DNA from: a virus
IMG/VR virus record: IMGVR_UViG_3300032288_005778
Coordinates: 18,389-82,388 of that record
Reading direction: 5' to 3' (one strand)
Length of the DNA stretch: 64,000 nucleotides
The notes below the pieces were generated by a model. It saw only the letters and a program-made list of their open reading frames with translations, ran no database searches and was not told the DNA's origin. Shown here in pieces: positions 1 to 64,000 of the stretch; within the stretch, counting starts at the first letter, position 1, and each line of letters starts with the position of its first letter. A program made the position numbers and the translations under genes.

Positions 1-2
1 CA

Positions 3-1370
3 GGTATTTGTTTTACTGGAGAATCTTGTCGCAGAAAGCAAAAAGAAAAATTCTACAACTCCATAGAACAGGCAAATTTAGCTATTGTCAACAATCAGCT
101 TAAAGGGTCTTTTGCCTTTGAGCAGTGTCGAACTCAGATTGATTCTAATCGCGCATTAGCTTCTTATGTCAAGTTATTGCCAGAAATAGAGCGACCCCGG
201 TGGACACAAGAATTTGGGCTACATGGTTTAATTGAGTTGCCGCAGATACAGCAAGCAGTCCTTGAACAGCCTAAGCAGTTACCCGGTTCTCGTAGTATTC
301 CTAACCCAGGGGTTGTCACCATTGATGAACAATCAGTGCAAGCAATTATCAATCCTAGCGTAAGACAACTACTGCAAGAATTAGCATCTCAGTATCCTGA
401 ATATGTGCGGATAGACGATAAATGGATTGATGAATTATGCGAGAGTTCCGCTAGACAGAAGATGAGCGATCGCGCTAACCACCACTTTAGTTTTTGGGGT
501 GAAACCCAGTCTGGTAAGTCAACATTAGCCGGTGTCATCATTAATGGAATCATTGCTTTATCTGGAAAACCATCTGTAGTGATTGGTTCAGATCCTAAGA
601 ATTTTTTAACAGCTTGGCTATGTAAATTTAGCCGTAAATTTGATGGTTTCAAAACCAGCTTAGATCAGTGGGTAACGTATGCCACGAGCGTTATAGACGC
701 AAGACAGAACGAGTTCAAGAACAACCGCAGAGGTGAAGGACTTGGTGAAATATTCCTGGTTCAGGATGAAGTTAATGTTGTTTATGGTGAAGGGAAAGGA
801 CTAGTTGGACAAGTGCCGAAAGACACAGCAATGAACCTTTGCGCTATGTGGAATTATATTATTAATTTCACTGCAGCCATGAAAATTCACGGTATCTTCA
901 TGGGACAAAACCCATTAAGCACCTACACTGGTTTTAGTCGTCCTGCGCTTAAAAATATTTGCTTTTTGGCATTGGGAAAAGTGTCTAATTATGTACTTAC
1001 TAAAATGCCAGAATTGTTAAATGTCAAATCAGAAATATCTGATTTGTTTAGTCAAGTGTGTGAACTCTTAGACAAGGAACAGGTGAGATATGCCCTGGTA
1101 ATTCCTACTCGCGGCAATCCTTTTGTAGCCTTAATTCCGGTATTTGATATTGATGCAATGGAACAGGTCAACGAACCCCAAGAAACCGCTCCTAAACAAG
1201 ATGCAGTTAACTATTACGAAATACTGATTGAGTGGATTAAAGAGTTAGAAAGATTCCCCACTAATGATGAACTAAAAGCAGCCTGGAAACAATTGACCGA
1301 GCAGGAATTAAATGATAAAGGCGTTGAGTTACTAGCAGCCAAATTAAAAGAGGAATGGGAAGATGAGTAA
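3..1370 (+). CDS. P-loop ATPase (HerA/FtsK-like), 5' end outside window
   Basis: The reading frame is open from the left edge, so the gene starts before the window; about 455 residues are visible. The TTG at 177 is not a convincing start because coding-like sequence continues upstream with no stop. A Walker A motif (GETQSGKST, nt ~500-525) and a Walker B-like strand (IFLVQDEVN, nt ~750-775) are clear, about 80 residues apart. This resembles the HerA/FtsK/VirB4-type DNA-pumping or DNA-processing ATPases of plasmids and phages. The exact role (packaging, segregation or transfer) cannot be read from the sequence. The 3' end overlaps the next gene by 8 nt, so the two are probably co-translated. 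Confidence 0.75.
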   Translation, partial: GICFTGESCRRKQKEKFYNSIEQANLAIVNNQLKGSFAFEQCRTQIDSNRALASYVKLLPEIERPRWTQEFGLHGLIELPQIQQAVLEQPKQLPGSRSIPNPGVVTIDEQSVQAIINPSVRQLLQELASQYPEYVRIDDKWIDELCESSARQKMSDRANHHFSFWGETQSGKSTLAGVIINGIIALSGKPSVVIGSDPKNFLTAWLCKFSRKFDGFKTSLDQWVTYATSVIDARQNEFKNNRRGEGLGEIFLVQDEVNVVYGEGKGLVGQVPKDTAMNLCAMWNYIINFTAAMKIHGIFMGQNPLSTYTGFSRPALKNICFLALGKVSNYVLTKMPELLNVKSEISDLFSQVCELLDKEQVRYALVIPTRGNPFVALIPVFDIDAMEQVNEPQETAPKQDAVNYYEILIEWIKELERFPTNDELKAAWKQLTEQELNDKGVELLAAKLKEEWEDE

Positions 1371-1566
1371 GAAGCTAGAAGGTTTTGTCTTAGGGTCGGA
1401 ACAGGGATTAATCCATAAAGATACTGGACTTTATGACATTATTTTCACCGCTAAAATAAAGGAAGCAAGACTGTTTAATTCAAGGCACGAAGTTGATACT
1501 TTCAAAGCATTAAGAGGATTAGATTTGATGTCATTAACCTGTTATCAAATTCGTCAACAAACATAA
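1363..1566 (+). CDS. Small hypothetical protein (67 aa)
   Basis: Overlaps the 3' end of the ATPase gene by 8 nt and has an AGAGGA ribosome binding site inside it, so it is almost certainly in the same operon. The protein has no recognisable domain; it is mixed polar/hydrophobic with no membrane segment. A strong intrinsic terminator follows 17 nt after the stop, which makes it the last gene of its transcript. Function unknown. Confidence 0.7.
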   Translation: MSKKLEGFVLGSEQGLIHKDTGLYDIIFTAKIKEARLFNSRHEVDTFKALRGLDLMSLTCYQIRQQT

Positions 1567-1582
1567 TGAATACTTTGTTAGC

Positions 1583-1615
1583 AAAAGAGTATATAATTAC
1601 TCATATACTCTTTTT
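1583..1615 (+). terminator. Intrinsic terminator after the ATPase operon
   Basis: Perfect 8-bp stem GAGTATAT/ATATACTC with an 8-nt loop, extended by A:T pairs and followed by five T on the plus strand. Confidence 0.8.
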
Positions 1616-1647
1616 AAACATTAAGAATTATCGTTATTTATGTTTGA

Positions 1648-1676
1648 TTGCTTACGCTAATATATTATCGTATAAT
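1648..1676 (+). promoter_or_regulatory. Sigma70-type promoter for the gene at 1726
   Basis: TTGCTT (-35), 17-bp spacer and TATAAT (-10), ending about 50 nt before the ATG. It lies directly after the terminator of the preceding operon. Confidence 0.55.
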
Positions 1677-1725
1677 AACAGAAGTTCACTAATTTATTTT
1701 TTAATGTTGGTTTAAAGCAAAGATT

Positions 1726-2523
1726 ATGTTTAGTCCGCAGCAAGTATTAGACTACATAAAAATGCGTGGTGGCGATGTTGAACTAAGAGATTTAAGCCAC
1801 TTTGGTAATAGCTTAATTAAAAGATTAGAAGCAGAAAGATATATCGAAATAACTGGTAGAGTAGGGCAACTCAAAGCATCTTTAATTTGCAGTAATTTTG
1901 ACAGTAAACAACAGAAAAATATTGAACCTACCAGAATCATTGTTCAACCCCAAAAGCGCACTGGGAAGACAAATCTAAAAGAACCTAAAACACCACGCAA
2001 GCAACTTAAACCCAAAAAAGAAAAGACCCCAGGGAGAAAAATTAAGTGTAAGTTTTTAAGAGAATCAATGCTAAATGAGATTAAAAAATCTGATAAGCCC
2101 ATGTCTACAGAGGACATAAGAACAGCACTGACTTTAAGTATAAGCGTAAAAAGGGTTTACTACCATTTAAAAAGTCTTGAAAAACAGAATTTAATCACCT
2201 CATTTGACTGGCATACCATCTTTTGGGTAAGTACAGAAAAAAAGGATTTACTTAATAAAGTTCCCATAAATTACGTAGCAAGAGACAAAAACAAATCTCT
2301 TGTTTTAAATGTTTTAAAAAACACAGATAAGGCATTGTCTGTGAAGGATGTTATTGCATTGTTATCCCCTAAATTGTCTGCAAATACAGTCAGAAAAATA
2401 TTGTCAATGTTTATTCAGGATGGTATTACTCAAAGCAATTCTGTTTTTAGCAACAAAAGAATTTATTATGCTTGTACTGATAATCCAAAAGCAATAACAA
2501 ATCTGCAAAGATTAAAAAAATAA
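1726..2523 (+). CDS. Multi-winged-helix DNA-binding protein (265 aa)
   Basis: Three helix-rich segments look like winged-helix units: residues ~1-55, ~105-165 (a MarR/ArsR-like pattern ending in a basic recognition helix VKRVYYHLKSLEKQNLI) and ~195-250. A Lys/Pro-rich basic linker (~65-105) separates the first from the second. The architecture suggests a DNA-binding regulator or replication accessory protein. No named family is recognised with confidence. It has its own promoter (1648-1676) and no clear ribosome binding site. Confidence 0.6.
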   Translation: MFSPQQVLDYIKMRGGDVELRDLSHFGNSLIKRLEAERYIEITGRVGQLKASLICSNFDSKQQKNIEPTRIIVQPQKRTGKTNLKEPKTPRKQLKPKKEKTPGRKIKCKFLRESMLNEIKKSDKPMSTEDIRTALTLSISVKRVYYHLKSLEKQNLITSFDWHTIFWVSTEKKDLLNKVPINYVARDKNKSLVLNVLKNTDKALSVKDVIALLSPKLSANTVRKILSMFIQDGITQSNSVFSNKRIYYACTDNPKAITNLQRLKK

Positions 2524-2576
2524 AGCTTTTTGCTCTAAATTAAGTTAAACTAAAAATAGTTTTTGAACCTACTCCC

Positions 2577-2645
2577 ATGTCAAATCAACACTCACCTGAG
2601 TATTTTTCCCATCAAAAAGATGAATTATGTAATGGGGAACTATGA
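2577..2645 (+). CDS. Possible 22-aa upstream peptide coupled to the HNH gene
   Basis: ATG at 2577 opens a 22-codon frame whose TGA overlaps the ATG of the next gene (ATGA), the usual layout of translational coupling. There is no strong ribosome binding site. It may be a leader peptide or chance. Confidence 0.3.
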   Translation: MSNQHSPEYFSHQKDELCNGEL

Positions 2646-2983
2646 AAAATACTCGGTCAAAAATAGACTACAGTAAGCGATACGGAAACCCTAAAAAGTA
2701 TCGCCAACAATGCGCGATCGCTCACAAATCAACCCACGGGTTATGCTGTTATTGTATTACCAGCAAATCAGATGAATTACATCATGCCTACTACGGCAAG
2801 GATGTCATAGGAAAATCAGTATTTCCTGTATGCTTACGTTGTCATCAAACCATCTGTCATGACCCCAAGAATTGGATTATAGACCACAAAGATCAATTGT
2901 GGAAAAATAGAAACACCACTAAATTTTTAGAAAGACTGAAATTAGGCTACAGGCTATTATATGAAGGCATAAACCTGATATAA
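2642..2983 (+). CDS. HNH-like zinc-binding nuclease-fold protein (113 aa)
   Basis: Two CxxC pairs (CCYC near residue 36; CLRC near 65) bracket the ELHHAYY segment, and CHQTICH follows. This is the Cys/His layout of small HNH/treble-clef nucleases common in phages, where the HH pair supplies the catalytic histidine. A GGGGAA ribosome binding site precedes the ATG, and a strong terminator follows the stop. It could act in DNA packaging, as a free-standing endonuclease, or only bind zinc. The fold call is better supported than catalytic activity. Confidence 0.6.
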   Translation: MKNTRSKIDYSKRYGNPKKYRQQCAIAHKSTHGLCCYCITSKSDELHHAYYGKDVIGKSVFPVCLRCHQTICHDPKNWIIDHKDQLWKNRNTTKFLERLKLGYRLLYEGINLI

Positions 2984-3007
2984 TATCAATGTGTAATAAG
3001 ACCCCAG

Positions 3008-3037
3008 GATGGGAGCGCAGTTTCCCATCTTTTTTTG
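3008..3037 (+). terminator. Intrinsic terminator after the HNH-like gene
   Basis: 7-bp stem GATGGGA/TCCCATC followed by an uninterrupted run of eight T. Confidence 0.85.
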
Positions 3038-3105
3038 TTGCACACATTAATAAAAATAAATGGTATAATAAAAAAGTCTTTTGGCTGTTACCCTGTTGCG
3101 TAATT

Positions 3106-3131
3106 ACTCGCGTTTCCTCCGCGAGTTTTTT
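3106..3131 (+). terminator. Second terminator-like hairpin, possible attenuator before 3157
   Basis: ACTCGCG/CGCGAGT stem with a 7-nt loop and a T-run, 25 nt upstream of the next ATG. It lies after a candidate -10 (TATAAT, 3063-3068), so it could attenuate the downstream membrane-protein gene or back up the terminator at 3008-3037. Confidence 0.55.
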
Positions 3132-3156
3132 GTTTCTCATCTAGTAGAGGTAATTT

Positions 3157-3963
3157 ATGAAAAAAGATAATTTATTAATACAATTGATAGCCCTGTCGTT
3201 AATGTTACAAACAGCAATACATTCTGATCACAGAATCGCTCAAAAAACAATTGCAGCAAACGAGTCATACCTAATCAAAACTCAAGCACCTGTTTCTCAA
3301 AAAACAGAAGCTGAGAAAAAAGAAGATCACCATGAACTTCATGATGCACTAAGATCCCTTGACATCATCAAAGCCCTAATAATTCTTTCTGGGTGTATTT
3401 TTACAGCCATTGTATCGATGATGAGTGAGGCTTTGGTCAAGCGAGTTATTGAGCAAATTAAAAATATTGTTACTGAAGTTGTTGGTAGTCAGCAGATGTT
3501 TAATAACATATCTTCCTTAGAAATTGCAGAGATAAACGCAATGATGGAAAGGATTAGGTATGACTTAAAAGCAGTCAGGATATCTTTGTTTAAATTCCAT
3601 CTAGACAATCATTCTATATTTTTAGAAGTAGCATCTAGTGGCAAACATTCAATGTCTAGTCGCCCGCCGATTTCTAGGCATTTTTTTGATAGTGCCATTA
3701 AACCTATGATTGACAATAAAATTTCCTACTCTTACTGCGGTAGTGAAGGTGAAGTTTGTTCCACTTGGTTAAGCAGTAGAGACACAGGACGTTATGCTAT
3801 ATATTTATTTTATTATAAAGAAAATTTTGCTGGATTTATATTAATTGAATGGAGTAAATCTTTCTTTGAAAATTGGTTTTTTAATGAAGACATGGGAAAA
3901 TGCGAACCACAATTAAAGATGCTATCTACTATGATCGGTGAAGCGATAAAGGACAAAAATTAA
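3157..3963 (+). CDS. Membrane-anchored protein with a C-terminal GAF-like alpha/beta domain
   Basis: 268 aa. Residues ~5-22 form a hydrophobic N-terminal segment (signal or anchor), and ~68-90 (IIKALIILSGCIFTAIVSMM) form a membrane helix. From ~115 onward the protein is an alpha/beta domain resembling a GAF-like sensor fold. It shares the order of motifs and the signature V-C-x-x-W-L-x-x-R-x-T-x-x-Y with the protein at 16660-17340, so the two are paralogues. GAGG precedes the ATG. Role unknown: possibilities are a membrane sensor, superinfection exclusion or a lysis accessory. Confidence 0.55.
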   Translation: MKKDNLLIQLIALSLMLQTAIHSDHRIAQKTIAANESYLIKTQAPVSQKTEAEKKEDHHELHDALRSLDIIKALIILSGCIFTAIVSMMSEALVKRVIEQIKNIVTEVVGSQQMFNNISSLEIAEINAMMERIRYDLKAVRISLFKFHLDNHSIFLEVASSGKHSMSSRPPISRHFFDSAIKPMIDNKISYSYCGSEGEVCSTWLSSRDTGRYAIYLFYYKENFAGFILIEWSKSFFENWFFNEDMGKCEPQLKMLSTMIGEAIKDKN

Positions 3964-4031
3964 ACTGTTGTAAAACCCTGGCAATGCACAATGAATTAAA
4001 GAGTAAAGTGAGCAACTACCAGGGTAAATAT

Positions 4032-5168
4032 TTAATCTCTTATTTGCACAGGCATAGTTAAATATGTCATTTTTAATCCACTTAACGGAGTAAAAATAAC
4101 TGGTTGCAACCGATGATTTAAGTGAATTTGAATCTCTGCTGAGGATAACTCTTTAAGTCCTTCTAAGAGATATTTAACATTAAACCCAACTTCAATATCA
4201 GTACCAGAAACTTGGGCTGGTATTGACTCTACAGCACTACCCACATCTTGAGTTTCGCAAGACAAGATTACCAGTTGATCGCTTTGATCTAAAGACAGCT
4301 TGACAATATTATTTTTCTGACTAGCTAACACAGAAATCCGTTCTAAGGTGCTAATAAATTGTTTTCTGTCTATTGTTACTTCCCGCTCAAATTGCCTGGG
4401 AATTAATTGATTATAAGCAGGGTAATAGCCTTCTAATGTGCGGCTAGTTAATCTTTGGCTTCCCCGCACAAATACTACTTGCGCCGGATCTATGTAAATC
4501 TCAACCCGCTCAGATGCAGAACCCTGGCTTAACATTTTTTGCAGTTCTCGCAACGCTTTAGCGGGAACTGTCACCTCTGATTCTTGGCTTTCATTTGACT
4601 CACGACTGGTTTCCACTACCGCTAATCTGTGTCCATCGGTAGAGGCAAATTCTATACCATCTTGTCTCAAGAAAAAATGCACACCGGTGAGAACCTGTTT
4701 GGTTTCATCAGAACTAGTAGCAAATAAAGTACGTTGCAATCCATCGCTAAGTACCGAAGCAGAAACTTCAATTGGTTCTACCTCGTGAACTGTTGGCAAC
4801 TCAGGAAACTCATCGGCACTCATAGCACGGACTTGATAGCGACCGCTTTTAGGCTTTAAGGTGACGGTAATGCCACCGCCTTCTTCATCAGTGCTACTGA
4901 TTGTAATGTCACCCTGGGGTAACTTAGAAACAATATCTAAAAGTAGTTTAGAGGGTATGGTAATTTCACCACCCTCTGACACCTGAGCATCAAAAGCAGT
5001 ACAAATACCTAAGCTTAAATCAAAGGAAGTTAATTCCACTTGATCAGTGTCGCTATTAGCCTTTAATAAAATATTAGCAAGTACCGGATGAGTTGGGCGT
5101 GAAGGAACAGCGCGACTAGCCAAAGAAAGATTGGCGTTAAGTTCAGATTGAGAGCAAATTAATTTCAT
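4032..5168 (-). CDS. dnaN: DNA polymerase III beta subunit (sliding clamp)
   Basis: 378 aa, the normal length of a bacterial beta clamp. The N-terminus (MKLICSQSELNANLSLASRA) and the three repeated clamp domains are typical. It includes the conserved ADEFPELP segment, TDGHRLAVVE near residue ~178 and the C-terminal TMPVQIRD. It encircles DNA and tethers the polymerase. A cyanobacterial host has its own clamp, so an element-borne copy implies replication by a clamp-dependent polymerase with a dedicated or competing clamp. It is divergently arranged with the thymidylate synthase-like gene, across an AT-rich palindrome. Confidence 0.95.
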   Translation of the reverse strand: MKLICSQSELNANLSLASRAVPSRPTHPVLANILLKANSDTDQVELTSFDLSLGICTAFDAQVSEGGEITIPSKLLLDIVSKLPQGDITISSTDEEGGGITVTLKPKSGRYQVRAMSADEFPELPTVHEVEPIEVSASVLSDGLQRTLFATSSDETKQVLTGVHFFLRQDGIEFASTDGHRLAVVETSRESNESQESEVTVPAKALRELQKMLSQGSASERVEIYIDPAQVVFVRGSQRLTSRTLEGYYPAYNQLIPRQFEREVTIDRKQFISTLERISVLASQKNNIVKLSLDQSDQLVILSCETQDVGSAVESIPAQVSGTDIEVGFNVKYLLEGLKELSSAEIQIHLNHRLQPVIFTPLSGLKMTYLTMPVQIRD

Positions 5169-5190
5169 AATCCGTGGGAATGTTACTCGT

Positions 5191-5220
5191 ATTAATATTA
5201 TATTTAATAATAATATTAAT
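5191..5220. promoter_or_regulatory. Perfect AT palindrome between dnaN and the ThyA-like gene
   Basis: ATTAATATTA, a 10-nt spacer and TAATATTAAT form a perfect inverted repeat in the divergent intergenic region. It could be an operator or part of the dnaN promoter. Confidence 0.4.
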
Positions 5221-5296
5221 TGATTAGTTTGTCAACAATGCTCTTGTTTTGTGGTATTATTTTTATAGAAATTAATAACTAAAATTAGTAAAAACT

Positions 5297-6742
5297 ATGA
5301 CTGAAAAACCAGGGGAATACACAGCCAAATACAAGCCAACTCAATTAATTCAAGGGACTGGACAAACTGCATTAATAACAGGATGGACTATCAAAGAAGC
5401 AGTTCAAAAACATTTAAGCAACCATGAATATGCAGTTATTGGGCAACTATACTCACCCACTAGAGGGATTAATTTAATAATTCGGAATCTGCTATTAAAT
5501 CCCCATGTTAGATACTTGGTAATTCTCAATGGAACTAAGGAAGACAAAAACGCAGGTGGCTGTCAATGTTTAGCCGACTTTTTTCGTCATGGTTTCAATA
5601 AAGGTATTAGTGATATTGGTAGAAAAACCTGGGTAATTTCTTCTTCTATTACTGGTTATATTGACATTGAGATTGATATTAATGTTTTAGAAAAATTGCG
5701 TGAGTCTGTAGAAATCAAGGAAGTACAATCAATAGCCCAAGCTGTTAAAGCGGTCAAAGATTATGCCAACAAAAAAACCGCTGCACCTTGGGGAATGCCC
5801 TTAGAATTTCCCATGAGTACAATTGAATCAAATACCCTACCAGGACCTCTCTATGGTCACAGAATAGAGGGTAAAACCATTGCGGAAACCTGGGTAAAAA
5901 TCATCCATAGAATTAAAACAACCGGGGTGATCCGACCCACTAGCCATGATGGAACGTGGCAGGAATTGATAGATTTAATGGCAATTATTACCAATGAACC
6001 TGATGATTTTTACTTTCCTGAACCCAACTATTTGCCAGTAGATAGAAGTTTTTTGCAAGAATATATTTCTCAGATATTAGAGGACGCGCCTAGTCAAGAA
6101 GGGATAAAATACACCTATGGACAAAGGTTACGTTCCTGGTTTGGTAAAGACCAGGTTCAACAAGTAATTGATAAGCTAACCCATGACATTAATTCTGCCA
6201 GGGCTGTAATGTCTCTGTGGGATACCAAGGAAGACCACGATGAATCTAACCCCCCATGTTTAAATCATATTTGGGTAAGGGTAGTCAACGGTGAACTATC
6301 TTTAACTGCAGCCTTCCGTAGTAATGATATGTTCTCAGCATGGCCAGCCAATGCCATGGGTTTAAGGTCTTTGCAGAAATATATTTATAGTGTTTTATTA
6401 AGTTCCCACCAATCCCTCAAACTAGGTCCATTGATTACCATTAGTCAGAGCGCTCATATTTATGATGATTGTTTTGAGAATGTCAGCAAGGTAATCTCAT
6501 CTCAGTATAGTAAGATTGCCAAAAACCAGGATTACTGTGATCCTGTGGGGAATTTTATTATTAGCAATCAAGAGGGTAAGGTCGTGGTTGAGCATACCAC
6601 CCCTGGCTCGGGAGAGGTGGTTAATTGTTATTCAAATAAGTCCGCTTATAGGGTGTCACAGGAAATAATGAGAGATTGTCCAGGACTACAAAACTCCCAT
6701 GCCATGTATTTGGGATGGGAGTTGTGTAAGTTAAAGTATTAA
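5297..6742 (+). CDS. Thymidylate synthase-like protein with N-terminal MtrA-like (DUF4346) domain
   Basis: 481 aa. Residues ~20-110 (ALITGWTIKEAVQKHL...AVIGQLYSPTRGIN...) match the MtrA-like DUF4346 module of cyanobacteria. Residues ~265-480 carry ThyA signatures: NPPCLNH with the candidate nucleophile Cys321, then AFRSNDMFSAWPANAMGL, the arginine/phosphate and asparagine motif of ThyA (Arg341, Ser342, Asp344, Asn352). The expected reaction is dUMP to dTMP with a methylene-folate cofactor. The MtrA-like domain may help bind a pterin cofactor (inference). No ribosome binding site is obvious. A 26-bp palindrome follows the stop. Confidence 0.7.
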   Translation: MTEKPGEYTAKYKPTQLIQGTGQTALITGWTIKEAVQKHLSNHEYAVIGQLYSPTRGINLIIRNLLLNPHVRYLVILNGTKEDKNAGGCQCLADFFRHGFNKGISDIGRKTWVISSSITGYIDIEIDINVLEKLRESVEIKEVQSIAQAVKAVKDYANKKTAAPWGMPLEFPMSTIESNTLPGPLYGHRIEGKTIAETWVKIIHRIKTTGVIRPTSHDGTWQELIDLMAIITNEPDDFYFPEPNYLPVDRSFLQEYISQILEDAPSQEGIKYTYGQRLRSWFGKDQVQQVIDKLTHDINSARAVMSLWDTKEDHDESNPPCLNHIWVRVVNGELSLTAAFRSNDMFSAWPANAMGLRSLQKYIYSVLLSSHQSLKLGPLITISQSAHIYDDCFENVSKVISSQYSKIAKNQDYCDPVGNFIISNQEGKVVVEHTTPGSGEVVNCYSNKSAYRVSQEIMRDCPGLQNSHAMYLGWELCKLKY

Positions 6743-6814
6743 ATTGTGCTTCATTTCGTTTCAACCATCCTCAGTCTCTAGGCCCAGTTGCAAAGGCTGT
6801 GCCGATATAATTAA

Positions 6815-6840
6815 AACAATAATGCGATCGCATTATTGTT
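6815..6840. terminator. 26-bp perfect palindrome centred on HIP1 between convergent genes
   Basis: AACAATAATGCGA and its exact complement meet at a GCGATCGC core. It lies between the ThyA-like stop (6742) and overlaps the stop of the minus-strand gene (6839). The position suggests a bidirectional terminator, but T-runs are poor. Confidence 0.4.
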
Positions 6841-7177
6841 AGGCAATTATCCAGTTATCGTCATTAATGACAATTACTTCGTTATAGAAACCCTGTATAA
6901 TGCAATCTCTTATTTCTACTTTGAATTGAGTACCAACTGGCAACCATTCAAGCTTTAACCCCTCTGTGTCGCCACTGAAGCTAAAGATTCCTATTCCAGT
7001 TAGTAGATCGTGAACTGCCTCGTATTGCGCGGGTCCATTACTTTCTATTAAGTTGATTAATTCAGGGAGAAAAAGCAATCGCAAATCTTTATGTGCGGTG
7101 TACCAACCTTCAATCTCGAAACTCTTGGCTAAAACAACGCCAACCTTGTCATCTTTTATTAGTTTTCTGATTTCCAT
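6839..7177 (-). CDS. Hypothetical protein (112 aa) downstream of the TnpB/array locus
   Basis: Starts at ATG 7177 with GCAGGAG just upstream. The 5' leader holds a diverged copy of the locus repeat (about 7203-7239), and its 3' flank matches the leader of the next upstream gene (7872), so the two leaders were duplicated. The protein is mixed alpha/beta and acidic, with no recognised domain. Probably the last gene of a minus-strand operon with the 7243-7872 gene and tnpB. Confidence 0.65.
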   Translation of the reverse strand: MEIRKLIKDDKVGVVLAKSFEIEGWYTAHKDLRLLFLPELINLIESNGPAQYEAVHDLLTGIGIFSFSGDTEGLKLEWLPVGTQFKVEIRDCIIQGFYNEVIVINDDNWIIA

Positions 7178-7202
7178 TTTTCTCCTGCCTTGCCTTGCAA
7201 TT

Positions 7203-7239
7203 CTTGCAATTAACCCAGTTCTCCAAAGTCAGCCTGCTT
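7203..7239 (-). repeat. Degenerate copy of the 37-bp repeat in the leader of the 112-aa gene
   Basis: The first ~19 nt (plus strand CTTGCAATTAACCCAGTTC) match the array repeat exactly and the rest has decayed. The flank towards the gene start (AATTGCAAGGCAAGGCA on the minus strand) is shared with the copy at 7902-7938. Confidence 0.6.
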
Positions 7240-7242
7240 CAG

Positions 7243-7872
7243 TCATCCCCAATACCCTGCTGCTATCTCTAAAGCTTTTATTAGTTTTAGCTGCTTTAGG
7301 ATTTCTATCTCCCAGTCATCAACCACCTGAATATTTGGTACTACAAGCTGGTCTAAAACATACTTAAACTTATCCGACCAACTACTAAAATTATAAAAGT
7401 CAGCAGACGTACTGAGTTTTCCTATCGTTGCATTTTGTTCAACTAACCTCTTGAGCCTTTCTTGGAGCGTGAAAGACTGTAAATTCACTTTATGATGCAA
7501 ACTAGCAAGTAGCTGATAGTTATCAACCTCTACCTCTTTAATTTTCTGTGCTATCAACACCTCTTGCTCACAAAAGTATCCCACTGTGCCATCCTCATGT
7601 TGCACGGTAACTGTATCTTGGTTTGGGTGCATACTAGGTCTACAGAGAATATACACTTCCGCTCCAAACCATTTTTGTTTAGTCCCTTGAATTATGGGAC
7701 TTACAACCCCAACTGGCAGGTTAAACTTCAGTGGAACTTTGTTACTCTCCAGCCATTCAGCGTCAACTTCTATTAAAGAATGCAAATCGTCTGTTTTTTG
7801 CTTATTGCAATTCTTGCAATTAACCCAGTTCCCCAAGGTCGGTTTCACCGTTATTAGTTTTGATTCGCTCAT
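7243..7872 (-). CDS. Hypothetical zinc-ribbon-start protein (209 aa) carrying a repeat copy in frame
   Basis: The start is placed at ATG 7872 (MSESKLITVKP) because AGAGGAG lies 8 nt upstream; an ATG 36 nt earlier lacks this. Near the N-terminus NWVNCKNC gives a CxxC pair encoded by a two-mismatch copy of the 37-bp repeat (7813-7849). The rest has two beta-rich stretches and a helical C-terminal third. No family recognised. Its placement directly behind the repeat array and tnpB suggests either a partner of that locus or a gene that captured the repeat. Confidence 0.6.
   Translation of the reverse strand: MSESKLITVKPTLGNWVNCKNCNKQKTDDLHSLIEVDAEWLESNKVPLKFNLPVGVVSPIIQGTKQKWFGAEVYILCRPSMHPNQDTVTVQHEDGTVGYFCEQEVLIAQKIKEVEVDNYQLLASLHHKVNLQSFTLQERLKRLVEQNATIGKLSTSADFYNFSSWSDKFKYVLDQLVVPNIQVVDDWEIEILKQLKLIKALEIAAGYWG
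7813..7849 (-). repeat. Two-mismatch copy of the 37-bp repeat inside a coding sequence
   Basis: Differs from the array consensus only at two adjacent positions. It is read in frame as VKPTLGNWVNCK near the start of the 209-aa protein. Confidence 0.75.
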
Positions 7873-7901
7873 AAATTCTCCTCTTGCCTTGCCTTGCAAT
7901 T

Positions 7902-8152
7902 CTTGCAATTAACCCAGTTCCCCAAGTCCGGTTTCACCTTTCAGATCCTTATTCTTAGTAATTGTTCTAATACTTGCAATTAACCCAGTTCCCCAAGTCC
8001 GGTTTCACCTCGATTAATAGATCAAGGGCTTTATCGCTTAACTTGCAATTAACCCAGTTCCCCAAGTCCGGTTTCACCATTTTCTCAGCTATATATTCGT
8101 TTTTGCAAATAATAACTTGCAATTAACCCAGTTCCCCAAGTCCGGTTTCACC
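7902..8152 (-). CRISPR. CRISPR-like mini-array: four identical 37-bp repeats, three unique spacers
   Basis: Identical 37-nt units at 7902-7938, 7973-8009, 8042-8078 and 8116-8152 (plus strand begins CTTGCAATTAACCCAG and ends GGTTTCACC). They are separated by unrelated segments of 34, 32 and 37 nt. Diverged copies lie at 7813-7849 (2 mismatches) and about 7203-7239. Read on the minus strand, each repeat precedes its spacer, as in type V CRISPR and TnpB omega-RNA guides. The repeat can pair ACTTG with CAAGT around an inner AAC-TGG-GTT hairpin. The first repeat overlaps the end of the TnpB gene. No cas1/cas2 is present. An alternative is amplification of a coding or transposon-end sequence. Confidence 0.5.
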
Positions 8153-9886
8153 TGCCGTATCCCAGATCGTAAGCTGTGTAAAGGTTTCATCCCCCGATCG
8201 CGCGGATCTCTTATTTTTCTTTGTTCCAGGCTTTTGAGTTTTCGCTGAATTAGCTGAAATGCTTACTGGGTAAGGTGCGCGGGTGCTTGGTAAATTGTCA
8301 AGGTTCAGATTGCTTACGGTGTCTGCTTTTGGGGTTATTTTCACGGCTTTAGAGGTTTTTACATCCCCCCTTCCGCGCTGAGTTCCCCTTTCGGGGTTTA
8401 ATTGGGAGGAATATCCATCTTCCGGTGGTGCTTGCACACCTTCCTGGTGACATTCTTTCTCAGAATCAGAGCCAGGCTTTCGGGTTTCCCCATGTTCCCA
8501 CGCCCAAGCGCGGTACACTGCTGATAATTGTTTTTTGCCTTTGAGTAAGATGTTCTTGGCTGCGTTAGAATCACGTCCTTCAGTGTGACCACATTCTGTA
8601 CAGCGGTGAGTTCTTTCGCTCAATGCTTTCTTTATTTTAGCACCACATTTTGAACAGTCAACCGTAGTGAAATGAGCAGCAACTTTTACAAACTCTCTAT
8701 CAGTATCTTTACACTTTGTTTCAATCTTACTGATTAAATCACCCAGCGCTGAATCAGCAAAACTTTTGTTTAACCCGGCTTTACGTTTTGCACCGTTCTG
8801 TTCATAGCCATTGCCGTCTTCACGCTTTTTGGCTTTGGGTTTACGGTTCAGATTTTGTATCTTTAAGTCTTCCATCACAATCCCAGAATACTCACGCACA
8901 ACCTTAGTAGATAACTTATGGTTAAAAGCGTTGCGGCTGCGGCGGATCTTCTCATGGTGTAGGGCTATTTTTTGATAGGTTTTCTTCTGATTACATCCTC
9001 CTTTCTTCTGCCTAGATGCTTTACGCTGTAACCGTTTTAGCTTGGTTTGTTGTTTCCTAAATAACTTAGGCGGCTCAACTTCTCTACCCTGATCTGTGGT
9101 AATAACTGACAGTAAACCCGGATCAATTCCCACTGATTTATCAGATTTTGGCAATGGGTCATTGGGAATATCAACACATACATGAAGATAATAACCTGAT
9201 GGTTCTTTAACTATTCTAGCTGACCCCCATTCCTGCCAATCATATCTATCAAATAATCCCTTAACTTTAATTTTACCAAGCTTAGGGAACTGGACATAAC
9301 CATTATTTGAACCGGGTATTTTTTCTGGTTTTAGTTCTTTGAGTAAACCCCCGGCATTGAGATTAACAAGTGACTTGATTTTATCATTTCTCCCTTTGAA
9401 TTTTGGCTTTCTACCGGGGTGTTTTGGGGTGACGTAAGCTTTCCATGATTTCTTTAAAGAATCAATCACCCCTGCCTTAAATTTAGTGGGAACATCTGCC
9501 ATAAAGTCAGGAATATTGTCACTCCTATAAAATTCACATTGCCCATATTTATCAGGGTTTTCAATGTGTAAATATTGCCTAATTTCACAATAGGGATGAC
9601 CGTTCTTAGGTCTGATGACACCTGTACCAACCAAGCGGACTTTCTCCCATTTCTCAGTAGACTTACCCTTTTTATCTTCAGTAACAACCTTTCGCCATTT
9701 CCACTGTAGAACCACACCATCGGGAATAACGCGATCGCCTATTTCTTTTTCTCTGTAATATTTCTGTCTTCCTGCTAACTTTAAGGATAGCCCTGTATTC
9801 CACACCCATTTAAGTTTGTTCAGCCATTGCTCAATAGTTTGTGCCTGGGCAATAGTAGGGTACATTTTAAATTCAAGGGTCTTCAT
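8123..9886 (-). CDS. tnpB: TnpB-type RNA-guided RuvC endonuclease (IS605/IS1341, Cas12 ancestor family)
   Basis: 587 aa, longer than the ~400 aa typical of TnpB. The catalytic set is intact: RuvC-I Asp255 (VGIDPG), RuvC-II Glu339 (GIVMEDL), zinc ribbon C411/C414...C429/C432, and RuvC-III Asp439 (GRDSNAA). It has an ~80-residue insertion after the N-terminal helix (~40-125) and a ~135-residue polar C-terminal tail. The tail's last codons and stop lie inside the first unit of the repeat array. TnpB proteins cut DNA using a guide RNA read from the 3' end of their own gene, so this layout is suggestive. No tnpA is present. AGGAAG lies upstream of the ATG. Confidence 0.85.
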   Translation of the reverse strand: MKTLEFKMYPTIAQAQTIEQWLNKLKWVWNTGLSLKLAGRQKYYREKEIGDRVIPDGVVLQWKWRKVVTEDKKGKSTEKWEKVRLVGTGVIRPKNGHPYCEIRQYLHIENPDKYGQCEFYRSDNIPDFMADVPTKFKAGVIDSLKKSWKAYVTPKHPGRKPKFKGRNDKIKSLVNLNAGGLLKELKPEKIPGSNNGYVQFPKLGKIKVKGLFDRYDWQEWGSARIVKEPSGYYLHVCVDIPNDPLPKSDKSVGIDPGLLSVITTDQGREVEPPKLFRKQQTKLKRLQRKASRQKKGGCNQKKTYQKIALHHEKIRRSRNAFNHKLSTKVVREYSGIVMEDLKIQNLNRKPKAKKREDGNGYEQNGAKRKAGLNKSFADSALGDLISKIETKCKDTDREFVKVAAHFTTVDCSKCGAKIKKALSERTHRCTECGHTEGRDSNAAKNILLKGKKQLSAVYRAWAWEHGETRKPGSDSEKECHQEGVQAPPEDGYSSQLNPERGTQRGRGDVKTSKAVKITPKADTVSNLNLDNLPSTRAPYPVSISANSAKTQKPGTKKNKRSARSGDETFTQLTIWDTAGETGLGELG

Positions 9887-10006
9887 GTCCGTTGTCTTCC
9901 TGTTGTTTTTGTCAATTGGTGTTAATACAAATAGCTACTCAAGTAATCTTGGGGTGTTTCCCTCTGATGCAGATATTAGCAAGTAATATTTGCCAATCAT
10001 GTTCAT

Positions 10007-10894
10007 TCAGTTCACCATACTTATCTTTGAATTTTCAAGTAAAACAGCATCAGCATTATGTAGCCCGACAGAGCGAGTCCAGTAACGAAGCTGACAGGGT
10101 TTAATAATATATATGTTTTTACCCGCGTAAACCTTTAAATTACGTTGTGTAAAAACGTGATCAGCAAACTTTGATGGTACTTGTTTTGCAATACTTTCAA
10201 GCACGGTTATCAAGTCATCAGCGTGAACAGTTTGTATAATTTGCTCACGACCCGGATATGGTACTATACTAAATTTAACTACTTGCAGTGGTGCATCAGT
10301 AATATCAAATATGTCCGCAGCTATGCTTTTTTCCTTGAGCGTATCAAAAAGTGGTTGAATCACACCCATAAAGCTCAAGGTGTATGCTTCTAGATCAGTA
10401 ATTTCAGGTTTATTGAATGTTACTGATGTCTTATTTATATACAGATGAGTTGTATCTTCAACTAAGACGCGCTCACCATTACTTAGTCCGTAGAGATCAA
10501 ATACAGTCTGATCCAATTGGTGTTTCAAATCTTCAACAGATTTAGGAAAAGATTCACGTAGCTTACTTTCTGCTTCAACGATTTGATTAATCAATCCTTT
10601 ATTGTCTTCCGAGGGCTTAGGCACAGAAAGTCTCACCAAGTCCTGTGTTTTTGTTCCTAAGCACTCACTACTCAAGGTGGCAAAGATGAAGTAACTGGCA
10701 ATTGACGAATTAATTACCCCATTCAAGTAAGAGTAATTTTCTATTTCCTCAATTTTGGAGAATGAGTTTAATTTTTGGATTAAGTGCATATCCCTGGTTG
10801 TCACTACTACCTTGTCTTCTTGGATCTGCTTAACATATTCCTGAATCACATTAAATAATTGATAATAGGAATTTTCAATTTTGTTGATGCTCAT
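10007..10894 (-). CDS. Restriction/methylase-associated specificity-like protein (295 aa)
   Basis: The segment YLNGVINSSIASYFIFATLS...LVRLSVPKP followed by LDQTVFDLYGLSNGE resembles the target-recognition end of type IIG (Eco57I-like) restriction-methylation enzymes. There is no methylase or nuclease domain. The C-terminus (IYIIKPCQLRYWTRSVGLHN) matches a module seen again at 26705-27082. It is either a remnant of a larger R-M enzyme or a stand-alone partner or decoy. It lies 120 nt upstream of tnpB on the same strand. No clear ribosome binding site; a GCCGC/GCGGC hairpin (10920-10941) lies in the leader. Confidence 0.5.
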   Translation of the reverse strand: MSINKIENSYYQLFNVIQEYVKQIQEDKVVVTTRDMHLIQKLNSFSKIEEIENYSYLNGVINSSIASYFIFATLSSECLGTKTQDLVRLSVPKPSEDNKGLINQIVEAESKLRESFPKSVEDLKHQLDQTVFDLYGLSNGERVLVEDTTHLYINKTSVTFNKPEITDLEAYTLSFMGVIQPLFDTLKEKSIAADIFDITDAPLQVVKFSIVPYPGREQIIQTVHADDLITVLESIAKQVPSKFADHVFTQRNLKVYAGKNIYIIKPCQLRYWTRSVGLHNADAVLLENSKISMVN

Positions 10895-11425
10895 GGTGTT
10901 TTGTGTTATATTATCAGTTGCCGCTCCCCCAAACTAGCGGCTAAGTACCTGGTAATAGAAACGTGGTTATTGGTACTAACCGCGTTTTTGGGTATTTATT
11001 TAGAATAGCACAAATCTGGTAATTTAAAAATATTTTTTATATTAAAAATTAGACATTAACTGATAGTTGCATACACCTTAAATTTTTACCCCAGTCATGT
11101 TTCAACTGATCCCTGCTTTCTTTTGTAAGACAATAATGTCAGACAATGTAAACAATGTAGACAAATAAAAACAACCACAAAACCCGTCAATTTAACCACT
11201 GGGTTCTTATTACTTATTGAGAATTGGTAGATTAATAAATGTCTGCTTAATCAGCAGACAGTATTGCACAGGTGACAACCAAGTTATTAGTATAGCATTT
11301 ATAGCAAGTTATTTATACAACAATTAAGCAGTTACAAAATTCCGTATACTTTAGGGTTGGCACTGGAAAACTATAAGGATATTATAGGGATATAGAGACA
11401 AGAGAGGCTAGGCTAAAATAACATT
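10895..11425. other. 530-nt AT-rich gene-free region
   Basis: Divergent intergenic region between the minus-strand R-M-like gene and a plus-strand RHH-like gene. It contains two hairpins, GCCGC/GCGGC at 10920-10941 and GGTTA/TAACC at 10965-10981 (followed on the plus strand by a T-run). Beyond these I see no coding frame with a ribosome binding site and no tRNA. Confidence 0.5.
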
Positions 11426-11680
11426 ATGACTAGAAAACAAGAGAGTATCACGCTCTCCATATCTGAAGAAGAAAAATCAAAACTGGAGAAGCACTGCTTG
11501 GAGTTCGATTGCTATTGGGGGAAAGATAAGCCCAACATATCTAAACTGTTTAAGCAAGTAGCAAATGGAGACATAATTTTATCCCGTCCTGATGTCCCCA
11601 AGGACAAGCAAGCTTCTTTGATCAAGCAAGCGATCGCACTTATTCAAAAAGGATTGTCAATTTTAATAGAATTAATTTAG
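11426..11680 (+). CDS. Small RHH-like regulator candidate (84 aa)
   Basis: The N-terminus (ESITLSISEEEKSKLEKHC) has the strand-helix pattern of ribbon-helix-helix proteins, and the C-terminus is an amphipathic helix. It resembles small cyanobacterial plasmid/phage proteins of this kind; the family is not certain. A good terminator follows immediately. Confidence 0.55.
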   Translation: MTRKQESITLSISEEEKSKLEKHCLEFDCYWGKDKPNISKLFKQVANGDIILSRPDVPKDKQASLIKQAIALIQKGLSILIELI

Positions 11681-11689
11681 TTTTTAAAG

Positions 11690-11711
11690 CGCTCTTGACA
11701 GGGCGTTTTTT
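11690..11711 (+). terminator. Intrinsic terminator
   Basis: CGCTCT-TGAC-AGGGCG stem (one G.T pair) followed by six T, 10 nt after the 84-aa gene. Confidence 0.75.
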
Positions 11712-11719
11712 GTTGTTTA

Positions 11720-11946
11720 ATGAAAGTGTTTGATAAATTTTGGGAACTTGAGGAATCCATAAAAGCCATTAGAGGGACTAGATTAATGGAGTTAATAATT
11801 ACGTCGCTCAACTACAATCAAGTGCCGTCGTGGCGGAAATAAAGCCAATTCCTGTAATTCCTGTTTCTCCCACGAGTCCAGACAAATCAAATCCAGTTCA
11901 CTTACCGTCTGTTTTAGCAAAAACCCTTATAATTCCGATCCGTTAA
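11720..11946 (+). pseudogene. Possible frameshifted small gene
   Basis: ATG 11720 opens 40 codons ending at 11842. A second frame, lacking a start codon, is open from about 11797 to the TAA at 11944-11946 and has coding-like composition (AEIKPIPVIPVSPTSP). Joining the frames near GAGTTAAT (about 11790-11800) would give a ~75-aa protein with a helical first half and a Pro-rich second half. Either an indel broke it or a programmed frameshift joins it. No ribosome binding site is visible. Confidence 0.3.
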
Positions 11947-12039
11947 AATCAACGCTGGAGTCCTTAAAATCAACATTGGAGTCGTTAATTTTAAGGTTTC
12001 ATCTATACTATTAAACAATCTTAATTAACAATCTTAATT
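11943..12039. repeat. Iteron-like tandem repeats
   Basis: Two 21-bp units starting TTAAAATCAAC and ending TGGAGTC plus one base (11943-11963, 11964-11984) are followed by a partial third. Two 13-bp units AACAATCTTAATT lie at 12014-12026 and 12027-12039. The spacing and AT-richness resemble protein-binding iterons of replication origins, but no Rep gene is adjacent. Confidence 0.45.
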
Positions 12040-12071
12040 AAGGGTCTCTAGTTTAAGTACAAGTTAATAAA

Positions 12072-12098
12072 ATGCTCACCAAGGTGCATGGTGAGCAT
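12072..12098. promoter_or_regulatory. Perfect hairpin/operator ATGCTCACC...GGTGAGCAT
   Basis: 9-bp inverted repeat with a 9-nt loop, followed on neither strand by a T-run, so it is more likely an operator or RNA stem than a terminator. It lies about 95 nt upstream of the L,D-transpeptidase-like gene. Confidence 0.35.
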
Positions 12099-12191
12099 AA
12101 TATGTTGAAACCTACTCAATGCAAGTATAGCAAATTTAACCATAAAAATAAAAAACTATTATAATAAGAATAAATTTATCGTTTTTATTTT

Positions 12192-12653
12192 ATGTACTTT
12201 TTAACATTCTTCATGGGATTTGATCGAGACAAGGGACTTGATAATGGCCGCTTAAACTTGCGACATCTTGAGTTGGGAACAATAAATACATGGGTTGCCA
12301 CTAGCTCTGTAGAAAGTAAACAGGGTGCTGAGGATTTTCACGAAAGAGGTGGCTTAATTCCCCCTGAATATCGCGTCCCTGGTTTAAAGAACTGGACTGT
12401 AGCAACCAAGCCAATTCCCATGCCACAAACCAAGGGAGTAGAGGGCAATTTCTACAAAATTGATCCGCACAATGTAACGACTGACAAAGGTGGTACTAGA
12501 GGCGATTTTGGCATACATTTAGATGCAAATGTACCTGGCAGTATGGGTTGTATTGTCATGACAAAAGAGCGATTTAACGATTTTGAAAAGCAGATGGATT
12601 TATTCGCTGACCAAGGCGTTAAGTCCATCCCTTTATTCGTAACCTACAGTTAA
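12192..12653 (+). CDS. L,D-transpeptidase (YkuD)-like cell-wall protein, candidate endolysin
   Basis: 153 aa. The C-terminal half carries GDFGIHLDANVPGSMGCIVM: a His, ~10 residues, then GSxGC, the catalytic His/Cys arrangement of the YkuD and DUF2778-like peptidoglycan enzymes. No signal peptide is evident. In a phage such a protein could remodel or cut peptidoglycan for lysis or entry (inference). The start could also be Met8 (12213); neither has a clear ribosome binding site. It converges with, and overlaps by 4 nt, the cytosine methyltransferase gene. Confidence 0.55.
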   Translation: MYFLTFFMGFDRDKGLDNGRLNLRHLELGTINTWVATSSVESKQGAEDFHERGGLIPPEYRVPGLKNWTVATKPIPMPQTKGVEGNFYKIDPHNVTTDKGGTRGDFGIHLDANVPGSMGCIVMTKERFNDFEKQMDLFADQGVKSIPLFVTYS

Positions 12654-13639
12654 ATTACATTTTTAATAGCTTCACAAATTCGTTGCATAAGCAATGGGGG
12701 AATGGAATTTCCAATTCCCCTAACATCAACCGCAGATTTACCCGACCATTTATAAGAATCAGGAAAAGATTGTATCCGTGCTAGTGCATGGGTACTTAAA
12801 CTCTTGCAGGTATCACCACAGACAATATCAATTATTTTAGAGCGGTTGCCATTGTGTCCATCGTCACCTAACACTGCACGAATAGTCCAACATGGTTCTA
12901 CTGGTGTTTTTACCTTGGGTTTATCACGATATCCAATTCGTTCTACTAATACCATTGAGTCGCCATAGAGTGCTACAGCGTCCTTCTGTCGGGGTGTTAT
13001 CTGTGATTCGGTGAAGTGGGGAATCAGATCACAGATTACTTCATACCACCCAATCCAGTTTTTCTTAAATAGATTAATTTGCCCACTAATTGCTTTTCCG
13101 TACTCAGGAATGATAGCAGGAAAGTCAAGTCCATCAGATACGGCAATACTTAAAAACCGCTTTCGGGATTGAGGTACGCCATAATCAGCAGCATTGTAAA
13201 TACCTTTGCCAATCCGATATCCTCTGTCTATTAAAAATGCTTCAAAGTCCAGATAAACCCTTGATTTAGAATAACTGGGGACGTTTTCTAAAACTATAAA
13301 TTCAGGTTCATATAAACTGTAAAATTCATGGGTTGCACTCAATATATTAGCGCGAACGCTGTCTTTATTGGTAGCTCCGTTAACCACTGAAAAATCTTGA
13401 CAAGGTGGTGAAGTTTGGTGAACTAAAATATCGCCATTCCGGTCTTTTTTAGCGGGGATATCTAGATTCCTAAAGTTAACTTTGGCAATATCTTCTATTA
13501 ATACATCCCCGCAATTAGTTTGATAAAGTTCTGCTATTTTAGGATCAAATTCAATAGCAGATATTGGTTTTAATGCAGTGGACATTGCACCTATAGTTGA
13601 GCCACCGCACCCTGAAAAATGAGTAGAGTAATAAATCAT
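12650..13639 (-). CDS. DNA (cytosine-5) methyltransferase
   Basis: 329 aa with the ordered C5-MTase motifs: I (HFSGCGGSTIGAM, residues 7-19), IV (TSPPCQDFS, catalytic Cys80), VI (ENV, 118-120), VIII (QSRKR) and X (GNSIPPLL near the C-terminus). It would methylate cytosine in a sequence set by the region between VIII and X. No restriction nuclease is adjacent, so it is an orphan, consistent with phage self-protection or regulation. Its ATG overlaps the upstream stop (ATGA), so it is coupled to the 87-aa gene. Confidence 0.92.
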   Translation of the reverse strand: MIYYSTHFSGCGGSTIGAMSTALKPISAIEFDPKIAELYQTNCGDVLIEDIAKVNFRNLDIPAKKDRNGDILVHQTSPPCQDFSVVNGATNKDSVRANILSATHEFYSLYEPEFIVLENVPSYSKSRVYLDFEAFLIDRGYRIGKGIYNAADYGVPQSRKRFLSIAVSDGLDFPAIIPEYGKAISGQINLFKKNWIGWYEVICDLIPHFTESQITPRQKDAVALYGDSMVLVERIGYRDKPKVKTPVEPCWTIRAVLGDDGHNGNRSKIIDIVCGDTCKSLSTHALARIQSFPDSYKWSGKSAVDVRGIGNSIPPLLMQRICEAIKNVI

Positions 13640-13899
13640 CTATGTTTCACCTGTATTGCACCTTGAATTATCAAAAATCTCCAATCAATATTATCTCTGA
13701 TTTTGTTAGAATCACGCTTAAACATGAACCAACTTTGAAGTAATGTTCCACGCCAAAATATTGTATCTAAAATCATAACAAAATGCTCTATGTTTAGGAG
13801 TTTTAAATAAAGCCCATCGGGCTTTAAGTTAAGAACAAAGATGGTTTGTCCATCTTTTTCTATTGCAAAACCTATGTCTTTAGTTCTTTGAATTTTCAT
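13636..13899 (-). CDS. Hypothetical protein (87 aa) coupled to the cytosine methyltransferase
   Basis: Ends in an ATGA overlap with the methyltransferase start. The protein is beta-rich at the N-terminus (GFAIEKDGQTIFVLNL) and aromatic/basic at the C-terminus. No family recognised and no clear ribosome binding site. A perfect hairpin ACCGCT/AGCGGT (13938-13954) lies just upstream. Confidence 0.55.
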   Translation of the reverse strand: MKIQRTKDIGFAIEKDGQTIFVLNLKPDGLYLKLLNIEHFVMILDTIFWRGTLLQSWFMFKRDSNKIRDNIDWRFLIIQGAIQVKHR

Positions 13900-14040
13900 G
13901 TTTTTTAAGTTAATTTACTATTGTTAAAAACAACATTACCGCTTACGTAGCGGTTTTGTTGCGGCAGTCTTACGACGACCCCTAGGCTGTGCCTATTTGA
14001 ATTTTAGCACATACTTAGTTGGGTTTCATTGTTTTAAAAG

Positions 14041-14066
14041 TACCCACTAATGCGTATTAGTGAGTA
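14041..14066 (-). terminator. Hairpin CACTAAT/ATTAGTG after the antirepressor gene
   Basis: Inverted repeat with GCGT loop, 8 nt beyond the antirepressor stop. A near-identical hairpin occurs at 15672-15697. The T-tract on the minus strand is short, so it may be a processing or 3'-protection element. Confidence 0.45.
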
Positions 14067-14073
14067 GCCTTAA

Positions 14074-14823
14074 TTAAATCACGTCAACCACAGATGGATA
14101 CCACTGTAGGGACTGGACGGTTTTATTATGTCCTTTGGCAGTATCTAGAACTATTTGAGAATATTCCTTACCCTCTTCCGTTGGCAACCACAACGGGCTA
14201 GAACTGCTGGTATTTTTAGTTTGCATCCCTTTTTCCATCAAGAGTAAATTCATCCTTCTAGCGGAAATTTCTAGCCCTGTTTTTTGAGCATAAAGTTCTG
14301 CCAATTTACCGGGACGCACCAGTTCCTTTTCCACAGGAATGCCTAAGAGGGTTTTTGATTCTTCCATGGCAGATGCTAACGCAGGATAGTTTTTGGCAAT
14401 CTGATTAGCTTTGACCCCTGCTATTAAACGTAAGTCTATGACTGTACAAGCAAATACCAAGTCTATTGCTGTAGCTATTTGTTGCATTTCCGGTTGCATG
14501 GGAGTCACGCCCGGATAACTACCCGACTTCCTGATCGCTGGTAATACTTCCTCAAATACCCAATCTTGGAACTTTTCAGCACTTGGTAATTTAGAACTAA
14601 AGATGAGTTGGTAAATACCAGCTTCCTCAAGTACAGTCACAGACTGCATTCCGCCAGGGGTCTGGGTTTTACAGACCCCTTTATTTTTATCCTTCACTAG
14701 TCTAAAAACAGCATCAGCGGGGTTTTTAAATCCCAATACTGTAGCTACATCATTAGCGACGGGTTTGCCGTCCACAAATCTAATTTCTTGACTGTCAAAT
14801 TGAAAAACTGCTAAACTATCCAT
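14074..14823 (-). CDS. BRO-N family phage antirepressor
   Basis: 249 aa. The N-terminal ~105 residues are a BRO-N domain: MDSLAVFQFDSQEIRFVDGK, then ANDVATVLGFKNPADAV, LEEAGIYQLIFSSK, and FQDWVFEEVLPAIRKSGSY. The C-terminal half is helical and resembles antirepressor C-terminal DNA-binding modules (GLEISARRMNLLLMEKGMQ). Such proteins counter phage repressors or regulate early genes. Its first codons and 5' leader are duplicated at 16413-16484. The leader can fold into nested stems (14850-14900). Confidence 0.85.
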   Translation of the reverse strand: MDSLAVFQFDSQEIRFVDGKPVANDVATVLGFKNPADAVFRLVKDKNKGVCKTQTPGGMQSVTVLEEAGIYQLIFSSKLPSAEKFQDWVFEEVLPAIRKSGSYPGVTPMQPEMQQIATAIDLVFACTVIDLRLIAGVKANQIAKNYPALASAMEESKTLLGIPVEKELVRPGKLAELYAQKTGLEISARRMNLLLMEKGMQTKNTSSSSPLWLPTEEGKEYSQIVLDTAKGHNKTVQSLQWYPSVVDVI

Positions 14824-14874
14824 ATTGGCCTACTTTACTTAGGTTGATTACCAGTGATATCGCCGTTGGGAATG
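14803..14874. repeat. 72-bp direct repeat, copy 1 (antirepressor start and leader)
   Basis: Identical over 72 bp to 16413-16484. It covers the first codons of the BRO gene and its leader. Confidence 0.9.
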
Positions 14875-14900
14875 TTGATACCATTCTTAACGGTGCTGGT
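14850..14900 (-). promoter_or_regulatory. Structured leader of the antirepressor gene
   Basis: Three nested helices lie between a TATAAT-like box and the ATG: 14850-54 with 14896-900 (ACCAG/CTGGT), 14863-67 with 14889-93 (CCGTT/AACGG), and 14870-74 with 14882-86 (GAATG/CATTC). The copy at 16460-16511 keeps the outer and apical helices while the middle one changes (CGC/GCG). Confidence 0.45.
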
Positions 14901-14904
14901 ATTT

Positions 14905-15108
14905 TAATTATAACACTTAATCGCAAATATAACTACACTTATTGATATAATAATCATGTACTTTTATTGATAGCCATGGGTAATCAAAGGACTACAATCC
15001 AAGCTGATTAATAACTGAAGATTTAGGTGGTTTTATTCTTCAGCAGATGCTTTTAAATAATTGACAAAAAAATTCTTCTGCATATTATTAAGTGATTTTT
15101 GTGGCTAG
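14905..15108. other. Intergenic region with a second duplicated patch
   Basis: About 45 bp starting at the AACACTTAATCGCAAATAT patch (about 14912) recurs with few changes around 15630-15665. No gene with a ribosome binding site seen. CTGAAG/CTTCAG arms occur at about 15016-15042. Confidence 0.45.
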
Positions 15109-15498
15109 TCAATCTTCAACAAATGATAGATAAAACTCGCCCGAGAACTTCCATCCATCAATCCTGGAATAGGCATTGCCATAGGAAAAGATATCTTTTT
15201 TGAATATTTTAATAAAGCATTTACCATGTTTTTCCTCTTGGTAATCTTCAATAAAAACACCATTTAAACCAGTAATTGAAGGGCAAAATCTGACATAAGG
15301 AGGAGATATAACAACTGCTAGTTTGGGAGTAGTCAGGGGAGGGCTAGAGCATTTGTAAGTTATTACTCCATACTCAGCTAATATATTAATAGCCGTCTCA
15401 CCCCCAATCAGTCCTACGTCTTTTGCCTTTTGCAATGCGTAGTCCCAGTCAATTAAAACAGCTACATTGGTGTTTTTGAATGGATTTAAAGTTTTCAT
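15109..15498 (-). CDS. Hypothetical protein (129 aa)
   Basis: Soluble mixed alpha/beta protein; the N-terminal helix (DWDYALQKAKDVGLIGGETAINILAEYG) is followed by beta-rich, aromatic sequence. No family recognised, no clear ribosome binding site. It lies between two copies of a duplicated intergenic patch, in the minus-strand cluster with the antirepressor. Confidence 0.5.
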   Translation of the reverse strand: MKTLNPFKNTNVAVLIDWDYALQKAKDVGLIGGETAINILAEYGVITYKCSSPPLTTPKLAVVISPPYVRFCPSITGLNGVFIEDYQEEKHGKCFIKIFKKDIFSYGNAYSRIDGWKFSGEFYLSFVED

Positions 15499-15671
15499 AG
15501 TTTTAGTTTGTTTGCTATTTAAATAGTGAAGCCGATTAATGAATAATGGATTTTATGTTAAAACTCTGTTGTAAATATTATAATATATTTAGATACTGGA
15601 ACAAATACCATAAACAAAGTTTTAATATAACACTTAATTGCAAATATGACTACAGTTATTGATATAATAAA

Positions 15672-15697
15672 TACCCACTAAAGCGTATTAGTGGGTA
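15672..15697 (-). terminator. Perfect hairpin TACCCACTAA/TTAGTGGGTA
   Basis: 10-bp stem, 6-nt loop, 59 nt downstream of the 118-aa gene on the minus strand. It is related in sequence to 14041-14066, which suggests a dispersed 3'-end element of this genome. Confidence 0.5.
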
Positions 15698-15755
15698 CAA
15701 AAGATTCAAGTTAAATCGTTAATCGAGTTTTGCGACGCTTAAATCTGTATTCGAT

Positions 15756-16112
15756 TCAAGGCATCAAGATATGCTTTCTTTGGGCATCCTGCTGCGGTAT
15801 CTGCTCAAAGATTTTATTAAGAACATCATAATCCAAGAACTGAAGATGTCCTTTGATTTCATCAATAAGGTGTTCCCTTGCTTGAAGACCCTCAATATTA
15901 TCTAACTCATCTGATGTCAGAGTCCTTAGTATATACGGGTGTCTTGGATTGCCAACCATCCGTCCTGTTTTAATGTTGAACCTTCTTTCGTTTTGAACGA
16001 TTATTTGAGCAGGCGTTTTACCTTGCACCTTGACAAGTTCTTTATAGCCTGAGAGGTTGCAGATAATAATGGCGTGATCGCCGGGGTAAAGTTCTTTCAA
16101 TGTATACATCAT
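15756..16112 (-). CDS. Hypothetical protein (118 aa) with KOW/beta-barrel-like start
   Basis: Overlaps the upstream gene stop (ATGATG), so it is translationally coupled. Residues ~5-60 (LYPGDHAIIICNLSGYKELVKVQGKTPAQIIV) have the pattern of small beta-barrel binding domains found in phage hypotheticals. The C-terminal ~50 residues are helical. Function unknown. Confidence 0.55.
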   Translation of the reverse strand: MMYTLKELYPGDHAIIICNLSGYKELVKVQGKTPAQIIVQNERRFNIKTGRMVGNPRHPYILRTLTSDELDNIEGLQAREHLIDEIKGHLQFLDYDVLNKIFEQIPQQDAQRKHILMP

Positions 16113-16303
16113 TTTACTTCCTTGACTGTGATATTTTGTTCATTGTGCCGACCAGCAGACATTATCCTTTTTGCAGCATTAGCAGCGATCGCCTCTGACT
16201 TATATTCTTTCGCCTTTGATTGCGAGTCATCCCAAGTTTTCCCAGTCCAATAATCACTAAAATTAAGATTTAGTGATTTATACTTTCTCATCAAAATGTA
16301 CAT
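16109..16303 (-). CDS. Hypothetical small basic protein (64 aa)
   Basis: Start placed at ATG 16303 (MYILMRKYKSLNLNF) because TTGAGGAAAG lies just upstream. The frame is open further but that part overlaps the duplicated antirepressor remnant. Helical, Lys-rich; contains WDDSQSKAKEYKSEAIAANAAKR. Coupled by ATGA overlap to the 118-aa gene. Confidence 0.5.
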   Translation of the reverse strand: MYILMRKYKSLNLNFSDYWTGKTWDDSQSKAKEYKSEAIAANAAKRIMSAGRHNEQNITVKEVK

Positions 16304-16433
16304 AGCTTTCCTCAATATTTGAAACCTTGAAAGTATTGCTGCTAAAGGATTCCGCCAAAATGGCGGAATCCAAATCAATCATCAAAACACGGACTTGATT
16401 GCTATTGAAACTAAAAACTGCTAAACTATCCAT
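16278..16433 (-). pseudogene. Truncated antirepressor (BRO-N) remnant
   Basis: ATG 16433 starts MDSLAVFSFNSNQVRV, matching the first ~16 residues of the BRO protein at 14823. It then diverges into unrelated sequence and stops after 51 codons. With the 72-bp identical leader this shows a partial duplication of the antirepressor start. It overlaps the 64-aa gene in another frame. Confidence 0.65.
16347..16371. repeat. Perfect 11-bp inverted repeat with 3-nt loop
   Basis: GGATTCCGCCA-aaa-TGGCGGAATCC, located inside the antirepressor remnant where homology to the intact gene ends. It may mark the recombination junction or a small mobile hairpin. Confidence 0.55.
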
Positions 16434-16484
16434 ATTGGCCTACTTTACTTAGGTTGATTACCAGTGATATCGCCGTTGGGAATG
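16413..16484. repeat. 72-bp direct repeat, copy 2
   Basis: Identical to 14803-14874; holds the start codon and leader of the truncated antirepressor copy. Confidence 0.9.
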
Positions 16485-16595
16485 CTGACTACATTCCTGA
16501 TGTGCGCTGGTATTTTGTTATTATAGCACACAGATAGAAAATATGACTAGATTTTGTTACAATAGATTTGGATGACTTGATTTAGTAGTTAGCGG

Positions 16596-16638
16596 TCAGG
16601 GTCGTTGGGAACAACTGGGATATTCTTGACGACACTGA
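16596..16638 (+). promoter_or_regulatory. Structured leader of the membrane protein gene at 16660
   Basis: Nested stems TCAG/CTGA (16596-99, 16635-38) and GTCGT/ACGAC (16601-05, 16629-33) just upstream of the ATG. The layout recalls the antirepressor leader, but the sequence differs. Confidence 0.3.
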
Positions 16639-16659
16639 TTTTATTAAGCAGGTTTTTTT

Positions 16660-17340
16660 ATGACAAAAGCCACTCAAGGTCAAGCACAAAGCATTTTTTA
16701 TCCTACCAACACTCATATATTTGTTGGTAATTCACTGATGGTTGCATTGACAGTTTTGTTGGTATACCTAATATATTTATGCCATAGTAAAATCATTCCA
16801 TCGTTGCAATTATTGAATAATAAAGCTTTTAGAAAAAATAATAACAGGCCACAATTATCCCCAGATCAGGAATCAAAGATCAAAGGATACATGAGAGAGA
16901 TGTTAGCAATCACAAGCTTCAATCGTGTGTCACTTTATTTTTTAGATTCACCCTATTTGTGCAATGGTTCTGTACAAGCGGAATCTTACACTTTGTGGAT
17001 AGAAGCATCTCAAACTATTCCCATGCGAAAAGATACTAAATTATCTTTTGCTTATATCAGTGAAGAACTTAACCGTGCAATAGAAGCAAGAGCCAAGTAC
17101 AAATACTACCAATACGCTAAGGACGGATTGGTATGCCAGGTATGGTTGCGCGATCGCAAAACAGCAAGTTATACATTCTATATAATTCATAAGTTTTCAT
17201 TTTTACTATTAGAAAGAACCTCTGTAAGCAACATTTTAACTAATCTTTTAAGACACAAAGAAAAAGATGATTATCTTAATCTTTGTGAATCTATTGAGTC
17301 TATTATTATCCCCAAACTTAATCCTATTGGTAGGCTGTAG
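16660..17340 (+). CDS. Membrane-anchored GAF-like protein, paralogue of 3157-3963
   Basis: 226 aa. One membrane helix at ~24-44 (GNSLMVALTVLLVYLIYLC), a short linker, then an alpha/beta domain. It shares the signature VCQVWLRDRKTASYTFY with VCSTWLSSRDTGRYAIY of the 268-aa protein, and the same order of helices and strands. The soluble domain probably faces the cytoplasm. Unknown ligand or role. AGG lies 8 nt before the ATG behind a T-run. Confidence 0.55.
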   Translation: MTKATQGQAQSIFYPTNTHIFVGNSLMVALTVLLVYLIYLCHSKIIPSLQLLNNKAFRKNNNRPQLSPDQESKIKGYMREMLAITSFNRVSLYFLDSPYLCNGSVQAESYTLWIEASQTIPMRKDTKLSFAYISEELNRAIEARAKYKYYQYAKDGLVCQVWLRDRKTASYTFYIIHKFSFLLLERTSVSNILTNLLRHKEKDDYLNLCESIESIIIPKLNPIGRL

Positions 17341-17392
17341 TTATTGTGAATTTATTTTTTAGCAATGTCTGCGGGCTTGTCTTTTGCTTTCA

Positions 17393-17704
17393 TTACACAT
17401 TGCGATCCAAAGACATTACAGAATTAAGGCTAGTAGTCAATGTTGCCTTGATGGATCTATCCAAAGATTTGAGATAAGCATATACCAAAAAGCACGCAGT
17501 GTTAAAGCTTGCTCTTGACTCAATGGAGACTGAATAAACAATTTGTTTATTGATTGTAACCAAGCCACGGTAAACGCCATTTGAACCGCAAACGAGAATA
17601 CAATAGCGTACTGTTTGCAGCATAAAATTAATCTGATTACCCTCAACCTTAAAATTGTCCTGGGTGCAGACAAAGTACCTAGATGCTGTTTCCAACAAGT
17701 CCAT
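17393..17704 (-). CDS. Hypothetical protein (103 aa) downstream of nblA
   Basis: AGAGGA for this gene lies within the last codons of nblA and the start is 2 nt beyond the nblA stop, so the two are in one operon. The protein is hydrophobic in places (VRYCILVCGSNGVYRGL; TACFLVYAYLKSL) but has no clear membrane helix. No family recognised. Confidence 0.65.
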   Translation of the reverse strand: MDLLETASRYFVCTQDNFKVEGNQINFMLQTVRYCILVCGSNGVYRGLVTINKQIVYSVSIESRASFNTACFLVYAYLKSLDRSIKATLTTSLNSVMSLDRNV

Positions 17705-17706
17705 AC

Positions 17707-17907
17707 TTATTCCTCTTGCTGAAGTGGCTCATCAAGTCCCCACTGATGGGCTAAAAGTTTTTCGTAGCTTAATCTTTGGATCTCGTGATGCTTAAACAAA
17801 TTAATCAAAACCTGTTGAGTTTGTTCGTGGGACATCTGCTTAACCTGTTGCTCAAATGCAACTATCTTAAATTGTGAAGCAAGTGGTAATTCTTCAAATT
17901 GGCTCAT
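17707..17907 (-). CDS. nblA: Phycobilisome degradation protein NblA
   Basis: 66 aa, the usual size of NblA. The helical core FKIVAFEQQVKQMSHEQTQQVLINLFKHH and the ending LLAHQWGLDE match the NblA family signature (aromatic/QV, MSHEQ, KHQWGL). NblA binds phycobiliproteins and directs them to Clp proteolysis, collapsing the light-harvesting antenna. Phage-borne nblA is known from Microcystis phage Ma-LMM01. The start is set at Met 17907; an in-frame ATG 21 nt upstream would add MYFWDLI. Overlaps the upstream gene by 14 nt. Confidence 0.9.
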   Translation of the reverse strand: MSQFEELPLASQFKIVAFEQQVKQMSHEQTQQVLINLFKHHEIQRLSYEKLLAHQWGLDEPLQQEE

Positions 17908-18103
17908 AATAAGATCCCAGAAATACATCTAAAACTTCACCCAACACTTCATCAAAAATTTCCTCTACAGTCGCGCCCTGTTGAAGTTTACGACTCCAAT
18001 GATCAACGACAGAATCTAAGTCCTGTGGCAACCAAAGATCAAGGGACGCGAGCCTTTTTCTTAACAAATCCTTTTGCCAATTAAACCAAAAATTGTCAAT
18101 CAT
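17894..18103 (-). CDS. Hypothetical protein (69 aa) upstream of nblA
   Basis: Start chosen at ATG 18103 (MIDNFWFNWQKDLLRKR) with GGGAATT upstream; an earlier in-frame Met adds a hydrophobic stretch that overlaps the divergent promoter. All-helical, with an acidic C-terminus (EEIFDEVLGEVLDVFL). It overlaps nblA and heads that operon. It may help NblA, but no family is recognised. Confidence 0.6.
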   Translation of the reverse strand: MIDNFWFNWQKDLLRKRLASLDLWLPQDLDSVVDHWSRKLQQGATVEEIFDEVLGEVLDVFLGSYYEPI

Positions 18104-18180
18104 ATTTAATTCCCAAACTATTAAACATATTATTGCAAATTTCTGGTAAAATAGCAAGCGAATTTTACACAGGTGTCATC

Positions 18181-18726
18181 ATGAAATACGTTAACTACAT
18201 TAATGCAATCTCTAAAGAAATAAGATTTAAACCGCTAAACACAGTTGAAATAAAGATAATTGAATCATTATGTTTGGGCGAAACATACTTGCAGATAGCT
18301 ACAGAGATAAACTACGACCACGGGTATATTGGACAACTAGCCCGCGAGATTTACGGATTGATTGGACAAAAACACAAAGTAAAAATCAAAAGAGATAACT
18401 TTGTGGCTGTATTAGATTCAGTCATGGGAGGGGAATTAGAGGATGATTTCTATGGCTGCCACGGGATTAATCCTAAAAGTATTTTTAACGCCAATGTTCT
18501 TGAATTTAAGCAAAGCGAGATATTAATTAACGTGACTACTTTTTGGAAATTTGATGCTAAAAATGAGTGCTTAGTTTTAAAGACCAAACATCCAATAATC
18601 TTAAAGTTAAGTGACCTAAAAACCAACTCATTCAACACAATTTTAAATGCAACTAGACAAGAACAAATGTCAGGAGATGCGCTACTGGAATTGTTTAAAA
18701 TCTTAGATAATTATTTCAATAAATAA
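18181..18726 (+). CDS. HTH protein resembling the N-terminal domain of cyanobacterial AAA/NACHT (vMAP-like) proteins
   Basis: 181 aa. Start at ATG 18181 (AGGTG upstream). Residues ~12-80 (LNTVEIKIIESLCLGETYLQIATEINYDHGYIGQLAREIYGLIG...KIKRDNF) fit the HTH that fronts many cyanobacterial AAA/NACHT proteins: a sigma-like helix-turn-helix with YxQIAxExxY and a final K-x-N-F. Here it stands without an ATPase. The C-terminal ~100 residues are of unknown fold. Probably a transcription regulator, divergent from the nblA operon. Confidence 0.5.
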   Translation: MKYVNYINAISKEIRFKPLNTVEIKIIESLCLGETYLQIATEINYDHGYIGQLAREIYGLIGQKHKVKIKRDNFVAVLDSVMGGELEDDFYGCHGINPKSIFNANVLEFKQSEILINVTTFWKFDAKNECLVLKTKHPIILKLSDLKTNSFNTILNATRQEQMSGDALLELFKILDNYFNK

Positions 18727-18781
18727 CTTATTTATTGGTAAAATGATAATGTTTTAAAAAACCTACATCACGGCATTTACT

Positions 18782-19333
18782 ATGAGGATAAGTGAGCTTC
18801 CAATAGAGACATTACAGATTATTTTGAAAGGGAGAACCTGCGATTTAGTTAATAAACTAAATCTACCAAGACACACAATTGATTACATCAGAAGAACAAT
18901 TAAGAAGGGGATAGCAAGGGTAGATTATTCAAAGCTAGACATAAATGCTACCCCTCAAAAAATAACAAACAAGGTCATTGAGTCTCGACCTTGGAGCAGA
19001 GAATCAGATAATTTTCTGTTAGAAAAATCAGGCTTAAAAGACTTAAACTACATAGCTCGTTTTCTGAGAAGAAGCCTGGAAGACGTAGAGGCGCGGTTGG
19101 AATACTTAATAAAAATAGAGCAGCAAAAGTATCCAATTGAACGGATACTTGCTAATTATCCCAGTCTATTGCCAGGGCAGATTGAACAGGCTCGAAGCAT
19201 ATACAAATACAGCCCGGCAGGCGTAGTGGAATACTGCAAGATAGTGAGTGCCTATAAAAATCATCGGACTGAGTTAAACAAAACTTTTTCCAAGGAAGGC
19301 TGGGAACAATTACGAAAGAAATTACAAAGGTAG
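18782..19333 (+). CDS. Putative DNA-binding protein with a Myb/SANT-like segment (183 aa)
   Basis: The N-terminus (LPIETLQIILKGRTCDLVNKLNLPRHTIDYIRRTI) is HTH-like. Residues ~68-105 (RPWSRESDNFLLEKSGLKDLNYIARFLRRSLEDVEARL) follow the Myb/SANT/GcrA spacing of W, helix, IAxxLxRS, helix. The protein is basic overall. Probably a regulator; the exact family is uncertain. Confidence 0.5.
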   Translation: MRISELPIETLQIILKGRTCDLVNKLNLPRHTIDYIRRTIKKGIARVDYSKLDINATPQKITNKVIESRPWSRESDNFLLEKSGLKDLNYIARFLRRSLEDVEARLEYLIKIEQQKYPIERILANYPSLLPGQIEQARSIYKYSPAGVVEYCKIVSAYKNHRTELNKTFSKEGWEQLRKKLQR

Positions 19334-19654
19334 TGACGAGTCAAAAGCCTTATCCTGACTAGGTTTTAGCGGTAGTGACGGGGAAAGCTGACCTACATCC
19401 CTATATATAGGATCATTTTTCTTCCCTGGGGTGTTAGTGGGGTGAATGGGAATGAGTGGGGATGTGGCTCTAAAAATTCTTTCTTTTACGCAATAGGACT
19501 TTAGTTCTCCTGTCACTATCCTTAAAACCCTTACAGAGAGGGACTTTTGACCCGTCACAGCTTCTAACATTTGACCTGCCACAGTTGAGTGAAGGATGAC
19601 TCAAAAATATTTTTAAGTAAGTTTAGTGTATATATAAATTATTTATTTTCGGTA
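19334..19654. other. 320-nt gene-free region with repeated TGAC/GTCA motifs
   Basis: Several TGACGxG-type words in both orientations (near 19334, 19376, 19510, 19551, 19572) precede the promoter at 19655. A minus-strand open frame spans it but has no ribosome binding site and would run into the promoter. An operator cluster or a small RNA are both possible. Confidence 0.35.
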
Positions 19655-19683
19655 TTGACAGTTGTTTCTTTATGCTTTATTAT
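19655..19683 (+). promoter_or_regulatory. Strong promoter, family copy 1
   Basis: Perfect TTGACA, 17-bp spacer GTTGTTTCTTTATGCTT and TATTAT, followed by AGAAATATA. Three relatives lie at 20203-20231, 23803-23831 (minus) and 25230-25258 (minus). Confidence 0.85.
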
Positions 19684-19714
19684 AGAAATATATAACAACA
19701 AGGAGACAAAAACT

Positions 19715-20131
19715 ATGTTAATTTCAAAAAGTGAAGCATTAAATCTGTATCCCAGTCTAGGAATAGAACTTTCTGATTACGACAAAACAGAATCACAAGT
19801 ATATAGCTTTGCAGGACTAACCTCTCACCAAAAACGCGCTGCTGTGTTAGCAGAAAAGAAAAGTGGATGGCACAGAGTTCATGTAATGGAAGTATGTCCA
19901 GCATCTCGCCCACCCCTGGAATACAATCACACAGTAATGCTAAAGATGTCATTGGAAAAATGGCATCAAAGAGCGCATTACTGGGAAACCGAACACAAAA
20001 AAAGTGTGGAACTCTTGTCCAAAGAATGGTCGGAGGAAATGAATAGCGGTCGGATGGATAGAGTGTTTGAGCCGCTTTGCACTAACTCGCAGGGATTAAT
20101 AATTTCCGCCCACGACAGCGAGCTTTACTAA
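19715..20131 (+). CDS. Hypothetical protein (138 aa) under a strong promoter
   Basis: Start ATG 19715 with AAGGAGAC upstream and a consensus promoter 32 nt before it. A perfect terminator follows, making a monocistronic unit. The protein has a helical C-terminal half (KWHQRAHYWETEHKKSVELL) and a short motif PASRPPLEYNHTV; no family recognised. The strength of promoter and ribosome binding site implies high early expression. Confidence 0.7.
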   Translation: MLISKSEALNLYPSLGIELSDYDKTESQVYSFAGLTSHQKRAAVLAEKKSGWHRVHVMEVCPASRPPLEYNHTVMLKMSLEKWHQRAHYWETEHKKSVELLSKEWSEEMNSGRMDRVFEPLCTNSQGLIISAHDSELY

Positions 20132-20136
20132 TCGTT

Positions 20137-20173
20137 AAACGAGTAAATCTTTAAGTGATTTACTCGTTTTTTT
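20137..20173 (+). terminator. Strong intrinsic terminator
   Basis: 13-bp perfect stem AAACGAGTAAATC/GATTTACTCGTTT, then a T-run to 20173. Confidence 0.9.
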
Positions 20174-20202
20174 GTATATATAAAATTATTTTAATTTCAG
20201 TA

Positions 20203-20231
20203 TTGACAGTTGTTTCTTTATGCTTTATTGT
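20203..20231 (+). promoter_or_regulatory. Strong promoter, family copy 2
   Basis: TTGACA, the identical 17-bp spacer of copy 1, and TATTGT, again followed by AGAAATATA and a GGGAGG ribosome binding site. Confidence 0.85.
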
Positions 20232-20260
20232 AGAAATATAGAACAACAGGGAGGCAACAA

Positions 20261-20809
20261 ATGACTGCTACCACTTCTTTTAAAATCCGCACTGTCAAGC
20301 ATCAAATTCAAGCCTGCCTGCGGGCTATTAAGAATGGCTTGCGGTCATTTGTAGATAGACTAATTGTTTTGGAGTCCAGATTAGAAGAATTAACAATGAA
20401 GACCCAAGAAACAACACGGCAGCCAGAGTCTACAAATTGCGGAAGTGGAGGCTTTGCTAAGTCACAAAAAACACAACAACCAATGAAAGTTCAGATCAAA
20501 ACCGGATCTGAGCATCACACAACAAATTGGCGCTCTGCTATGGTTCGTGTCAATGGAAAGCCCATTTACGAAGTTTTGAAACCACTTTCTAAACCAGATT
20601 GGGAAATGGTTGGGAATAGGGGCAATCACGGGAAGTGGTGCGTTGCTGAATACGAATTGCCTGTAGGGGCAATAATTGAGTTTGTTGCAAAGGCAAATTC
20701 CCAACAACCAATTGAGTTTAAATTCAAAGTTGGACAAGTTTCTTCAATTGATATTGAAGGATATAAATACGGTGGTGATATATGTGGATGGATTGTCACT
20801 ATTGACTAA
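20261..20809 (+). CDS. Hypothetical protein (182 aa)
   Basis: GGGAGG ribosome binding site and own promoter (20203-20231). The N-terminus is a basic amphipathic helix (FKIRTVKHQIQACLRAIKNGL). Residues ~75-180 are beta-rich (MVRVNGKPIYEVLKP...WCVAEYELPVGAIIEF), suggesting a small beta-sandwich. Unknown function. The stop overlaps the next ATG by one base (TAATG), so the two are coupled. Confidence 0.65.
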   Translation: MTATTSFKIRTVKHQIQACLRAIKNGLRSFVDRLIVLESRLEELTMKTQETTRQPESTNCGSGGFAKSQKTQQPMKVQIKTGSEHHTTNWRSAMVRVNGKPIYEVLKPLSKPDWEMVGNRGNHGKWCVAEYELPVGAIIEFVAKANSQQPIEFKFKVGQVSSIDIEGYKYGGDICGWIVTID

Positions 20810-21312
20810 TGAAATACAAAACTTTGATATACAGGGCAGTTCACGCCTACACAAGCTATGCCAGGCTTTCAGCCAAAGAAGCTGACAGGATAGCTTCTCA
20901 AAATTACAATGACATACCAGATGTCATTGTAACAAACTTAGACAATATAGATATTGCTAATGATGTCTATATGGTAGATGCTTATGAGAACCCAGGAAAA
21001 ACCTGGAATCACAGCAAGAAATCCGATTGGTATACTCATGTACCAACCGGAATTAAAGTAAAAAAAGTAGTCAAAAAGTCCCATGACTACGACAAACCCA
21101 ACGGAGAAGGGGTTTGTGAGACGACCCTAACAGTTAAAATCCCATTGCCATCCAGAAGGGGGCAAAACCCCAACTCTCACCACAACAGGGAAAAAACGGG
21201 AAATGTCTCCCGTAGCATCAGATTATCTGTAGAGGATTGGGAACTTTTAGCACTACTGGGAAATGGCAGCCACTCCCAGGGAATCAGGAACATCTTAAAT
21301 TCCCGTAATTAA
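20809..21312 (+). CDS. Hypothetical protein (167 aa) with RHH-like C-terminus
   Basis: Coupled (TAATG) to the 182-aa gene. The C-terminus (SRSIRLSVEDWELLALLGNGSHSQGIRNIL) has a ribbon-helix-helix-like pattern, and a basic loop precedes it (KIPLPSRRGQNPNSHHNREK). It could be an autoregulator of the operon. A terminator follows at once. Confidence 0.6.
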   Translation: MKYKTLIYRAVHAYTSYARLSAKEADRIASQNYNDIPDVIVTNLDNIDIANDVYMVDAYENPGKTWNHSKKSDWYTHVPTGIKVKKVVKKSHDYDKPNGEGVCETTLTVKIPLPSRRGQNPNSHHNREKTGNVSRSIRLSVEDWELLALLGNGSHSQGIRNILNSRN

Positions 21313-21315
21313 TCA

Positions 21316-21349
21316 AAAACCCTGTAATTGACTTACAGGGTTTTATTTT
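21316..21349 (+). terminator. Intrinsic terminator
   Basis: 12-bp stem AAAACCCTGTAA/TTACAGGGTTTT with a 5-nt loop, then ATTTT. Confidence 0.85.
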
Positions 21350-21355
21350 GTCACT

Positions 21356-21551
21356 ATTCAATCGTGCCGTTGACAAGTTTTTAACGAGAATGCGTTGTTT
21401 CAGCCGCGCCTCTAGCAGTGTCAATCATGCCAGATGATGATTCTATCGTTATCAATCGTGCCGTTTGTTCCTGGGGATTTTAAGAAGGGCAGCGTGAATC
21501 TATCGCTGTACAAGGGTTTTAGGCAGTGACAAGTGAACGGTACGATTGAAT
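21356..21551. repeat. 196-bp segment bounded by inverted repeats, with internal copies
   Basis: ATTCAATCGTGCCGTT (21356-21371) faces AACGGTACGATTGAAT (21536-21551): 15 of 16 positions pair. Internal direct copies are TCAATCATGCC (21421-21431) and TCAATCGTGCCGTT (21452-21465). It may be a cluster of protein-binding sites or a tiny non-autonomous element. No target-site duplication was verified. Confidence 0.5.
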
Positions 21552-21682
21552 CATGAAATCAAAAGTGCCTGTTTTTGGGGTTTTCGGGTTCTTATTCCCA
21601 TAAAAAACGCAATCGCTCAACGGAAAAGCGATCGCGTTAAAGGTGTTTTCAGAAGGTACTACTATGCTATTGTAGCACAGCC

Positions 21683-22348
21683 TCATGGCTTAAAAATTAA
21701 TGTTGATACTGAATGGTTTTTTCCTAATCTAATATCAAAAACAGCGTCGTAACATTGACGACCACTGTTCATGAGAGGTTTTCCGTTCTTAAACTGCGGA
21801 ACGCCATTAATTATTTTTTGGCACTTACTCATGGGAATACCTTCCTTGAGGTAATCCACTCTATCCGCGATCGGATAGATGTGATGAATATGTGCGTCCA
21901 AAGCATCCCACACTTTTGACTTTTCCTGAGAGCAATTCCAATCCAATGGCATTAGAAACAAGAGACGAGAATTGGGGCTATCATTGAGTAGTCGCAAAGA
22001 TTTTGCAACTGCTTCAACGCACAAAGAAAAAGGTGGGTTGGTGATGATAAGGTCGCATCCCCATATAGAAACATCATTGAAAAAGCAGCCATTAACCCAT
22101 GTAGCAAATGGGGCATTATTTATTCCTTGTAAAAATCGGGAATACTTGATTTCCACACACTCTACCGAGCGATCGCTCGGTAGGTATTTAGCTATTTGTC
22201 CAGAACCAGCAAAGGGTTCTAGTATCAGCCTGTCTGTGGGTAAGACCAGTCTAGACATGGCGACGGCAAGCCAGATAGGTGTTTCGTAGTCATCTTTTGT
22301 GAAGTCATCTGTGGTGACTTGTTCTTCAAAAAGCGCTAGTTGGTTCAC
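21683..22348 (-). CDS. Adenine-specific DNA methyltransferase-like protein
   Basis: 221 aa. Start is GTG 22348 with AGAGGAG 11 nt upstream. Motif I LEPFAGSGQIAKYL (SAM binding) and motif IV IITNPPFS (catalytic NPPF) identify an N6-adenine or related amino-methyltransferase. The order is motif I before IV, with a short recognition region. There is no neighbouring nuclease, so it probably protects or marks the element's DNA. Coupled to the 106-aa gene upstream. Confidence 0.8.
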   Translation of the reverse strand: MNQLALFEEQVTTDDFTKDDYETPIWLAVAMSRLVLPTDRLILEPFAGSGQIAKYLPSDRSVECVEIKYSRFLQGINNAPFATWVNGCFFNDVSIWGCDLIITNPPFSLCVEAVAKSLRLLNDSPNSRLLFLMPLDWNCSQEKSKVWDALDAHIHHIYPIADRVDYLKEGIPMSKCQKIINGVPQFKNGKPLMNSGRQCYDAVFDIRLGKNHSVSTLIFKP

Positions 22349-22356
22349 GTGGTAAG

Positions 22357-22677
22357 CTACTCCTCTATAATTGCTAAAATACGCCGTACCTGATCCGGCG
22401 TGAGTAAATCTAATCTTCTAAATGCAATCTCAAACTTTTTAAGGTTTTCTTTGTGTTTTAAATAGTCATTGAATAATTCTTGCGAATTAAACAGCATGCC
22501 ACTGTATTCCTGGACGACAATAGGAAAGTCCCCCTCTATCTTGACTTTTATCAGGTCATATCCAACACGGACATAAAAGTATGTCCGTCCTATTTTTTCT
22601 ATAATACCTTGAGAAATCTTACCTCTTGTTTTGTTGTAAGAGGTGTCCAAAAAGATCAAACTGTTACCGACTTCCAT
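22357..22677 (-). CDS. Hypothetical protein (106 aa)
   Basis: AGTAGG precedes the ATG. The N-terminal ~45 residues are beta-rich (SLIFLDTSYNKTRGKISQGIIEKIGRTYFYVRV), like a small barrel; the C-terminal part is helical and ends in LTPDQVRRILAIIEE. Sits 8 nt upstream of the adenine methyltransferase. No family recognised. Confidence 0.6.
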   Translation of the reverse strand: MEVGNSLIFLDTSYNKTRGKISQGIIEKIGRTYFYVRVGYDLIKVKIEGDFPIVVQEYSGMLFNSQELFNDYLKHKENLKKFEIAFRRLDLLTPDQVRRILAIIEE

Positions 22678-22750
22678 GCCTACTTTAAAAAAACTGAATT
22701 TTAAACTTTACAGACTGCATAAACAGTCTGTAATCAAACTTTGATGCAGG

Positions 22751-23152
22751 TTATGCTTGTTTTTCAGAATAATAAATAGCAGCAGCTATTACAATTATTT
22801 TTCCAAAGATTAGTCGTTCAGAGCGCTCTAAATCTTTGGGAATTTTTATTCCCAAAAGCAGGTTAATGCCTGGGCGGTACACACTCCACAAAACCTTTTG
22901 CAGCAAGCTTGTCTTTTCTGCTGACAGCAAATCAAATGTGGTCTCCCAGTCCAAATTTATGTCTTTTAAGCTTTTGTTGAAAAAACTTTCTTGCGGATTT
23001 ACTCTTGCGAGTATAGGCAATATTTTGTTCTCTGCAATACTCAAGACAAAGCTTGATGTTGCTTTGCTTTTGTTGCATTCTTGGAGAATGCAACGGACCG
23101 TTGCCTTGTCTTGTTCTGGTAGTTGGTTATAAATTGCTGTCAACGTTACCAT
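22751..23152 (-). CDS. Hypothetical helical protein (133 aa)
   Basis: AAGGG ribosome binding site. Mostly helical, with a hydrophobic C-terminal helix (LIFGKIIVIAAAIYYSEK) that could be a weak membrane segment. No domain recognised. In the minus-strand cluster controlled from 25.2 kb or 23.8 kb. Confidence 0.55.
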   Translation of the reverse strand: MVTLTAIYNQLPEQDKATVRCILQECNKSKATSSFVLSIAENKILPILARVNPQESFFNKSLKDINLDWETTFDLLSAEKTSLLQKVLWSVYRPGINLLLGIKIPKDLERSERLIFGKIIVIAAAIYYSEKQA

Positions 23153-23223
23153 ATAAAATACCCTTCATAGGTTTAATACTTTACAAGAGTTACTTGCGGA
23201 TCATGAGAGATCCGCAAGTAAAG

Positions 23224-23451
23224 TTAAAATACATCAACTACGGGATTACCGTAGCCCCAGCGGGCATTCCAGGAAAGCCCTGACCAAGTGGTGATACGGG
23301 TAATTTTCCCGCTCTCTACTGTAATACTTGCCTGCTCTGTGGGAACTTCGCCAAAGTGAAATTCATCATTCTTGGGAAAATCAGCACCCAGTAAAGTGCG
23401 AAGTGCTGAAGCACTCTTCCAATTAGCAATAATAAATTCTTTAACGTCCAT
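23224..23451 (-). CDS. Hypothetical protein (75 aa) downstream of a hammerhead ribozyme
   Basis: Start ATG 23451 (MDVKEFIIANWKSASAL) with AGGAGAC 6 nt upstream; a longer in-frame start would lie inside the ribozyme. The predicted hammerhead cut (23488|23487) would leave this gene with a 36-nt leader. It contains SGKITRITTWSGLSWNARWGYG; no family recognised. Confidence 0.65.
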   Translation of the reverse strand: MDVKEFIIANWKSASALRTLLGADFPKNDEFHFGEVPTEQASITVESGKITRITTWSGLSWNARWGYGNPVVDVF

Positions 23452-23477
23452 GTCTGTCTCCTGTGGGGTGTAAATTT

Positions 23478-23533
23478 GGCTTCCCACTACTTGGTAGTTT
23501 CGTCCGGTAGCCAGCCGGACTCGTCAGGTGGGG
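23478..23533 (-). ncRNA. Hammerhead ribozyme, copy 2 (type I)
   Basis: On the minus strand: stem I arm CCCAC, core CTGACGA, stem II GTCCGG/CCGGAC with a 7-nt loop, GAAA, short stem III ACT/AGT with loop ACCA, A at the cut site, then GTGGG pairing back to CCCAC. All conserved core bases are present. Relative to copy 1 the stem I pair G.U is replaced by A-U. Cleavage is expected between 23488 and 23487. It begins just past the stop of the 78-aa gene. Confidence 0.8.
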
Positions 23534-23534
23534 A

Positions 23535-23771
23535 TTAAAAGTGTTTAACACCCCTTCTTCTTCTGACTTTTTCTATGTCACTGTAGAAAAAGTCCTTGGC
23601 ATCAAAACTAACACGATTACTGCGGGCAAAAGCCGCAGCTTTAATCGGACAATTAAAGAAGTGAAAAGAACACTGGTGTTCTTTATTTGCGTCAAGGTAC
23701 TCAACTTGTACTTCCCAAAACTTCTGTTCTGGGGCTTTGCTTAAATAATCTGGTCTTTGTAGAGCTTTCAT
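23535..23771 (-). CDS. Hypothetical protein (78 aa), strong promoter, hammerhead in 3' UTR
   Basis: GGGAGA ribosome binding site and promoter copy 3 (23803-23831). Basic C-terminus (EKVRRRRGVKHF) and a CSFHFFNCPIKAAAFARSNR segment. The stop abuts a hammerhead ribozyme. Function unknown; expression is expected to be strong and early. Confidence 0.65.
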   Translation of the reverse strand: MKALQRPDYLSKAPEQKFWEVQVEYLDANKEHQCSFHFFNCPIKAAAFARSNRVSFDAKDFFYSDIEKVRRRRGVKHF

Positions 23772-23802
23772 GTTGCTTGTCTCCCTGTTCTTTGATATTT
23801 CT

Positions 23803-23831
23803 ATCTTATTCTATAAAGAAACAATTGTCAA
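23803..23831 (-). promoter_or_regulatory. Strong promoter, family copy 3
   Basis: Minus strand TTGACA, a 17-bp spacer starting ATTGTTTCTTTATAG, TAAGAT, then AGAAATATC. It shares most of the spacer with copies 1 and 2. Confidence 0.75.
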
Positions 23832-23890
23832 TACTGAAATTAAAATTATTTTATTTGACAAGTGTTTTTATTATAGTGGGTGTAAATTTG

Positions 23891-23958
23891 GCTTCCCACT
23901 ACTACCAGGGCGGTAGTTTCGTCCGGTAGCCAGCCGGACTCATCAGGCGGGGTTAAGC
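23891..23958 (-). ncRNA. Hammerhead ribozyme, copy 1 (type I)
   Basis: Minus strand: stem I GCTT..CCCGC, core CTGATGA, stem II GTCCGG/CCGGAC with loop CTGGCTA, GAAA, stem III ACTACC/GGTAGT with loop GCCCT, A, then GTGGG and AAGC closing stem I around an AAC bulge. This satisfies the hammerhead consensus fully. The expected cut is between 23900 and 23899. It overlaps the stop codon of the upstream gene (23953-23955), so cleavage would trim that mRNA right after its stop. Confidence 0.88.
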
Positions 23959-25197
23959 GGCTTGCAACCACTTTTCAAAAGATTTAATAGGGCGGTTGGC
24001 AGTCTCCTGAGTCTTTTTATAAGCCTCATAAGCTTCTTCTATCGCTCGTTTTTCGGCGAATTTTTTACTCGCTTCTTCTTGAAAGAAGCTTATCCGTGCC
24101 ATGACAGCATCTCTATCAAAACCGATGGACACTGAAGTCCTGACTCTATTGGATAAACCGTGTGTCCGGTCGTCAAGGTGTTCCCACACCGTGCCGTCCC
24201 TTTCGCTCCAGTTGAATGAAACGACCATATCATCGCCAACCCAAAAGCGGTTTAAAAATTTGTTATAAACCTCTTTCCGAAACCATTCTGGTTCAGGTAT
24301 AGCCAACTTGGCAGCTTCTTCAGATGCTATTTTTGCCAGTCTATCTTGCTCCCAACGAGCGCGGATAGACTCTATCTTGAACACCAACTCAGCAAATGTA
24401 ATCTTCTCACGTTTACAATATTCGTACACATACCCTTGCATCAATGCAAGGATTTGTTCTTCAGTGTTAATTTGAAGAAGATTAAGCTTTTCGCTGCACC
24501 ACAGAGTACGCCCATCTGCATGGGCGTACTCCCAGACGGTATAGTAGGTTTTATCTGAGTAGATGTCCCCTGAAAAACTTAGGGACTGATTGTAAGTTGA
24601 TTTAGTTCTTTCCTTTCCCGTGGGAACAAAGGTTTCCCCCCAGTATTTTCTGGGGAGGTCATGGCAGTAGATGTCTACTGCTGACTCCAAAGATTTTTGG
24701 TTAAACATAGCGCACGGTGCAGCGCTATGATGATATTTATGCCAGTCGTTCAAGCAGGTCAACGCTGACCGAACTTCTTTCAATAGAGGATCAATTTTTT
24801 GCTTTTCCTGGACTTTATCCCAGGAAACACATTCGTGTAACCTATCAGAATCGCTATCAATATCGCCATAGATAGCGACTTCTAAGTCGTACCAATCCAA
24901 ATCTTCTGGATTTAGGCTGGTGGTAATAACAGCCTTTAGTCCAGAGGTGTTTAGCACTCCATTTAATTCATCTGCTAATTTTTTTTGAATTTCAGGGTGA
25001 AGTTCACTTACATTTATTTTAAACATTATTTTTGTCTCCTGTTTTTGCTGTACCTGTTTTGTCTGTTCCTGTTGCTCAATCTGAGCATCAATACTGATTA
25101 ACTCATCTACCCAGCGGTAGATGTTTTGTTGTCCCCTCCCGACGCGGGAGATCAAGTTTACTAGCACCTGTCTTCTGTTTACCAAGTCCATGTCCAT
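23953..25197 (-). CDS. Hypothetical protein (414 aa or 357 aa from an internal start)
   Basis: GGGAGGG precedes ATG 25197. A second in-frame ATG at 25026 (MFKINVSELHPEIQKKL) also has a strong AGGAGAC site, so a 357-aa form may be made too. The first 57 residues are a Gln-rich coiled helix. The main body has acidic, aromatic-rich segments (DLDWYDLEVAIYGD; SFNWSERDGTVWEHL) and helical parts. No family recognised. Promoter copy 4 drives it, and a hammerhead lies at its stop. Confidence 0.65.
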   Translation of the reverse strand: MDMDLVNRRQVLVNLISRVGRGQQNIYRWVDELISIDAQIEQQEQTKQVQQKQETKIMFKINVSELHPEIQKKLADELNGVLNTSGLKAVITTSLNPEDLDWYDLEVAIYGDIDSDSDRLHECVSWDKVQEKQKIDPLLKEVRSALTCLNDWHKYHHSAAPCAMFNQKSLESAVDIYCHDLPRKYWGETFVPTGKERTKSTYNQSLSFSGDIYSDKTYYTVWEYAHADGRTLWCSEKLNLLQINTEEQILALMQGYVYEYCKREKITFAELVFKIESIRARWEQDRLAKIASEEAAKLAIPEPEWFRKEVYNKFLNRFWVGDDMVVSFNWSERDGTVWEHLDDRTHGLSNRVRTSVSIGFDRDAVMARISFFQEEASKKFAEKRAIEEAYEAYKKTQETANRPIKSFEKWLQAA

Positions 25198-25229
25198 AAC
25201 CCTCCCGCGTCGTCTGTTTCTATATTTCC

Positions 25230-25258
25230 ATTATGTATGGATAGAATTATTTTGTCAA
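25230..25258 (-). promoter_or_regulatory. Strong promoter, family copy 4
   Basis: Minus strand TTGACA, 17-bp spacer and CATAAT, followed by GGAAATATAGAAACA. The spacer differs from the other copies but the -35 and the post -10 block are kept. Confidence 0.7.
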
Positions 25259-25461
25259 GTCTTTTCTGAAACTTTTTTTTCGCTTTCCAGAAAAGCAGCC
25301 ATACCCCTTGCTACATCTGGGTTTCGGACGAGTCTCTCAATTAGCTCACCAAAGGCTATACATAAATGATCAGCGTAGCACTGATATACACATTTAGCTG
25401 TTGGAGTAAGCCTAAGCGTAAGTTTTGCCTTGTTTTTAGCGTAGTCTGATTGTCGTGCCAT
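25255..25461 (-). CDS. Ribbon-helix-helix-like protein (68 aa)
   Basis: AAGGAAG ribosome binding site. KAKLTLRLTPTAKCVYQCYADHL followed by FGELIERLVRNPDVARGMAAFLE is an RHH-type strand-helix-helix. It is a paralogue of 33004-33225 (shared RNPDVxRGxAxFxE). Probably a DNA-binding regulator. Its 3' end overlaps promoter copy 4, so its transcription may interfere with that promoter. Confidence 0.6.
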   Translation of the reverse strand: MARQSDYAKNKAKLTLRLTPTAKCVYQCYADHLCIAFGELIERLVRNPDVARGMAAFLESEKKVSEKT

Positions 25462-25469
25462 AGTCTTCC

Positions 25470-25832
25470 TTAATTGTTGGTGTCTGTCAATTCTATCATT
25501 ACATCTTGCTTACTGCTCAAATATTCAACATACTTAGCAGTTATTAGAGAGATTAATCGTTGCTGCTCTATGGGTGGTAGTCCCAAGACCACACCTAAAA
25601 CATCTTCTGCTGTTTTGGGTTTTGCCTTGCCTAAGCCCAAATATTGATCCAACTCAAAACCAGGACGGCAGCCCAAAGCTAAACACAACTCTATGTATTT
25701 CTCTAATCCTGGAGATACCTTACCTGACTGCCATTCACTAAGCGTGCCTTGAGACACGCCAGATAACTTTGCGGCTTTATTTGTGCTTTGAGCGCGTTTG
25801 CATATACTAGTAATCAATGCGCCTAAGTTCAT
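25470..25832 (-). CDS. XRE/Cro-type helix-turn-helix regulator
   Basis: 120 aa. Residues ~15-50 (NKAAKLSGVSQGTLSEWQSGKVSPGLEKYIELCLALGC) are a classic HTH_3 motif. The C-terminal ~60 residues probably dimerise. It overlaps the upstream tandem-HTH gene by 4 nt. Likely part of the lysogeny or early control switch. Confidence 0.8.
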   Translation of the reverse strand: MNLGALITSICKRAQSTNKAAKLSGVSQGTLSEWQSGKVSPGLEKYIELCLALGCRPGFELDQYLGLGKAKPKTAEDVLGVVLGLPPIEQQRLISLITAKYVEYLSSKQDVMIELTDTNN

Positions 25833-26440
25833 AACAACCTGATGTAGAAATCATCCCCACTGGCAATATCTATGAAGTTGTAGATATCCAGTACGCTACC
25901 AGTATTGTCCTCAAAGAGTTCAGTATCAGCGATCGCCTCTAAGGTATTGAAACTAGGAATAACCCGACCACTTTCAATAGTCCAGATGGTTCTAGAAATC
26001 AAGGAAAAATCTTGAGAAGAACACATATCTGCTAATACTTGCTTAGTTATTCCCTTCTTTTCCCTAGTGGATTTAATTAATCCCCCTAACCTGTACAACC
26101 CGTCCTTGACCCATCTTTTTCTTTGCTTAGATACAGGGAATTCAACGTAGGGTGTTTGGCTAATAATATCTATGCACTCATAAATGCCTAAGAGCTTACC
26201 TGAATCATCACGAAGTAAACCTGATGCTGCTATAGCTTCTATTAGGTTATACGCAGGACAAGTTTTCCCCTGTTCCATTTGCTTTAGCGCAGTGTAATTA
26301 ACCGCAAAAAACTTGTCAGAACATATCTGCGAGAAGTACCGCAGACTCATTTTTGCATCCTGGCGAGAACGTTTGACCATTACTCCCAGTTTAGCCATTC
26401 CCTCTTTTGTCCATTTTTTTCTGTATCCTGTTCTGTTCAT
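25829..26440 (-). CDS. Tandem-HTH regulator, candidate repressor
   Basis: 203 aa made of two homologous halves (about 1-95 and 100-203), each with basic start KxWxKxG, LGxxxKxxR, an HTH-like core, and the ending LEAIAxxxLxxDxxGxxLxIYxxIDI. The N-half reads YTALKQMEQGKTCPAYN and the C-half RTIWTIESGRVIPSFN, the usual recognition helix of XRE proteins. A two-domain protein could bind paired half-sites. It is divergent from an RHH gene across an operator-rich gap. Confidence 0.65.
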   Translation of the reverse strand: MNRTGYRKKWTKEGMAKLGVMVKRSRQDAKMSLRYFSQICSDKFFAVNYTALKQMEQGKTCPAYNLIEAIAASGLLRDDSGKLLGIYECIDIISQTPYVEFPVSKQRKRWVKDGLYRLGGLIKSTREKKGITKQVLADMCSSQDFSLISRTIWTIESGRVIPSFNTLEAIADTELFEDNTGSVLDIYNFIDIASGDDFYIRLL

Positions 26441-26447
26441 ATTTTTT

Positions 26448-26538
26448 TACCGTTCACATATTCACACAAAATATCATAAATTTTTGTAATTCTCTTGTGT
26501 ATCATGAGATATTATGGTATTATGATATTGTGATACAC
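26448..26538. promoter_or_regulatory. Divergent operator region (genetic-switch candidate)
   Basis: Perfect inverted repeat GTGTATCA (26497-26504) / TGATACAC (26531-26538), an inner TATCAT/ATGATA pair, AT-rich -10-like boxes, and TACCGTTCAC (26448-26457) next to the repressor start. GTGAACGGTA, its complement, recurs at 21533 and 28466. Confidence 0.6.
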
Positions 26539-26550
26539 GAATAAGGAGAA

Positions 26551-26742
26551 ATGAATTTAACAAGAATCAAAGCTAGAGACAAACAACAGATTAGGATTGA
26601 CCCTAAATTGCACCAAAGAATTAAGATTTTAGCCGCAGAACATCACACTGAAATAGGTTTATTAGCTGAACAATTAATTCTTTTAGGCATAGAAAGCTTG
26701 AAAGATGAAAGTACAAGACATGATCAAAAATCATCGCGGTAG
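26551..26742 (+). CDS. CopG/RHH-type small regulator (63 aa)
   Basis: AAGGAG ribosome binding site. KQQIRIDPKLHQRIKILAAEHHTEIGLLAEQLILLGIE is a standard ribbon-helix-helix. First gene of the plus-strand early operon, opposite the candidate repressor, so a Cro-like or operon autoregulator role is plausible. Confidence 0.7.
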   Translation: MNLTRIKARDKQQIRIDPKLHQRIKILAAEHHTEIGLLAEQLILLGIESLKDESTRHDQKSSR

Positions 26743-27082
26743 TGGTCGTTTAGAAGCTTATGCAGTGGCTTTCTCAAAAGAAGTTAGTCAATGGTTTCAG
26801 GTTGGTTTAAAGTTCCTTGAGAGCGATCGCACTATAGTCAAGATTGATTATCTTGATTCAGCGGTAGAGCCAACAATAGAGTTTGATTGTCAAGAGTTAC
26901 TTGAAGAATATCCATTGTCTGTTACCAGCAATAACTACAACGGAAAAACCATTATTATTCAATTTCCGTATATATGGATTGTAAAGCCAAGTGATTTAAT
27001 TTTTTGGAGTAGTGAAGTGGGAAAAAAAGATGCTCAATTCATATTAAGAAAAACAGGTCGCATTAAGTCAGTATCTAACTAA
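26705..27082 (+). CDS. Protein with the KP-x2-L-x2-W C-terminal module (125 aa)
   Basis: Overlaps the RHH gene by 38 nt; Met6 at 26720 is an alternative start. The C-terminus (IWIVKPSDLIFWSSEVGKKDAQFIL) matches IYIIKPCQLRYWTRSVGLHNADAVL of the restriction-associated protein at 10007-10894. The first half (RLEAYAVAFSKEVSQWFQVGLKFLE) fits the same kind of module seen at the end of some Eco57I-like enzymes. Here it is free-standing. Role unknown; an R-M accessory or antagonist is a guess. Confidence 0.55.
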   Translation: MKVQDMIKNHRGSGRLEAYAVAFSKEVSQWFQVGLKFLESDRTIVKIDYLDSAVEPTIEFDCQELLEEYPLSVTSNNYNGKTIIIQFPYIWIVKPSDLIFWSSEVGKKDAQFILRKTGRIKSVSN

Positions 27083-27334
27083 ATGATACCACCATTAAGA
27101 TTACCGCCAAAGGATTTTGCTATCCTACCGCGCCCAACCAATCCCCAACCTTGGGAACGGATATCAAAGCCAGCTTATTGGTTTGGAGACAGGCTAAGGA
27201 CAAATCTAGGATGGGGAATATGTTCAGGAGTTAAACGTATAAGCGCAGGGGATTGGCTTTACTACATTGACTTAGACGATAGCTTTTGTCCACATCCGTT
27301 TGCAGAATCAGAAATTAAGGAGAAATTAAAATGA
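27083..27334 (+). CDS. Hypothetical protein (83 aa)
   Basis: Begins directly after the previous stop and overlaps the next gene by 4 nt (ATGA), so it is in the early operon. Pro-rich start, then WFGDRLRTNLGWGICSGVKRISAGDWLYYIDLDD, a compact beta-like segment. No family recognised. Confidence 0.55.
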   Translation: MIPPLRLPPKDFAILPRPTNPQPWERISKPAYWFGDRLRTNLGWGICSGVKRISAGDWLYYIDLDDSFCPHPFAESEIKEKLK

Positions 27335-27855
27335 GACAAATTGCCAAAATCAAAACAAAGAGAAACGATGATGCAGAAATGGTAACAATTGCTTACACCA
27401 TTTTTAACGAAGATAGTGAAGAGCAAAAAACCGTGACTGTACGCAGCAAAGAAGAAGCATCGGAGAGTTTTTACCAGGCACTAGACAGCCTAAGAAGCAT
27501 TTTGATAGATGCAGTGGGATTAGATGCTGATATCTGGAAGGAAGGATTTGTTACTGATTTTGCAATCAAAGATAAAAAGGATTTGGTAGCAATTGGCATT
27601 GGCGGAACATGTGAGATACAAGGCAGATTTGTCACCGTTTTCAGTAAAGATGTATTGATTGAGAAATCTGCTTATGAACACAAGATTGTGTCTGCGGTAC
27701 TAGTTGAAGCTTCTGAATATTTGGATGGTGAACGCGATGGTTGGAAACAGCCCTCTTTGTTCACAATGGAAAGCCTAGTCAATGCTGATGAAGACGAAGA
27801 TGAAGGCGTTGAAGCAGAAGAAGAAAAAGTGGCGGAACTAGCTATTGGCTTTTAG
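27331..27855 (+). CDS. Hypothetical protein (174 aa) with acidic tail
   Basis: AAGGAGAA ribosome binding site. Beta-rich N-terminus, a central VTDFAIKDKKDLVAIGIGGTC...VTVFSKD segment, and a Glu/Asp-rich C-terminus (DEDEDEGVEAEEE). Looks like a well-expressed early protein; acidic tails are common in DNA-mimic or ssDNA-binding proteins, but no such family is recognised. Confidence 0.6.
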   Translation: MRQIAKIKTKRNDDAEMVTIAYTIFNEDSEEQKTVTVRSKEEASESFYQALDSLRSILIDAVGLDADIWKEGFVTDFAIKDKKDLVAIGIGGTCEIQGRFVTVFSKDVLIEKSAYEHKIVSAVLVEASEYLDGERDGWKQPSLFTMESLVNADEDEDEGVEAEEEKVAELAIGF

Positions 27856-27864
27856 TTTGTATAC

Positions 27865-27896
27865 AAAAAACTCCGTTGTTTGACGGAGTTTAAAAA
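27865..27896. terminator. Hairpin AACTCCGT/ACGGAGTT, terminator-like
   Basis: 8-bp stem, 6-nt loop, with A-run before and TTTAAAA after. The minus-strand version has the better T-run. It closes the 26.5-27.9 kb operon. Confidence 0.55.
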
Positions 27897-27936
27897 ACAA
27901 ACAAAAAATATTAGCATCTATTATCTTGTCAAAAAT

Positions 27937-28143
27937 ATGGTACAAACAACAATCAAAGAAAGTGATTACAAAGTAGGGGATAAAGTTGAGTACAAACATC
28001 CTAGTGATGGGTGGTTGAAAGGTGTTTTTATTGGTTTCCATACCCCAGGATTAGCCCCTCCGGGGTGTAGATGGAGTTTTATAGAGATTTGTATCAACGG
28101 GAAATTACACAAGGCTTATTCTTTAAATCAGATTAGAAAATGA
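27937..28143 (+). CDS. Hypothetical small beta-barrel protein (68 aa)
   Basis: Start placed at ATG 27937 (MVQTTIKESDYKVGDKVEY), as the longer frame would begin in the terminator region. KVGDKVEYKHPSDGWLKGVFIGF resembles KOW/SH3-like barrels. Coupled to the next gene by ATGA overlap. Confidence 0.5.
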   Translation: MVQTTIKESDYKVGDKVEYKHPSDGWLKGVFIGFHTPGLAPPGCRWSFIEICINGKLHKAYSLNQIRK

Positions 28144-28367
28144 AAAGCTGTTTAAATTGTACCCTGTCAGGGTTTATCATTGAGAAACATGGCGAAATTT
28201 ACACTTACGAAGGCGACTGCAACAATACTTATTTCCCTCTCACGGAAATAATCAAAGTTCTTAAATGTAAAAAGGATGATAAGCAAGAACTGAAAAATGA
28301 ACTAGAACCAATATTTGCAAAAGTCGGGAGCAAGTGCAGGTTTTACGATCCTGTATCCCAACAATAA
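28140..28367 (+). CDS. Hypothetical Cys-containing protein (75 aa)
   Basis: Translationally coupled to the preceding gene. CLNC at the N-terminus with later single Cys residues (GDCNN, LKCKKD, SKCRF) could bind a metal. A terminator follows. No family recognised. Confidence 0.5.
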   Translation: MKSCLNCTLSGFIIEKHGEIYTYEGDCNNTYFPLTEIIKVLKCKKDDKQELKNELEPIFAKVGSKCRFYDPVSQQ

Positions 28368-28375
28368 GAGTTAGC

Positions 28376-28398
28376 AGCCACCTAAGCGGGTGGCTTTT
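28376..28398 (+). terminator. Intrinsic terminator
   Basis: AGCCACC/GGTGGCT stem followed by TTTATTT. Confidence 0.75.
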
Positions 28399-28452
28399 AT
28401 TTGCACAAGTGTCTTAAAAGCGGAGTGTATAAAATTAATATGCAATCACTTA

Positions 28453-28482
28453 TTGACAAACGGTAGTGAACGGTAGTAAGAT
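28453..28482 (+). promoter_or_regulatory. Promoter with embedded operator repeats
   Basis: TTGACA (28453-58), an 18-bp spacer made of two ACGGTAGT words, and TAAGAT (28477-82). The second word belongs to GTGAACGGTA, also found beside the repressor gene and at 21533, so this promoter is probably repressor-controlled. Confidence 0.55.
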
Positions 28483-28509
28483 AATCTTATTCAATAAAAT
28501 AGGGTGGTT

Positions 28510-28764
28510 ATGAGTAAGAAAAATGAGTTCGATTACAGTACAATTGATACTTATGGAGTAGCCGTCATTGTAGTATTGGCAGTGTCAGGTCTCTTTGCGA
28601 TTTTTTTAATCTTTGCCATATCCCAGCTTCAGTTTCAGGCAAATAATTCAAACCCTGAAGTAGTTGCACAAAAAGCAGGAGATTTTCGTGCAAAAAACTC
28701 TGATACGGAAGAGTTGATCTTTCATAATTTTGTTTTAAACGAAGCCATTAGCAATGATTGGTAA
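28510..28764 (+). CDS. Small single-pass membrane protein (84 aa)
   Basis: Start ATG 28510 (AGGGTGG upstream). One membrane helix at ~16-42 (YGVAVIVVLAVSGLFAIFLIFAISQL), short charged N-terminus inside and a ~40-residue polar C-terminus. Holin-like size, but a single early-region gene with an operator-bearing promoter could equally be an exclusion or regulatory protein. Confidence 0.6.
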   Translation: MSKKNEFDYSTIDTYGVAVIVVLAVSGLFAIFLIFAISQLQFQANNSNPEVVAQKAGDFRAKNSDTEELIFHNFVLNEAISNDW

Positions 28765-28785
28765 ATTTTTTGGAATAAAGGCAGC

Positions 28786-29175
28786 ATGATAGACAGTAAG
28801 GGATCTGGAGAAATTGGTGTAAATCCACGCACACCAGATAAATGGTATCTGGTTTTCCAACAAGAGCCTGGTTTTTTAACAACTCTTTGTTTTGATCCAG
28901 AAACACGCAAGATTTACCCGCAGGAAATCACTGACGAAAATTTTGTTGCTTCACTGGAAGTACCAGAGGATATCGTCGGGATATTCAAAACGATGTTAAA
29001 TCAAAGCGGTTGGACTAGAATAGCAAATAAATTAGGTGGTGAGCCAAAAAAAGTAACTTGGAAGGATGGGGAATACAAGCTTTGCTTGACCTGCAAGAAG
29101 CAGGGGATGGAAACCAGAACCAGGAGCAAAACTGGTTACTGTCGCAAACATAGACCAAATCCAAAATATTTGTAG
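28786..29175 (+). CDS. Hypothetical protein with C-terminal zinc-ribbon-like motif (129 aa)
   Basis: AAAGG ribosome binding site. C-terminus CLTCKKQGMETRTRSKTGYCRKH carries a CxxC...CxxxH set typical of small zinc fingers. The N-terminal part has beta segments (WYLVFQQEPGFLTTLCFD). Unknown role. Confidence 0.55.
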   Translation: MIDSKGSGEIGVNPRTPDKWYLVFQQEPGFLTTLCFDPETRKIYPQEITDENFVASLEVPEDIVGIFKTMLNQSGWTRIANKLGGEPKKVTWKDGEYKLCLTCKKQGMETRTRSKTGYCRKHRPNPKYL

Positions 29176-29186
29176 GAGCAAAAGTA

Positions 29187-29438
29187 ATGACTCATTTTAT
29201 TTGTGTACCAAGAGGATCTGACAATGACCTTATTGGTGGTTTTCAACTCGACGCTATGAAAGCGTATCAATATACTCCCAAAGGTTTTATCGACAAAGCA
29301 TTAGATAAAGCCAGGGAAACAGCATTGTTGAAAATTGTGATTGGACCAGAAAATCAAACACTTTATTTCTTTGGGGAAATAGCTGATAATCTTTTATCTC
29401 AAATAGAGGATAAGCTTTTTGACAAATTAAATAAATAA
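29187..29438 (+). CDS. Hypothetical protein (83 aa)
   Basis: TAGGAG ribosome binding site, 11 nt after the previous stop. Short alpha/beta protein (FICVPRGSDNDLIGGFQLDAMKAY) with a helical C-terminus. A terminator follows. Confidence 0.55.
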   Translation: MTHFICVPRGSDNDLIGGFQLDAMKAYQYTPKGFIDKALDKARETALLKIVIGPENQTLYFFGEIADNLLSQIEDKLFDKLNK

Positions 29439-29460
29439 TTAATATTCAACTCAAACATAC

Positions 29461-29490
29461 AAAAGCCCTGGATGATTCCGGGGCTTTTCT
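29461..29490 (+). terminator. Intrinsic terminator
   Basis: AAAAGCCCtGG / CCgGGGCTTTT stem with a 6-nt loop, then CTTTT. Confidence 0.85.
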
Positions 29491-29589
29491 TTTGCAAAAC
29501 TATTAGATAGCATCAAAACCATGTATATCAATGGTGGTTTTAGTTAATTCTTTAAACTAGCCTTTAGTTTTCATCTTTTATTCTCCAAA

Positions 29590-29880
29590 TTATTGACTTC
29601 TAAGGACTGATGAGTTGTATTCTTTTTCTGTAATTGGCTGCCACCCGCCAGGGACTTTCTTTAAATTCGTACAGCAGCACGGTATTTGTCTAAAGCTATG
29701 GCACATCCACACTTTTTGAGATTTAATCATTTCCCTTATTTCCCAGGGGTCAGGGATTCCGCAGGCTTGTCCAGCACCTTCAAAAGGGCAATATTCGTCA
29801 CAGGGTAATCTATTCTCATCCACTAATTCTGGGTCTATAGACCCTAATGTATCAGCATCAAGACCATATGTATTAATCAT
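29590..29880 (-). CDS. Cys-rich hypothetical protein (96 aa)
   Basis: The only minus-strand gene in this stretch. Cys positions CDEYC, ACG, MCHSF and CCC (residues ~27-70) suggest a metal or Fe-S cluster site. No ribosome binding site is evident. Family not recognised; coding is supported mainly by composition and the absence of an overlapping gene. Confidence 0.45.
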   Translation of the reverse strand: MINTYGLDADTLGSIDPELVDENRLPCDEYCPFEGAGQACGIPDPWEIREMIKSQKVWMCHSFRQIPCCCTNLKKVPGGWQPITEKEYNSSVLRSQ

Positions 29881-30066
29881 GTTTTTAGTTATTTAATGCG
29901 TCCCAAACTATAAACAATAATAACAGGAAAACAATTCAGGTCAACCTCTTTTAGCAAAGGATCACCTTTACTTATTTTCCACTTAGTATATAAAAATCTT
30001 TTATGGTACTATCCCCAAGTTACTAGCGATTAAGTTATTGTAGTTTTGTTGAACCTCAAAAAAGTT

Positions 30067-30255
30067 ATGGCAAATAAGAATGCTGTGCCACCTAAAGAAG
30101 CACAGTTTAAACCCGGATGGAAGTCCGGCAAAACCAAGGCTATCAAAGTTCCAATGGCTTTGGAGAAGGAAATTAGAGCGATCGCTTTAATACTGGACGA
30201 AAACCCCAGTATTTTCCCTGAAATACTAGAATTTGCCAAAACACTGGCGAAATAG
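30067..30255 (+). CDS. Small RHH-like basic protein (62 aa)
   Basis: Start ATG 30067 (MANKNAVPPKEAQFKPGWKSG). The basic N-terminal arm and AIKVPMALEKEIRAIALILDE look like an RHH strand plus helix. Probably DNA-binding and upstream of the replication genes. Confidence 0.5.
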   Translation: MANKNAVPPKEAQFKPGWKSGKTKAIKVPMALEKEIRAIALILDENPSIFPEILEFAKTLAK

Positions 30256-30341
30256 TATAATATACAAAAAGCCACCGCACTGTTGTCAGCAGCACGATGG
30301 CAGCCCCTACTCACGTCTTTATAACTAGGAGCATCTTAATC

Positions 30342-30398
30342 ATGAATCAAAATCAAAAAATTGTCAACAGACTGTTGCACGTCCGTAGAGGTGTGTAA
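30342..30398 (+). CDS. 18-aa leader peptide coupled to the replication protein
   Basis: ATG 30342 with CTAGGAG upstream; encodes MNQNQKIVNRLLHVRRGV and its TAA shares one base with the ATG of the next gene (TAATG). It probably controls translation of the initiator-like protein. Confidence 0.5.
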   Translation: MNQNQKIVNRLLHVRRGV

Positions 30399-31459
30399 TG
30401 GGGGAAACAATAAGAGTCCAGCATTCCAAGAACTATACTGTAATAGCCAACGCGGCTATTAGAGATACGCGGTTGAGCTTCAAAGCGCGTGGACTACACC
30501 ACTTGTTACTTTCTTATCCAGATGGATGGAAAGTCAGTATAGAACATCTGTCTACACAGTCCATAATGGACGGCGAAACAGCCGTGAAAACAGGTCTTCA
30601 GGAACTAGAAAGACTTGGGTACTTAACCCGTGAACAAGTGCGAGAAAAGGGGAAAATCGTGGGATACGAGTCCACGATCAGAGAAGTACCGAGCGAAAAT
30701 CCGCCTGCGCCCAAAAGCAGGCGAGGTAAACCACAAGTGGAAAATCCACAAGTGGAAAATCCACAAGTGGAAAATCCACAAGCGGAAAATCCACAAGCGG
30801 AAAATCCACAAGCGGAAAATCCAGTACATAATAAATACTTATTCCAAGAAGTATTTAAGAAAGAAATATCTAAAGAAAGCACAGAAGAGGATTTAAGCGG
30901 ACAAGAGTTAACTGGACAAGAGTTAAACCTAAACCACTCTAGACCTTCTGATTTAAAAGGAAGTCTTTCCCATAAACAGATATCCCCTCTAGAGGGTCAA
31001 TTTGCGCCCGCCGCGCCGGGGCGTCTTGACAAAGCGAATATTGCTGAACCGTTTGGAAGACCGCGCAAGACGGCTAAAGAAATAGCCTGGGAATGGCTAC
31101 CAGATGGGCCGTGGAAGAAAGAAGGACAACTGGACAATGAGTTTTGGCAATGGCTCGCGCTGCAGTGGATGTCGCAGTTTGCCACTGACATCCACCAGGC
31201 GAGGGCTAACGTCTACAGCCACTTCAAAAAAGACAGTAACAACCTAGAAATCCGATGGAAGGAATATTCCATCAAAACTAAAAAAGAAGTGGCTTTAGTC
31301 CCTCTTCCTGAAGCTGTATTGATATGGCAGCCAGGGCAGCACCAAAGAAGATGGGAGCAGTACATCAACTGCAAAAGCCTAGAAGAATTTTACCAACAAT
31401 GCAGTTGGAATCAAGCGTATTTGGAGTACGCATTAATCAATCAACCCAGTTTTGATTAA
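30398..31459 (+). CDS. Winged-helix replication initiator-like protein (353 aa) with a variable repeat
   Basis: Residues ~1-100 (NYTVIANAAIRDTRLSFKARGLHHLLLSYPDGWKVSIEHLS...LQELERLGYLTREQ) are the winged-helix start common in phage and plasmid replication proteins. Then comes a Pro-rich linker with six 5-residue repeats (PQVEN x3, PQAEN x3). The C-terminal ~150 residues contain EWLPDGPWKKEGQLDNEFWQWLALQW. It lies directly before dnaB, so a helicase loader or origin-binding role is likely. Translation is coupled to an 18-aa leader peptide. Confidence 0.65.
   Translation: MGETIRVQHSKNYTVIANAAIRDTRLSFKARGLHHLLLSYPDGWKVSIEHLSTQSIMDGETAVKTGLQELERLGYLTREQVREKGKIVGYESTIREVPSENPPAPKSRRGKPQVENPQVENPQVENPQAENPQAENPQAENPVHNKYLFQEVFKKEISKESTEEDLSGQELTGQELNLNHSRPSDLKGSLSHKQISPLEGQFAPAAPGRLDKANIAEPFGRPRKTAKEIAWEWLPDGPWKKEGQLDNEFWQWLALQWMSQFATDIHQARANVYSHFKKDSNNLEIRWKEYSIKTKKEVALVPLPEAVLIWQPGQHQRRWEQYINCKSLEEFYQQCSWNQAYLEYALINQPSFD
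30731..30820 (+). repeat. Six tandem 15-bp units in the initiator-like gene
   Basis: CCACAAGTGGAAAAT three times, then CCACAAGCGGAAAAT three times. The units are in frame and differ by one base (Val to Ala), so the number can change without a frameshift. Confidence 0.95.
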
Positions 31460-31504
31460 TCCAAGCATTTATCCGCATAACAATTAACAGCACCCAGGTC
31501 AACC

Positions 31505-32842
31505 ATGTTTACTCAAGAAACTTTAGTACCCCCTCAAAGCATTGAGGCTGAAGAAGCTATTTTAGGCGGGATCTTATTAGATCCCGAAGCTATTGGACGG
31601 GTGCGCAACCTTTTGATACCCGAAGCTTTTTATGTTGATGCACACGCAGCCCTTTATAAGGCTGCTTTATACCTTCATGCTCAACACAAACCTACAGATT
31701 TACTGTCTATGGCTAATTACTTAGCTGATAACGATCAACTAACAAGAGTTGGCGGTAGGAATAAATTAGCTACATTGATAGACCGTACCGTTTCGGCTGT
31801 CAACATTGACGCTTTAGCAGGGTTGGTTGTGGAAAAATACCAGCGACGACAACTAATCAAGACCCTTAACGAGTCATTAAAAATAGCATGGGACGCTTCT
31901 TTACCTATCCATGAAGCTATTGAAGAATGTCAACGGAAGATTCTGGATACAAGCACTACCGAAACAAAATCAGAATTAGTCCACATCAGTAGTGCTGTGA
32001 CATCTTTGTACACAGAAAAATACGAGATTCAAAAAGGGGAGCAACCCGCCCCTATCAAAACAGGATTTTATGATTTAGACAATCGTTTAGGAGGGCTGCA
32101 TAAAAAATTACTTTACATCTTGGCCGGGAGACCAAGTATGGGGAAAACCGCTTGTGCCATGGCGATCGCGTGGCACGTTGCTAACTCTTTAAGAGAAAAT
32201 GTTTTTGTATTTTCCTTGGAAACATCCAAGGAAGATTTAGCGGTTAGGTTAGCCGCCAAGATCACTCGAACCTGCCTAAATCAGTTTGTAAAAAACCAAC
32301 TCACCCAAAGTGAATGGAATGAGTTTTTCAGTCTAACTCAGTCACAAATACTTGCTGATTCAAGACTGTTTGTTTGTGACAATTTTAGTATCTCTCCTAT
32401 GGAAATGAGAAATACAATTAGGCAAAAAAGAGCCAGGACTGGGGACGTGGGACTGATTGTGGTGGATCATCTCACCTTGCTTGCTAGAAATGACAAGTCC
32501 AACGGCAGGGACTTTCGGATCAAAGTTGGTGACACGAGCCGGATGCTTAAAGAATTAGCAGGAGAACTTAATTGTCCGGTGCTGGCTTTGTCTCAATTGA
32601 ATCGAGCTACTGAAAGCCGAACAGACAAGAGGCCTACCATGGGTGACTTATCCGAAAGCGGGAATATTGAACAGGATGCAGATGCAATCACGATGATCTA
32701 TCGTGATGAATACTATAATAGAGAAACCACAGATGTAGGTGTAGCTGAATTGATTACCACAAAGGCACGTAACGCCGAAACGGGAACAGATAGGCTGCTA
32801 TTTGACGGACAGTATTCTGAATTTAAGAACTTAGCTTACTAA
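31505..32842 (+). CDS. dnaB: Replicative DNA helicase DnaB
   Basis: 445 aa. N-terminal DnaB domain (PPQSIEAEEAILGGILLDPEAI, residues ~9-30). RecA-like core with Walker A GRPSMGKT (208-215), Walker B LIVVDHLTLL (~316-325), and the motif LSQLNRATESRTDKRPTMGDLSESG with arginine finger region. The hexamer unwinds DNA at the fork. With the clamp gene at 4-5 kb it shows that the element carries its own replisome parts. Confidence 0.95.
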   Translation: MFTQETLVPPQSIEAEEAILGGILLDPEAIGRVRNLLIPEAFYVDAHAALYKAALYLHAQHKPTDLLSMANYLADNDQLTRVGGRNKLATLIDRTVSAVNIDALAGLVVEKYQRRQLIKTLNESLKIAWDASLPIHEAIEECQRKILDTSTTETKSELVHISSAVTSLYTEKYEIQKGEQPAPIKTGFYDLDNRLGGLHKKLLYILAGRPSMGKTACAMAIAWHVANSLRENVFVFSLETSKEDLAVRLAAKITRTCLNQFVKNQLTQSEWNEFFSLTQSQILADSRLFVCDNFSISPMEMRNTIRQKRARTGDVGLIVVDHLTLLARNDKSNGRDFRIKVGDTSRMLKELAGELNCPVLALSQLNRATESRTDKRPTMGDLSESGNIEQDADAITMIYRDEYYNRETTDVGVAELITTKARNAETGTDRLLFDGQYSEFKNLAY

Positions 32843-32868
32843 CACATCAACAAAAGTAAATAATTACC

Positions 32869-32900
32869 AATTACCCGCTTATACCAAAGTGGGTAATTTT
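32869..32900 (+). terminator. Intrinsic terminator after dnaB
   Basis: AATTACCC/GGGTAATT stem, 14-nt loop, then TT. Confidence 0.65.
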
Positions 32901-33003
32901 ATCTATATGTCTATAAACGTATTTTTATTCCTATAAGTATTTAACATTTGATTTTATCATGCTAGATTGATTGCATCCATACACAATCACAAAGCGAGAA
33001 TTT

Positions 33004-33225
33004 ATGAGCGGAAAGCCAGAATACGGTGAGATCAAGACTCCTAAGCAAATTATGATTACCAACGACGCTAAACAAGCCTATAGTGCTTATGCACGTTCTA
33101 TAGGCACTAGCAGAAATGACTTGATTGAGCAAATGGCGCGAAACCCTGATGTATTAAGGGGTTTAGCCGATTTTGTGGAAAACAGAAAAAGTTTTCCAAA
33201 ACCACTTGACACTTCCATCTTGTAA
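33004..33225 (+). CDS. RHH-like protein (73 aa), paralogue of 25255-25461
   Basis: Start ATG 33004. QIMITNDAKQAYSAYARSIG then DLIEQMARNPDVLRGLADFVE is the same layout as the 68-aa protein at 25255-25461. Likely DNA-binding autoregulator. Confidence 0.6.
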   Translation: MSGKPEYGEIKTPKQIMITNDAKQAYSAYARSIGTSRNDLIEQMARNPDVLRGLADFVENRKSFPKPLDTSIL

Positions 33226-33319
33226 TGATATTATAGATATATAAACAAAAACGACCGCCCCTCCGACCAAGAAGTAAGCAGCCGCTTTGTTTTTATCCCA
33301 TAAACAGGAATAGTTTATC

Positions 33320-34129
33320 ATGGCACATCAAGTCTATACTGTCAAGTTTTTACTTAAAAAAGGAATTAGCTACTGCAAAATGGTAGCTAAAGAGTTAGGT
33401 GTTACCCCAGAGGGTGACAAAAGACAATTATTCACCTGGGCTGATGCTATCGTCAGTCACCAGGCTAATTTACAGTTTGTAGAAACTCAAAAACAGCAGG
33501 TTGTTATTGAATACATCAAAGGTTTGACAACCTGCGACTTGGCAGCGTATGTCGTCAAAGATTTAGACGGGAAAATTGTCAGAGACGATTTTCGCACTTA
33601 TCTCAGTGCGGAGTCTTGGGCTGCCAAGAGATTTAAAATAGTTGAGCAACAAACTATCGCCCAACAAGAGATTGTGAATCTCTTGGAAGAACAAATTAAT
33701 GAAGTCACCGAAAAGGTGACAATTCATGAAATAGACTTCGGCGTAACCGAAGTCCGTCAAGGACAAGACATTGTAGCTACCATTAGCCACAATCTTGATA
33801 ATGGGAACTGGGATGTCCAGTTCTTTGATAGACTTGAAAGTTTTTTAACCTACGCAGAGGCAGAAGCCTTTGCAATTAATTACATGGATGATGGGCGGGG
33901 TAGCGGCAGGATTCTACCTATATCCCAAGCTGAAAATTATACTCTTGAAGATCAGCGGGTCTGTGATCCGCTGGGCGAGCGCTACACAGTTCGCTTAATG
34001 GGACATTTAGCAGGTAATATCTGGCTAGATATTGACAGAGGGTGGACACTCGGGAGTGACTACTATAGCGACCCAATGCAAGCCGCCAAAGCACTAGCTC
34101 TTTTAACTAGAAGAGAGTTGGTAGCATGA
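33320..34129 (+). CDS. Hypothetical protein with SAP/HTH-like N-terminus (269 aa)
   Basis: AGGA ribosome binding site. Residues ~10-50 (LLKKGISYCKMVAKELGVTPEGDKRQLFTWADAIVSHQ) form a helical motif seen at the start of several cyanobacterial proteins and similar to SAP domains. The rest is beta-rich (VTIHEIDFGVTEVRQGQDIVATI...). Overlaps the next gene by 4 nt. Function unknown, perhaps DNA-associated. Confidence 0.55.
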   Translation: MAHQVYTVKFLLKKGISYCKMVAKELGVTPEGDKRQLFTWADAIVSHQANLQFVETQKQQVVIEYIKGLTTCDLAAYVVKDLDGKIVRDDFRTYLSAESWAAKRFKIVEQQTIAQQEIVNLLEEQINEVTEKVTIHEIDFGVTEVRQGQDIVATISHNLDNGNWDVQFFDRLESFLTYAEAEAFAINYMDDGRGSGRILPISQAENYTLEDQRVCDPLGERYTVRLMGHLAGNIWLDIDRGWTLGSDYYSDPMQAAKALALLTRRELVA

Positions 34130-34341
34130 AAACAACCAAAACCAGAGCCTACCAAAAGGCTTTAGAAAATGCTGGAGTGCCAAAAAATCTAGCCCGCAAC
34201 GCAGCCGTTGTGCTGCGGGCTGATGAGTTCAAAGTTCCCCGTACAGAGCGGGGACAAAGGATAATTGAAGAGTTATTCACCCAGCATCCCAAGACGCTGT
34301 TTATGATATCGAAGATCAGACGAGTTTTGTTCTCATCATAA
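34126..34341 (+). CDS. Small basic hypothetical protein (71 aa)
   Basis: Coupled to the 269-aa gene (ATGA). Arg/Lys-rich and helical (TRAYQKALENAGVPKNLARNAAVVLRADEF). No family recognised. Confidence 0.5.
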   Translation: MKTTKTRAYQKALENAGVPKNLARNAAVVLRADEFKVPRTERGQRIIEELFTQHPKTLFMISKIRRVLFSS

Positions 34342-34529
34342 AAACAGTGAAACTACTGGGAATAGTGGTATACTATCCAGCAGTTCCAAGCTCCAAAGAA
34401 CCCTTTCTTTGCGAGCAATATCAGAGGACAAAGGACTCTGATTACCTTCCTTTTTAATCCGACTAGGCTGGGTGCGATGCCTTTATATCCGCACACTTGA
34501 AACAATGAATCAGGCAAGAAACCAAGATT
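34342..34529 (+). promoter_or_regulatory. Structured leader region before the DUF5895-like gene
   Basis: Contains GGTATACTAT (possible -10) and a perfect 7-bp hairpin ATCAGAG/CTCTGAT (near 34419-34442), with no coding frame. Confidence 0.35.
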
Positions 34530-35396
34530 ATGTTAACCCTAGATGTTCTGGCTCAAGACGAATTTCGTGGAAACGTTGGCAAGCTTCCAGTTTGCCAACT
34601 ATTAAATGACAAATCAAAACCGGGCTTGTTTATCAAACTGAAAGACGCTAAGTTAGCGGGCTGGACTGAAAAAAGCCAAGTAGAGGTGTATACCCATACC
34701 TATAACGACGAATCTTCAGAAGCGGGGTATTTTTTTTCCAACCCCAAAATCCACATCCTGGGTATCAGCCCCAGGCTGGTCGAAGTGACCAAAAAAGGCG
34801 CTCAAGACAAAACCTTCCCGTTTTGGGAACAAGGTACACTCATAGCAAATTATGAAACCCCTGAAGGTCAGGTGGTACACCACAATAAATTAACTAAATA
34901 TTGTACAACCCTTCGCACCTACTACTTAATTCAGCTACTCGATGCTGAAAATGAGTTTTTCCACAAACTCCCGTTATTGTTGAGTGTCAAAGGCGCGGCT
35001 GCTGCCGAGTTTGGCAAGGCCTACACTGCATTCTGTCAGATGGCCGAGGCAGCGTTAACTCAACTGAAGTCTCCTGATGGGACTTACTTGACGTTGAACG
35101 ATCAGGCTAGAGCAGTCCTAATATTTAGCCCCAAGTTTAAGTGGGTGTTAGCAGGGGATAAAGAAAAGTCGCCAGTATGTGCCGTTGAGTCCTTTTTAGA
35201 GCCTAGCGGCAAAGACGAAGCTGAGTTAAACAAAAGCTTTAATTTAGCCAAAAGTAAGCAAATTGTGGGAACTCAAAAATCGTTCCAATCTTTCACAATT
35301 GCTGCTCTCAAACAACTGGAGCGATTTCATCCTGTACCTGAAAACATTGACCTTGGACTTAGATCAGCGCTACCACCAAGCGACGTTGATTGGTAA
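34530..35396 (+). CDS. DUF5895-like cyanobacterial protein (288 aa)
   Basis: LPVCQLLNDKSKPGLFIKLKDAKLAGW, GISPRLVEVTKKG, KYCTTLRTYYLIQLLDAENEFFHKLPLLLSVKGAAAAEFGKAY follow the DUF5895 pattern of cyanobacterial plasmids and prophages. The biochemical role of that family is not established. Its neighbours (helicase, initiator-like) hint at replication, perhaps ssDNA binding. Confidence 0.6.
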   Translation: MLTLDVLAQDEFRGNVGKLPVCQLLNDKSKPGLFIKLKDAKLAGWTEKSQVEVYTHTYNDESSEAGYFFSNPKIHILGISPRLVEVTKKGAQDKTFPFWEQGTLIANYETPEGQVVHHNKLTKYCTTLRTYYLIQLLDAENEFFHKLPLLLSVKGAAAAEFGKAYTAFCQMAEAALTQLKSPDGTYLTLNDQARAVLIFSPKFKWVLAGDKEKSPVCAVESFLEPSGKDEAELNKSFNLAKSKQIVGTQKSFQSFTIAALKQLERFHPVPENIDLGLRSALPPSDVDW

Positions 35397-35485
35397 TTAG
35401 CAATACAGCGTTAGTCAAGTTAACAGATTTGACTAACGCTACAAAGTAGTCAATTTAACAATAAATCCGCCCTAAGCGTCAAACC

Positions 35486-35695
35486 ATGAAAAAGCAATAC
35501 AGAATTGACGAAAGCGTAACCAAGCCCGATTGGTGGCGCGAAGAAGACAAGCTAAATGAGAGTAATCCAAATAACAAGATATGGGTTGAAGAAGGCGTGA
35601 TGATTTTTGGTCAAATTCATTACACAGAAAAGTATCGATTGATATCCCGAAAAAAATGGAAATTACTAAGCCAGCAGAAAAATAAGTTTGGTTAG
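35486..35695 (+). CDS. Hypothetical protein (69 aa)
   Basis: Charged, beta-hairpin-like sequence (KIWVEEGVMIFGQIHYTEKYRLISRKKW). No family recognised and no strong ribosome binding site. Confidence 0.45.
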   Translation: MKKQYRIDESVTKPDWWREEDKLNESNPNNKIWVEEGVMIFGQIHYTEKYRLISRKKWKLLSQQKNKFG

Positions 35696-35787
35696 ATACA
35701 GCAACGATGGTAAACCCATATCTCCCATATCTGAGTTTTTCTTGTCGTTACATTTTTGGTAGTAATTGAAGTATTTGGAGTTCAAAA

Positions 35788-36117
35788 ATGTTGATTAATG
35801 ATTCAGACTTAGAGCTTACTGAAAAGCTAAAAGCAGCAAGAGGAAAGCAGTTTTTAGTTTTATTAGATATGGCGATTGATAAAATTGGTCCATATCTTCA
35901 GGCTGAAATTAAAAAAAGAAACGGAAAAGTAACTGTTTTAGATATAGCACAGTTAAGTGTAAGCTATAACTTACACTTTAAAACCTGTACTGAAATGTTG
36001 GAAAAATTAAAAATATTGCCGACGGGTACTTTCTTGTCTCTAAAAGACAGAGGACTCAATGTTAAAAAAGTCATGGCGGAAGCCGCTAAAAAAGATGTAA
36101 ATGAGCAAAATACTTAA
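35788..36117 (+). CDS. Hypothetical helical protein (109 aa)
   Basis: GGAG ribosome binding site. LDIAQLSVSYNLHFKTCTEMLEKLKILPTGTF has an HTH-like spacing. Possibly DNA-binding; no family assigned. Confidence 0.5.
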   Translation: MLINDSDLELTEKLKAARGKQFLVLLDMAIDKIGPYLQAEIKKRNGKVTVLDIAQLSVSYNLHFKTCTEMLEKLKILPTGTFLSLKDRGLNVKKVMAEAAKKDVNEQNT

Positions 36118-36142
36118 AAGTTAAAACAAGGGTAACAACATT

Positions 36143-36190
36143 ATGTCTAGCATAAATACAGGCATTGAATGAACAGGATTGGAAACTAAA
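36143..36190 (+). pseudogene. Fragment of a Gp37/Gp68 (DUF5131) gene start
   Basis: ATG 36143 reads MSSINTGIE, then a TGA where the intact gene at 37348 (MASTNTGIEWTDKTW) has TGG, followed by TGLET. Nucleotides match closely over ~40 bp. It is a degenerate partial duplicate of that gene's 5' end, 1.2 kb away. Confidence 0.65.
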
Positions 36191-36191
36191 C

Positions 36192-36554
36192 ATGAACATT
36201 GACTTAATAGAGCAAACCATTAAAACTGGTTTAAGCTTTTACGACACAGTCTTGAGTCCTGGGTTTACTTCAGACAGCCAAGACCCTAATCATTCAATAA
36301 AACTCAACATGGTCAGGGAAGTTTTAATGCTAAAAGCCGAAGCTGAATCTGAAAATATTGCTTGGGAAACAGCAGTATTGATGATGAATGTTTACAAAGC
36401 AAGAAAGACGTATTCTAGAAACGATGAAGACGATTATTTCTTCAGTCTTTTGATGTTTAAGATGGGAAACGAACTGGGAATAAGTATAAACCTCAGTTTT
36501 TCCCTTAACGTTATTTCGATTGCCAAACTATACAATAAGATGGAGTTGTTTTAA
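36192..36554 (+). CDS. Hypothetical protein (120 aa)
   Basis: Start placed at ATG 36192 because the upstream frame lies in the DUF5131 fragment. Helical, with hydrophobic C-terminal ISINLSFSLNVISIAKLYNKMELF. Stop overlaps the next ATG by one base. Family unknown. Confidence 0.5.
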   Translation: MNIDLIEQTIKTGLSFYDTVLSPGFTSDSQDPNHSIKLNMVREVLMLKAEAESENIAWETAVLMMNVYKARKTYSRNDEDDYFFSLLMFKMGNELGISINLSFSLNVISIAKLYNKMELF

Positions 36555-36898
36555 TGTACAATCTACAGGATATTCCGCATTACGAACGCTCAGTGCTTTA
36601 TCATATTATCAAGGTCTCTTTAAACGAGCAAATAGCATTGATGGATAAAGAGGCAACTTCAGAAAGATGGAATTTCATAAAACTCCATTATCAAGTTTTG
36701 GAGAAATTAACTGACATCACCTCTCCGTTAATGGTTCTTCAAGAAGAACTGGATTTCATGGTATTCATCGGGCAAACAATGATGAATACTAGCTCACCAG
36801 TATTAGAGCAAAATAGAAGATTAGCAGAAAAACTTGTCACCAAGTGGACGTCTCAAGCCTGGCTTCAAAAACAGGCAAAAAGGGCATTTAGTGTATAA
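36554..36898 (+). CDS. Hypothetical helical protein (114 aa)
   Basis: Coupled (TAATG) to the previous gene. Predicted all-helical (YERSVLYHIIKVSLNEQIALMDKEATSER...). No domain recognised. Confidence 0.5.
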   Translation: MYNLQDIPHYERSVLYHIIKVSLNEQIALMDKEATSERWNFIKLHYQVLEKLTDITSPLMVLQEELDFMVFIGQTMMNTSSPVLEQNRRLAEKLVTKWTSQAWLQKQAKRAFSV

Positions 36899-36935
36899 GG
36901 AAACAAAGCTTAAGTTAATCCAAAGTGAGGAAAAA

Positions 36936-37070
36936 ATGATCTATTCAGATTACATGAATTATCTTCATGAGTTATATCTTGAAGAACAGTACGAAGATAT
37001 AAAAATGCGCGAACGCGCACTCTACCACAAGGCAATTTTGTTCTTTGTGTGTCAACTGATTACAGACTAA
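36936..37070 (+). CDS. Small hypothetical protein (44 aa)
   Basis: Start ATG 36936 (MIYSDYMNYLHELYLEEQYE) chosen for its GTGAGGAA ribosome binding site; a longer in-frame start would overlap the upstream gene by 65 nt. Amphipathic helices, no family. Confidence 0.5.
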   Translation: MIYSDYMNYLHELYLEEQYEDIKMRERALYHKAILFFVCQLITD

Positions 37071-37128
37071 TTAATTACGCGATCGCCCAACAAAAGAGCG
37101 ATCGCACTCACAGTAACCAAAGGAAAAA

Positions 37129-37326
37129 ATGCAGCAGTACATTGGATACCTTTTGATTGACAAGGAGAAAATAAAAGTCCTTGTTAAAGAAGGACAAGCA
37201 TACCGCTCCTTAAAAATCAGGGAAACTGGATCGGACAGTAACTTTCTCCAGAGAGAAAGCGATCTTTTTTCTAATTATCCCTCTATGATCAGGGAGCCAA
37301 AAATGGGAAGGCAGATTTTTGTTTAA
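37129..37326 (+). CDS. Small hypothetical protein (65 aa)
   Basis: AAGGA ribosome binding site after a pair of HIP1 sites. YIGYLLIDKEKIKVLVKEGQAYRSLKI suggests a small beta domain. Unknown role. Confidence 0.5.
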   Translation: MQQYIGYLLIDKEKIKVLVKEGQAYRSLKIRETGSDSNFLQRESDLFSNYPSMIREPKMGRQIFV

Positions 37327-37347
37327 AAATAAGTTAACAGAGGTAAC

Positions 37348-38106
37348 ATGGCTAGTACAAATACAGGTATTGAGTGGACAGATAAAACCTGGAATCCTAC
37401 CACAGGTTGTGATAAAGTTAGCCCAGGTTGCGTACATTGTTACGCAGAGATTTTAACTAACCGATTCTCCAAATCTTTTCCTTATGGATTTGATTTAACC
37501 CTATATCCAGAAAGATTGAAAGAGCCTTTAAAATGGCGTACTCCCAGTAAAATCTTTGTTAATAGCATGAGTGATCTTTTTCATGAAAAAGTACCTTTAG
37601 ATTTTATTCAAGAGGTCTTTAAAGTCATTCAAGCTACCCCTCACCATGTCTATCAAATATTAACAAAAAGACCGGAGCGATTAGTTGAATTATCACCACA
37701 TCTAGAATTTCATAAAAACATCTGGTTAGGTGTATCAGTGGAAAATCAAAGTTATGTTTCTCGTATTGACTTACTGCGTCAAGTGCCGGCAAATGTGCGG
37801 TTTCTATCCTGTGAACCATTGCTAGGTTCATTAACCCTTGACCTCGCAGGCATTGATTGGGTCATTGTTGGTGGGGAATCTGGACAAAAACACCGTCCGA
37901 TGAAAATTGAATGGGCTGAAAGTATCCGTGATCAATGCCAAAAAGCAAAAGTAGCATTTTTCTTCAAACAAGTTGGTGGTAGTACATCTAAAGCTGGTGG
38001 CAATCGCTTAAACGGGGAGTTGCTGCAAAACTTCCCGCCAGCCTGGGAAAAACACCAAGCTACTGCTTGGCTTAAACAGCCTAAGCAAGTTGCTTTATTT
38101 AACTAG
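37348..38106 (+). CDS. Phage Gp37/Gp68 family protein (DUF5131, three-Cys motif)
   Basis: 252 aa with the family hallmarks: GIEWTDKTWNPTTGCDKVSPGCVHCYAE (three-Cys cluster motif near residues 19-31), PSKIFVNSMSDLFHE, HVYQILTKRPERL, WLGVSVENQ, RFLSCEPLLG and VIVGGESG. The fold is radical-SAM-like; the reaction is not established. GAGG precedes the ATG. A broken copy of its start lies at 36143. Confidence 0.9.
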   Translation: MASTNTGIEWTDKTWNPTTGCDKVSPGCVHCYAEILTNRFSKSFPYGFDLTLYPERLKEPLKWRTPSKIFVNSMSDLFHEKVPLDFIQEVFKVIQATPHHVYQILTKRPERLVELSPHLEFHKNIWLGVSVENQSYVSRIDLLRQVPANVRFLSCEPLLGSLTLDLAGIDWVIVGGESGQKHRPMKIEWAESIRDQCQKAKVAFFFKQVGGSTSKAGGNRLNGELLQNFPPAWEKHQATAWLKQPKQVALFN

Positions 38107-38171
38107 TTCAAAAGGGTAGGTTTTGCCTGGCGGACACCTACTGCCATTAAAGTTACAGGAAGGTGAACAAA

Positions 38172-38375
38172 ATGACTGATTACATCGCCCAATTTGCCTA
38201 TTGTTACATAGATGAAGATGACTCACCGACTGAGGAAGAAATGCAGGTGAGACTGAGCCTGGCAGAATATTATCTAGATATCCCTTTCGACACAGACGGA
38301 AACACTGAAAGACAATATCAAAGTATGATAAGCCTTTGTTTTAAAAGATGGGATTCTCGCCCAGTGATTGATTAG
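38172..38375 (+). CDS. Small acidic hypothetical protein (67 aa)
   Basis: Start ATG 38172 with AGGAAGGTG upstream. Acidic helical protein (DEDDSPTEEEMQVRLSLAEYYLD). Last plus-strand gene before the convergent tail module. Confidence 0.55.
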   Translation: MTDYIAQFAYCYIDEDDSPTEEEMQVRLSLAEYYLDIPFDTDGNTERQYQSMISLCFKRWDSRPVID

Positions 38376-38418
38376 CCACTAACCAGCCAATCCCTTGACC
38401 CGTTTCTTCCCTGATACG

Positions 38419-38446
38419 AAACCCGCTAGTAGTAGCGGGTTTTTTT
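38419..38446. terminator. Bidirectional terminator between early and tail modules
   Basis: AAACCCGCTA/TAGCGGGTTT stem, GTAG loop, T-run on the plus strand and A-run on the other side. Confidence 0.85.
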
Positions 38447-38455
38447 AATGATTAA

Positions 38456-38950
38456 TTACGGATTAGCGATCGCACTAATTTGATGTATGCGTTTTACTAG
38501 TAGTCCGTTGTCTATTTCCGCTTGCTGCTTTTCCAGTGCTAGTGTGCTTAGTTGCTCACTCAATTGTTTTAGCTGTAGTAGTAATTGTCCATACTTGTCC
38601 TGAGTTTCAAGTAACTCTGTCTGTAATTTTTCCTTCTCAGATTGCAATTGATTAATCTGCGTTTGTAATTGCAAATTGTGTTTAAAACTGATAATTCCTC
38701 TTACTTCATCTAAGTCGCAATCATAATTAGGGACTACCCAAGATTCAACAGGAAGAAAAGCACCATCACGAGATAAAGAGTAGTCCGCTAAAAATACCCT
38801 GTCTTGAGGCGTGGGTGGCAATTCAATAGTAATTTCCCCTTCATTAATTTCATAGGTATTAATGCCCGCCGTTACCCCAAGAAATGGAATATTTGGCTTG
38901 AGTCTAACAAAGCCTCGCTGAATATCTAATGACCCTGATATTTTGACCAT
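38456..38950 (-). CDS. Tail-associated protein with C-terminal coiled coil (164 aa)
   Basis: AGAGG ribosome binding site, 2 nt after the gpL-like gene. Residues ~1-90 are beta-rich; ~95-155 form a heptad-like coiled coil (INQLQSEKEKLQTELLETQDKYGQLLLQLKQL). It is the last gene of the tail operon. It could be a fibre or chaperone; not assigned. Confidence 0.55.
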   Translation of the reverse strand: MVKISGSLDIQRGFVRLKPNIPFLGVTAGINTYEINEGEITIELPPTPQDRVFLADYSLSRDGAFLPVESWVVPNYDCDLDEVRGIISFKHNLQLQTQINQLQSEKEKLQTELLETQDKYGQLLLQLKQLSEQLSTLALEKQQAEIDNGLLVKRIHQISAIANP

Positions 38951-38951
38951 C

Positions 38952-39584
38952 TTAACCTCTTATCCTTGCAACTGCGGGGAAACCACCAAATTTAAGTGTG
39001 TGGCTATGATACTGCTTACACATCTCTAAATCCTTGCGACAGGCTCTTTTGTCTGATGTTGTTGTTTGCCCAAAGATATCAAAATGTACATTAGTGGATG
39101 CTTGGCAATCACCATCACTTAAAGTATACTGACATCTTTTAGAGTAAGTCCGGGCTGGTAGCTTTTTCCTTTCTAGGGAGTAGGGAGAAAGGGCAAAGCT
39201 AAATTGATTTTGATACTCACCTGTATACTGAGATACCTCTAGTAGAAGCGGGAAAAACTGACTGCTATCTGCCGTGGGTTGTCCGTCTAAAAACATCGGT
39301 AATGTTTGCTTAACAGCAACTTCAGCCTTAATAACTTCGTGAGCATCAATGATATCCCCTACTAATCCAGAAATATCGGATACAATCAAGGAAGTACGCG
39401 CCTCAACGCTTTCCCCACTTCTACCAAAGCTCCCTAGTTGGCAGGGGTAGCCTTGGTAGAAAACACCACCAAAGGATACCGAGCCATAATTGCAGATTTT
39501 AATATCAAAGTCGTTGGTTTTGATTTGAATCAAGTCAATCAAGACCTCAGAATCTAATGATTGGTTGGCTGCTATTAATGTCAT
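38952..39584 (-). CDS. Minor tail protein L-like (lambda gpL)
   Basis: 210 aa. The C-terminal CQYTLSDGDCQ...DKRACRKDLEMCKQYH..KFGGFP pattern with four cysteines matches gpL-type tail tip proteins, which hold an iron-sulfur cluster. The N-terminal half is beta-rich with SFGGVFYQGYPCQLG. Overlaps the upstream gene by 4 nt. Confidence 0.7.
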   Translation of the reverse strand: MTLIAANQSLDSEVLIDLIQIKTNDFDIKICNYGSVSFGGVFYQGYPCQLGSFGRSGESVEARTSLIVSDISGLVGDIIDAHEVIKAEVAVKQTLPMFLDGQPTADSSQFFPLLLEVSQYTGEYQNQFSFALSPYSLERKKLPARTYSKRCQYTLSDGDCQASTNVHFDIFGQTTTSDKRACRKDLEMCKQYHSHTLKFGGFPAVARIRG

Positions 39585-40021
39585 GATTGCGATTTTAATT
39601 CCTCAATCTCGTGGACATAAACAACATCAAAACCTGCTAATTCTGTATCACTTCTTTCTATAAAAGGCTGATAATTTGGGTCGGGTTCGATGCGTTGCAA
39701 TAAAGCAAAAATAGCGTTAAAAGTTTCTTCTGAAATTAGTTCACCTTCTTTTAAAATTACAAGATTTGCCAATGCAAAATCAATTGATCTACTTTGGATT
39801 GATTCTACAAATCTTTCGTAGGTTTTTGTTTCGACAACTTTTATTGTATTCTCGTCAATCCCAATTTTAATTATGTCTTCTAGCGTGGGAACTATTGATA
39901 TTTGCTCCTGTGGTTTAGGATTGGGGATTAACTTTTTTTCATTCAATTTTCCAGTTAATTCCCTGGCGGATAATTCAGGGAATTGTGCGATTTGAGAAAG
40001 TAGCCATTGTTGTTTTGTCAT
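39581..40021 (-). CDS. Hypothetical tail-module protein (146 aa)
   Basis: Helical N-terminus (MTKQQWLLSQIAQFPELSA) and a region of YERFVESIQSRSIDF. No family. Located between adhesin-like genes and gpL, so a tail assembly role is inferred from position only. Confidence 0.55.
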   Translation of the reverse strand: MTKQQWLLSQIAQFPELSARELTGKLNEKKLIPNPKPQEQISIVPTLEDIIKIGIDENTIKVVETKTYERFVESIQSRSIDFALANLVILKEGELISEETFNAIFALLQRIEPDPNYQPFIERSDTELAGFDVVYVHEIEELKSQS

Positions 40022-40033
40022 GGTTTTAAATTT

Positions 40034-40786
40034 TTAAATATACGGGGGTGAGAATTTAAAAGGATGGTTGTTTACTAAGTTTGCTTGTAGTTCCCATCGC
40101 CAAGCAAAATAACCTTCAAAGTGCTGGCGGTTTGCAGTGGAGAGCGCGGACCTGATTAGCAAAAGTTCCGAAATATTTGCGTTAAGAAATTGGGCAGACC
40201 AAGACCTCCTCCCAATTTCTATTGTGCTGTCATTAGCCGTGTTTATGCTATTTGGAGCCGCTGTTATTTGCTGCAACAAAGTCCCGTTTCTGTGCCCTTG
40301 TCTAACCCCGGCATTAAAAGAGTAGCTTTGTATATCTGCGTTGTCAGTAAAAGGGATATTGATTGGTGCAGTATTGTTGATCCAAAAGGCACCGCCCGAC
40401 TCGATGCTAAATTGTGAGCCGTTGTTACCGGTGGTATTGATTAGAGTACCAGAAGTACCTCTTATGACGGTTGATATTGTCAAACCGCTCAGTCCAGAAA
40501 TTAAACCATCCCACCCCGAAGAAGACAAAAAATCATCGACCCCGTCAAACGTCAGCACAGGCTTCCCGTTTAGTCCATTGGGTGTGTATGTTGGCTGGTT
40601 TGCTTTGGTTGCTTGTGTTGCGTGCCTGCCATTTCCTGATATATCTCTCCACTGAGAAACCGTTGTACCATTAAGAATCACGCTACTTGATTCCATAGCA
40701 TCAAACCATGCAGTAATATTAATTCCTGGTATTTTATCAGGAGTCAGTAGCCTTCTCGTTATCACAATCAATTTATTGTTTCTCAT
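40034..40786 (-). CDS. LamG/concanavalin-like lectin-domain tail protein (250 aa)
   Basis: ITAWFDAMESSSVILNGTTVSQWRDISGNGRHATQ, then KPVLTFDGVDDFLSS and NISELLLIRSALSTANRQHFEGYFAWRW are the standard start and end of a LamG-like jelly roll. In a tail operon this suggests carbohydrate binding on the host sheath or cell surface. Confidence 0.7.
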   Translation of the reverse strand: MRNNKLIVITRRLLTPDKIPGINITAWFDAMESSSVILNGTTVSQWRDISGNGRHATQATKANQPTYTPNGLNGKPVLTFDGVDDFLSSSGWDGLISGLSGLTISTVIRGTSGTLINTTGNNGSQFSIESGGAFWINNTAPINIPFTDNADIQSYSFNAGVRQGHRNGTLLQQITAAPNSINTANDSTIEIGRRSWSAQFLNANISELLLIRSALSTANRQHFEGYFAWRWELQANLVNNHPFKFSPPYI

Positions 40787-40787
40787 G

Positions 40788-41642
40788 TTATGCCAAGAAA
40801 GAATTTACAGTGATTGTACCTGTCTCTGCACCGCTTGTGGGTGTAAATGCGTTTGGAGTTACTACGTACGCCCACAAAGAAGTGCTATTTATGGCTAATT
40901 TAACCTGTCTGTTGATGTTTGATGCCATAGCAAAAAAGCTACCACCACCTCTCATCGTTGCAATTGATAAAATAATTCCATCTTCAGTTAAGTGAAAATC
41001 TCTATCAGCAGATGCACCATTAAAAACAAGATTATCGGCGATCGCAGATGGAGGTGAAGCGCTGTATAAATAAATTACAAGGGTAGTCATTCCACTAGGA
41101 GGCGTGGAAGTATTGAACATGATTTTTATATTATTAATAAAAATATTACCCCCACTAGGACCAATATTTGATAACTGGATTATTGAGCCATATACGTCAT
41201 TAGCTGTATAAGCAGTTGCTCCTGATGGTCTTTGAATAGTTGCGGTACTAGCAAATCCAGTTCCGTTGCTTAGTGTCCTAAAGATAGCTGATAGCCACCC
41301 TAAAATACCTCCCCCGCCCGCAGGCATGGTTGCATCGGTGATTTGAGTACCAAAACTAATTTGATTCGTTACGTCTACTGGTAATCTGTTATTTATCGGT
41401 GAAGGTAATCTGTCGGTAATTGTTTTCCAAATTCCAGACAGCCACCCTAAATTACCTACACCACCCGCGGGCATGGTTGCATCGGTGATTTGAGTACCAA
41501 AGTCTGCTGTAGTAGTACCACCTCCCCCTGTACCACCACCTTCTACTTGAACAATGGGAATATAAGGAGATTCAGGCGTACCTTCTCCTGTAGCCTTAAC
41601 ATATTCCGCCGTTCCTCTTACTCCTAAAATAGGCTGATTCAT
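40788..41642 (-). CDS. Tail fibre-like protein A (284 aa), internally duplicated
   Basis: N-terminal motif GTAEYVKATGEGTPESPYIP is shared with the 190-aa paralogue (43097). The segment FGTQITDATMPAGG..LGWLS is present twice, from a 61-bp direct repeat (41294-41354 and 41441-41501). The C-terminal ~150 residues match the paralogue (TAYxxNxVYG, NIGxSGG, STSLWxYxV). Likely host-binding fibre or baseplate decoration. Confidence 0.65.
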   Translation of the reverse strand: MNQPILGVRGTAEYVKATGEGTPESPYIPIVQVEGGGTGGGGTTTADFGTQITDATMPAGGVGNLGWLSGIWKTITDRLPSPINNRLPVDVTNQISFGTQITDATMPAGGGGILGWLSAIFRTLSNGTGFASTATIQRPSGATAYTANDVYGSIIQLSNIGPSGGNIFINNIKIMFNTSTPPSGMTTLVIYLYSASPPSAIADNLVFNGASADRDFHLTEDGIILSIATMRGGGSFFAMASNINRQVKLAINSTSLWAYVVTPNAFTPTSGAETGTITVNSFLA

Positions 41643-41689
41643 TGCTTTGTTTTACAAGAATATTGGTTCAATGTTAGCACAGAACCATC

Positions 41690-42613
41690 TTAATTTGCTA
41701 CTCTCATTAATATGTAATCTCCCGTTAGATCCTGTGCATTAGTATTACCTAATCTACCAACTACAACACAATGAATTACGCCATGGTTTTTGTATGCTGA
41801 TGTGGCATTAGCCATATTTAAAGATACAATATCCCCTAGTTGGGGGGCTGGTTCAGTGCCGTCAACCTTCCATTTAAAAACATTAGGAATATATCCTAAT
41901 GGAACCGTGTTTAAAGTTGGTCGCCTGAGATATAATTCAACCTCGCTTTGAGTGGCTGTACCATTAGTTTTTGTGTGAGCATAGTTAGCGATCGTCCCTG
42001 TAGTTGCCACCAACAGATTGTCTACTAAAGTCCCCGCCAGACACTGATTTTGGCTTGACGCATTAAAAAATCCATCAGATGCTTTTCCAGTATAAAAACA
42101 ATAGGAATTAAGCGGAAAAGCAAAATCTGAATTACTCAAAACTCCGTTGCTAAAAAAGTAATAATTATTTGCATTTTTAAATATGAAAATGCTAAAAGAC
42201 GAATTGTTTGCAACCATCCAACAAATTACTTGAGAATTTGTTGATGGATTCATCACAGGCGTACTACTGTAAGTCCTGACTAAATTTCCGTGAATTATAG
42301 CACTTGCATTAACTGCTCCCCCGTTCCCCATCTGAAAAACAAATCTAGTTGTATCTGTATTTACAGAAATAGGTATATATTGCGGGGAAGCAGCTATAGC
42401 TCCGGCAAGGGTTTCTTGAGTAATATTCGGTCTCCAATCAATTCTAAAAAAGAAGTTATATGTGTTAGAATTATCGCCAAAAGCCCCATTAGCTCTATCA
42501 TTAGAACCTAGTGCCTGTCTGATACAAGTTAATATTTCAGCCCAATCAATAGGAGTAGTCCCAATTTTATTACCTATATAATGATTTCCAAAAGCATCAT
42601 TAAAAATAGTCAT
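41690..42613 (-). CDS. Tail-module protein (307 aa), adhesin-like
   Basis: Ser/Thr/Asn-rich, beta-predicted (FFFRIDWRPNITQETL...). C-terminus has APQLGDIVSLNMANATSAYKNHG. Overlaps the gpM-like gene by 4 nt. No named family; likely virion surface protein from context. Confidence 0.55.
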   Translation of the reverse strand: MTIFNDAFGNHYIGNKIGTTPIDWAEILTCIRQALGSNDRANGAFGDNSNTYNFFFRIDWRPNITQETLAGAIAASPQYIPISVNTDTTRFVFQMGNGGAVNASAIIHGNLVRTYSSTPVMNPSTNSQVICWMVANNSSFSIFIFKNANNYYFFSNGVLSNSDFAFPLNSYCFYTGKASDGFFNASSQNQCLAGTLVDNLLVATTGTIANYAHTKTNGTATQSEVELYLRRPTLNTVPLGYIPNVFKWKVDGTEPAPQLGDIVSLNMANATSAYKNHGVIHCVVVGRLGNTNAQDLTGDYILMRVAN

Positions 42614-43095
42614 GATAAGTCCCCTTTGTTTTGTTCTTCAAAGTTTAGTAAACTAACTTGCTGTGATATAAATATTTTTTGTTCTGTAAAGGTTGCGGTT
42701 ATTTCCCATAAGTTAGTTCCTTGATTTGTGGCACTCCATTTATCACAGATAAAATCTTTGTATCTAAAAGCATCACTGGGTCGCCACTGAAATCTAGCAA
42801 ACCCCCCATACTGTTTAAATGTAGATACAATTTCATCTTTTAAGATTGTACTTAAATTGGGGATTGCTATTTCATAAGCTATCCTCGTAGATGCAGGATT
42901 AATCAGTATTTGGCTATAGTTATCCCCTAATCTTGTGGTTTGCTGAAATATTGTTTTATTACCAGAATAACTCCATTTTATAGGTGGTAAATTCAAGATA
43001 GGTGCATTGGAACTGGGTGGTGGAAAAAATGTCGTGCCACTTATTGCACCCTTACTTTGTTCCTCAAATTCTAGTGCGGCTATTGGATTAATCAT
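42610..43095 (-). CDS. Minor tail protein M-like (lambda gpM)
   Basis: 161 aa. The pattern FARFQWRPSDAFRYKDFICDKWSATNQGTNLWEITATFTEQ fits gpM-type minor tail proteins (RFxWxP, F-x-C-x-x-W, W-x-I-x-A-T-F). The position next to adhesin genes differs from lambda order. Confidence 0.65.
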   Translation of the reverse strand: MINPIAALEFEEQSKGAISGTTFFPPPSSNAPILNLPPIKWSYSGNKTIFQQTTRLGDNYSQILINPASTRIAYEIAIPNLSTILKDEIVSTFKQYGGFARFQWRPSDAFRYKDFICDKWSATNQGTNLWEITATFTEQKIFISQQVSLLNFEEQNKGDLS

Positions 43096-43096
43096 A

Positions 43097-43669
43097 CTAC
43101 TTAGCGTATAATCGAACTATGAAACTACTACTAGCATTGTGACTAAAAGCAGATAAACTTACCAAATATCCCCATAGAGATGTACTGGCATTGGCTAACT
43201 TAAACACTGAATTAATTAAGATTGTTTCAGCGACAACCGTTCCTCCGCCCCTGGCTAAGTTTGCGGTTAAGTTAATTCCATTTAATGTTAACAAGGATGC
43301 TCTGTTGTTGGTAGGAACACTAAATAATTCATTGTTAGCAAATGCAGTTGCAGGACTAGAATTAAATAAGTACAATGCAAACTCGCTCATACCAGCGGGT
43401 AAAGTTGCTAAGTCAAAGATGATGCTCATACTGGTTAATTCAATGATTCCCCCGCTACTTCCAATATTAGGAATTTGGAATAAGTTGCCATAAACTTTGT
43501 TAATATCATAAGCTGTTGTTGTGGCTGGTTTAGTGACAGCAACCTCAGAAAAATATTTTAGCCCATTAGCGAGGGAAAACACTGGTATGTAAGGTGTAGC
43601 TAAACTTCCATTGCCGGTCGCTTCTCTGTATTCTGTGTTTCCGTTTGATCCGATGTAAGGTTGTGGCAT
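43097..43669 (-). CDS. Tail fibre-like protein B (190 aa), paralogue of 40788-41642
   Basis: Shares the N-terminal TEYREATGNGSLATPYIP motif and the C-terminal beta domain with protein A, but lacks the internal duplication. Ends in a 1-nt overlap with the gpJ gene start side. Confidence 0.65.
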   Translation of the reverse strand: MPQPYIGSNGNTEYREATGNGSLATPYIPVFSLANGLKYFSEVAVTKPATTTAYDINKVYGNLFQIPNIGSSGGIIELTSMSIIFDLATLPAGMSEFALYLFNSSPATAFANNELFSVPTNNRASLLTLNGINLTANLARGGGTVVAETILINSVFKLANASTSLWGYLVSLSAFSHNASSSFIVRLYAK

Positions 43670-46143
43670 TAGAAATCCCCTGCAAAAAATGAGTTATTTT
43701 TGTTGTCAAAAGATGCTATTAATTTATTAATACTAACAGCTTGAATGTATTGACTAACCTTGTTATTTGTGGTAACTGCGGCTATTCTTACAATATAATC
43801 CCCTGGACTTAAATTATCCCATGCTGCGAATAAATCGTTAACTTCTAACAAGCTACTCCATTCAGAATTATTTGATTTTTTGTACTGCAATCTGTAGGAT
43901 TTTGTGTAGCTTTCTTCTGTCAATCTTACAGCAGTAATAGTCCCGGTAGCAGGGTTGACGGTTGAGTTATTGAAAGGAAATGTAAATTGAGTATTGCTGA
44001 TTTTAGTAATGATAAATTTATCATTGTAAATGCTTTGATTTGACCCGCTAATCAAGATTAAATCATTACTTTGATAGTTGTGAGTAGTTGACGTGGTAAC
44101 GGTTGCTATCCCTTGGGAGAAACTCAAATTAGAAACAGCAAATTTAGTTCCCACCTGTTCTTTCAAGGGTCGTTGCCAGGATGCAACTAAAGAGTAAGTG
44201 TCATTACCATTAACTACAACTTTTAATAATTGTACAGAGAAATTATTAGGCGGATTAACCTCAGTTGGGAGTGGGTTTTGATCGCTATCACTAGGTATCT
44301 TGATTCCTGTTTCTACTTGGGTAAAAAAATCTTCACTGTAGGTTTTAGCCGTTACCTCAAACAAGGATCTATTTTCGCCATCAGGAACTACATCCGTGAT
44401 CCTGTACAGCTTTACTCTGCTAATTTCATCTACTATCTGCCATGGTGAGTGTACAAGCGGTAATGTAGTCAATGGTGTACTGAGATTAATTTCCGTGAAA
44501 GTTCCGGCGGGGTTAGCGATCGCTCTCTCAATTACAGATTCATCAGGAAGGGTTAAATAAATCTTTTTTCCTGTATTTGCGGTCAGTGTAATAGGTGCAT
44601 CTAAAGTAATTTTATTGGCTGTGACCGCAGACACCAATCCCCCAACCCTAACTTTGTTCCTGGCGGTATCAGATACTTGGATCACGTCACCAGGTTGGAA
44701 AAACATAGCCCGCGCTCTAATCTTGCAAGTCAAGGTAATGACGTTAGGTAAAGAGCTTAAAATAGTCCTGCGCCCCGATCTAATAGCAGCGGCTCGCCTA
44801 GTTTCTCCTAATAGCGCATATTCTTCCGTTTGATACCCGTACTTGTCAATAGAAGCTGGTTCTTCGACGATCTCTGGAACTAACTCCCAATCCTCAATGG
44901 TTGACTGGTAAGATACCTTGGCTACAGTGGTTACGGCATTCAGTTCCCTGGTTTGGTAAATAAATTTCCCTTCCTCTACATCTGCGTTAGTCAATATTTT
45001 TGGTAAGGCACTCATTGGACGCTCCTGCCAAAAGCTGATTTGTGAGCCATTCCAATAAGGTTTGACGTACATTGTGGAACAAATAGCCCGCACCATTTCT
45101 AGTACTGATTCTTGACCCCCAGAACCCAGGATAGTATTAAATAAAAATCTTCTTTCTGTTCCCCCGTCGCCATTGGAAACAAATTGGTTGTTGTACACAC
45201 TGCATTGATAGAGTGCAAATTTATCAATATAGGATTCAGGTATGCCTAATCTAGATCTGGGGTTAGTCAGCAAGTAGTAAACAATCCAGGCAGGGTCTGC
45301 GGTTGCTTTACTGGGCGTGTACAGCGTCCCATCCCAACCACCATTAAAGTCTGTTCCTCTGTCAGTTGTGTTAATAGTTGCGTTACTGGGTATCTTGCAA
45401 TCCTTGATGCCTTTAACCTTTGCCCAAACTTCTGGATTAGATTCAAAAGTTTTAGCAGGAAAAGCCAAGGACAATAATGCAGTGTTTGAATAAAGCACTT
45501 GGTCCAAGGAAACTTCAGTGTAGTCCGCCCATTTTACCACTACTATATGTTTATCTTTTCTTTCGTCAGGATTTGGTGGCTCTTCTGGCAAAGTTTTCTT
45601 GACTCTAACCTCAAAATAATCTTTGCTAGAATCAACAGGAAAAACGAATTTAAAGGTTACAAAATCAGGGTATCTGGCGTTTACACATTTGGCGACCCGC
45701 GTCACAAAAGTTCCATTAAGTCCCTCTTTTATTTCTATGCTAAAACAAAAATCTGTTCTTTTTCTATCCCCATCTTCTTCTTGGTATTCTGCTAAAAAAC
45801 TTAATCTAATATTAATTTGATTAATATCTGCATTAGTAATACTTCGAGTAATACCAACACCATCGTTTTTTACAACCAAATTAACTGGATTAACATTAAA
45901 TGTGCCACCAATGCTATCACTAGCAAACATCCAAGGTAGTACGGGATCTTTCGCCCCGTCACTAGCATTTAAACCCACGTCTTTAAAATTTGGCGTACCG
46001 CTATTATTAAGGTAAGGAGTTTTATCAAGGTAAATATCTTTTAAGGATGAAATACCTTCTATTTGCCCTTCACAAATTCCTAATAATAATTTAACGGTAT
46101 CATCCGTAGTTCCAGTAATTGGCTGAGAATCTTCCTTTGGCAT
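43669..46143 (-). CDS. Tip attachment protein J-like (host specificity)
   Basis: 824 aa. N-terminal VKLLLGICEGQIEGISSLKDIYLDKTPY is the gpJ start; FAEYQEEDGDRKR and the ISFWQERPM, YQSTIEDWELVPE and PGDVIQVSD segments follow gpJ. Residues ~620-800 hold a fibronectin III-like region (NNFSVQLLKVVVNGN..., SYRLQYKKSNNSEWSSL). Forms the central tail tip hub and contacts the receptor. Confidence 0.85.
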   Translation of the reverse strand: MPKEDSQPITGTTDDTVKLLLGICEGQIEGISSLKDIYLDKTPYLNNSGTPNFKDVGLNASDGAKDPVLPWMFASDSIGGTFNVNPVNLVVKNDGVGITRSITNADINQINIRLSFLAEYQEEDGDRKRTDFCFSIEIKEGLNGTFVTRVAKCVNARYPDFVTFKFVFPVDSSKDYFEVRVKKTLPEEPPNPDERKDKHIVVVKWADYTEVSLDQVLYSNTALLSLAFPAKTFESNPEVWAKVKGIKDCKIPSNATINTTDRGTDFNGGWDGTLYTPSKATADPAWIVYYLLTNPRSRLGIPESYIDKFALYQCSVYNNQFVSNGDGGTERRFLFNTILGSGGQESVLEMVRAICSTMYVKPYWNGSQISFWQERPMSALPKILTNADVEEGKFIYQTRELNAVTTVAKVSYQSTIEDWELVPEIVEEPASIDKYGYQTEEYALLGETRRAAAIRSGRRTILSSLPNVITLTCKIRARAMFFQPGDVIQVSDTARNKVRVGGLVSAVTANKITLDAPITLTANTGKKIYLTLPDESVIERAIANPAGTFTEINLSTPLTTLPLVHSPWQIVDEISRVKLYRITDVVPDGENRSLFEVTAKTYSEDFFTQVETGIKIPSDSDQNPLPTEVNPPNNFSVQLLKVVVNGNDTYSLVASWQRPLKEQVGTKFAVSNLSFSQGIATVTTSTTHNYQSNDLILISGSNQSIYNDKFIITKISNTQFTFPFNNSTVNPATGTITAVRLTEESYTKSYRLQYKKSNNSEWSSLLEVNDLFAAWDNLSPGDYIVRIAAVTTNNKVSQYIQAVSINKLIASFDNKNNSFFAGDF

Positions 46144-46150
46144 GGTTTTA

Positions 46151-47116
46151 TCAAGGGTAAGTTTGAGATTGTACTAATACAACACATTGCTTGTAGTGCA
46201 TTTTTGCAAGATTAATTGATGTAGAGTATCCACTCAATCGCTCATCATCAAATCCTGTGGGATTGCAATATAATTTAGTATCACCAATATTAAAATGGCT
46301 CATAACAGTTAGCGCCGTAGGGAAAGCTTCATCATAAAAAAAAGGATCATAATAAAAAAAGAATGGATGATTTCCCCCAAACACAACTAGCTGTAAATTT
46401 TCTCCTGCTAAGATAGGTGATTTTAAAGTTGTACTTTTGACAGTCAAAGTGATTACATGATTTGGGTTTGGATAGTTACTGCTATCATCTTCATAATCAT
46501 CAATAAACATAATCGGACACTTTGCAAAAGCGGCCATATTTTGCTCTTGACTGAGCAGATCAACAAAAGGAAAAAGCGGGGAACTGATTTCGTTGGACAA
46601 TACTTGAAAATTCTTAACTAGTACCTCACCAAACACTAGCGGTATAGGTGTCCCTTCTTTGACGTTGTACCCAGCCGCTTGAAAGAAGGTCGATCTAGCT
46701 TCTTCTTTCTTGGGATTGCCATTGACTAGTGAACTAAGCAGGGATGTAGCACCGCTTAATATCAAGGATATACCTAGTCCGCTCGCTGCTCCTGTAGCTA
46801 CCAGTGCAATACCAATACCAATCATAGCGATACTGGTTAAGGTGCGTCCTGAACTTTCAACTACTGGGGTAATTTCTACTACGCATCCAGTGACAGGCAG
46901 TATGACAGACGGGGAATCTTCTATGATGCAGCGTTCCCAATTGTTGCCCTTCACTACCATTGTGTAGTGCCATTCAGATCCTAGTACGTAGTGCCTAAAA
47001 TCAGGGAAATTACAGCACAGAAAATTAATAACCTCTTGGGGTGTATTTAGTCCCCCTTTTATTTCCGGCGCAAATTCAACACCCAAGATCCCATTTAACT
47101 TTATTGTTGTTAGCAT
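46151..47116 (-). CDS. Tail assembly protein I-like (lambda gpI)
   Basis: 321 aa. The N-terminus is a beta-grasp-like part (TIKLNGILGVEFAPEIKGG), then a small hydrophobic Gly/Ala membrane-like segment (~90-125). EGTPIPLVFGEVLVKN is the gpI-type motif. Overlaps the gpK-like gene by 7 nt. The C-terminus is longer than lambda gpI. Confidence 0.75.
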   Translation of the reverse strand: MLTTIKLNGILGVEFAPEIKGGLNTPQEVINFLCCNFPDFRHYVLGSEWHYTMVVKGNNWERCIIEDSPSVILPVTGCVVEITPVVESSGRTLTSIAMIGIGIALVATGAASGLGISLILSGATSLLSSLVNGNPKKEEARSTFFQAAGYNVKEGTPIPLVFGEVLVKNFQVLSNEISSPLFPFVDLLSQEQNMAAFAKCPIMFIDDYEDDSSNYPNPNHVITLTVKSTTLKSPILAGENLQLVVFGGNHPFFFYYDPFFYDEAFPTALTVMSHFNIGDTKLYCNPTGFDDERLSGYSTSINLAKMHYKQCVVLVQSQTYP

Positions 47117-47886
47117 AAGCGTTTTAATCGGTAGTGAGCCACAGTTCTTTGTCTTAGATATCTTCCATAAGGTTCGATTTTACTGCAAGACTGTGGGGAC
47201 ATTGAGTGTAGAATTAGGTTCTGTTCCGCATTAACTAATACTGCGGCGTGATTTGGTTCTGTTCCATCTCTAAGTGCGATCGCAAAGATATCATGCTGCT
47301 TAATTTTCATCCCTGGTGGCATGAGTATTAGTTGCCGACTAAGATCAAGTGGACACTTATAGTCTTTACTGGGAAAATTGTCAGTATCGGTTCGAGTAAA
47401 TTCCCCAAGGTCAACCCCAATCACGCCTAAGCAATATCTTCTGACTATTGAGAAACAGTCAGAGCGCCCCCACTGAAAGGGTATGTTTTGATAAAATTCT
47501 GTTTGTTTAGGATTAAGTTGTGTATATTTAAGCGGGAACGGGTTAGGGTTGTTAGGTTCGTAGTAGTCCCAAGCGTCTGAGCGTGGGTGATACAAGATGA
47601 TAGGTTTTTGAGTTTGGTGACTCATCTCAATATCGGTATAGGTGAAGTGATTGGGATGAGAACCTAGGTGAGTATGCCAAAATGCCTTGATATTATCGTA
47701 GCTAAATTTTGACAAGTCCCTATGATCTATCCTGCTATTATTTACCGGATCTGGATGCACGTTTTTCAGTGCAATGACACTGGTTTTTAATAAGCCGCCT
47801 AACACCAACCCACAGGACTCTATTTGAATATTAGCCTGGGAATCAAGGATGTTTTTGATTTGTTCTTTGATTAAACTATTAATCAT
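47110..47886 (-). CDS. Tail protein K-like: JAMM peptidase plus NlpC/P60
   Basis: 258 aa. Residues ~70-90 FWHTHLGSHPNHFTYTDIE give the JAMM motif (HxH...D). The second half contains WGRSDCFSIVRRYC (NlpC/P60 catalytic Cys) and NHAAVLV (His). This two-domain layout is that of lambda gpK. It is thought to cut tail or cell-wall peptides during tip assembly and entry. Confidence 0.85.
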   Translation of the reverse strand: MINSLIKEQIKNILDSQANIQIESCGLVLGGLLKTSVIALKNVHPDPVNNSRIDHRDLSKFSYDNIKAFWHTHLGSHPNHFTYTDIEMSHQTQKPIILYHPRSDAWDYYEPNNPNPFPLKYTQLNPKQTEFYQNIPFQWGRSDCFSIVRRYCLGVIGVDLGEFTRTDTDNFPSKDYKCPLDLSRQLILMPPGMKIKQHDIFAIALRDGTEPNHAAVLVNAEQNLILHSMSPQSCSKIEPYGRYLRQRTVAHYRLKRLC

Positions 47887-47957
47887 TTGTGGTCAGGAAA
47901 AGTCGGATTTTACTTATTAAGTATGATAGCATATCTAATATTAATTAATAAAAAAAT

Positions 47958-49868
47958 ATGCTAAACACAACATTATTGTCACCCGCAGTTCAGGCGCTTG
48001 TTTCTACTTGGATTGGGGTAATTAGACAATCTGATCAGAACCCAGTGGATAAATATGTAGAAATGCTTAAAGAGTCCCCTGTGGCTTCAGCAGCTAACGA
48101 TCTGCGGACACTTTTAGGTGTTTCCATGATGGGGAAATACCAGCACCTTGATGAGAATATTCAGGAATTTGTATTAACTTCCATTAACAGAATGGATGGG
48201 AGTTGGTCAAGTGTAATTGCGGAAATCTTAACCTTTGTTCCCTTTGGTAGGTCGTTCTCAGAAGTCAGTTATGCCATTAAAAAACGCAAAGCTTATTTGG
48301 ATAAAATCAGAACCATTGACCCTCGCTACTATTGGTTTGAAGGTTATTCTGGCAACATCAAACAAGTCCATTATTTAAAAAATACTGATATTTATATTCC
48401 CTATGAGAATGGCGTTCATTTAATTAATCAACCACACCTAGCATTGGGTGGCGACCCCTATGGAGTAGCAACCTGTCGTAAAGCTTACCCCTTCTGGGAG
48501 TTGACTAAAATCATCAATGCCTGTTTAGCAATCATTAGTGAAACCCAGGGTAAAATGCTGGTTGGTAAAACAGACACAGCGAATAATTCAGCAGTCATGA
48601 TTAACCCGGATACAGGTTCACCCTACTTAGATCCTGCAACGGGAGAGCCTAAGCTGTACAACCAAGGTTATGTAATGTCTAAGAGCCTTGCCGAAAGCAG
48701 AACTAACGCTTTTGCGGTGATTGATATTGCTGATGAGATATTTGCAGTTGCCAACGAAACTAATGGTGATTTTTGGATTAATATACTTAGCTACTTAGAG
48801 TCTATGATTATGCTGTCGTGGCTAGTGCCTAAAACCGTTACAGGCATGGGTATGAGTGGTAGTGGTGACAGCAACCTCAACGCTGGCCACAGAAATATCC
48901 TAGAACTGGTAATCAAGTCACAGATGGAATTAGTGGGGGATACCTTAGTTGAAAAGGTGATCCGTCCCATGATTGAATTTAACTTTGGCGAGCAAAAAGA
49001 CTACGGTGTTTTTCCCGTCAAAACTCAAGACAATGAAGACGCGATCGCTCTTTTAAGTGTTGTCAATAATTGCGTGACCAGTGGTACTTTCAGTAGTGAG
49101 GATTTAGCGGTGGTCAATAGGATGAGGGAACTAGCAGGGATTGTTCCTTTAGAGTCGTTAGAAACCAGTGTAGACACAGAGGAGGACGTGACTGAAAAAA
49201 AGTATAGTTCCTGGGCAACTAAGTCTACCCAGGAGTCAAATAGCTTTTATTGGAACGCTAATAGCCAACGATACCACTATGCAAATGGCAACAAGAAAGG
49301 GCAATTTGTCAGAGAGAAGGATGTAGCCAGAATTACAGAGAAAGCCATAGAATACGAATTACAAGTAGGGAACAAAATCACTAAAGATTTGCTATCAGGC
49401 AAAATCAATGTCAGCACGTGGGAACAGCAGACAGCCCAATCCATCAGGAATCTAGCCATCTACCAATACTCATTAGGTATAGGTGGTATCAAACAAATGG
49501 ATTGGCGAGACCATGCCGAAATAAGTGGTAAAGTAAATTTGCAATACCAATATCTGCGTGGTTTTTCTCGTGACATTATCCAGGGTAATTTGTCAGAAGC
49601 ACAGATACTAGCCAGGGTGCAGATGTATTACAACAAAACCAGGCATTTCTATGAAGATGGCAAACTAGAAGGTCACGCAAGAAATGGGTTCTTGTGGGAA
49701 AGAAGGGTTTTAGCGGCTTTCCATAGTTGCGATGATTGCGTGCGTTATAGTAGCGTAGGGTGGGCAAAGATTGGAACGTTGCCCAACCCAGGAGAAAATT
49801 GTCAATGTCGGGCAAATTGCAAATGCGTCAAATACTACTCAAAATCACCAATTTTACCCAGTCTCTAA
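47958..49868 (+). CDS. Portal protein (DUF935-like) fused to a MuF-like domain
   Basis: 636 aa. Residues ~1-400 resemble Mu gp29/DUF935 portals (SINRMDGSWSSVIAEILTFVPFGRSFSEVSY, TIDPRYYWFEGYSG, GNGDFWINILSYLESMIMLSW-type segments). The C-terminal ~200 residues end in CDDCVRYSSVGWAKIGTLPNPGENCQCRANCKC, a MuF-like minor head Cys cluster. A single fused gene replaces two. It is on the strand opposite to all tail genes. Confidence 0.7.
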   Translation: MLNTTLLSPAVQALVSTWIGVIRQSDQNPVDKYVEMLKESPVASAANDLRTLLGVSMMGKYQHLDENIQEFVLTSINRMDGSWSSVIAEILTFVPFGRSFSEVSYAIKKRKAYLDKIRTIDPRYYWFEGYSGNIKQVHYLKNTDIYIPYENGVHLINQPHLALGGDPYGVATCRKAYPFWELTKIINACLAIISETQGKMLVGKTDTANNSAVMINPDTGSPYLDPATGEPKLYNQGYVMSKSLAESRTNAFAVIDIADEIFAVANETNGDFWINILSYLESMIMLSWLVPKTVTGMGMSGSGDSNLNAGHRNILELVIKSQMELVGDTLVEKVIRPMIEFNFGEQKDYGVFPVKTQDNEDAIALLSVVNNCVTSGTFSSEDLAVVNRMRELAGIVPLESLETSVDTEEDVTEKKYSSWATKSTQESNSFYWNANSQRYHYANGNKKGQFVREKDVARITEKAIEYELQVGNKITKDLLSGKINVSTWEQQTAQSIRNLAIYQYSLGIGGIKQMDWRDHAEISGKVNLQYQYLRGFSRDIIQGNLSEAQILARVQMYYNKTRHFYEDGKLEGHARNGFLWERRVLAAFHSCDDCVRYSSVGWAKIGTLPNPGENCQCRANCKCVKYYSKSPILPSL

Positions 49869-49870
49869 GC

Positions 49871-50050
49871 ATGAAAGAAGATTTAATACCATTAACGCTA
49901 GGCTTATTCAGCGCATTGATTGTAGTTACGGTTCTTGTGATACCAAACACAAGTGACAGCAAAGTCAACGGTGCGTACAACGTGGCGCTGGCATTGGGAT
50001 CAGGAGCAGCAGGGATGGCAGCCCCCAAGGGAGGTAAGAAAAGTGACTAA
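49871..50050 (+). CDS. Small membrane protein after the portal gene (59 aa)
   Basis: Starts 3 nt after the portal stop (ATG 49871). One membrane helix (LIPLTLGLFSALIVVTVLVIP) and a Gly/Ala C-terminal stretch. Size and place allow a head or holin-like role. Its end overlaps the next gene. Confidence 0.5.
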   Translation: MKEDLIPLTLGLFSALIVVTVLVIPNTSDSKVNGAYNVALALGSGAAGMAAPKGGKKSD

Positions 50051-50198
50051 CTTTAAACCTGAATTTGAAGAGTTGCCACCTTTAGAGGAGCTAATAGAGG
50101 CACTCAAGATTAATGAGAACGTAGTCCAGGAAGTAATTACAGAGTTTGTTCAGAACCCTCCAATCCCTGAATTAGCAAATCTACCCTTAGCGGAATAA
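50043..50198 (+). CDS. Small hypothetical acidic protein (51 aa)
   Basis: GTG 50043 with GGAGGT 7 nt upstream, overlapping the previous stop. Sequence VTNFKPEFEELPPLEELIEALKINENVV is acidic and helical. A terminator follows. No family. Confidence 0.55.
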   Translation: MTNFKPEFEELPPLEELIEALKINENVVQEVITEFVQNPPIPELANLPLAE

Positions 50199-50204
50199 AC
50201 ACAG

Positions 50205-50226
50205 AAGCGGGATTTACCCGCTTTTT
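50205..50226. terminator. Bidirectional terminator between plus-strand head genes and tape measure
   Basis: AAGCGGG/CCCGCTT stem, 5-nt loop, T-run. Confidence 0.75.
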
Positions 50227-50227
50227 A

Positions 50228-53200
50228 TTACCGCTTGTAAGGATTACCTCTGCTGATAGAACCACCGGGTCTTAGTTGCCTACGGATACCATCGCTCACA
50301 AGTGCCTCTACAGTTTGTGCCAATCTAGCGGAATCAACCTCTGAATCATTGCCACTTACGGATACACTGACAGGCACATTAACAGTAGTAGTATTACCAA
50401 TCCTTGAGGCCATCTCACCCTTACCACCACCGACTATACCACCATCAGCAAAACCAGTAATACCAGATTGCAACCTATTCCAGATAGCTGTTTCCCTGTG
50501 ATTAAGAATACGCTCACCTTCAGAAGCTACTACCAGGTGTGGTGTCCTACCAGTGAGAGAGCGTTCCTTGTTCATTGCTCCCACAATCCCCCCGTTGGCA
50601 AAATTCTGGATTTTACCCAGGGTATCTTCATCAATCATGCCACCCTTAGCAAATCCTGAGAGGTCCAGTGAGCCAAAGTCAGCAGATCCTAGTGCATCAA
50701 AATCAAAGGAACTAAAATCAAAATCGCCTGGGGAAAAGGAATCAATATTGCCAAGTCCCATGGTGCTAAGAACACTAGAACCAGCCATACCGGGGAAATC
50801 AGGCATAGGGGAATTACTACCAATTGCAGACAGAGACGCGGCTGCTTGTTGTAGTTGCAATGCTGCTGTGTTTAGATTTTGGGCTGGTGGTTGTATCCAG
50901 TTAAAGAGCGCATCAGTCATGTACTTGGATGCAATTTCAGCCAAACTATCAAGGATAGTATTAGATATTCCCTTCCAAAGCTTATCCAGTGAATCAGCCC
51001 AACTACTTCCTTCTTTGTTCCAAATAAATTCTTTAAGGGCGCTCTTAAAGCCACCTGTGAAAGACTTGAGAACCTGACTAAACTCTGAATATTGAATCTT
51101 AATAGCTTCTGATTTTAATGCCATTTCCGCGTCTAAATTTTCTCTAAGCGCGATCGCATTTTCGTTACTGATTCTCATGTTTTCAATATCTTGTTTTAGT
51201 TGCATCCTCTTCTGTGCGTACTCATGGTTTAAATTAATTTGGGCTATCTGCTTATCAATTCTTTCCCCAGCCAGTTCAAGTCCTAGTGCCTTAGCCAGAT
51301 TACCTTTACCCTCTAATACAGTCTTAGCGGAATCAGATACCTTAATACCAGCGTCTAATTCTGCTTTTTGATTTTGTAGTTCACCCTTGCGAGTATCGCG
51401 CTCAGATTGTTTTCTAATTGCACCTAACTCAAGTCCACTGTTTACCTTGAGAGCATCTATGCGTTGTTGCCTTTGTTCTGCGGTGAGTTTAGTATTGTTT
51501 TGGGTATCGAGGATTTCTCTGTTAAGTCTGTTTAATGCACTTTCCTGTTCCAAGGTAGCCCGCTTAGAAATATTAGCAACATCTACCATGCCATCTGCGG
51601 CTGTGGCTGCAAACATCTTTGCCTGTAAATCTAAGTTTTTAATACCAACATCCTCAATCAAGATTTTGACATCTAAAGCATTTATTTCTCGTTCAATTTG
51701 TTTGGCTAAATTGTCAGTATTGTACTGCATATCAATTTTTTCTATTCCTAGTTTATAGGTTGTTTCAATCGCTTTTCTTCTGCGCTCAAAATCCTCTTTA
51801 GTCATTGTTCCCCGCTTAGTTCTCTGTTGCTCTAGTAATTCATTCTCAGATTTTAGTTTTTGATTTTGTAAACCGACGATCGCTACTATTCGCTCCATTG
51901 ATGGTATCTGCAATATATCTTTATTTAATGGGAATGATTTTTCAATTTGTTTAAGCAACTCTAGCTGACTTTGCAGTACGCCTATATCAATACCAAGATT
52001 GTCAGATGTACGGGTGTTTTGTGCTATTTTTTGCCTAATTTTAAAATCATCTAAAAGTCGTTGTAGGATAATAGGTTTGTTTTTTACCAGGGCATTTAAT
52101 TGGTTTTGGGCTGACTGGGCTTCTTTGGTATTGGAACTTTGCAAAGCACTATAGAGTTTTTGCAGTTCTTTCCCGTCCGTTTTTATGCCAAGTGATTGAA
52201 GTCGCTTAACCAAATTGTTAATTTCTTCTCCAGACAGATTGGGCATTTGGGATGCGCGAACAATCTTTCTGCGGTTATTAATTTCTTCATCTATCCTGAG
52301 TGATTCCTCTGCGTATGCTAGATCAAATTTTTGCTGTTCAGTAGCAGCAGGGTCACTGTCAAGAAACATTTTCCTGGTATTTAGTTTACCGCGTCGTGTA
52401 CGTAGGTCTGTATCAGCAATTTTGTTTTCAGTCTCTATTTTTAATTTTCTCAGATCCGTTAAGGCTCTGATTATGGTGGACCTCTCCTGTTCTTTTGAGA
52501 GTCTAATTTGTTCCTTTGTTAACTGTGTCTTTGTCCGTGTATTAGCAGTGGATGCTTCAGGAATAAGTCGTTGTTGTGTTTTGGGATCAAGTGTTTGCCC
52601 TCTTATCTGTTTTTCTGTTAGTTCTCTAGCAGTGTTTTGAAGGGTTTTTGTTGGTGTAGTTTTTGGTGTAGTTTTTTTTGTGGTTTTTTTTGTGGTTTTT
52701 GGTGTAGTTTTTTTTGTGGTTTTTGGTGCTTGTTGTTGATTTCTCTTTTGTTGTTCATCATAAGGTTTTTTTACCGGTCCTATTGGAGCTTGGTTAGGCC
52801 GAGAACCTGGGTTATTTTCAGCTACTCTTTTGCCAAATCCAAACACTGAAGTCGTCATATTCCATGCTCCTCTTCCAAGATTTTTTAGCCAGGATGGACT
52901 AACATTTTCAAGCTTTTTTAGCCAGGATGGACTAACATTTTGTGGAACTAAACCCAGTTTTTCAGTATCAGGATCTATTTCGTCAAAAAACCAATTACCA
53001 AATCTAGTTATAGGGTTTCGCCGTTTCCCTTCAACTGCATCTCGGAAAAATTTGCTAGGATTTTTTTTGATACCGTCTATTGTCACAGAAACATCAACCC
53101 CGCCGCTTCCTTCTAACATACCATCCTGCGTACCTAAGACTTGTCCAGCCGTAATAGATGCTCTCTTGTCTTTGCCGAACTTGATGTTTTTGTCTATATC

Positions 53201-56200
53201 AAGTCCTTCATATCTGATTTTCAGTAATCTTCCATTAATCTTTTTTTGTACTTCTACTGTATTTGCGTTCACTTTTAATAGCGACCCCGTGATAGACGAA
53301 AGCAATTTTTGGGTTTCACCACCATAAATTGTTATTTTTTTATCTGAATTAACCGAGTAATTTTCCTTATTAAATTCAGAGATATTCATTCCGTCAATCG
53401 GGGAGACAATGGCATTATCGGGAGGCTTGGGTTTATTATTTTTTGGTTTGCCGCCAGGCAGGGCTTGAGCCACTAATTGAGGCTGTGGAGGTAGGTAAGG
53501 AACGTCACTGGCAATCCCTGCCACTAAGACCCCTTTGCTCATGGATGCGATCGCTGTCGGATTAATGGCGGGTAATTCTGATTGCTTTGTTGGTATTCCC
53601 AACTGCCTGTACAGATCGTTGTTGGGTTTTTTGGGATTAGATATAGGTGTAATTGGATCGCCAGGTACGAATAGCGAAGGAGGTACAGGCGTGTTAGGGT
53701 TGCCTGGCAATGAAATAACAATGCTAGGCATGGAGTTAAGATTAGAAAATGTGTTAGACACCCTTGTTAGTGCCATGTTTAACCCGTTGGTAGAATTAAC
53801 CACATCTACCCCTAGCATTTTGTTGATGCGCTCAATCTCTTTACCAATGTCCAATAAAGTGCCACCAATACCTTTTAAGGATTGATTGAATTGCCCAAGT
53901 TTACTGGGGTCTAAACCAGGAATACTACGCTGCAACTCAGACATTTTTAACTCCATGTCTGTAATACTATTTCGGTATTCTAGTTTTTGCCTTTCCTGAT
54001 CAATTCTGATGTTTTCAATCTCACCAAGTTGCTGAAATATATTAATTAAACCTTCTACAAACTCAGTAACAATGTTAGTTCCCGCTCCAATTAATGCCTG
54101 TCTCAACCTGTTAGCAAATCCCAGGTTTTTGATACTGACAATGGCTTTTTTGTATTCAATAACGGCTAATTCAGATTCTCTAATATTTGTCCGGTAGTAT
54201 TCCGCCACCTGTTTAGTCTGGTCAATTAACGCTTGATTAGCTTCGCGTCGGGCTTTGGCAATCTCAAGGACATTCTGGCTAATCTGTTCCTTATCCTTCA
54301 TGATGTCCTGCTGTAGCTTCTCTATCTCTGATGTCAGCCCAGCCATGTCACCGACCCCTAACGCAAGGGCAACATTCAGATTTTTTAGGTTAGATTCCTT
54401 AACTGTTAAACTCTTGTTAAGCTCAGATTGTTGAGTCTCCAGATCCTTGATTTGTTGCTTGGATAATTCAGGAGCAATCTGCTGAGATGTCAAATTGGTT
54501 TTGTTGTAAATTTTGGATTGGGATAGGTTCGATGCTATCTTATTGGCATTCATGTTTGCATTGTACTTAGTCTCAGCGTCCTTGAGTGCGTTGGTTGCCT
54601 GAGTGTACATACTTTCAGATATTTCTGCAATACTAAACTGATTTGCAGTCGCCAACATCTTTTCAAGTTGATTTAGCGTTTCTCTAAGTTGCTTGGTAGT
54701 AACCTTCCTTTGTGCTTCTGGAACATCGCTCTTAGTCTGAATTTCAGCTATTTTATCTTTGGTATCTTTGATCGATCTCTTGAGTGCGGGCGTGATGTCG
54801 CCAAAGCTGCCAACAAATCCCTCCCTTTGCTTTTGCAGTTGTTTAATCAGTTCCCTGGTTGTTCCTGCTTTAGAGCGTAAAGCAGAGCTAGGGTTTGTTC
54901 TTAGTTGTTCCTGTAAGTCCACAAACTCAGTAGCAGCTTTCTTGAGTCTAGCGTCAATATTCTTGATCTCATCATAGTTAAGTCTGCGTTGGGCTGAAGC
55001 ACCAATATTTGTTTGTAAGGTGGCTTTTTGTTTTTTTAAGTTCTCTAATTCTTCTTTTAATCCTTCTCTTACTGCTATTTGTTTTCGATTCTCAGGATCA
55101 CGTATACCTCCTCTAGTATCAATATACTTGTATGTAGAACGATGATCTGCTATCTCTTTTTCTTTCTCTTCAATCTGCTTATCAATTGCATCCATTTTTG
55201 ACTTATTGCCATAATTAGCCATGAAGTTCAATTGCATCAACTTTTTATTTTTTTCAAGTTGAGCGAGTTCAGCTTGTACCTTTTTATAAGGATCTCCTGA
55301 TCTTGCTGCTGACTTTTCAACTTCCGTGTCTGCATTGTCTTCTATTGCTTTCAGTGATTTTCTTTTGTTTTCAATATCAGTATTAATGTTTTTTACTTTA
55401 TCAGTATCTTCAAATTCTTTCCTTTGTTTTTCAGACATAGTAGCCCGTGGTGCAACAAAGTTATTGGGGTTGCCATCTAGTCCTGCTGAGTTGGCAAATT
55501 CGCGTAGTCGCTCATTGTTCAATTTCTGATCATTGTAAAGTTTAATAACCTGTTGTGACGCTAAATCTAATCTTTCGCCTTCTTTCTTGGCATTGATAAT
55601 CTGCTTGATTTCAGGTGGCAACCCACCCTGGTTTTCTGCGTTGTTTAGTTGTGCTTCAGTAATCTTAGGAGCAAACAAATCTAAAGCAACAGTAGTTAGT
55701 CCTATGGCGGCGACAAGTCCTGCGATCGCTAAACCCCAGGGTCCCATTATAGCAACCACAGGAGCTATCGCTGTAGCAAGTCTGCCGAAAAGAGGAACAG
55801 CCATACGTGGTCCAGCCGCCGACCCTAGTGCTGCATTTGAAGCCAAGATTGGACCTGCTTTTACCGCAAGGTCTACAATTGCTTTTGCTGCTTTAGCACC
55901 AGCAGCATAACCATATCCAGCACCTCCGGCATATAAAGCACCAGTTCCTATAACATCCATTGCGCTTGGACCCTGTGGACTCCCGCCTTTACCATCTGTT
56001 CTGTATTTCGCGTTAGTTTCCCGTACTGCATCGTCCCATTTCCAATCACCGCCACCCCAGAGACTTCTAATATCTAGTTGCACACCCTTAGATGGTAAAG
56101 CGTTAGCAATACCATTGCCCAGTTCCTCTACTGATTTAGTGGCTTTGTTAAACGCTTCGGTGGTTTTGTTGATATTTAGTCTGACATCAGTTAAGTGTCT

Positions 56201-59200
56201 GTTAATGTCTGCGGTAGACTTATTAATTGATTCTCTCATAGGGTCGCTAAAGTCACCCTTAGAAAACATGAGAGCAGCATAGCCTATGCTAAAGTGCAAC
56301 AACGCTTTACTCAAGAAGGCCAGCCCCCCCTGAACTATTGCCATACTTCTTGCGTTTCTAACCGCCACATCGTTCATAGCGTTTCCAGCAACAGCAGAAG
56401 ATGTCATCATTAATTCAGTAACAGATTTAATTGTCCCCATTACTCCATAAAATGCTTTTGCCGTAGCACCAAATATTCCGGTAATGCCTCCCCACAAGCC
56501 TTTAATAGCAGGCCACAGAGCCGCAACCATTAAGCCCGTCCCCTGTTCTAGCATGAATACTATAGCGAGTAGTTCTACCAATCCAGATGGAATAATTTTA
56601 AAGAATCCTGCAAACACTCCTTTAAGCCATTCCATGATATTACCAGCCTGTTGTGCGCCTTGGATTAAGCCACCAAACATACTAGAAAAACTAAATTGAT
56701 TGTTACTCATGGAACGCATGACTGAATCTATAGTCCCAAAAACAGTGACAAACATATTGCTAATGCCTTGGAACATATTGTCCATAAGGTTCTTTTCTGC
56801 ACCTAACCAGCCATCGGCAACGTCAGACATTACACCAATAACCATAGGCATCATATTGGTGGTAATAGCGGAAAAGGTAGCTAACAAGAAGCTTTGCAAG
56901 CTTGTCATTACAACTAAGAATGGCTTAAATTTGGAAAGAATGATTGTTAATCCTATGCTGATTGTGGCCGCAAATCCAATCATAAAGGATTGGGCTAGTG
57001 GTATTAAATCTTTTAATGCACCGCTAAGTACGCCTAAAATATTAGCAAAGCTGTTTACAAAGAATGCTAGTGTGCCACCAAGTTTATCAGTAAATATTGT
57101 TGTAATCTCAAAGCCTACATTACCTAGTTTGTTAAGCGCAACTACCAGTCCCCCGGCTTGGTTAGCGGCAGCGTTACCATAATCTTCTTTTAATACTTTG
57201 GCTACTTTAGGTAAAATATCTTGGGACAAAATCCCGCCAGATGCTACCAGGGCATTCATTTCTGGCACTGATACACCCATAGCTTTGGCAAATACAGCCA
57301 TGGCAGGAGGGAATTTTTCACCTAACTGCTGCCTGAGTTCTTCCATGGATAATTTGCCTTTAGCCAATATTTGTGTATATGCCACGAAGACTAAACTAGC
57401 ATCTTGTCCATTAATACCTAACGCGCTTAAAGATGAGGTGATACCTTCAAATAGTTCCTTAACCCCTTGACCTTCCATCTTGCTGTCTTTAGCCGCGATC
57501 GCTAGTTGGGAATAAGAGTTAGCAGCTACTTCTGAAGGCACATTAAGTTTGTTGGCAATATCTTTTGCGTAATTAAATTCTGCTTTTCCGCCCTCTGTTG
57601 ATCCGCCTAAAAACTTAAATCTTCTCTGTAGCGCCTCTACCCTTTGAATGCCATCTATTAATTTAGCTACGTGGGGTGCAACCATGTTTACAGCCATGCC
57701 TATACCTGTAATGATTGGAGCTAAAGGTAATAACAATGGCGTGATTGCACCTATCATGGTAGTAATTGGTGCTAAAGTGGTAGCAATTGAGCCAAAGAAT
57801 TGAAGAACATTGGGGAACATCTCATCGCCTTGGCTGCGATCTTTAAACAGCAAGTTTTTCACCCCAGACCCCATCTGGTTGTACATTTCTGTAAATTGGG
57901 ACTGAGTGGCTGCTGTACCCCTAAACATACGGCGGAATATTAATCCCACGGAGTCACCAAAATTAGCTTGTCCTAATGCTTTTTTGGCGTTGTACTCTAA
58001 ATCATCTTTGGCGTTAGCTAAATTCACCATTGAGTCTTTTAAGCCTTTAGCCAAGGCTTTACCCATGTCAAAGCCTTTTTCTCTAAATTTAGCCTGTAGC
58101 CCGCTCAACGTGGTCATCAATCCTGCGGTGGCTGTGTCTAAAAGCTTAGGGTCGATGTTGTTAATTTGCTTGGCAGACATCCCAGTTTTTCTTAACCCTT
58201 GCTTGACCAGTTCCTTCATTGCATCCTGGTCATTACTGGCGTAAGCTTCTGTGAATCTACCCATGAATCCGCCTGTACGGGGATTGTCTCTCAAGTTGTC
58301 AGCAAAATTGCTTAAACCTTGTCCGCCCTGTGACTGTTGAACCTGCTTTCTTTCAGCGCGACTCATTCCGCGCTCTTGCAAAACAGACATTGCCATAGCA
58401 TCCCGTTTTCTTGTGGCTACATCATTTCCCATCCTTGCTGCATGAGATTCAAAGTCACCCATAAACTTCAGAAGTTTACGCTCTCTAGCGGTTAAATCAA
58501 TTGGGGATTTAGTTATTTTTTCACGGGCTGCGGCTAATTGTTCCGGTGTCATGGCATTACGCACAGATTCAGTGACACCACGCTCTCTTAGTATTTGTTT
58601 AGTGAGTATGTCTGCTCTTGCACCAACATCTGTTCTACCTGATTGAACGGTTTTTTCTAATAATTGTTCAGCCTTGCTTTTTTCAACTCCAAACGCATTA
58701 ATAGCATCTGCTATTGTTGCTGATCTCTCTCCCATTTTCCTGCCAATCAATTTTTGAATTACAGACCTAGGAATAACAGGAACATCAAGGCTATTCAAAA
58801 CACTATTTAGTAAAGTATTTCCTAGGTTTTCTACTAGTTCTTTACTAGCAATACTGGCATTAGCAGCAAGATTTTGTCCTACCCCTGTGTTGATATTGGT
58901 GCTAGTACCAACTTCTTTGACATCACGCAAGAGAGCTTTTTTTCTGTTGATTTTAGTCTGGTCTTGTAATACTTTTTCAATAGTAGGAGCTTGTTTTTTG
59001 GGGTTGGGATTCACTGATTTATCTAGTCCTAAAATGCCACTAAAAGCGTCATAAAGCGGGCTTGCGCTTGATATCCCTAGCCCCAGTAATGGATTAAACC
59101 GTGAACCAACCAACAGAGGTACTGGACTTGCAATATTTTTCAAAAACCCTGCAACGCCAGCAGTTTTAGTTCCCGACAAAGCCGATAAATCTATTCTAGT

Positions 59201-62200
59201 AATGGAACTCAGTAGATTTGTTAAGAAACCACCTTCTTTTAAGATATTGTTTTCCAGTAAATTCTTAACAATTGAATTACCCAGTCTTAACACCATACCA
59301 CCAACAAAAGGTATGGCAAAACTTAGTTTAGGAAGTAGTTGAAAACTGCGAGGTATAAATTTTAAGAACCAAGGCAACATACTCCTGGTTTGAGACAATA
59401 AAGCCTGATGTAGTGGTTGTTTAAGCGTGTCTGCCAAAGAAAACAAAGCTGCGTTAACAGCATTCCGCATGACTTGACCCAATGAAGCATAACCAGACAA
59501 GGTGCTTTGGCGGATGCTTGCACTAACGGCATTAAAAATATTTGTCACCAAATCAGTACCTAAATTTAAATACTGGTTTAATAATGTAGGTGGCAAGGGT
59601 CGTACAGGGTTTAAGTTGGGGTTGTCGCTTATACTTGGGACTGAACTTGTGCTTGGATTTGGGTTAACAGGAAATGTGTATGCTGGTACGGTACTTCCAA
59701 GAGTTTGAGGCGGGAAAACATATTTTGGCGCAGTAGTACCAGCAGGTTGGGGAATAAAGGATGGTACGGTAGACGAAAGTGTAACAGGTATTTGTCCAAT
59801 AGGCAATTTACTAGCTTGTTTAAACGCTTGAGTAGAACGCAGTGATGTTAGCCAAGAGTCAGGTATTGGACCATATTGCCCAGCCATTTGATTGCTTAAT
59901 TGTTTGACTGTTTGCGTAGGCAAAGGTGGTGTAGACAAAGGTGGTGTAGTCCAAGGATCTGGTATGGGCGCAAAACGAGAAGAGACCGTTACCTTATTCC
60001 CGGCAATGGTAGCTTGTATTTGTTTGTTAGCAGCAATTAAAGCACTTATACTATTTTGTGCCAGTGAATGAGTTGATCTTATGGCTGGTGACAGCCCTTG
60101 AACAACCGGTAAAATCAATTGTGCATCGGGTTTAGGCGTAAACTTTTGAGATGAGATGATCTGTGCGTTAGGATTGGGTGCAAAGTTCTTGCCGGAAAGT
60201 ATCTGTACGTTAGGATTGGATACAAAGTTTTTGCTAGAAAGTATCTGTGCGTTGGGATTGGATACAAAGTTCCCTGGTAAAATTATTGGGCTAGTACGCT
60301 GTGTTGTTGGTGGTTGGGATCTTGATAGTTGCGTCATCGGTTGTTGAGCAACGATTTCTCTAGCCAATCTCTGTAGATTAGACTGAGTTTGTACAAACGA
60401 ATTGATGTTTAAACGTTCTCTAGCAGGTGGCAATAGAAATTGAGTTTTTGTTGTTTGCTTGACAGTGTTAACTAGTTGCTCAACTGAATCGTTCCAAGGA
60501 TCTGGGATTGAAGGAATGGTAGTTTGTGTCCGCTGAACTGGTGGTACATTGGTTACGGGTTCAATAATCTCTCTTGCATAAACGGGGACAGGAGGAAGTG
60601 CTGGCAACTGGGTTATTTTTGGTGTTGGGGTGTCATTAACGCCCAGCATCATTCGGTTGTATGCGTTTCTAGCCTTACGATAATTATTGTTATCTTCTGC
60701 TAAAGCGCGTTTTACAGCTTGACTGTATTCTTGATCTGTTTGTCCTGGCTGTCTTTCCGGCACTGGGGTTTTAGGTGCTACAAATCTAGGTGGTTGGTAA
60801 GCTGCTGTGTTTACAACTGACCGATTTGATGCTAATAATTCGTCAATCGACTGACCTTTTATCCCCAGCCTTTTTGAAAATTCAACTATTCTTAATAATA
60901 TAGAATTAAAGCCCGCATCAAGACCCCTGAGAACATCGGGATCTATTGGGTTTCCATCAGCGCGAGCGATCGCAAAATGATGAGCAGCTAAAGTTCTTTG
61001 TTCTTGAAAATCATCAACAAGTCTGTTGTGAACAATGCTTTGAAGTGGGGTGAGATTTGCCGATTTCTTGTTTAAATAACCAAGTAAATTAGAGCTAGAA
61101 AGAACATTACTGGCAATACCTTCATGCCCAAAATCGGCACCAAAGTTAACACCAACGTCGGACAATAAATCTTGAATCTTGAGTTTTTGGAAGTGTTCTT
61201 TGGTGGCTTTGATATGGGCTTGTGCTTGGCTTTCTAAATCTAAATCTTGTTGGAATACAGGGTTCATTGGAAGAGGAGTATCCCAAGGATCAGCGATCGC
61301 GTTCCTAATGTCTTCTGCCATGTTTCTAGCAGCATTAACAGCGGTCTGGGCTTGGTTGTTAATACCAATAGCATGGGAACTGGCGTAATTTTCCCCAGTA
61401 TCAATACCTTCACCTGATGGTGATGCTATTCTAAATACTTTTTTGATCGCACTGAGTATGCCCTTGGCAAACTTGGTGACTATTCCTAGTACACCGCCAT
61501 TTGCAGACATAAACCCTTGTGCAAAAGAAGATATTAAGTTGCCGCCTATTTCTTTAAGGTTAAATCCACTATTAAATAAATCTTTAACTTTATTTATTTT
61601 GTCACCAATACCTTCACTACTTGGATTATTCGCTTTAAACTGAGCTAACAAAATATTATGCAACCGAGATTGCATATCGCTATCACCTCTTACCCCTGCC
61701 ATTCTATGAGCAGAAATCAAAGACAATGCGCTTTCTTTTGTCATATCATTATTTGGGTTTTCAAGCTTATCATATATATCTTCTGCTACCAGCCTATTTT
61801 TGTAATCGCCGGATTTTTCTTGTTGATCAAGTTGTTGATAATACTCTTCATATTGCTTGTTTAGTTGACTAGAAACAGGATCAAAAATATTATCAAATAC
61901 CTTTTTAAATTTACTTCCTTCTCCAAAATCTTTTTTGACTGCTGAAACAAGGCTTTTAATGCCTCCTTCATCACTTGACTGAGTGGCTTTAATATATTTT
62001 GATATCTCTGGATGTTCCAAGAATGATTTTAAGTTTGGATTACCTTTAATGCTTTTAGATTTTAAATAAGGTTTTGTTGCTAAATCAATAAGATCATCAA
62101 ATTCATCTTTATTTAAATTATGGGTTTGAATATAGGGTGATCCGCCTATTACGGACGAATGAACAGAATGCCCTAACTGAAAATCATGCTTTTCTTTATT

Positions 62201-64000
62201 CAAAAAAGAAAATAGTTCTCGCCCAGTATTGGTGTCATACTTAGAATAAGCTTTTGAGCCACCAAAGTCAGTAGACTCTAACCCCAGTAAATTAACTAGC
62301 CACTGGTTTTTATCAAGCATTGAATATATTTTTTTACCAAAATTATTAGGTAAACTAAATGGAGTATTTTTGTCAGTTTCCTCGCTATTGTGCCAGTCAT
62401 AAACATCATTAATCTGTAATCCACCATCTTTAGTTTGGGTGTAATTAAATCCGCCTAATGTATGTGCAAGGGTAGGTAAGTTTTCATGCTTAACCATATT
62501 CACAAAGCCACCATCAGGTAAATAACCTTCTTTTTCCGCAGCTTGCATCATATTAAAAATGGTGGCAATCTCTGCCTCTCGCGCTAAAGCAGAATTAAGT
62601 TTATGCACTTGTGCTGTTCCTTGATAGAAAGCCCCTAAATGCCTTAAAGGCGTTTCAATATTTTTGGGTGTCAATCCTGAATTAGCTAAACCCATCATAA
62701 TAGTTCCAATCATAGAACCAAACGCAGTAGGCTTACTTATTCCTTTGGACTCATCGTAAACTTTTTGGGTTAATTCAGAATTTGGACTAGATGCGTTTAA
62801 AGTTGCTTCCTGAAAAGCCTCAATATTTTGTGACGGCAAAGATTGCAAGGACTTCATCTTGTTGATTACCATGTCCGTTAATCCATCAGTGGCACTGGAA
62901 ACATCAATAACACCTTTTTTAATCCCTATAGCCAACCCTGACGCTATCATTAATCCCAATGCTATCATCACCTTCGATGGTGAACTAATGCCCATGTTCT
63001 GCTTGATTTGGGACTGAATTGAATCACCTAATCCAGTGATCGCATTAGTAGCAATACCAGCATTTTTGAGTATACCCTGTTCTAATCCTTTGACAACATC
63101 CTTACCCGTCTGGACAAAATTAGCTACTGGTGCAAACTTACTTATAGCTGCATTACCCAGAGAAGCTGCTGTTCCCATTGCCACAGCCCCAGCGTTGTAC
63201 AGGTTAGCGTCGTTGCCACCGTGCATATCAGGAATTACTTTTAAGCCACCACCAAACATTTTTAACGCTTCGGCGCGTCCTATTTTATTTGCTTTTAAAT
63301 ATTGAGGAAGTACATTTTTAAATGTACTAGCGTAATTCAGTGTAGAGTCTTGTTGTGTTTGTTGCTTAGTATCTTGGTGTGCTTGTTTTAAGGACTTAGC
63401 GATCGCCATAGTTCTGAAAGCAGCCGCTACGCCGTCGTTAGCCGATCCTATGGGATTGGTGAAAGCCTTTAATCCTAGTGGAGTAACGAGTTCCGTGCCA
63501 AATTTAGCGATGTTGACTAAATGGTCAACAGCTTCTCTAGGTTGGGTAAAGGTCTTGTCTGTTACCGCATCTTTAACAAAGTTTTTGGCTGTCCCATAAG
63601 TAGCTTGGAATAAAGTCTGATCTGGGTTAGCCGCGTGGTGTTCCCCAACCTTATCAAGCATATTTAAACCCGTGCTAGTGGCGGACATAGCAATCATAGC
63701 TTTGTTGCTAATGTCGCTTAAATTGGGTATCATATACGTACCCGCCAAGCCTAAGCTAGATAAATCATTGAGAGGGTCAAATGCAGATTTAACGGTTGTC
63801 ACCATTTTCCTAGCACCCTCGGACACTTTGCTGTTCCCCTTCTGCATCCCAAAGAACAACCCAGAAGCTATCATCATCCCAATCTCAAACATCACCCAAG
63901 ATGGAGACTGGATTTTCATTTTAGCTTCAACAGTTTCAATTAAGTCATCAAGCATCTGTCTGGCAGCAGTTGACACGCCATCAGAGCCATGCTTAACACC
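50228..64000 (-). CDS. Tape measure protein, N-terminus beyond the window
   Basis: At least ~4,590 residues; the frame stays open to the right edge, so the start at 63976 is not certain. Repeated SPSxVMxxIGxMIASGL motifs lie at the N-terminal end. The tape measure domain (FNYAKDIANKLNVPSEVAANSYSQLA, near residue ~2130) is flanked by membrane-like helices (~2080, ~2330, ~2740). A degenerate M23-like segment lies near ~3530-3635, and the C-terminus has SEGERILNHRETAIWN. It sets tail length and helps DNA entry. Low-complexity KTT repeats lie near ~3760. Confidence 0.92.
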   Translation of the reverse strand, partial: GVKHGSDGVSTAARQMLDDLIETVEAKMKIQSPSWVMFEIGMMIASGLFFGMQKGNSKVSEGARKMVTTVKSAFDPLNDLSSLGLAGTYMIPNLSDISNKAMIAMSATSTGLNMLDKVGEHHAANPDQTLFQATYGTAKNFVKDAVTDKTFTQPREAVDHLVNIAKFGTELVTPLGLKAFTNPIGSANDGVAAAFRTMAIAKSLKQAHQDTKQQTQQDSTLNYASTFKNVLPQYLKANKIGRAEALKMFGGGLKVIPDMHGGNDANLYNAGAVAMGTAASLGNAAISKFAPVANFVQTGKDVVKGLEQGILKNAGIATNAITGLGDSIQSQIKQNMGISSPSKVMIALGLMIASGLAIGIKKGVIDVSSATDGLTDMVINKMKSLQSLPSQNIEAFQEATLNASSPNSELTQKVYDESKGISKPTAFGSMIGTIMMGLANSGLTPKNIETPLRHLGAFYQGTAQVHKLNSALAREAEIATIFNMMQAAEKEGYLPDGGFVNMVKHENLPTLAHTLGGFNYTQTKDGGLQINDVYDWHNSEETDKNTPFSLPNNFGKKIYSMLDKNQWLVNLLGLESTDFGGSKAYSKYDTNTGRELFSFLNKEKHDFQLGHSVHSSVIGGSPYIQTHNLNKDEFDDLIDLATKPYLKSKSIKGNPNLKSFLEHPEISKYIKATQSSDEGGIKSLVSAVKKDFGEGSKFKKVFDNIFDPVSSQLNKQYEEYYQQLDQQEKSGDYKNRLVAEDIYDKLENPNNDMTKESALSLISAHRMAGVRGDSDMQSRLHNILLAQFKANNPSSEGIGDKINKVKDLFNSGFNLKEIGGNLISSFAQGFMSANGGVLGIVTKFAKGILSAIKKVFRIASPSGEGIDTGENYASSHAIGINNQAQTAVNAARNMAEDIRNAIADPWDTPLPMNPVFQQDLDLESQAQAHIKATKEHFQKLKIQDLLSDVGVNFGADFGHEGIASNVLSSSNLLGYLNKKSANLTPLQSIVHNRLVDDFQEQRTLAAHHFAIARADGNPIDPDVLRGLDAGFNSILLRIVEFSKRLGIKGQSIDELLASNRSVVNTAAYQPPRFVAPKTPVPERQPGQTDQEYSQAVKRALAEDNNNYRKARNAYNRMMLGVNDTPTPKITQLPALPPVPVYAREIIEPVTNVPPVQRTQTTIPSIPDPWNDSVEQLVNTVKQTTKTQFLLPPARERLNINSFVQTQSNLQRLAREIVAQQPMTQLSRSQPPTTQRTSPIILPGNFVSNPNAQILSSKNFVSNPNVQILSGKNFAPNPNAQIISSQKFTPKPDAQLILPVVQGLSPAIRSTHSLAQNSISALIAANKQIQATIAGNKVTVSSRFAPIPDPWTTPPLSTPPLPTQTVKQLSNQMAGQYGPIPDSWLTSLRSTQAFKQASKLPIGQIPVTLSSTVPSFIPQPAGTTAPKYVFPPQTLGSTVPAYTFPVNPNPSTSSVPSISDNPNLNPVRPLPPTLLNQYLNLGTDLVTNIFNAVSASIRQSTLSGYASLGQVMRNAVNAALFSLADTLKQPLHQALLSQTRSMLPWFLKFIPRSFQLLPKLSFAIPFVGGMVLRLGNSIVKNLLENNILKEGGFLTNLLSSITRIDLSALSGTKTAGVAGFLKNIASPVPLLVGSRFNPLLGLGISSASPLYDAFSGILGLDKSVNPNPKKQAPTIEKVLQDQTKINRKKALLRDVKEVGTSTNINTGVGQNLAANASIASKELVENLGNTLLNSVLNSLDVPVIPRSVIQKLIGRKMGERSATIADAINAFGVEKSKAEQLLEKTVQSGRTDVGARADILTKQILRERGVTESVRNAMTPEQLAAAREKITKSPIDLTARERKLLKFMGDFESHAARMGNDVATRKRDAMAMSVLQERGMSRAERKQVQQSQGGQGLSNFADNLRDNPRTGGFMGRFTEAYASNDQDAMKELVKQGLRKTGMSAKQINNIDPKLLDTATAGLMTTLSGLQAKFREKGFDMGKALAKGLKDSMVNLANAKDDLEYNAKKALGQANFGDSVGLIFRRMFRGTAATQSQFTEMYNQMGSGVKNLLFKDRSQGDEMFPNVLQFFGSIATTLAPITTMIGAITPLLLPLAPIITGIGMAVNMVAPHVAKLIDGIQRVEALQRRFKFLGGSTEGGKAEFNYAKDIANKLNVPSEVAANSYSQLAIAAKDSKMEGQGVKELFEGITSSLSALGINGQDASLVFVAYTQILAKGKLSMEELRQQLGEKFPPAMAVFAKAMGVSVPEMNALVASGGILSQDILPKVAKVLKEDYGNAAANQAGGLVVALNKLGNVGFEITTIFTDKLGGTLAFFVNSFANILGVLSGALKDLIPLAQSFMIGFAATISIGLTIILSKFKPFLVVMTSLQSFLLATFSAITTNMMPMVIGVMSDVADGWLGAEKNLMDNMFQGISNMFVTVFGTIDSVMRSMSNNQFSFSSMFGGLIQGAQQAGNIMEWLKGVFAGFFKIIPSGLVELLAIVFMLEQGTGLMVAALWPAIKGLWGGITGIFGATAKAFYGVMGTIKSVTELMMTSSAVAGNAMNDVAVRNARSMAIVQGGLAFLSKALLHFSIGYAALMFSKGDFSDPMRESINKSTADINRHLTDVRLNINKTTEAFNKATKSVEELGNGIANALPSKGVQLDIRSLWGGGDWKWDDAVRETNAKYRTDGKGGSPQGPSAMDVIGTGALYAGGAGYGYAAGAKAAKAIVDLAVKAGPILASNAALGSAAGPRMAVPLFGRLATAIAPVVAIMGPWGLAIAGLVAAIGLTTVALDLFAPKITEAQLNNAENQGGLPPEIKQIINAKKEGERLDLASQQVIKLYNDQKLNNERLREFANSAGLDGNPNNFVAPRATMSEKQRKEFEDTDKVKNINTDIENKRKSLKAIEDNADTEVEKSAARSGDPYKKVQAELAQLEKNKKLMQLNFMANYGNKSKMDAIDKQIEEKEKEIADHRSTYKYIDTRGGIRDPENRKQIAVREGLKEELENLKKQKATLQTNIGASAQRRLNYDEIKNIDARLKKAATEFVDLQEQLRTNPSSALRSKAGTTRELIKQLQKQREGFVGSFGDITPALKRSIKDTKDKIAEIQTKSDVPEAQRKVTTKQLRETLNQLEKMLATANQFSIAEISESMYTQATNALKDAETKYNANMNANKIASNLSQSKIYNKTNLTSQQIAPELSKQQIKDLETQQSELNKSLTVKESNLKNLNVALALGVGDMAGLTSEIEKLQQDIMKDKEQISQNVLEIAKARREANQALIDQTKQVAEYYRTNIRESELAVIEYKKAIVSIKNLGFANRLRQALIGAGTNIVTEFVEGLINIFQQLGEIENIRIDQERQKLEYRNSITDMELKMSELQRSIPGLDPSKLGQFNQSLKGIGGTLLDIGKEIERINKMLGVDVVNSTNGLNMALTRVSNTFSNLNSMPSIVISLPGNPNTPVPPSLFVPGDPITPISNPKKPNNDLYRQLGIPTKQSELPAINPTAIASMSKGVLVAGIASDVPYLPPQPQLVAQALPGGKPKNNKPKPPDNAIVSPIDGMNISEFNKENYSVNSDKKITIYGGETQKLLSSITGSLLKVNANTVEVQKKINGRLLKIRYEGLDIDKNIKFGKDKRASITAGQVLGTQDGMLEGSGGVDVSVTIDGIKKNPSKFFRDAVEGKRRNPITRFGNWFFDEIDPDTEKLGLVPQNVSPSWLKKLENVSPSWLKNLGRGAWNMTTSVFGFGKRVAENNPGSRPNQAPIGPVKKPYDEQQKRNQQQAPKTTKKTTPKTTKKTTKKTTPKTTPTKTLQNTARELTEKQIRGQTLDPKTQQRLIPEASTANTRTKTQLTKEQIRLSKEQERSTIIRALTDLRKLKIETENKIADTDLRTRRGKLNTRKMFLDSDPAATEQQKFDLAYAEESLRIDEEINNRRKIVRASQMPNLSGEEINNLVKRLQSLGIKTDGKELQKLYSALQSSNTKEAQSAQNQLNALVKNKPIILQRLLDDFKIRQKIAQNTRTSDNLGIDIGVLQSQLELLKQIEKSFPLNKDILQIPSMERIVAIVGLQNQKLKSENELLEQQRTKRGTMTKEDFERRRKAIETTYKLGIEKIDMQYNTDNLAKQIEREINALDVKILIEDVGIKNLDLQAKMFAATAADGMVDVANISKRATLEQESALNRLNREILDTQNNTKLTAEQRQQRIDALKVNSGLELGAIRKQSERDTRKGELQNQKAELDAGIKVSDSAKTVLEGKGNLAKALGLELAGERIDKQIAQINLNHEYAQKRMQLKQDIENMRISNENAIALRENLDAEMALKSEAIKIQYSEFSQVLKSFTGGFKSALKEFIWNKEGSSWADSLDKLWKGISNTILDSLAEIASKYMTDALFNWIQPPAQNLNTAALQLQQAAASLSAIGSNSPMPDFPGMAGSSVLSTMGLGNIDSFSPGDFDFSSFDFDALGSADFGSLDLSGFAKGGMIDEDTLGKIQNFANGGIVGAMNKERSLTGRTPHLVVASEGERILNHRETAIWNRLQSGITGFADGGIVGGGKGEMASRIGNTTTVNVPVSVSVSGNDSEVDSARLAQTVEALVSDGIRRQLRPGGSISRGNPYKR
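52881..52941 (-). repeat. 33-bp tandem duplication in the tape measure gene
   Basis: Two copies of TTTTTTAGCCAGGATGGACT (plus-strand view), 33 nt apart and in frame, giving a repeated VSPSWLK segment. Confidence 0.8.
60126..60275 (-). repeat. Four ~45-bp tandem units in the tape measure gene
   Basis: Encodes NPNAQIL-type 15-residue units (about residues 1234-1283), slightly diverged from each other. Confidence 0.75.

Follow-up and report, generated by a model that had tools for sequence, protein, structure and literature searches.

Hammerhead ribozymes of phages and prophages were described by Perreault et al. in 2011 as elements that flank single genes, occur in several copies and carry a pseudoknot, and it was proposed that they cut long phage RNAs into single-gene messages (PMC3088659). 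Tandem hammerheads of the phage type cleaved in vitro and a set from Agrobacterium cleaved in E. coli, while 4 of the 18 consensus hammerheads tested in that study were inactive (PMC3088659). What they do in phages is still regarded as unsettled (PMC6155905). The idea that hammerheads split phage polycistronic RNA thus dates from the 2011 publication; what is new here is a subfamily that is missed by Rfam, its precise placement from stop to start codon, its occurrence at the joints of shuffled genes, and a fold-back arm downstream of the cut.

The DNA analysed here (hereafter the window; 64,000 nucleotides) represents bases 18389-82388 of a virus record of 82,388 bases, an 82-kb tailed-phage contig. 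The window encodes a tail J-like protein, a portal protein and a DnaB helicase, and it also holds a minus-strand ORF of 4,582 aa (50228-63976). Since the closest named relative of the contig is the Aphanizomenon phage CL131 (vB_AphaS-CL131, MG209611.1), the host is probably a cyanobacterium. With a covariance model, exactly two elements, copy A and copy B, are found in the whole record. Their parts and neighbours, in positions of the window, are:

23953..25197, minus strand: gene A (414 aa, without a known family), whose stop codon precedes stem I of copy A by 1 nt
23876..23951, minus strand: copy A, predicted type I hammerhead with 3' tail (descriptor, covariance model, covariation)
23951-23947, minus strand: copy A, stem I strand CCCGC
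23946-23940, minus strand: copy A, core CTGATGA
23939-23921, minus strand: copy A, stem II and its loop
23927..23933, minus strand: copy A, loop II CTGGCTA, TGGCT pairing with AGCCA of the tail at 23893-23889 (pseudoknot covariation)
23920-23918, minus strand: copy A, GAA
23917-23901, minus strand: copy A, stem III and its loop
23900, minus strand: copy A, A17; predicted cut between 23900 and 23899
23876..23899, minus strand: copy A, predicted hairpin at the 5'-OH end of the downstream product, GTGGG (23899-23895) with CCCAC (23880-23876) (folding, fold-back statistics)
23803..23831, minus strand: TTGACA-17-TAAGAT, a promoter-like site in the gap from copy A to gene B; L004 has it too
23535..23771, minus strand: gene B (78 aa), flanked by the two ribozymes; its stop codon precedes stem I of copy B by 2 nt
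23463..23532, minus strand: copy B, predicted hammerhead with a 3-bp stem III; predicted cut between 23488 and 23487 (descriptor)
23508..23514, minus strand: copy B, loop II CTGGCTA, pairing with AGCCA of the tail (pseudoknot covariation)
23498-23489, minus strand: copy B, stem III ACT-ACCA-AGT
23463..23487, minus strand: copy B, predicted 5'-end hairpin, GTGGG (23487-23483) with CCCAC (23467-23463) (folding, sequence)
23224..23451, minus strand: gene C (75 aa), starting 36 nt past the cut of copy B

A preliminary description of this DNA had reported two minus-strand hammerheads at consecutive gene ends, and these are real: both copies fit the type I hammerhead descriptor and contain the complete core (CTGANGA, stem II GTCCGG/CCGGAC, GAAA and U-A at the cut site), the cuts lie before 23899 and before 23487 as claimed, and the stems III do differ in length, copy B having just 3 pairs. 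The stem I difference (CCCGC versus CCCAC against GTGGG), which had been taken as compensatory, is instead a one-sided change from G-U to A-U without a double change; it is consistent with stem I, and true double changes occur in relatives. Each element had also been said to begin at a stop codon, but the two start 1-2 nt past it (TAA), whereas the placement of the cut ahead of the next gene holds. The covariance model, of which copy A itself is a member, scores copy A at 90.2 bits (E 3.5e-23) and copy B at 75.2 bits. A loose type I descriptor yields 2 matches in the window versus 4 in 100 dinucleotide shuffles of it, a tighter core pattern 2 versus 0 in 100 shuffles, and the two copies have a 20-nt tail in common where 0 would be expected.

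Relatives were collected by pattern scans of viral contigs and bacterial genomes (including Crocosphaera assemblies), a protein search with gene A and the covariance model, which together gave 70 distinct elements. As the patterns prescribe the core together with some of the tail, the invariance of the core among the relatives is partly imposed by the search; the stems and the gene position were not part of the patterns, except for the GTGGG strand in some of them, and L178 as well as most copies of L169 were reached without patterns. The orthologs in L173/L174 and L178, which were retrieved through their proteins rather than with a ribozyme pattern, have an element at the same gene end, while other gene A homologs, such as that of L177, have none there. 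BLAST searches gave no match in plasmids, and in phages only CL131 and a weak match in a Salisaeta phage. CL131 contains two copies, namely a full relative at the end of gp142 (100% coverage, 87% identity) and a second one at the end of gp131; the latter (L170, CL131 98366-98446) has a weak stem I and a changed yet complementary pseudoknot (UGGU/ACCA). The CL131 elements are not annotated as ribozymes, and the words ribozyme and hammerhead are absent from the genome paper (PMC6293099). Salisaeta icosahedral phage 1 (JN880423; L138:1930-1975) carries a hammerhead that fits the descriptor between ORF 17 and ORF 18, and may have a second, partial one near L138:1501. Two self-cleaving classes are mixed in the phage contig L049, in which a hammerhead of the subfamily of copies A and B is followed, some 600 nt downstream, by a Twister-P5 ribozyme (L049:3337-3392, 53 bits).

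In an alignment of 24 sequences, including the pseudoknot, 98.6% of the cells are paired and double-sided changes occur at 13 of the 21 pairs, with 55 double-sided cells compared to 13.6 in shuffles and 1-11 in slid controls. All three stems covary (stem II, for instance, is GTCCGG/CCGGAC in the window and GGACGG/CCGTCC in L004), and so does the pseudoknot that loop II forms with the 3' tail, with variants such as GGCU/AGCC, GACU/AGUC and GGUC/GACC. At least three Watson-Crick pairs of this pseudoknot can be formed by 68 of the 70 elements, compared to 47 (maximum 57) with swapped tails. The comparison thereby shows both the ribozyme fold, which has the open stem I and the loop-closed stems II and III of type I with covariation in all three helices, and a tertiary contact of the stem II loop with the stem I side. 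By comparison alone, copy A is very likely a hammerhead ribozyme.

The window elements resemble the phage hammerheads of 2011 in their core, the open stem I, a pseudoknot linking loop II to the stem I side, the copies flanking single genes and the proposed role in processing phage transcripts (PMC3088659); here, the two copies surround gene B on the coding strand of a window with phage proteins. They differ in that the subfamily, which is found in cyanophage and related contigs, stays below the Rfam gathering score and in that a covarying downstream arm can re-pair with the 3' strand of stem I, an arm of which we found no description in the cited hammerhead literature. The best Rfam match of copy B is RF00163 (Hammerhead_1), to which it aligns over the whole model with an identical core at 22 bits versus a gathering score of 34 bits, the latter being a model threshold and not a defining feature of hammerheads. 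Copy A is not listed under RF00163, its best match being RF00008 with 17 bits, and at gathering there were no hammerhead matches in the window and 13 related loci. A loop II pseudoknot on the stem I side is also known from the pseudoknot hammerhead with an added helix IV (PMC11300833) and from pistol ribozymes, but here a stem II of 6 bp with a loop of 7 nt does without any helix IV. An assignment to pistol was rejected, as the core is that of a hammerhead and the window has no Rfam pistol match at gathering.

The position between cistrons likewise emerges from the comparison. Among the 70 elements, 41 have a stop codon within 6 nt upstream (control 3.7%) and 60 a same-strand stop codon within 80 nt upstream (control 24.7%); a Shine-Dalgarno sequence plus start codon follows within 70 nt in 46 (control 15%), and both flanks are found in 41 (control 4.4%). 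Across related phages, gene families A-F are joined in varying orders with a ribozyme at the joints, namely A-B-C in the window, A-F-C in L004, A-D-B-D' in L178, E-C in L028, E-D in L029 and D-D'-B in L034. The products of genes A, B and C have no Pfam or PHROG match; a DNA methyltransferase-like gene (PHROG 799, E 1e-18; 21683-22348) lies downstream of these ribozyme-linked small genes. The densest array of the set, L169 (G014:C1:33000-42500), has seven hammerheads in a row within 5.7 kb, with a gene start 37-49 nt past each cut and pseudoknots of the UGACU/AGUCA type in most. After copy A the next start codon follows 128 nt past the cut, with the promoter-like site in between, which matches at 10 of 12 positions but is weak on its own given 14 such sites in the region versus 12.4 expected. 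Because this site follows copy A, gene B may also have a transcript of its own, and one polycistronic transcript running through copy A is not supported. Of the earlier proposal that a polycistronic early mRNA is split, the placement for cutting between genes is strongly supported by the covariation and the positions of the 70 relatives, though not an early timing; the splitting itself is the explanation that fits best.

A further comparative feature is that the complement of the stem I strand recurs past the cut, as CCCAC where the strand is GUGGG (spacers of 6-20 nt), and in other elements as CUCGC for GCGAG or CCCGC for GCGGG. A fold-back of 4 Watson-Crick pairs is found in 53 of the 70 elements, against a mean of 35 and a maximum of 46 with swapped tails, a swap that keeps relatedness. 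Where the stem I strand is other than GTGGG, 13 of 28 elements have it versus 12.3% with mismatched tails. The test was restricted to Watson-Crick pairs because counting G-U pairs made it uninformative (50 versus 45 with swapped tails). If the pseudoknot is ignored, stem I and fold-back are nearly equal in energy, and with the complete tail the nearest-neighbour prediction prefers the fold-back to stem I in both copies. Before cleavage the arm would be expected to compete with stem I and afterwards to form a hairpin at the 5'-OH end. In copy B, the CCCAC directly adjoins the ribosome-binding site AGGAG (23462-23458). One could tentatively imagine a built-in strand exchange, in which GUGGG has two alternative partners, one upstream in the active ribozyme and one downstream, the CCCAC next to the ribosome-binding site, although we regard this as rather unlikely. 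If true, cleavage would be confined to a short co-transcriptional window or be irreversible, and the released message would gain a 5' hairpin. Since the ribozyme starts within a few nt of the stop codon, it is also conceivable that a terminating ribosome could block it and thereby couple cleavage to translation.

Equal activity of both copies is not supported, given the minimal stem III of copy B and a competing fold. This stem III has 3 bp and is 6 nt shorter than that of the L017 ortholog, which lies behind the same gene B and has 6 bp, and folding of copy B predicts in its place a 5-bp hairpin (ACUAC-CAA-GUAGU) that is incompatible with the core. Copy B may therefore be slow, dependent on a partner or decaying; it is probably slower than copy A, and its chances of being active would appear about even. 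That only copy A works in this phage and that copy B is a decaying ribozyme falls, in our estimate, slightly short of an even bet, as copy B has kept an intact core, stem I, stem II, pseudoknot and fold-back, and as type I hammerheads whose helix III is unstable are known to cleave better in dimeric form (PMC6155905) and a second copy is available 400 nt upstream. This sub-question is compatible with the explanation that we prefer for copy A.

From our point of view, that explanation, the processing of intercistronic RNA by hammerheads, is quite probably the best one. A type I hammerhead would fold in the nascent transcript just past the stop codon of the upstream gene, be held active by the pseudoknot of loop II with the 3' tail, and cut 3' of an A. 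The RNA of the upstream gene would receive a structured 3' end, in which stems II and III precede a terminal 2',3'-cyclic phosphate, and that of the downstream gene a 5'-OH end refolding into the GUGGG/CCCAC hairpin, in copy B beside the ribosome-binding site. Small genes that are otherwise co-transcribed would in this way obtain separate messages with defined, protected ends; we infer actual cleavage, end protection and an effect on expression. Against this explanation speak the core and tail letters partly fixed by the search patterns, the gene A homologs without an element, the preference for the fold-back over stem I in folding without the pseudoknot and the promoter-like site before gene B. 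Of the 2011 precedents, the inactive consensus hammerheads also speak against it and the cleaving tandem and Agrobacterium sets speak for it (PMC3088659).

The varying orders of gene families A-F, with an element at the joint, could also mean that the elements are mainly conserved joints, that is, near-identical repeats through which small genes are exchanged by homologous recombination, cleavage being incidental. Recombination, however, needs sequence identity, yet the stems vary freely while their pairing is kept, which points to selection on RNA structure, and we consider this reading improbable as the main explanation, even though both may be true together. Less probable still is that the elements, without any catalysis, only stabilise the gene ends as hairpins or act as weak terminators: stems II and III do form strong hairpins behind the stop codon, but no T run follows the element, and the catalytic core, the pseudoknot and the C or A that precedes the cut would be without purpose, yet they are kept in L178 and most of L169, which were not chosen by pattern.

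Two cuts on one strand would also leave a 5'-OH and a 2',3'-cyclic phosphate, ends that are substrates of RtcB-type ligation, and the pair could thus excise the RNA in between (412 nt here, with gene B) for ligation into a circular RNA as in retrozymes. We hold this to be highly improbable, as the distance between copies tracks the length of the gene, with 412 nt in the window, 438 nt in L004 and roughly 540-1,530 nt in L169, many contigs have a single copy only, and circles were sought with other phage hammerheads but not found (PMC3088659). Membership in the retrozymes was rejected, since there is no unit of fixed length and the unit length follows that of the gene.

Overall, processing between genes by hammerheads would extend to a subfamily that standard Rfam annotation missed in every locus tested. 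As phages related to the cultured isolate CL131 combine one set of small genes in varying order, with ribozymes at the joints, this subfamily offers a clean test of the role of hammerheads in phages.
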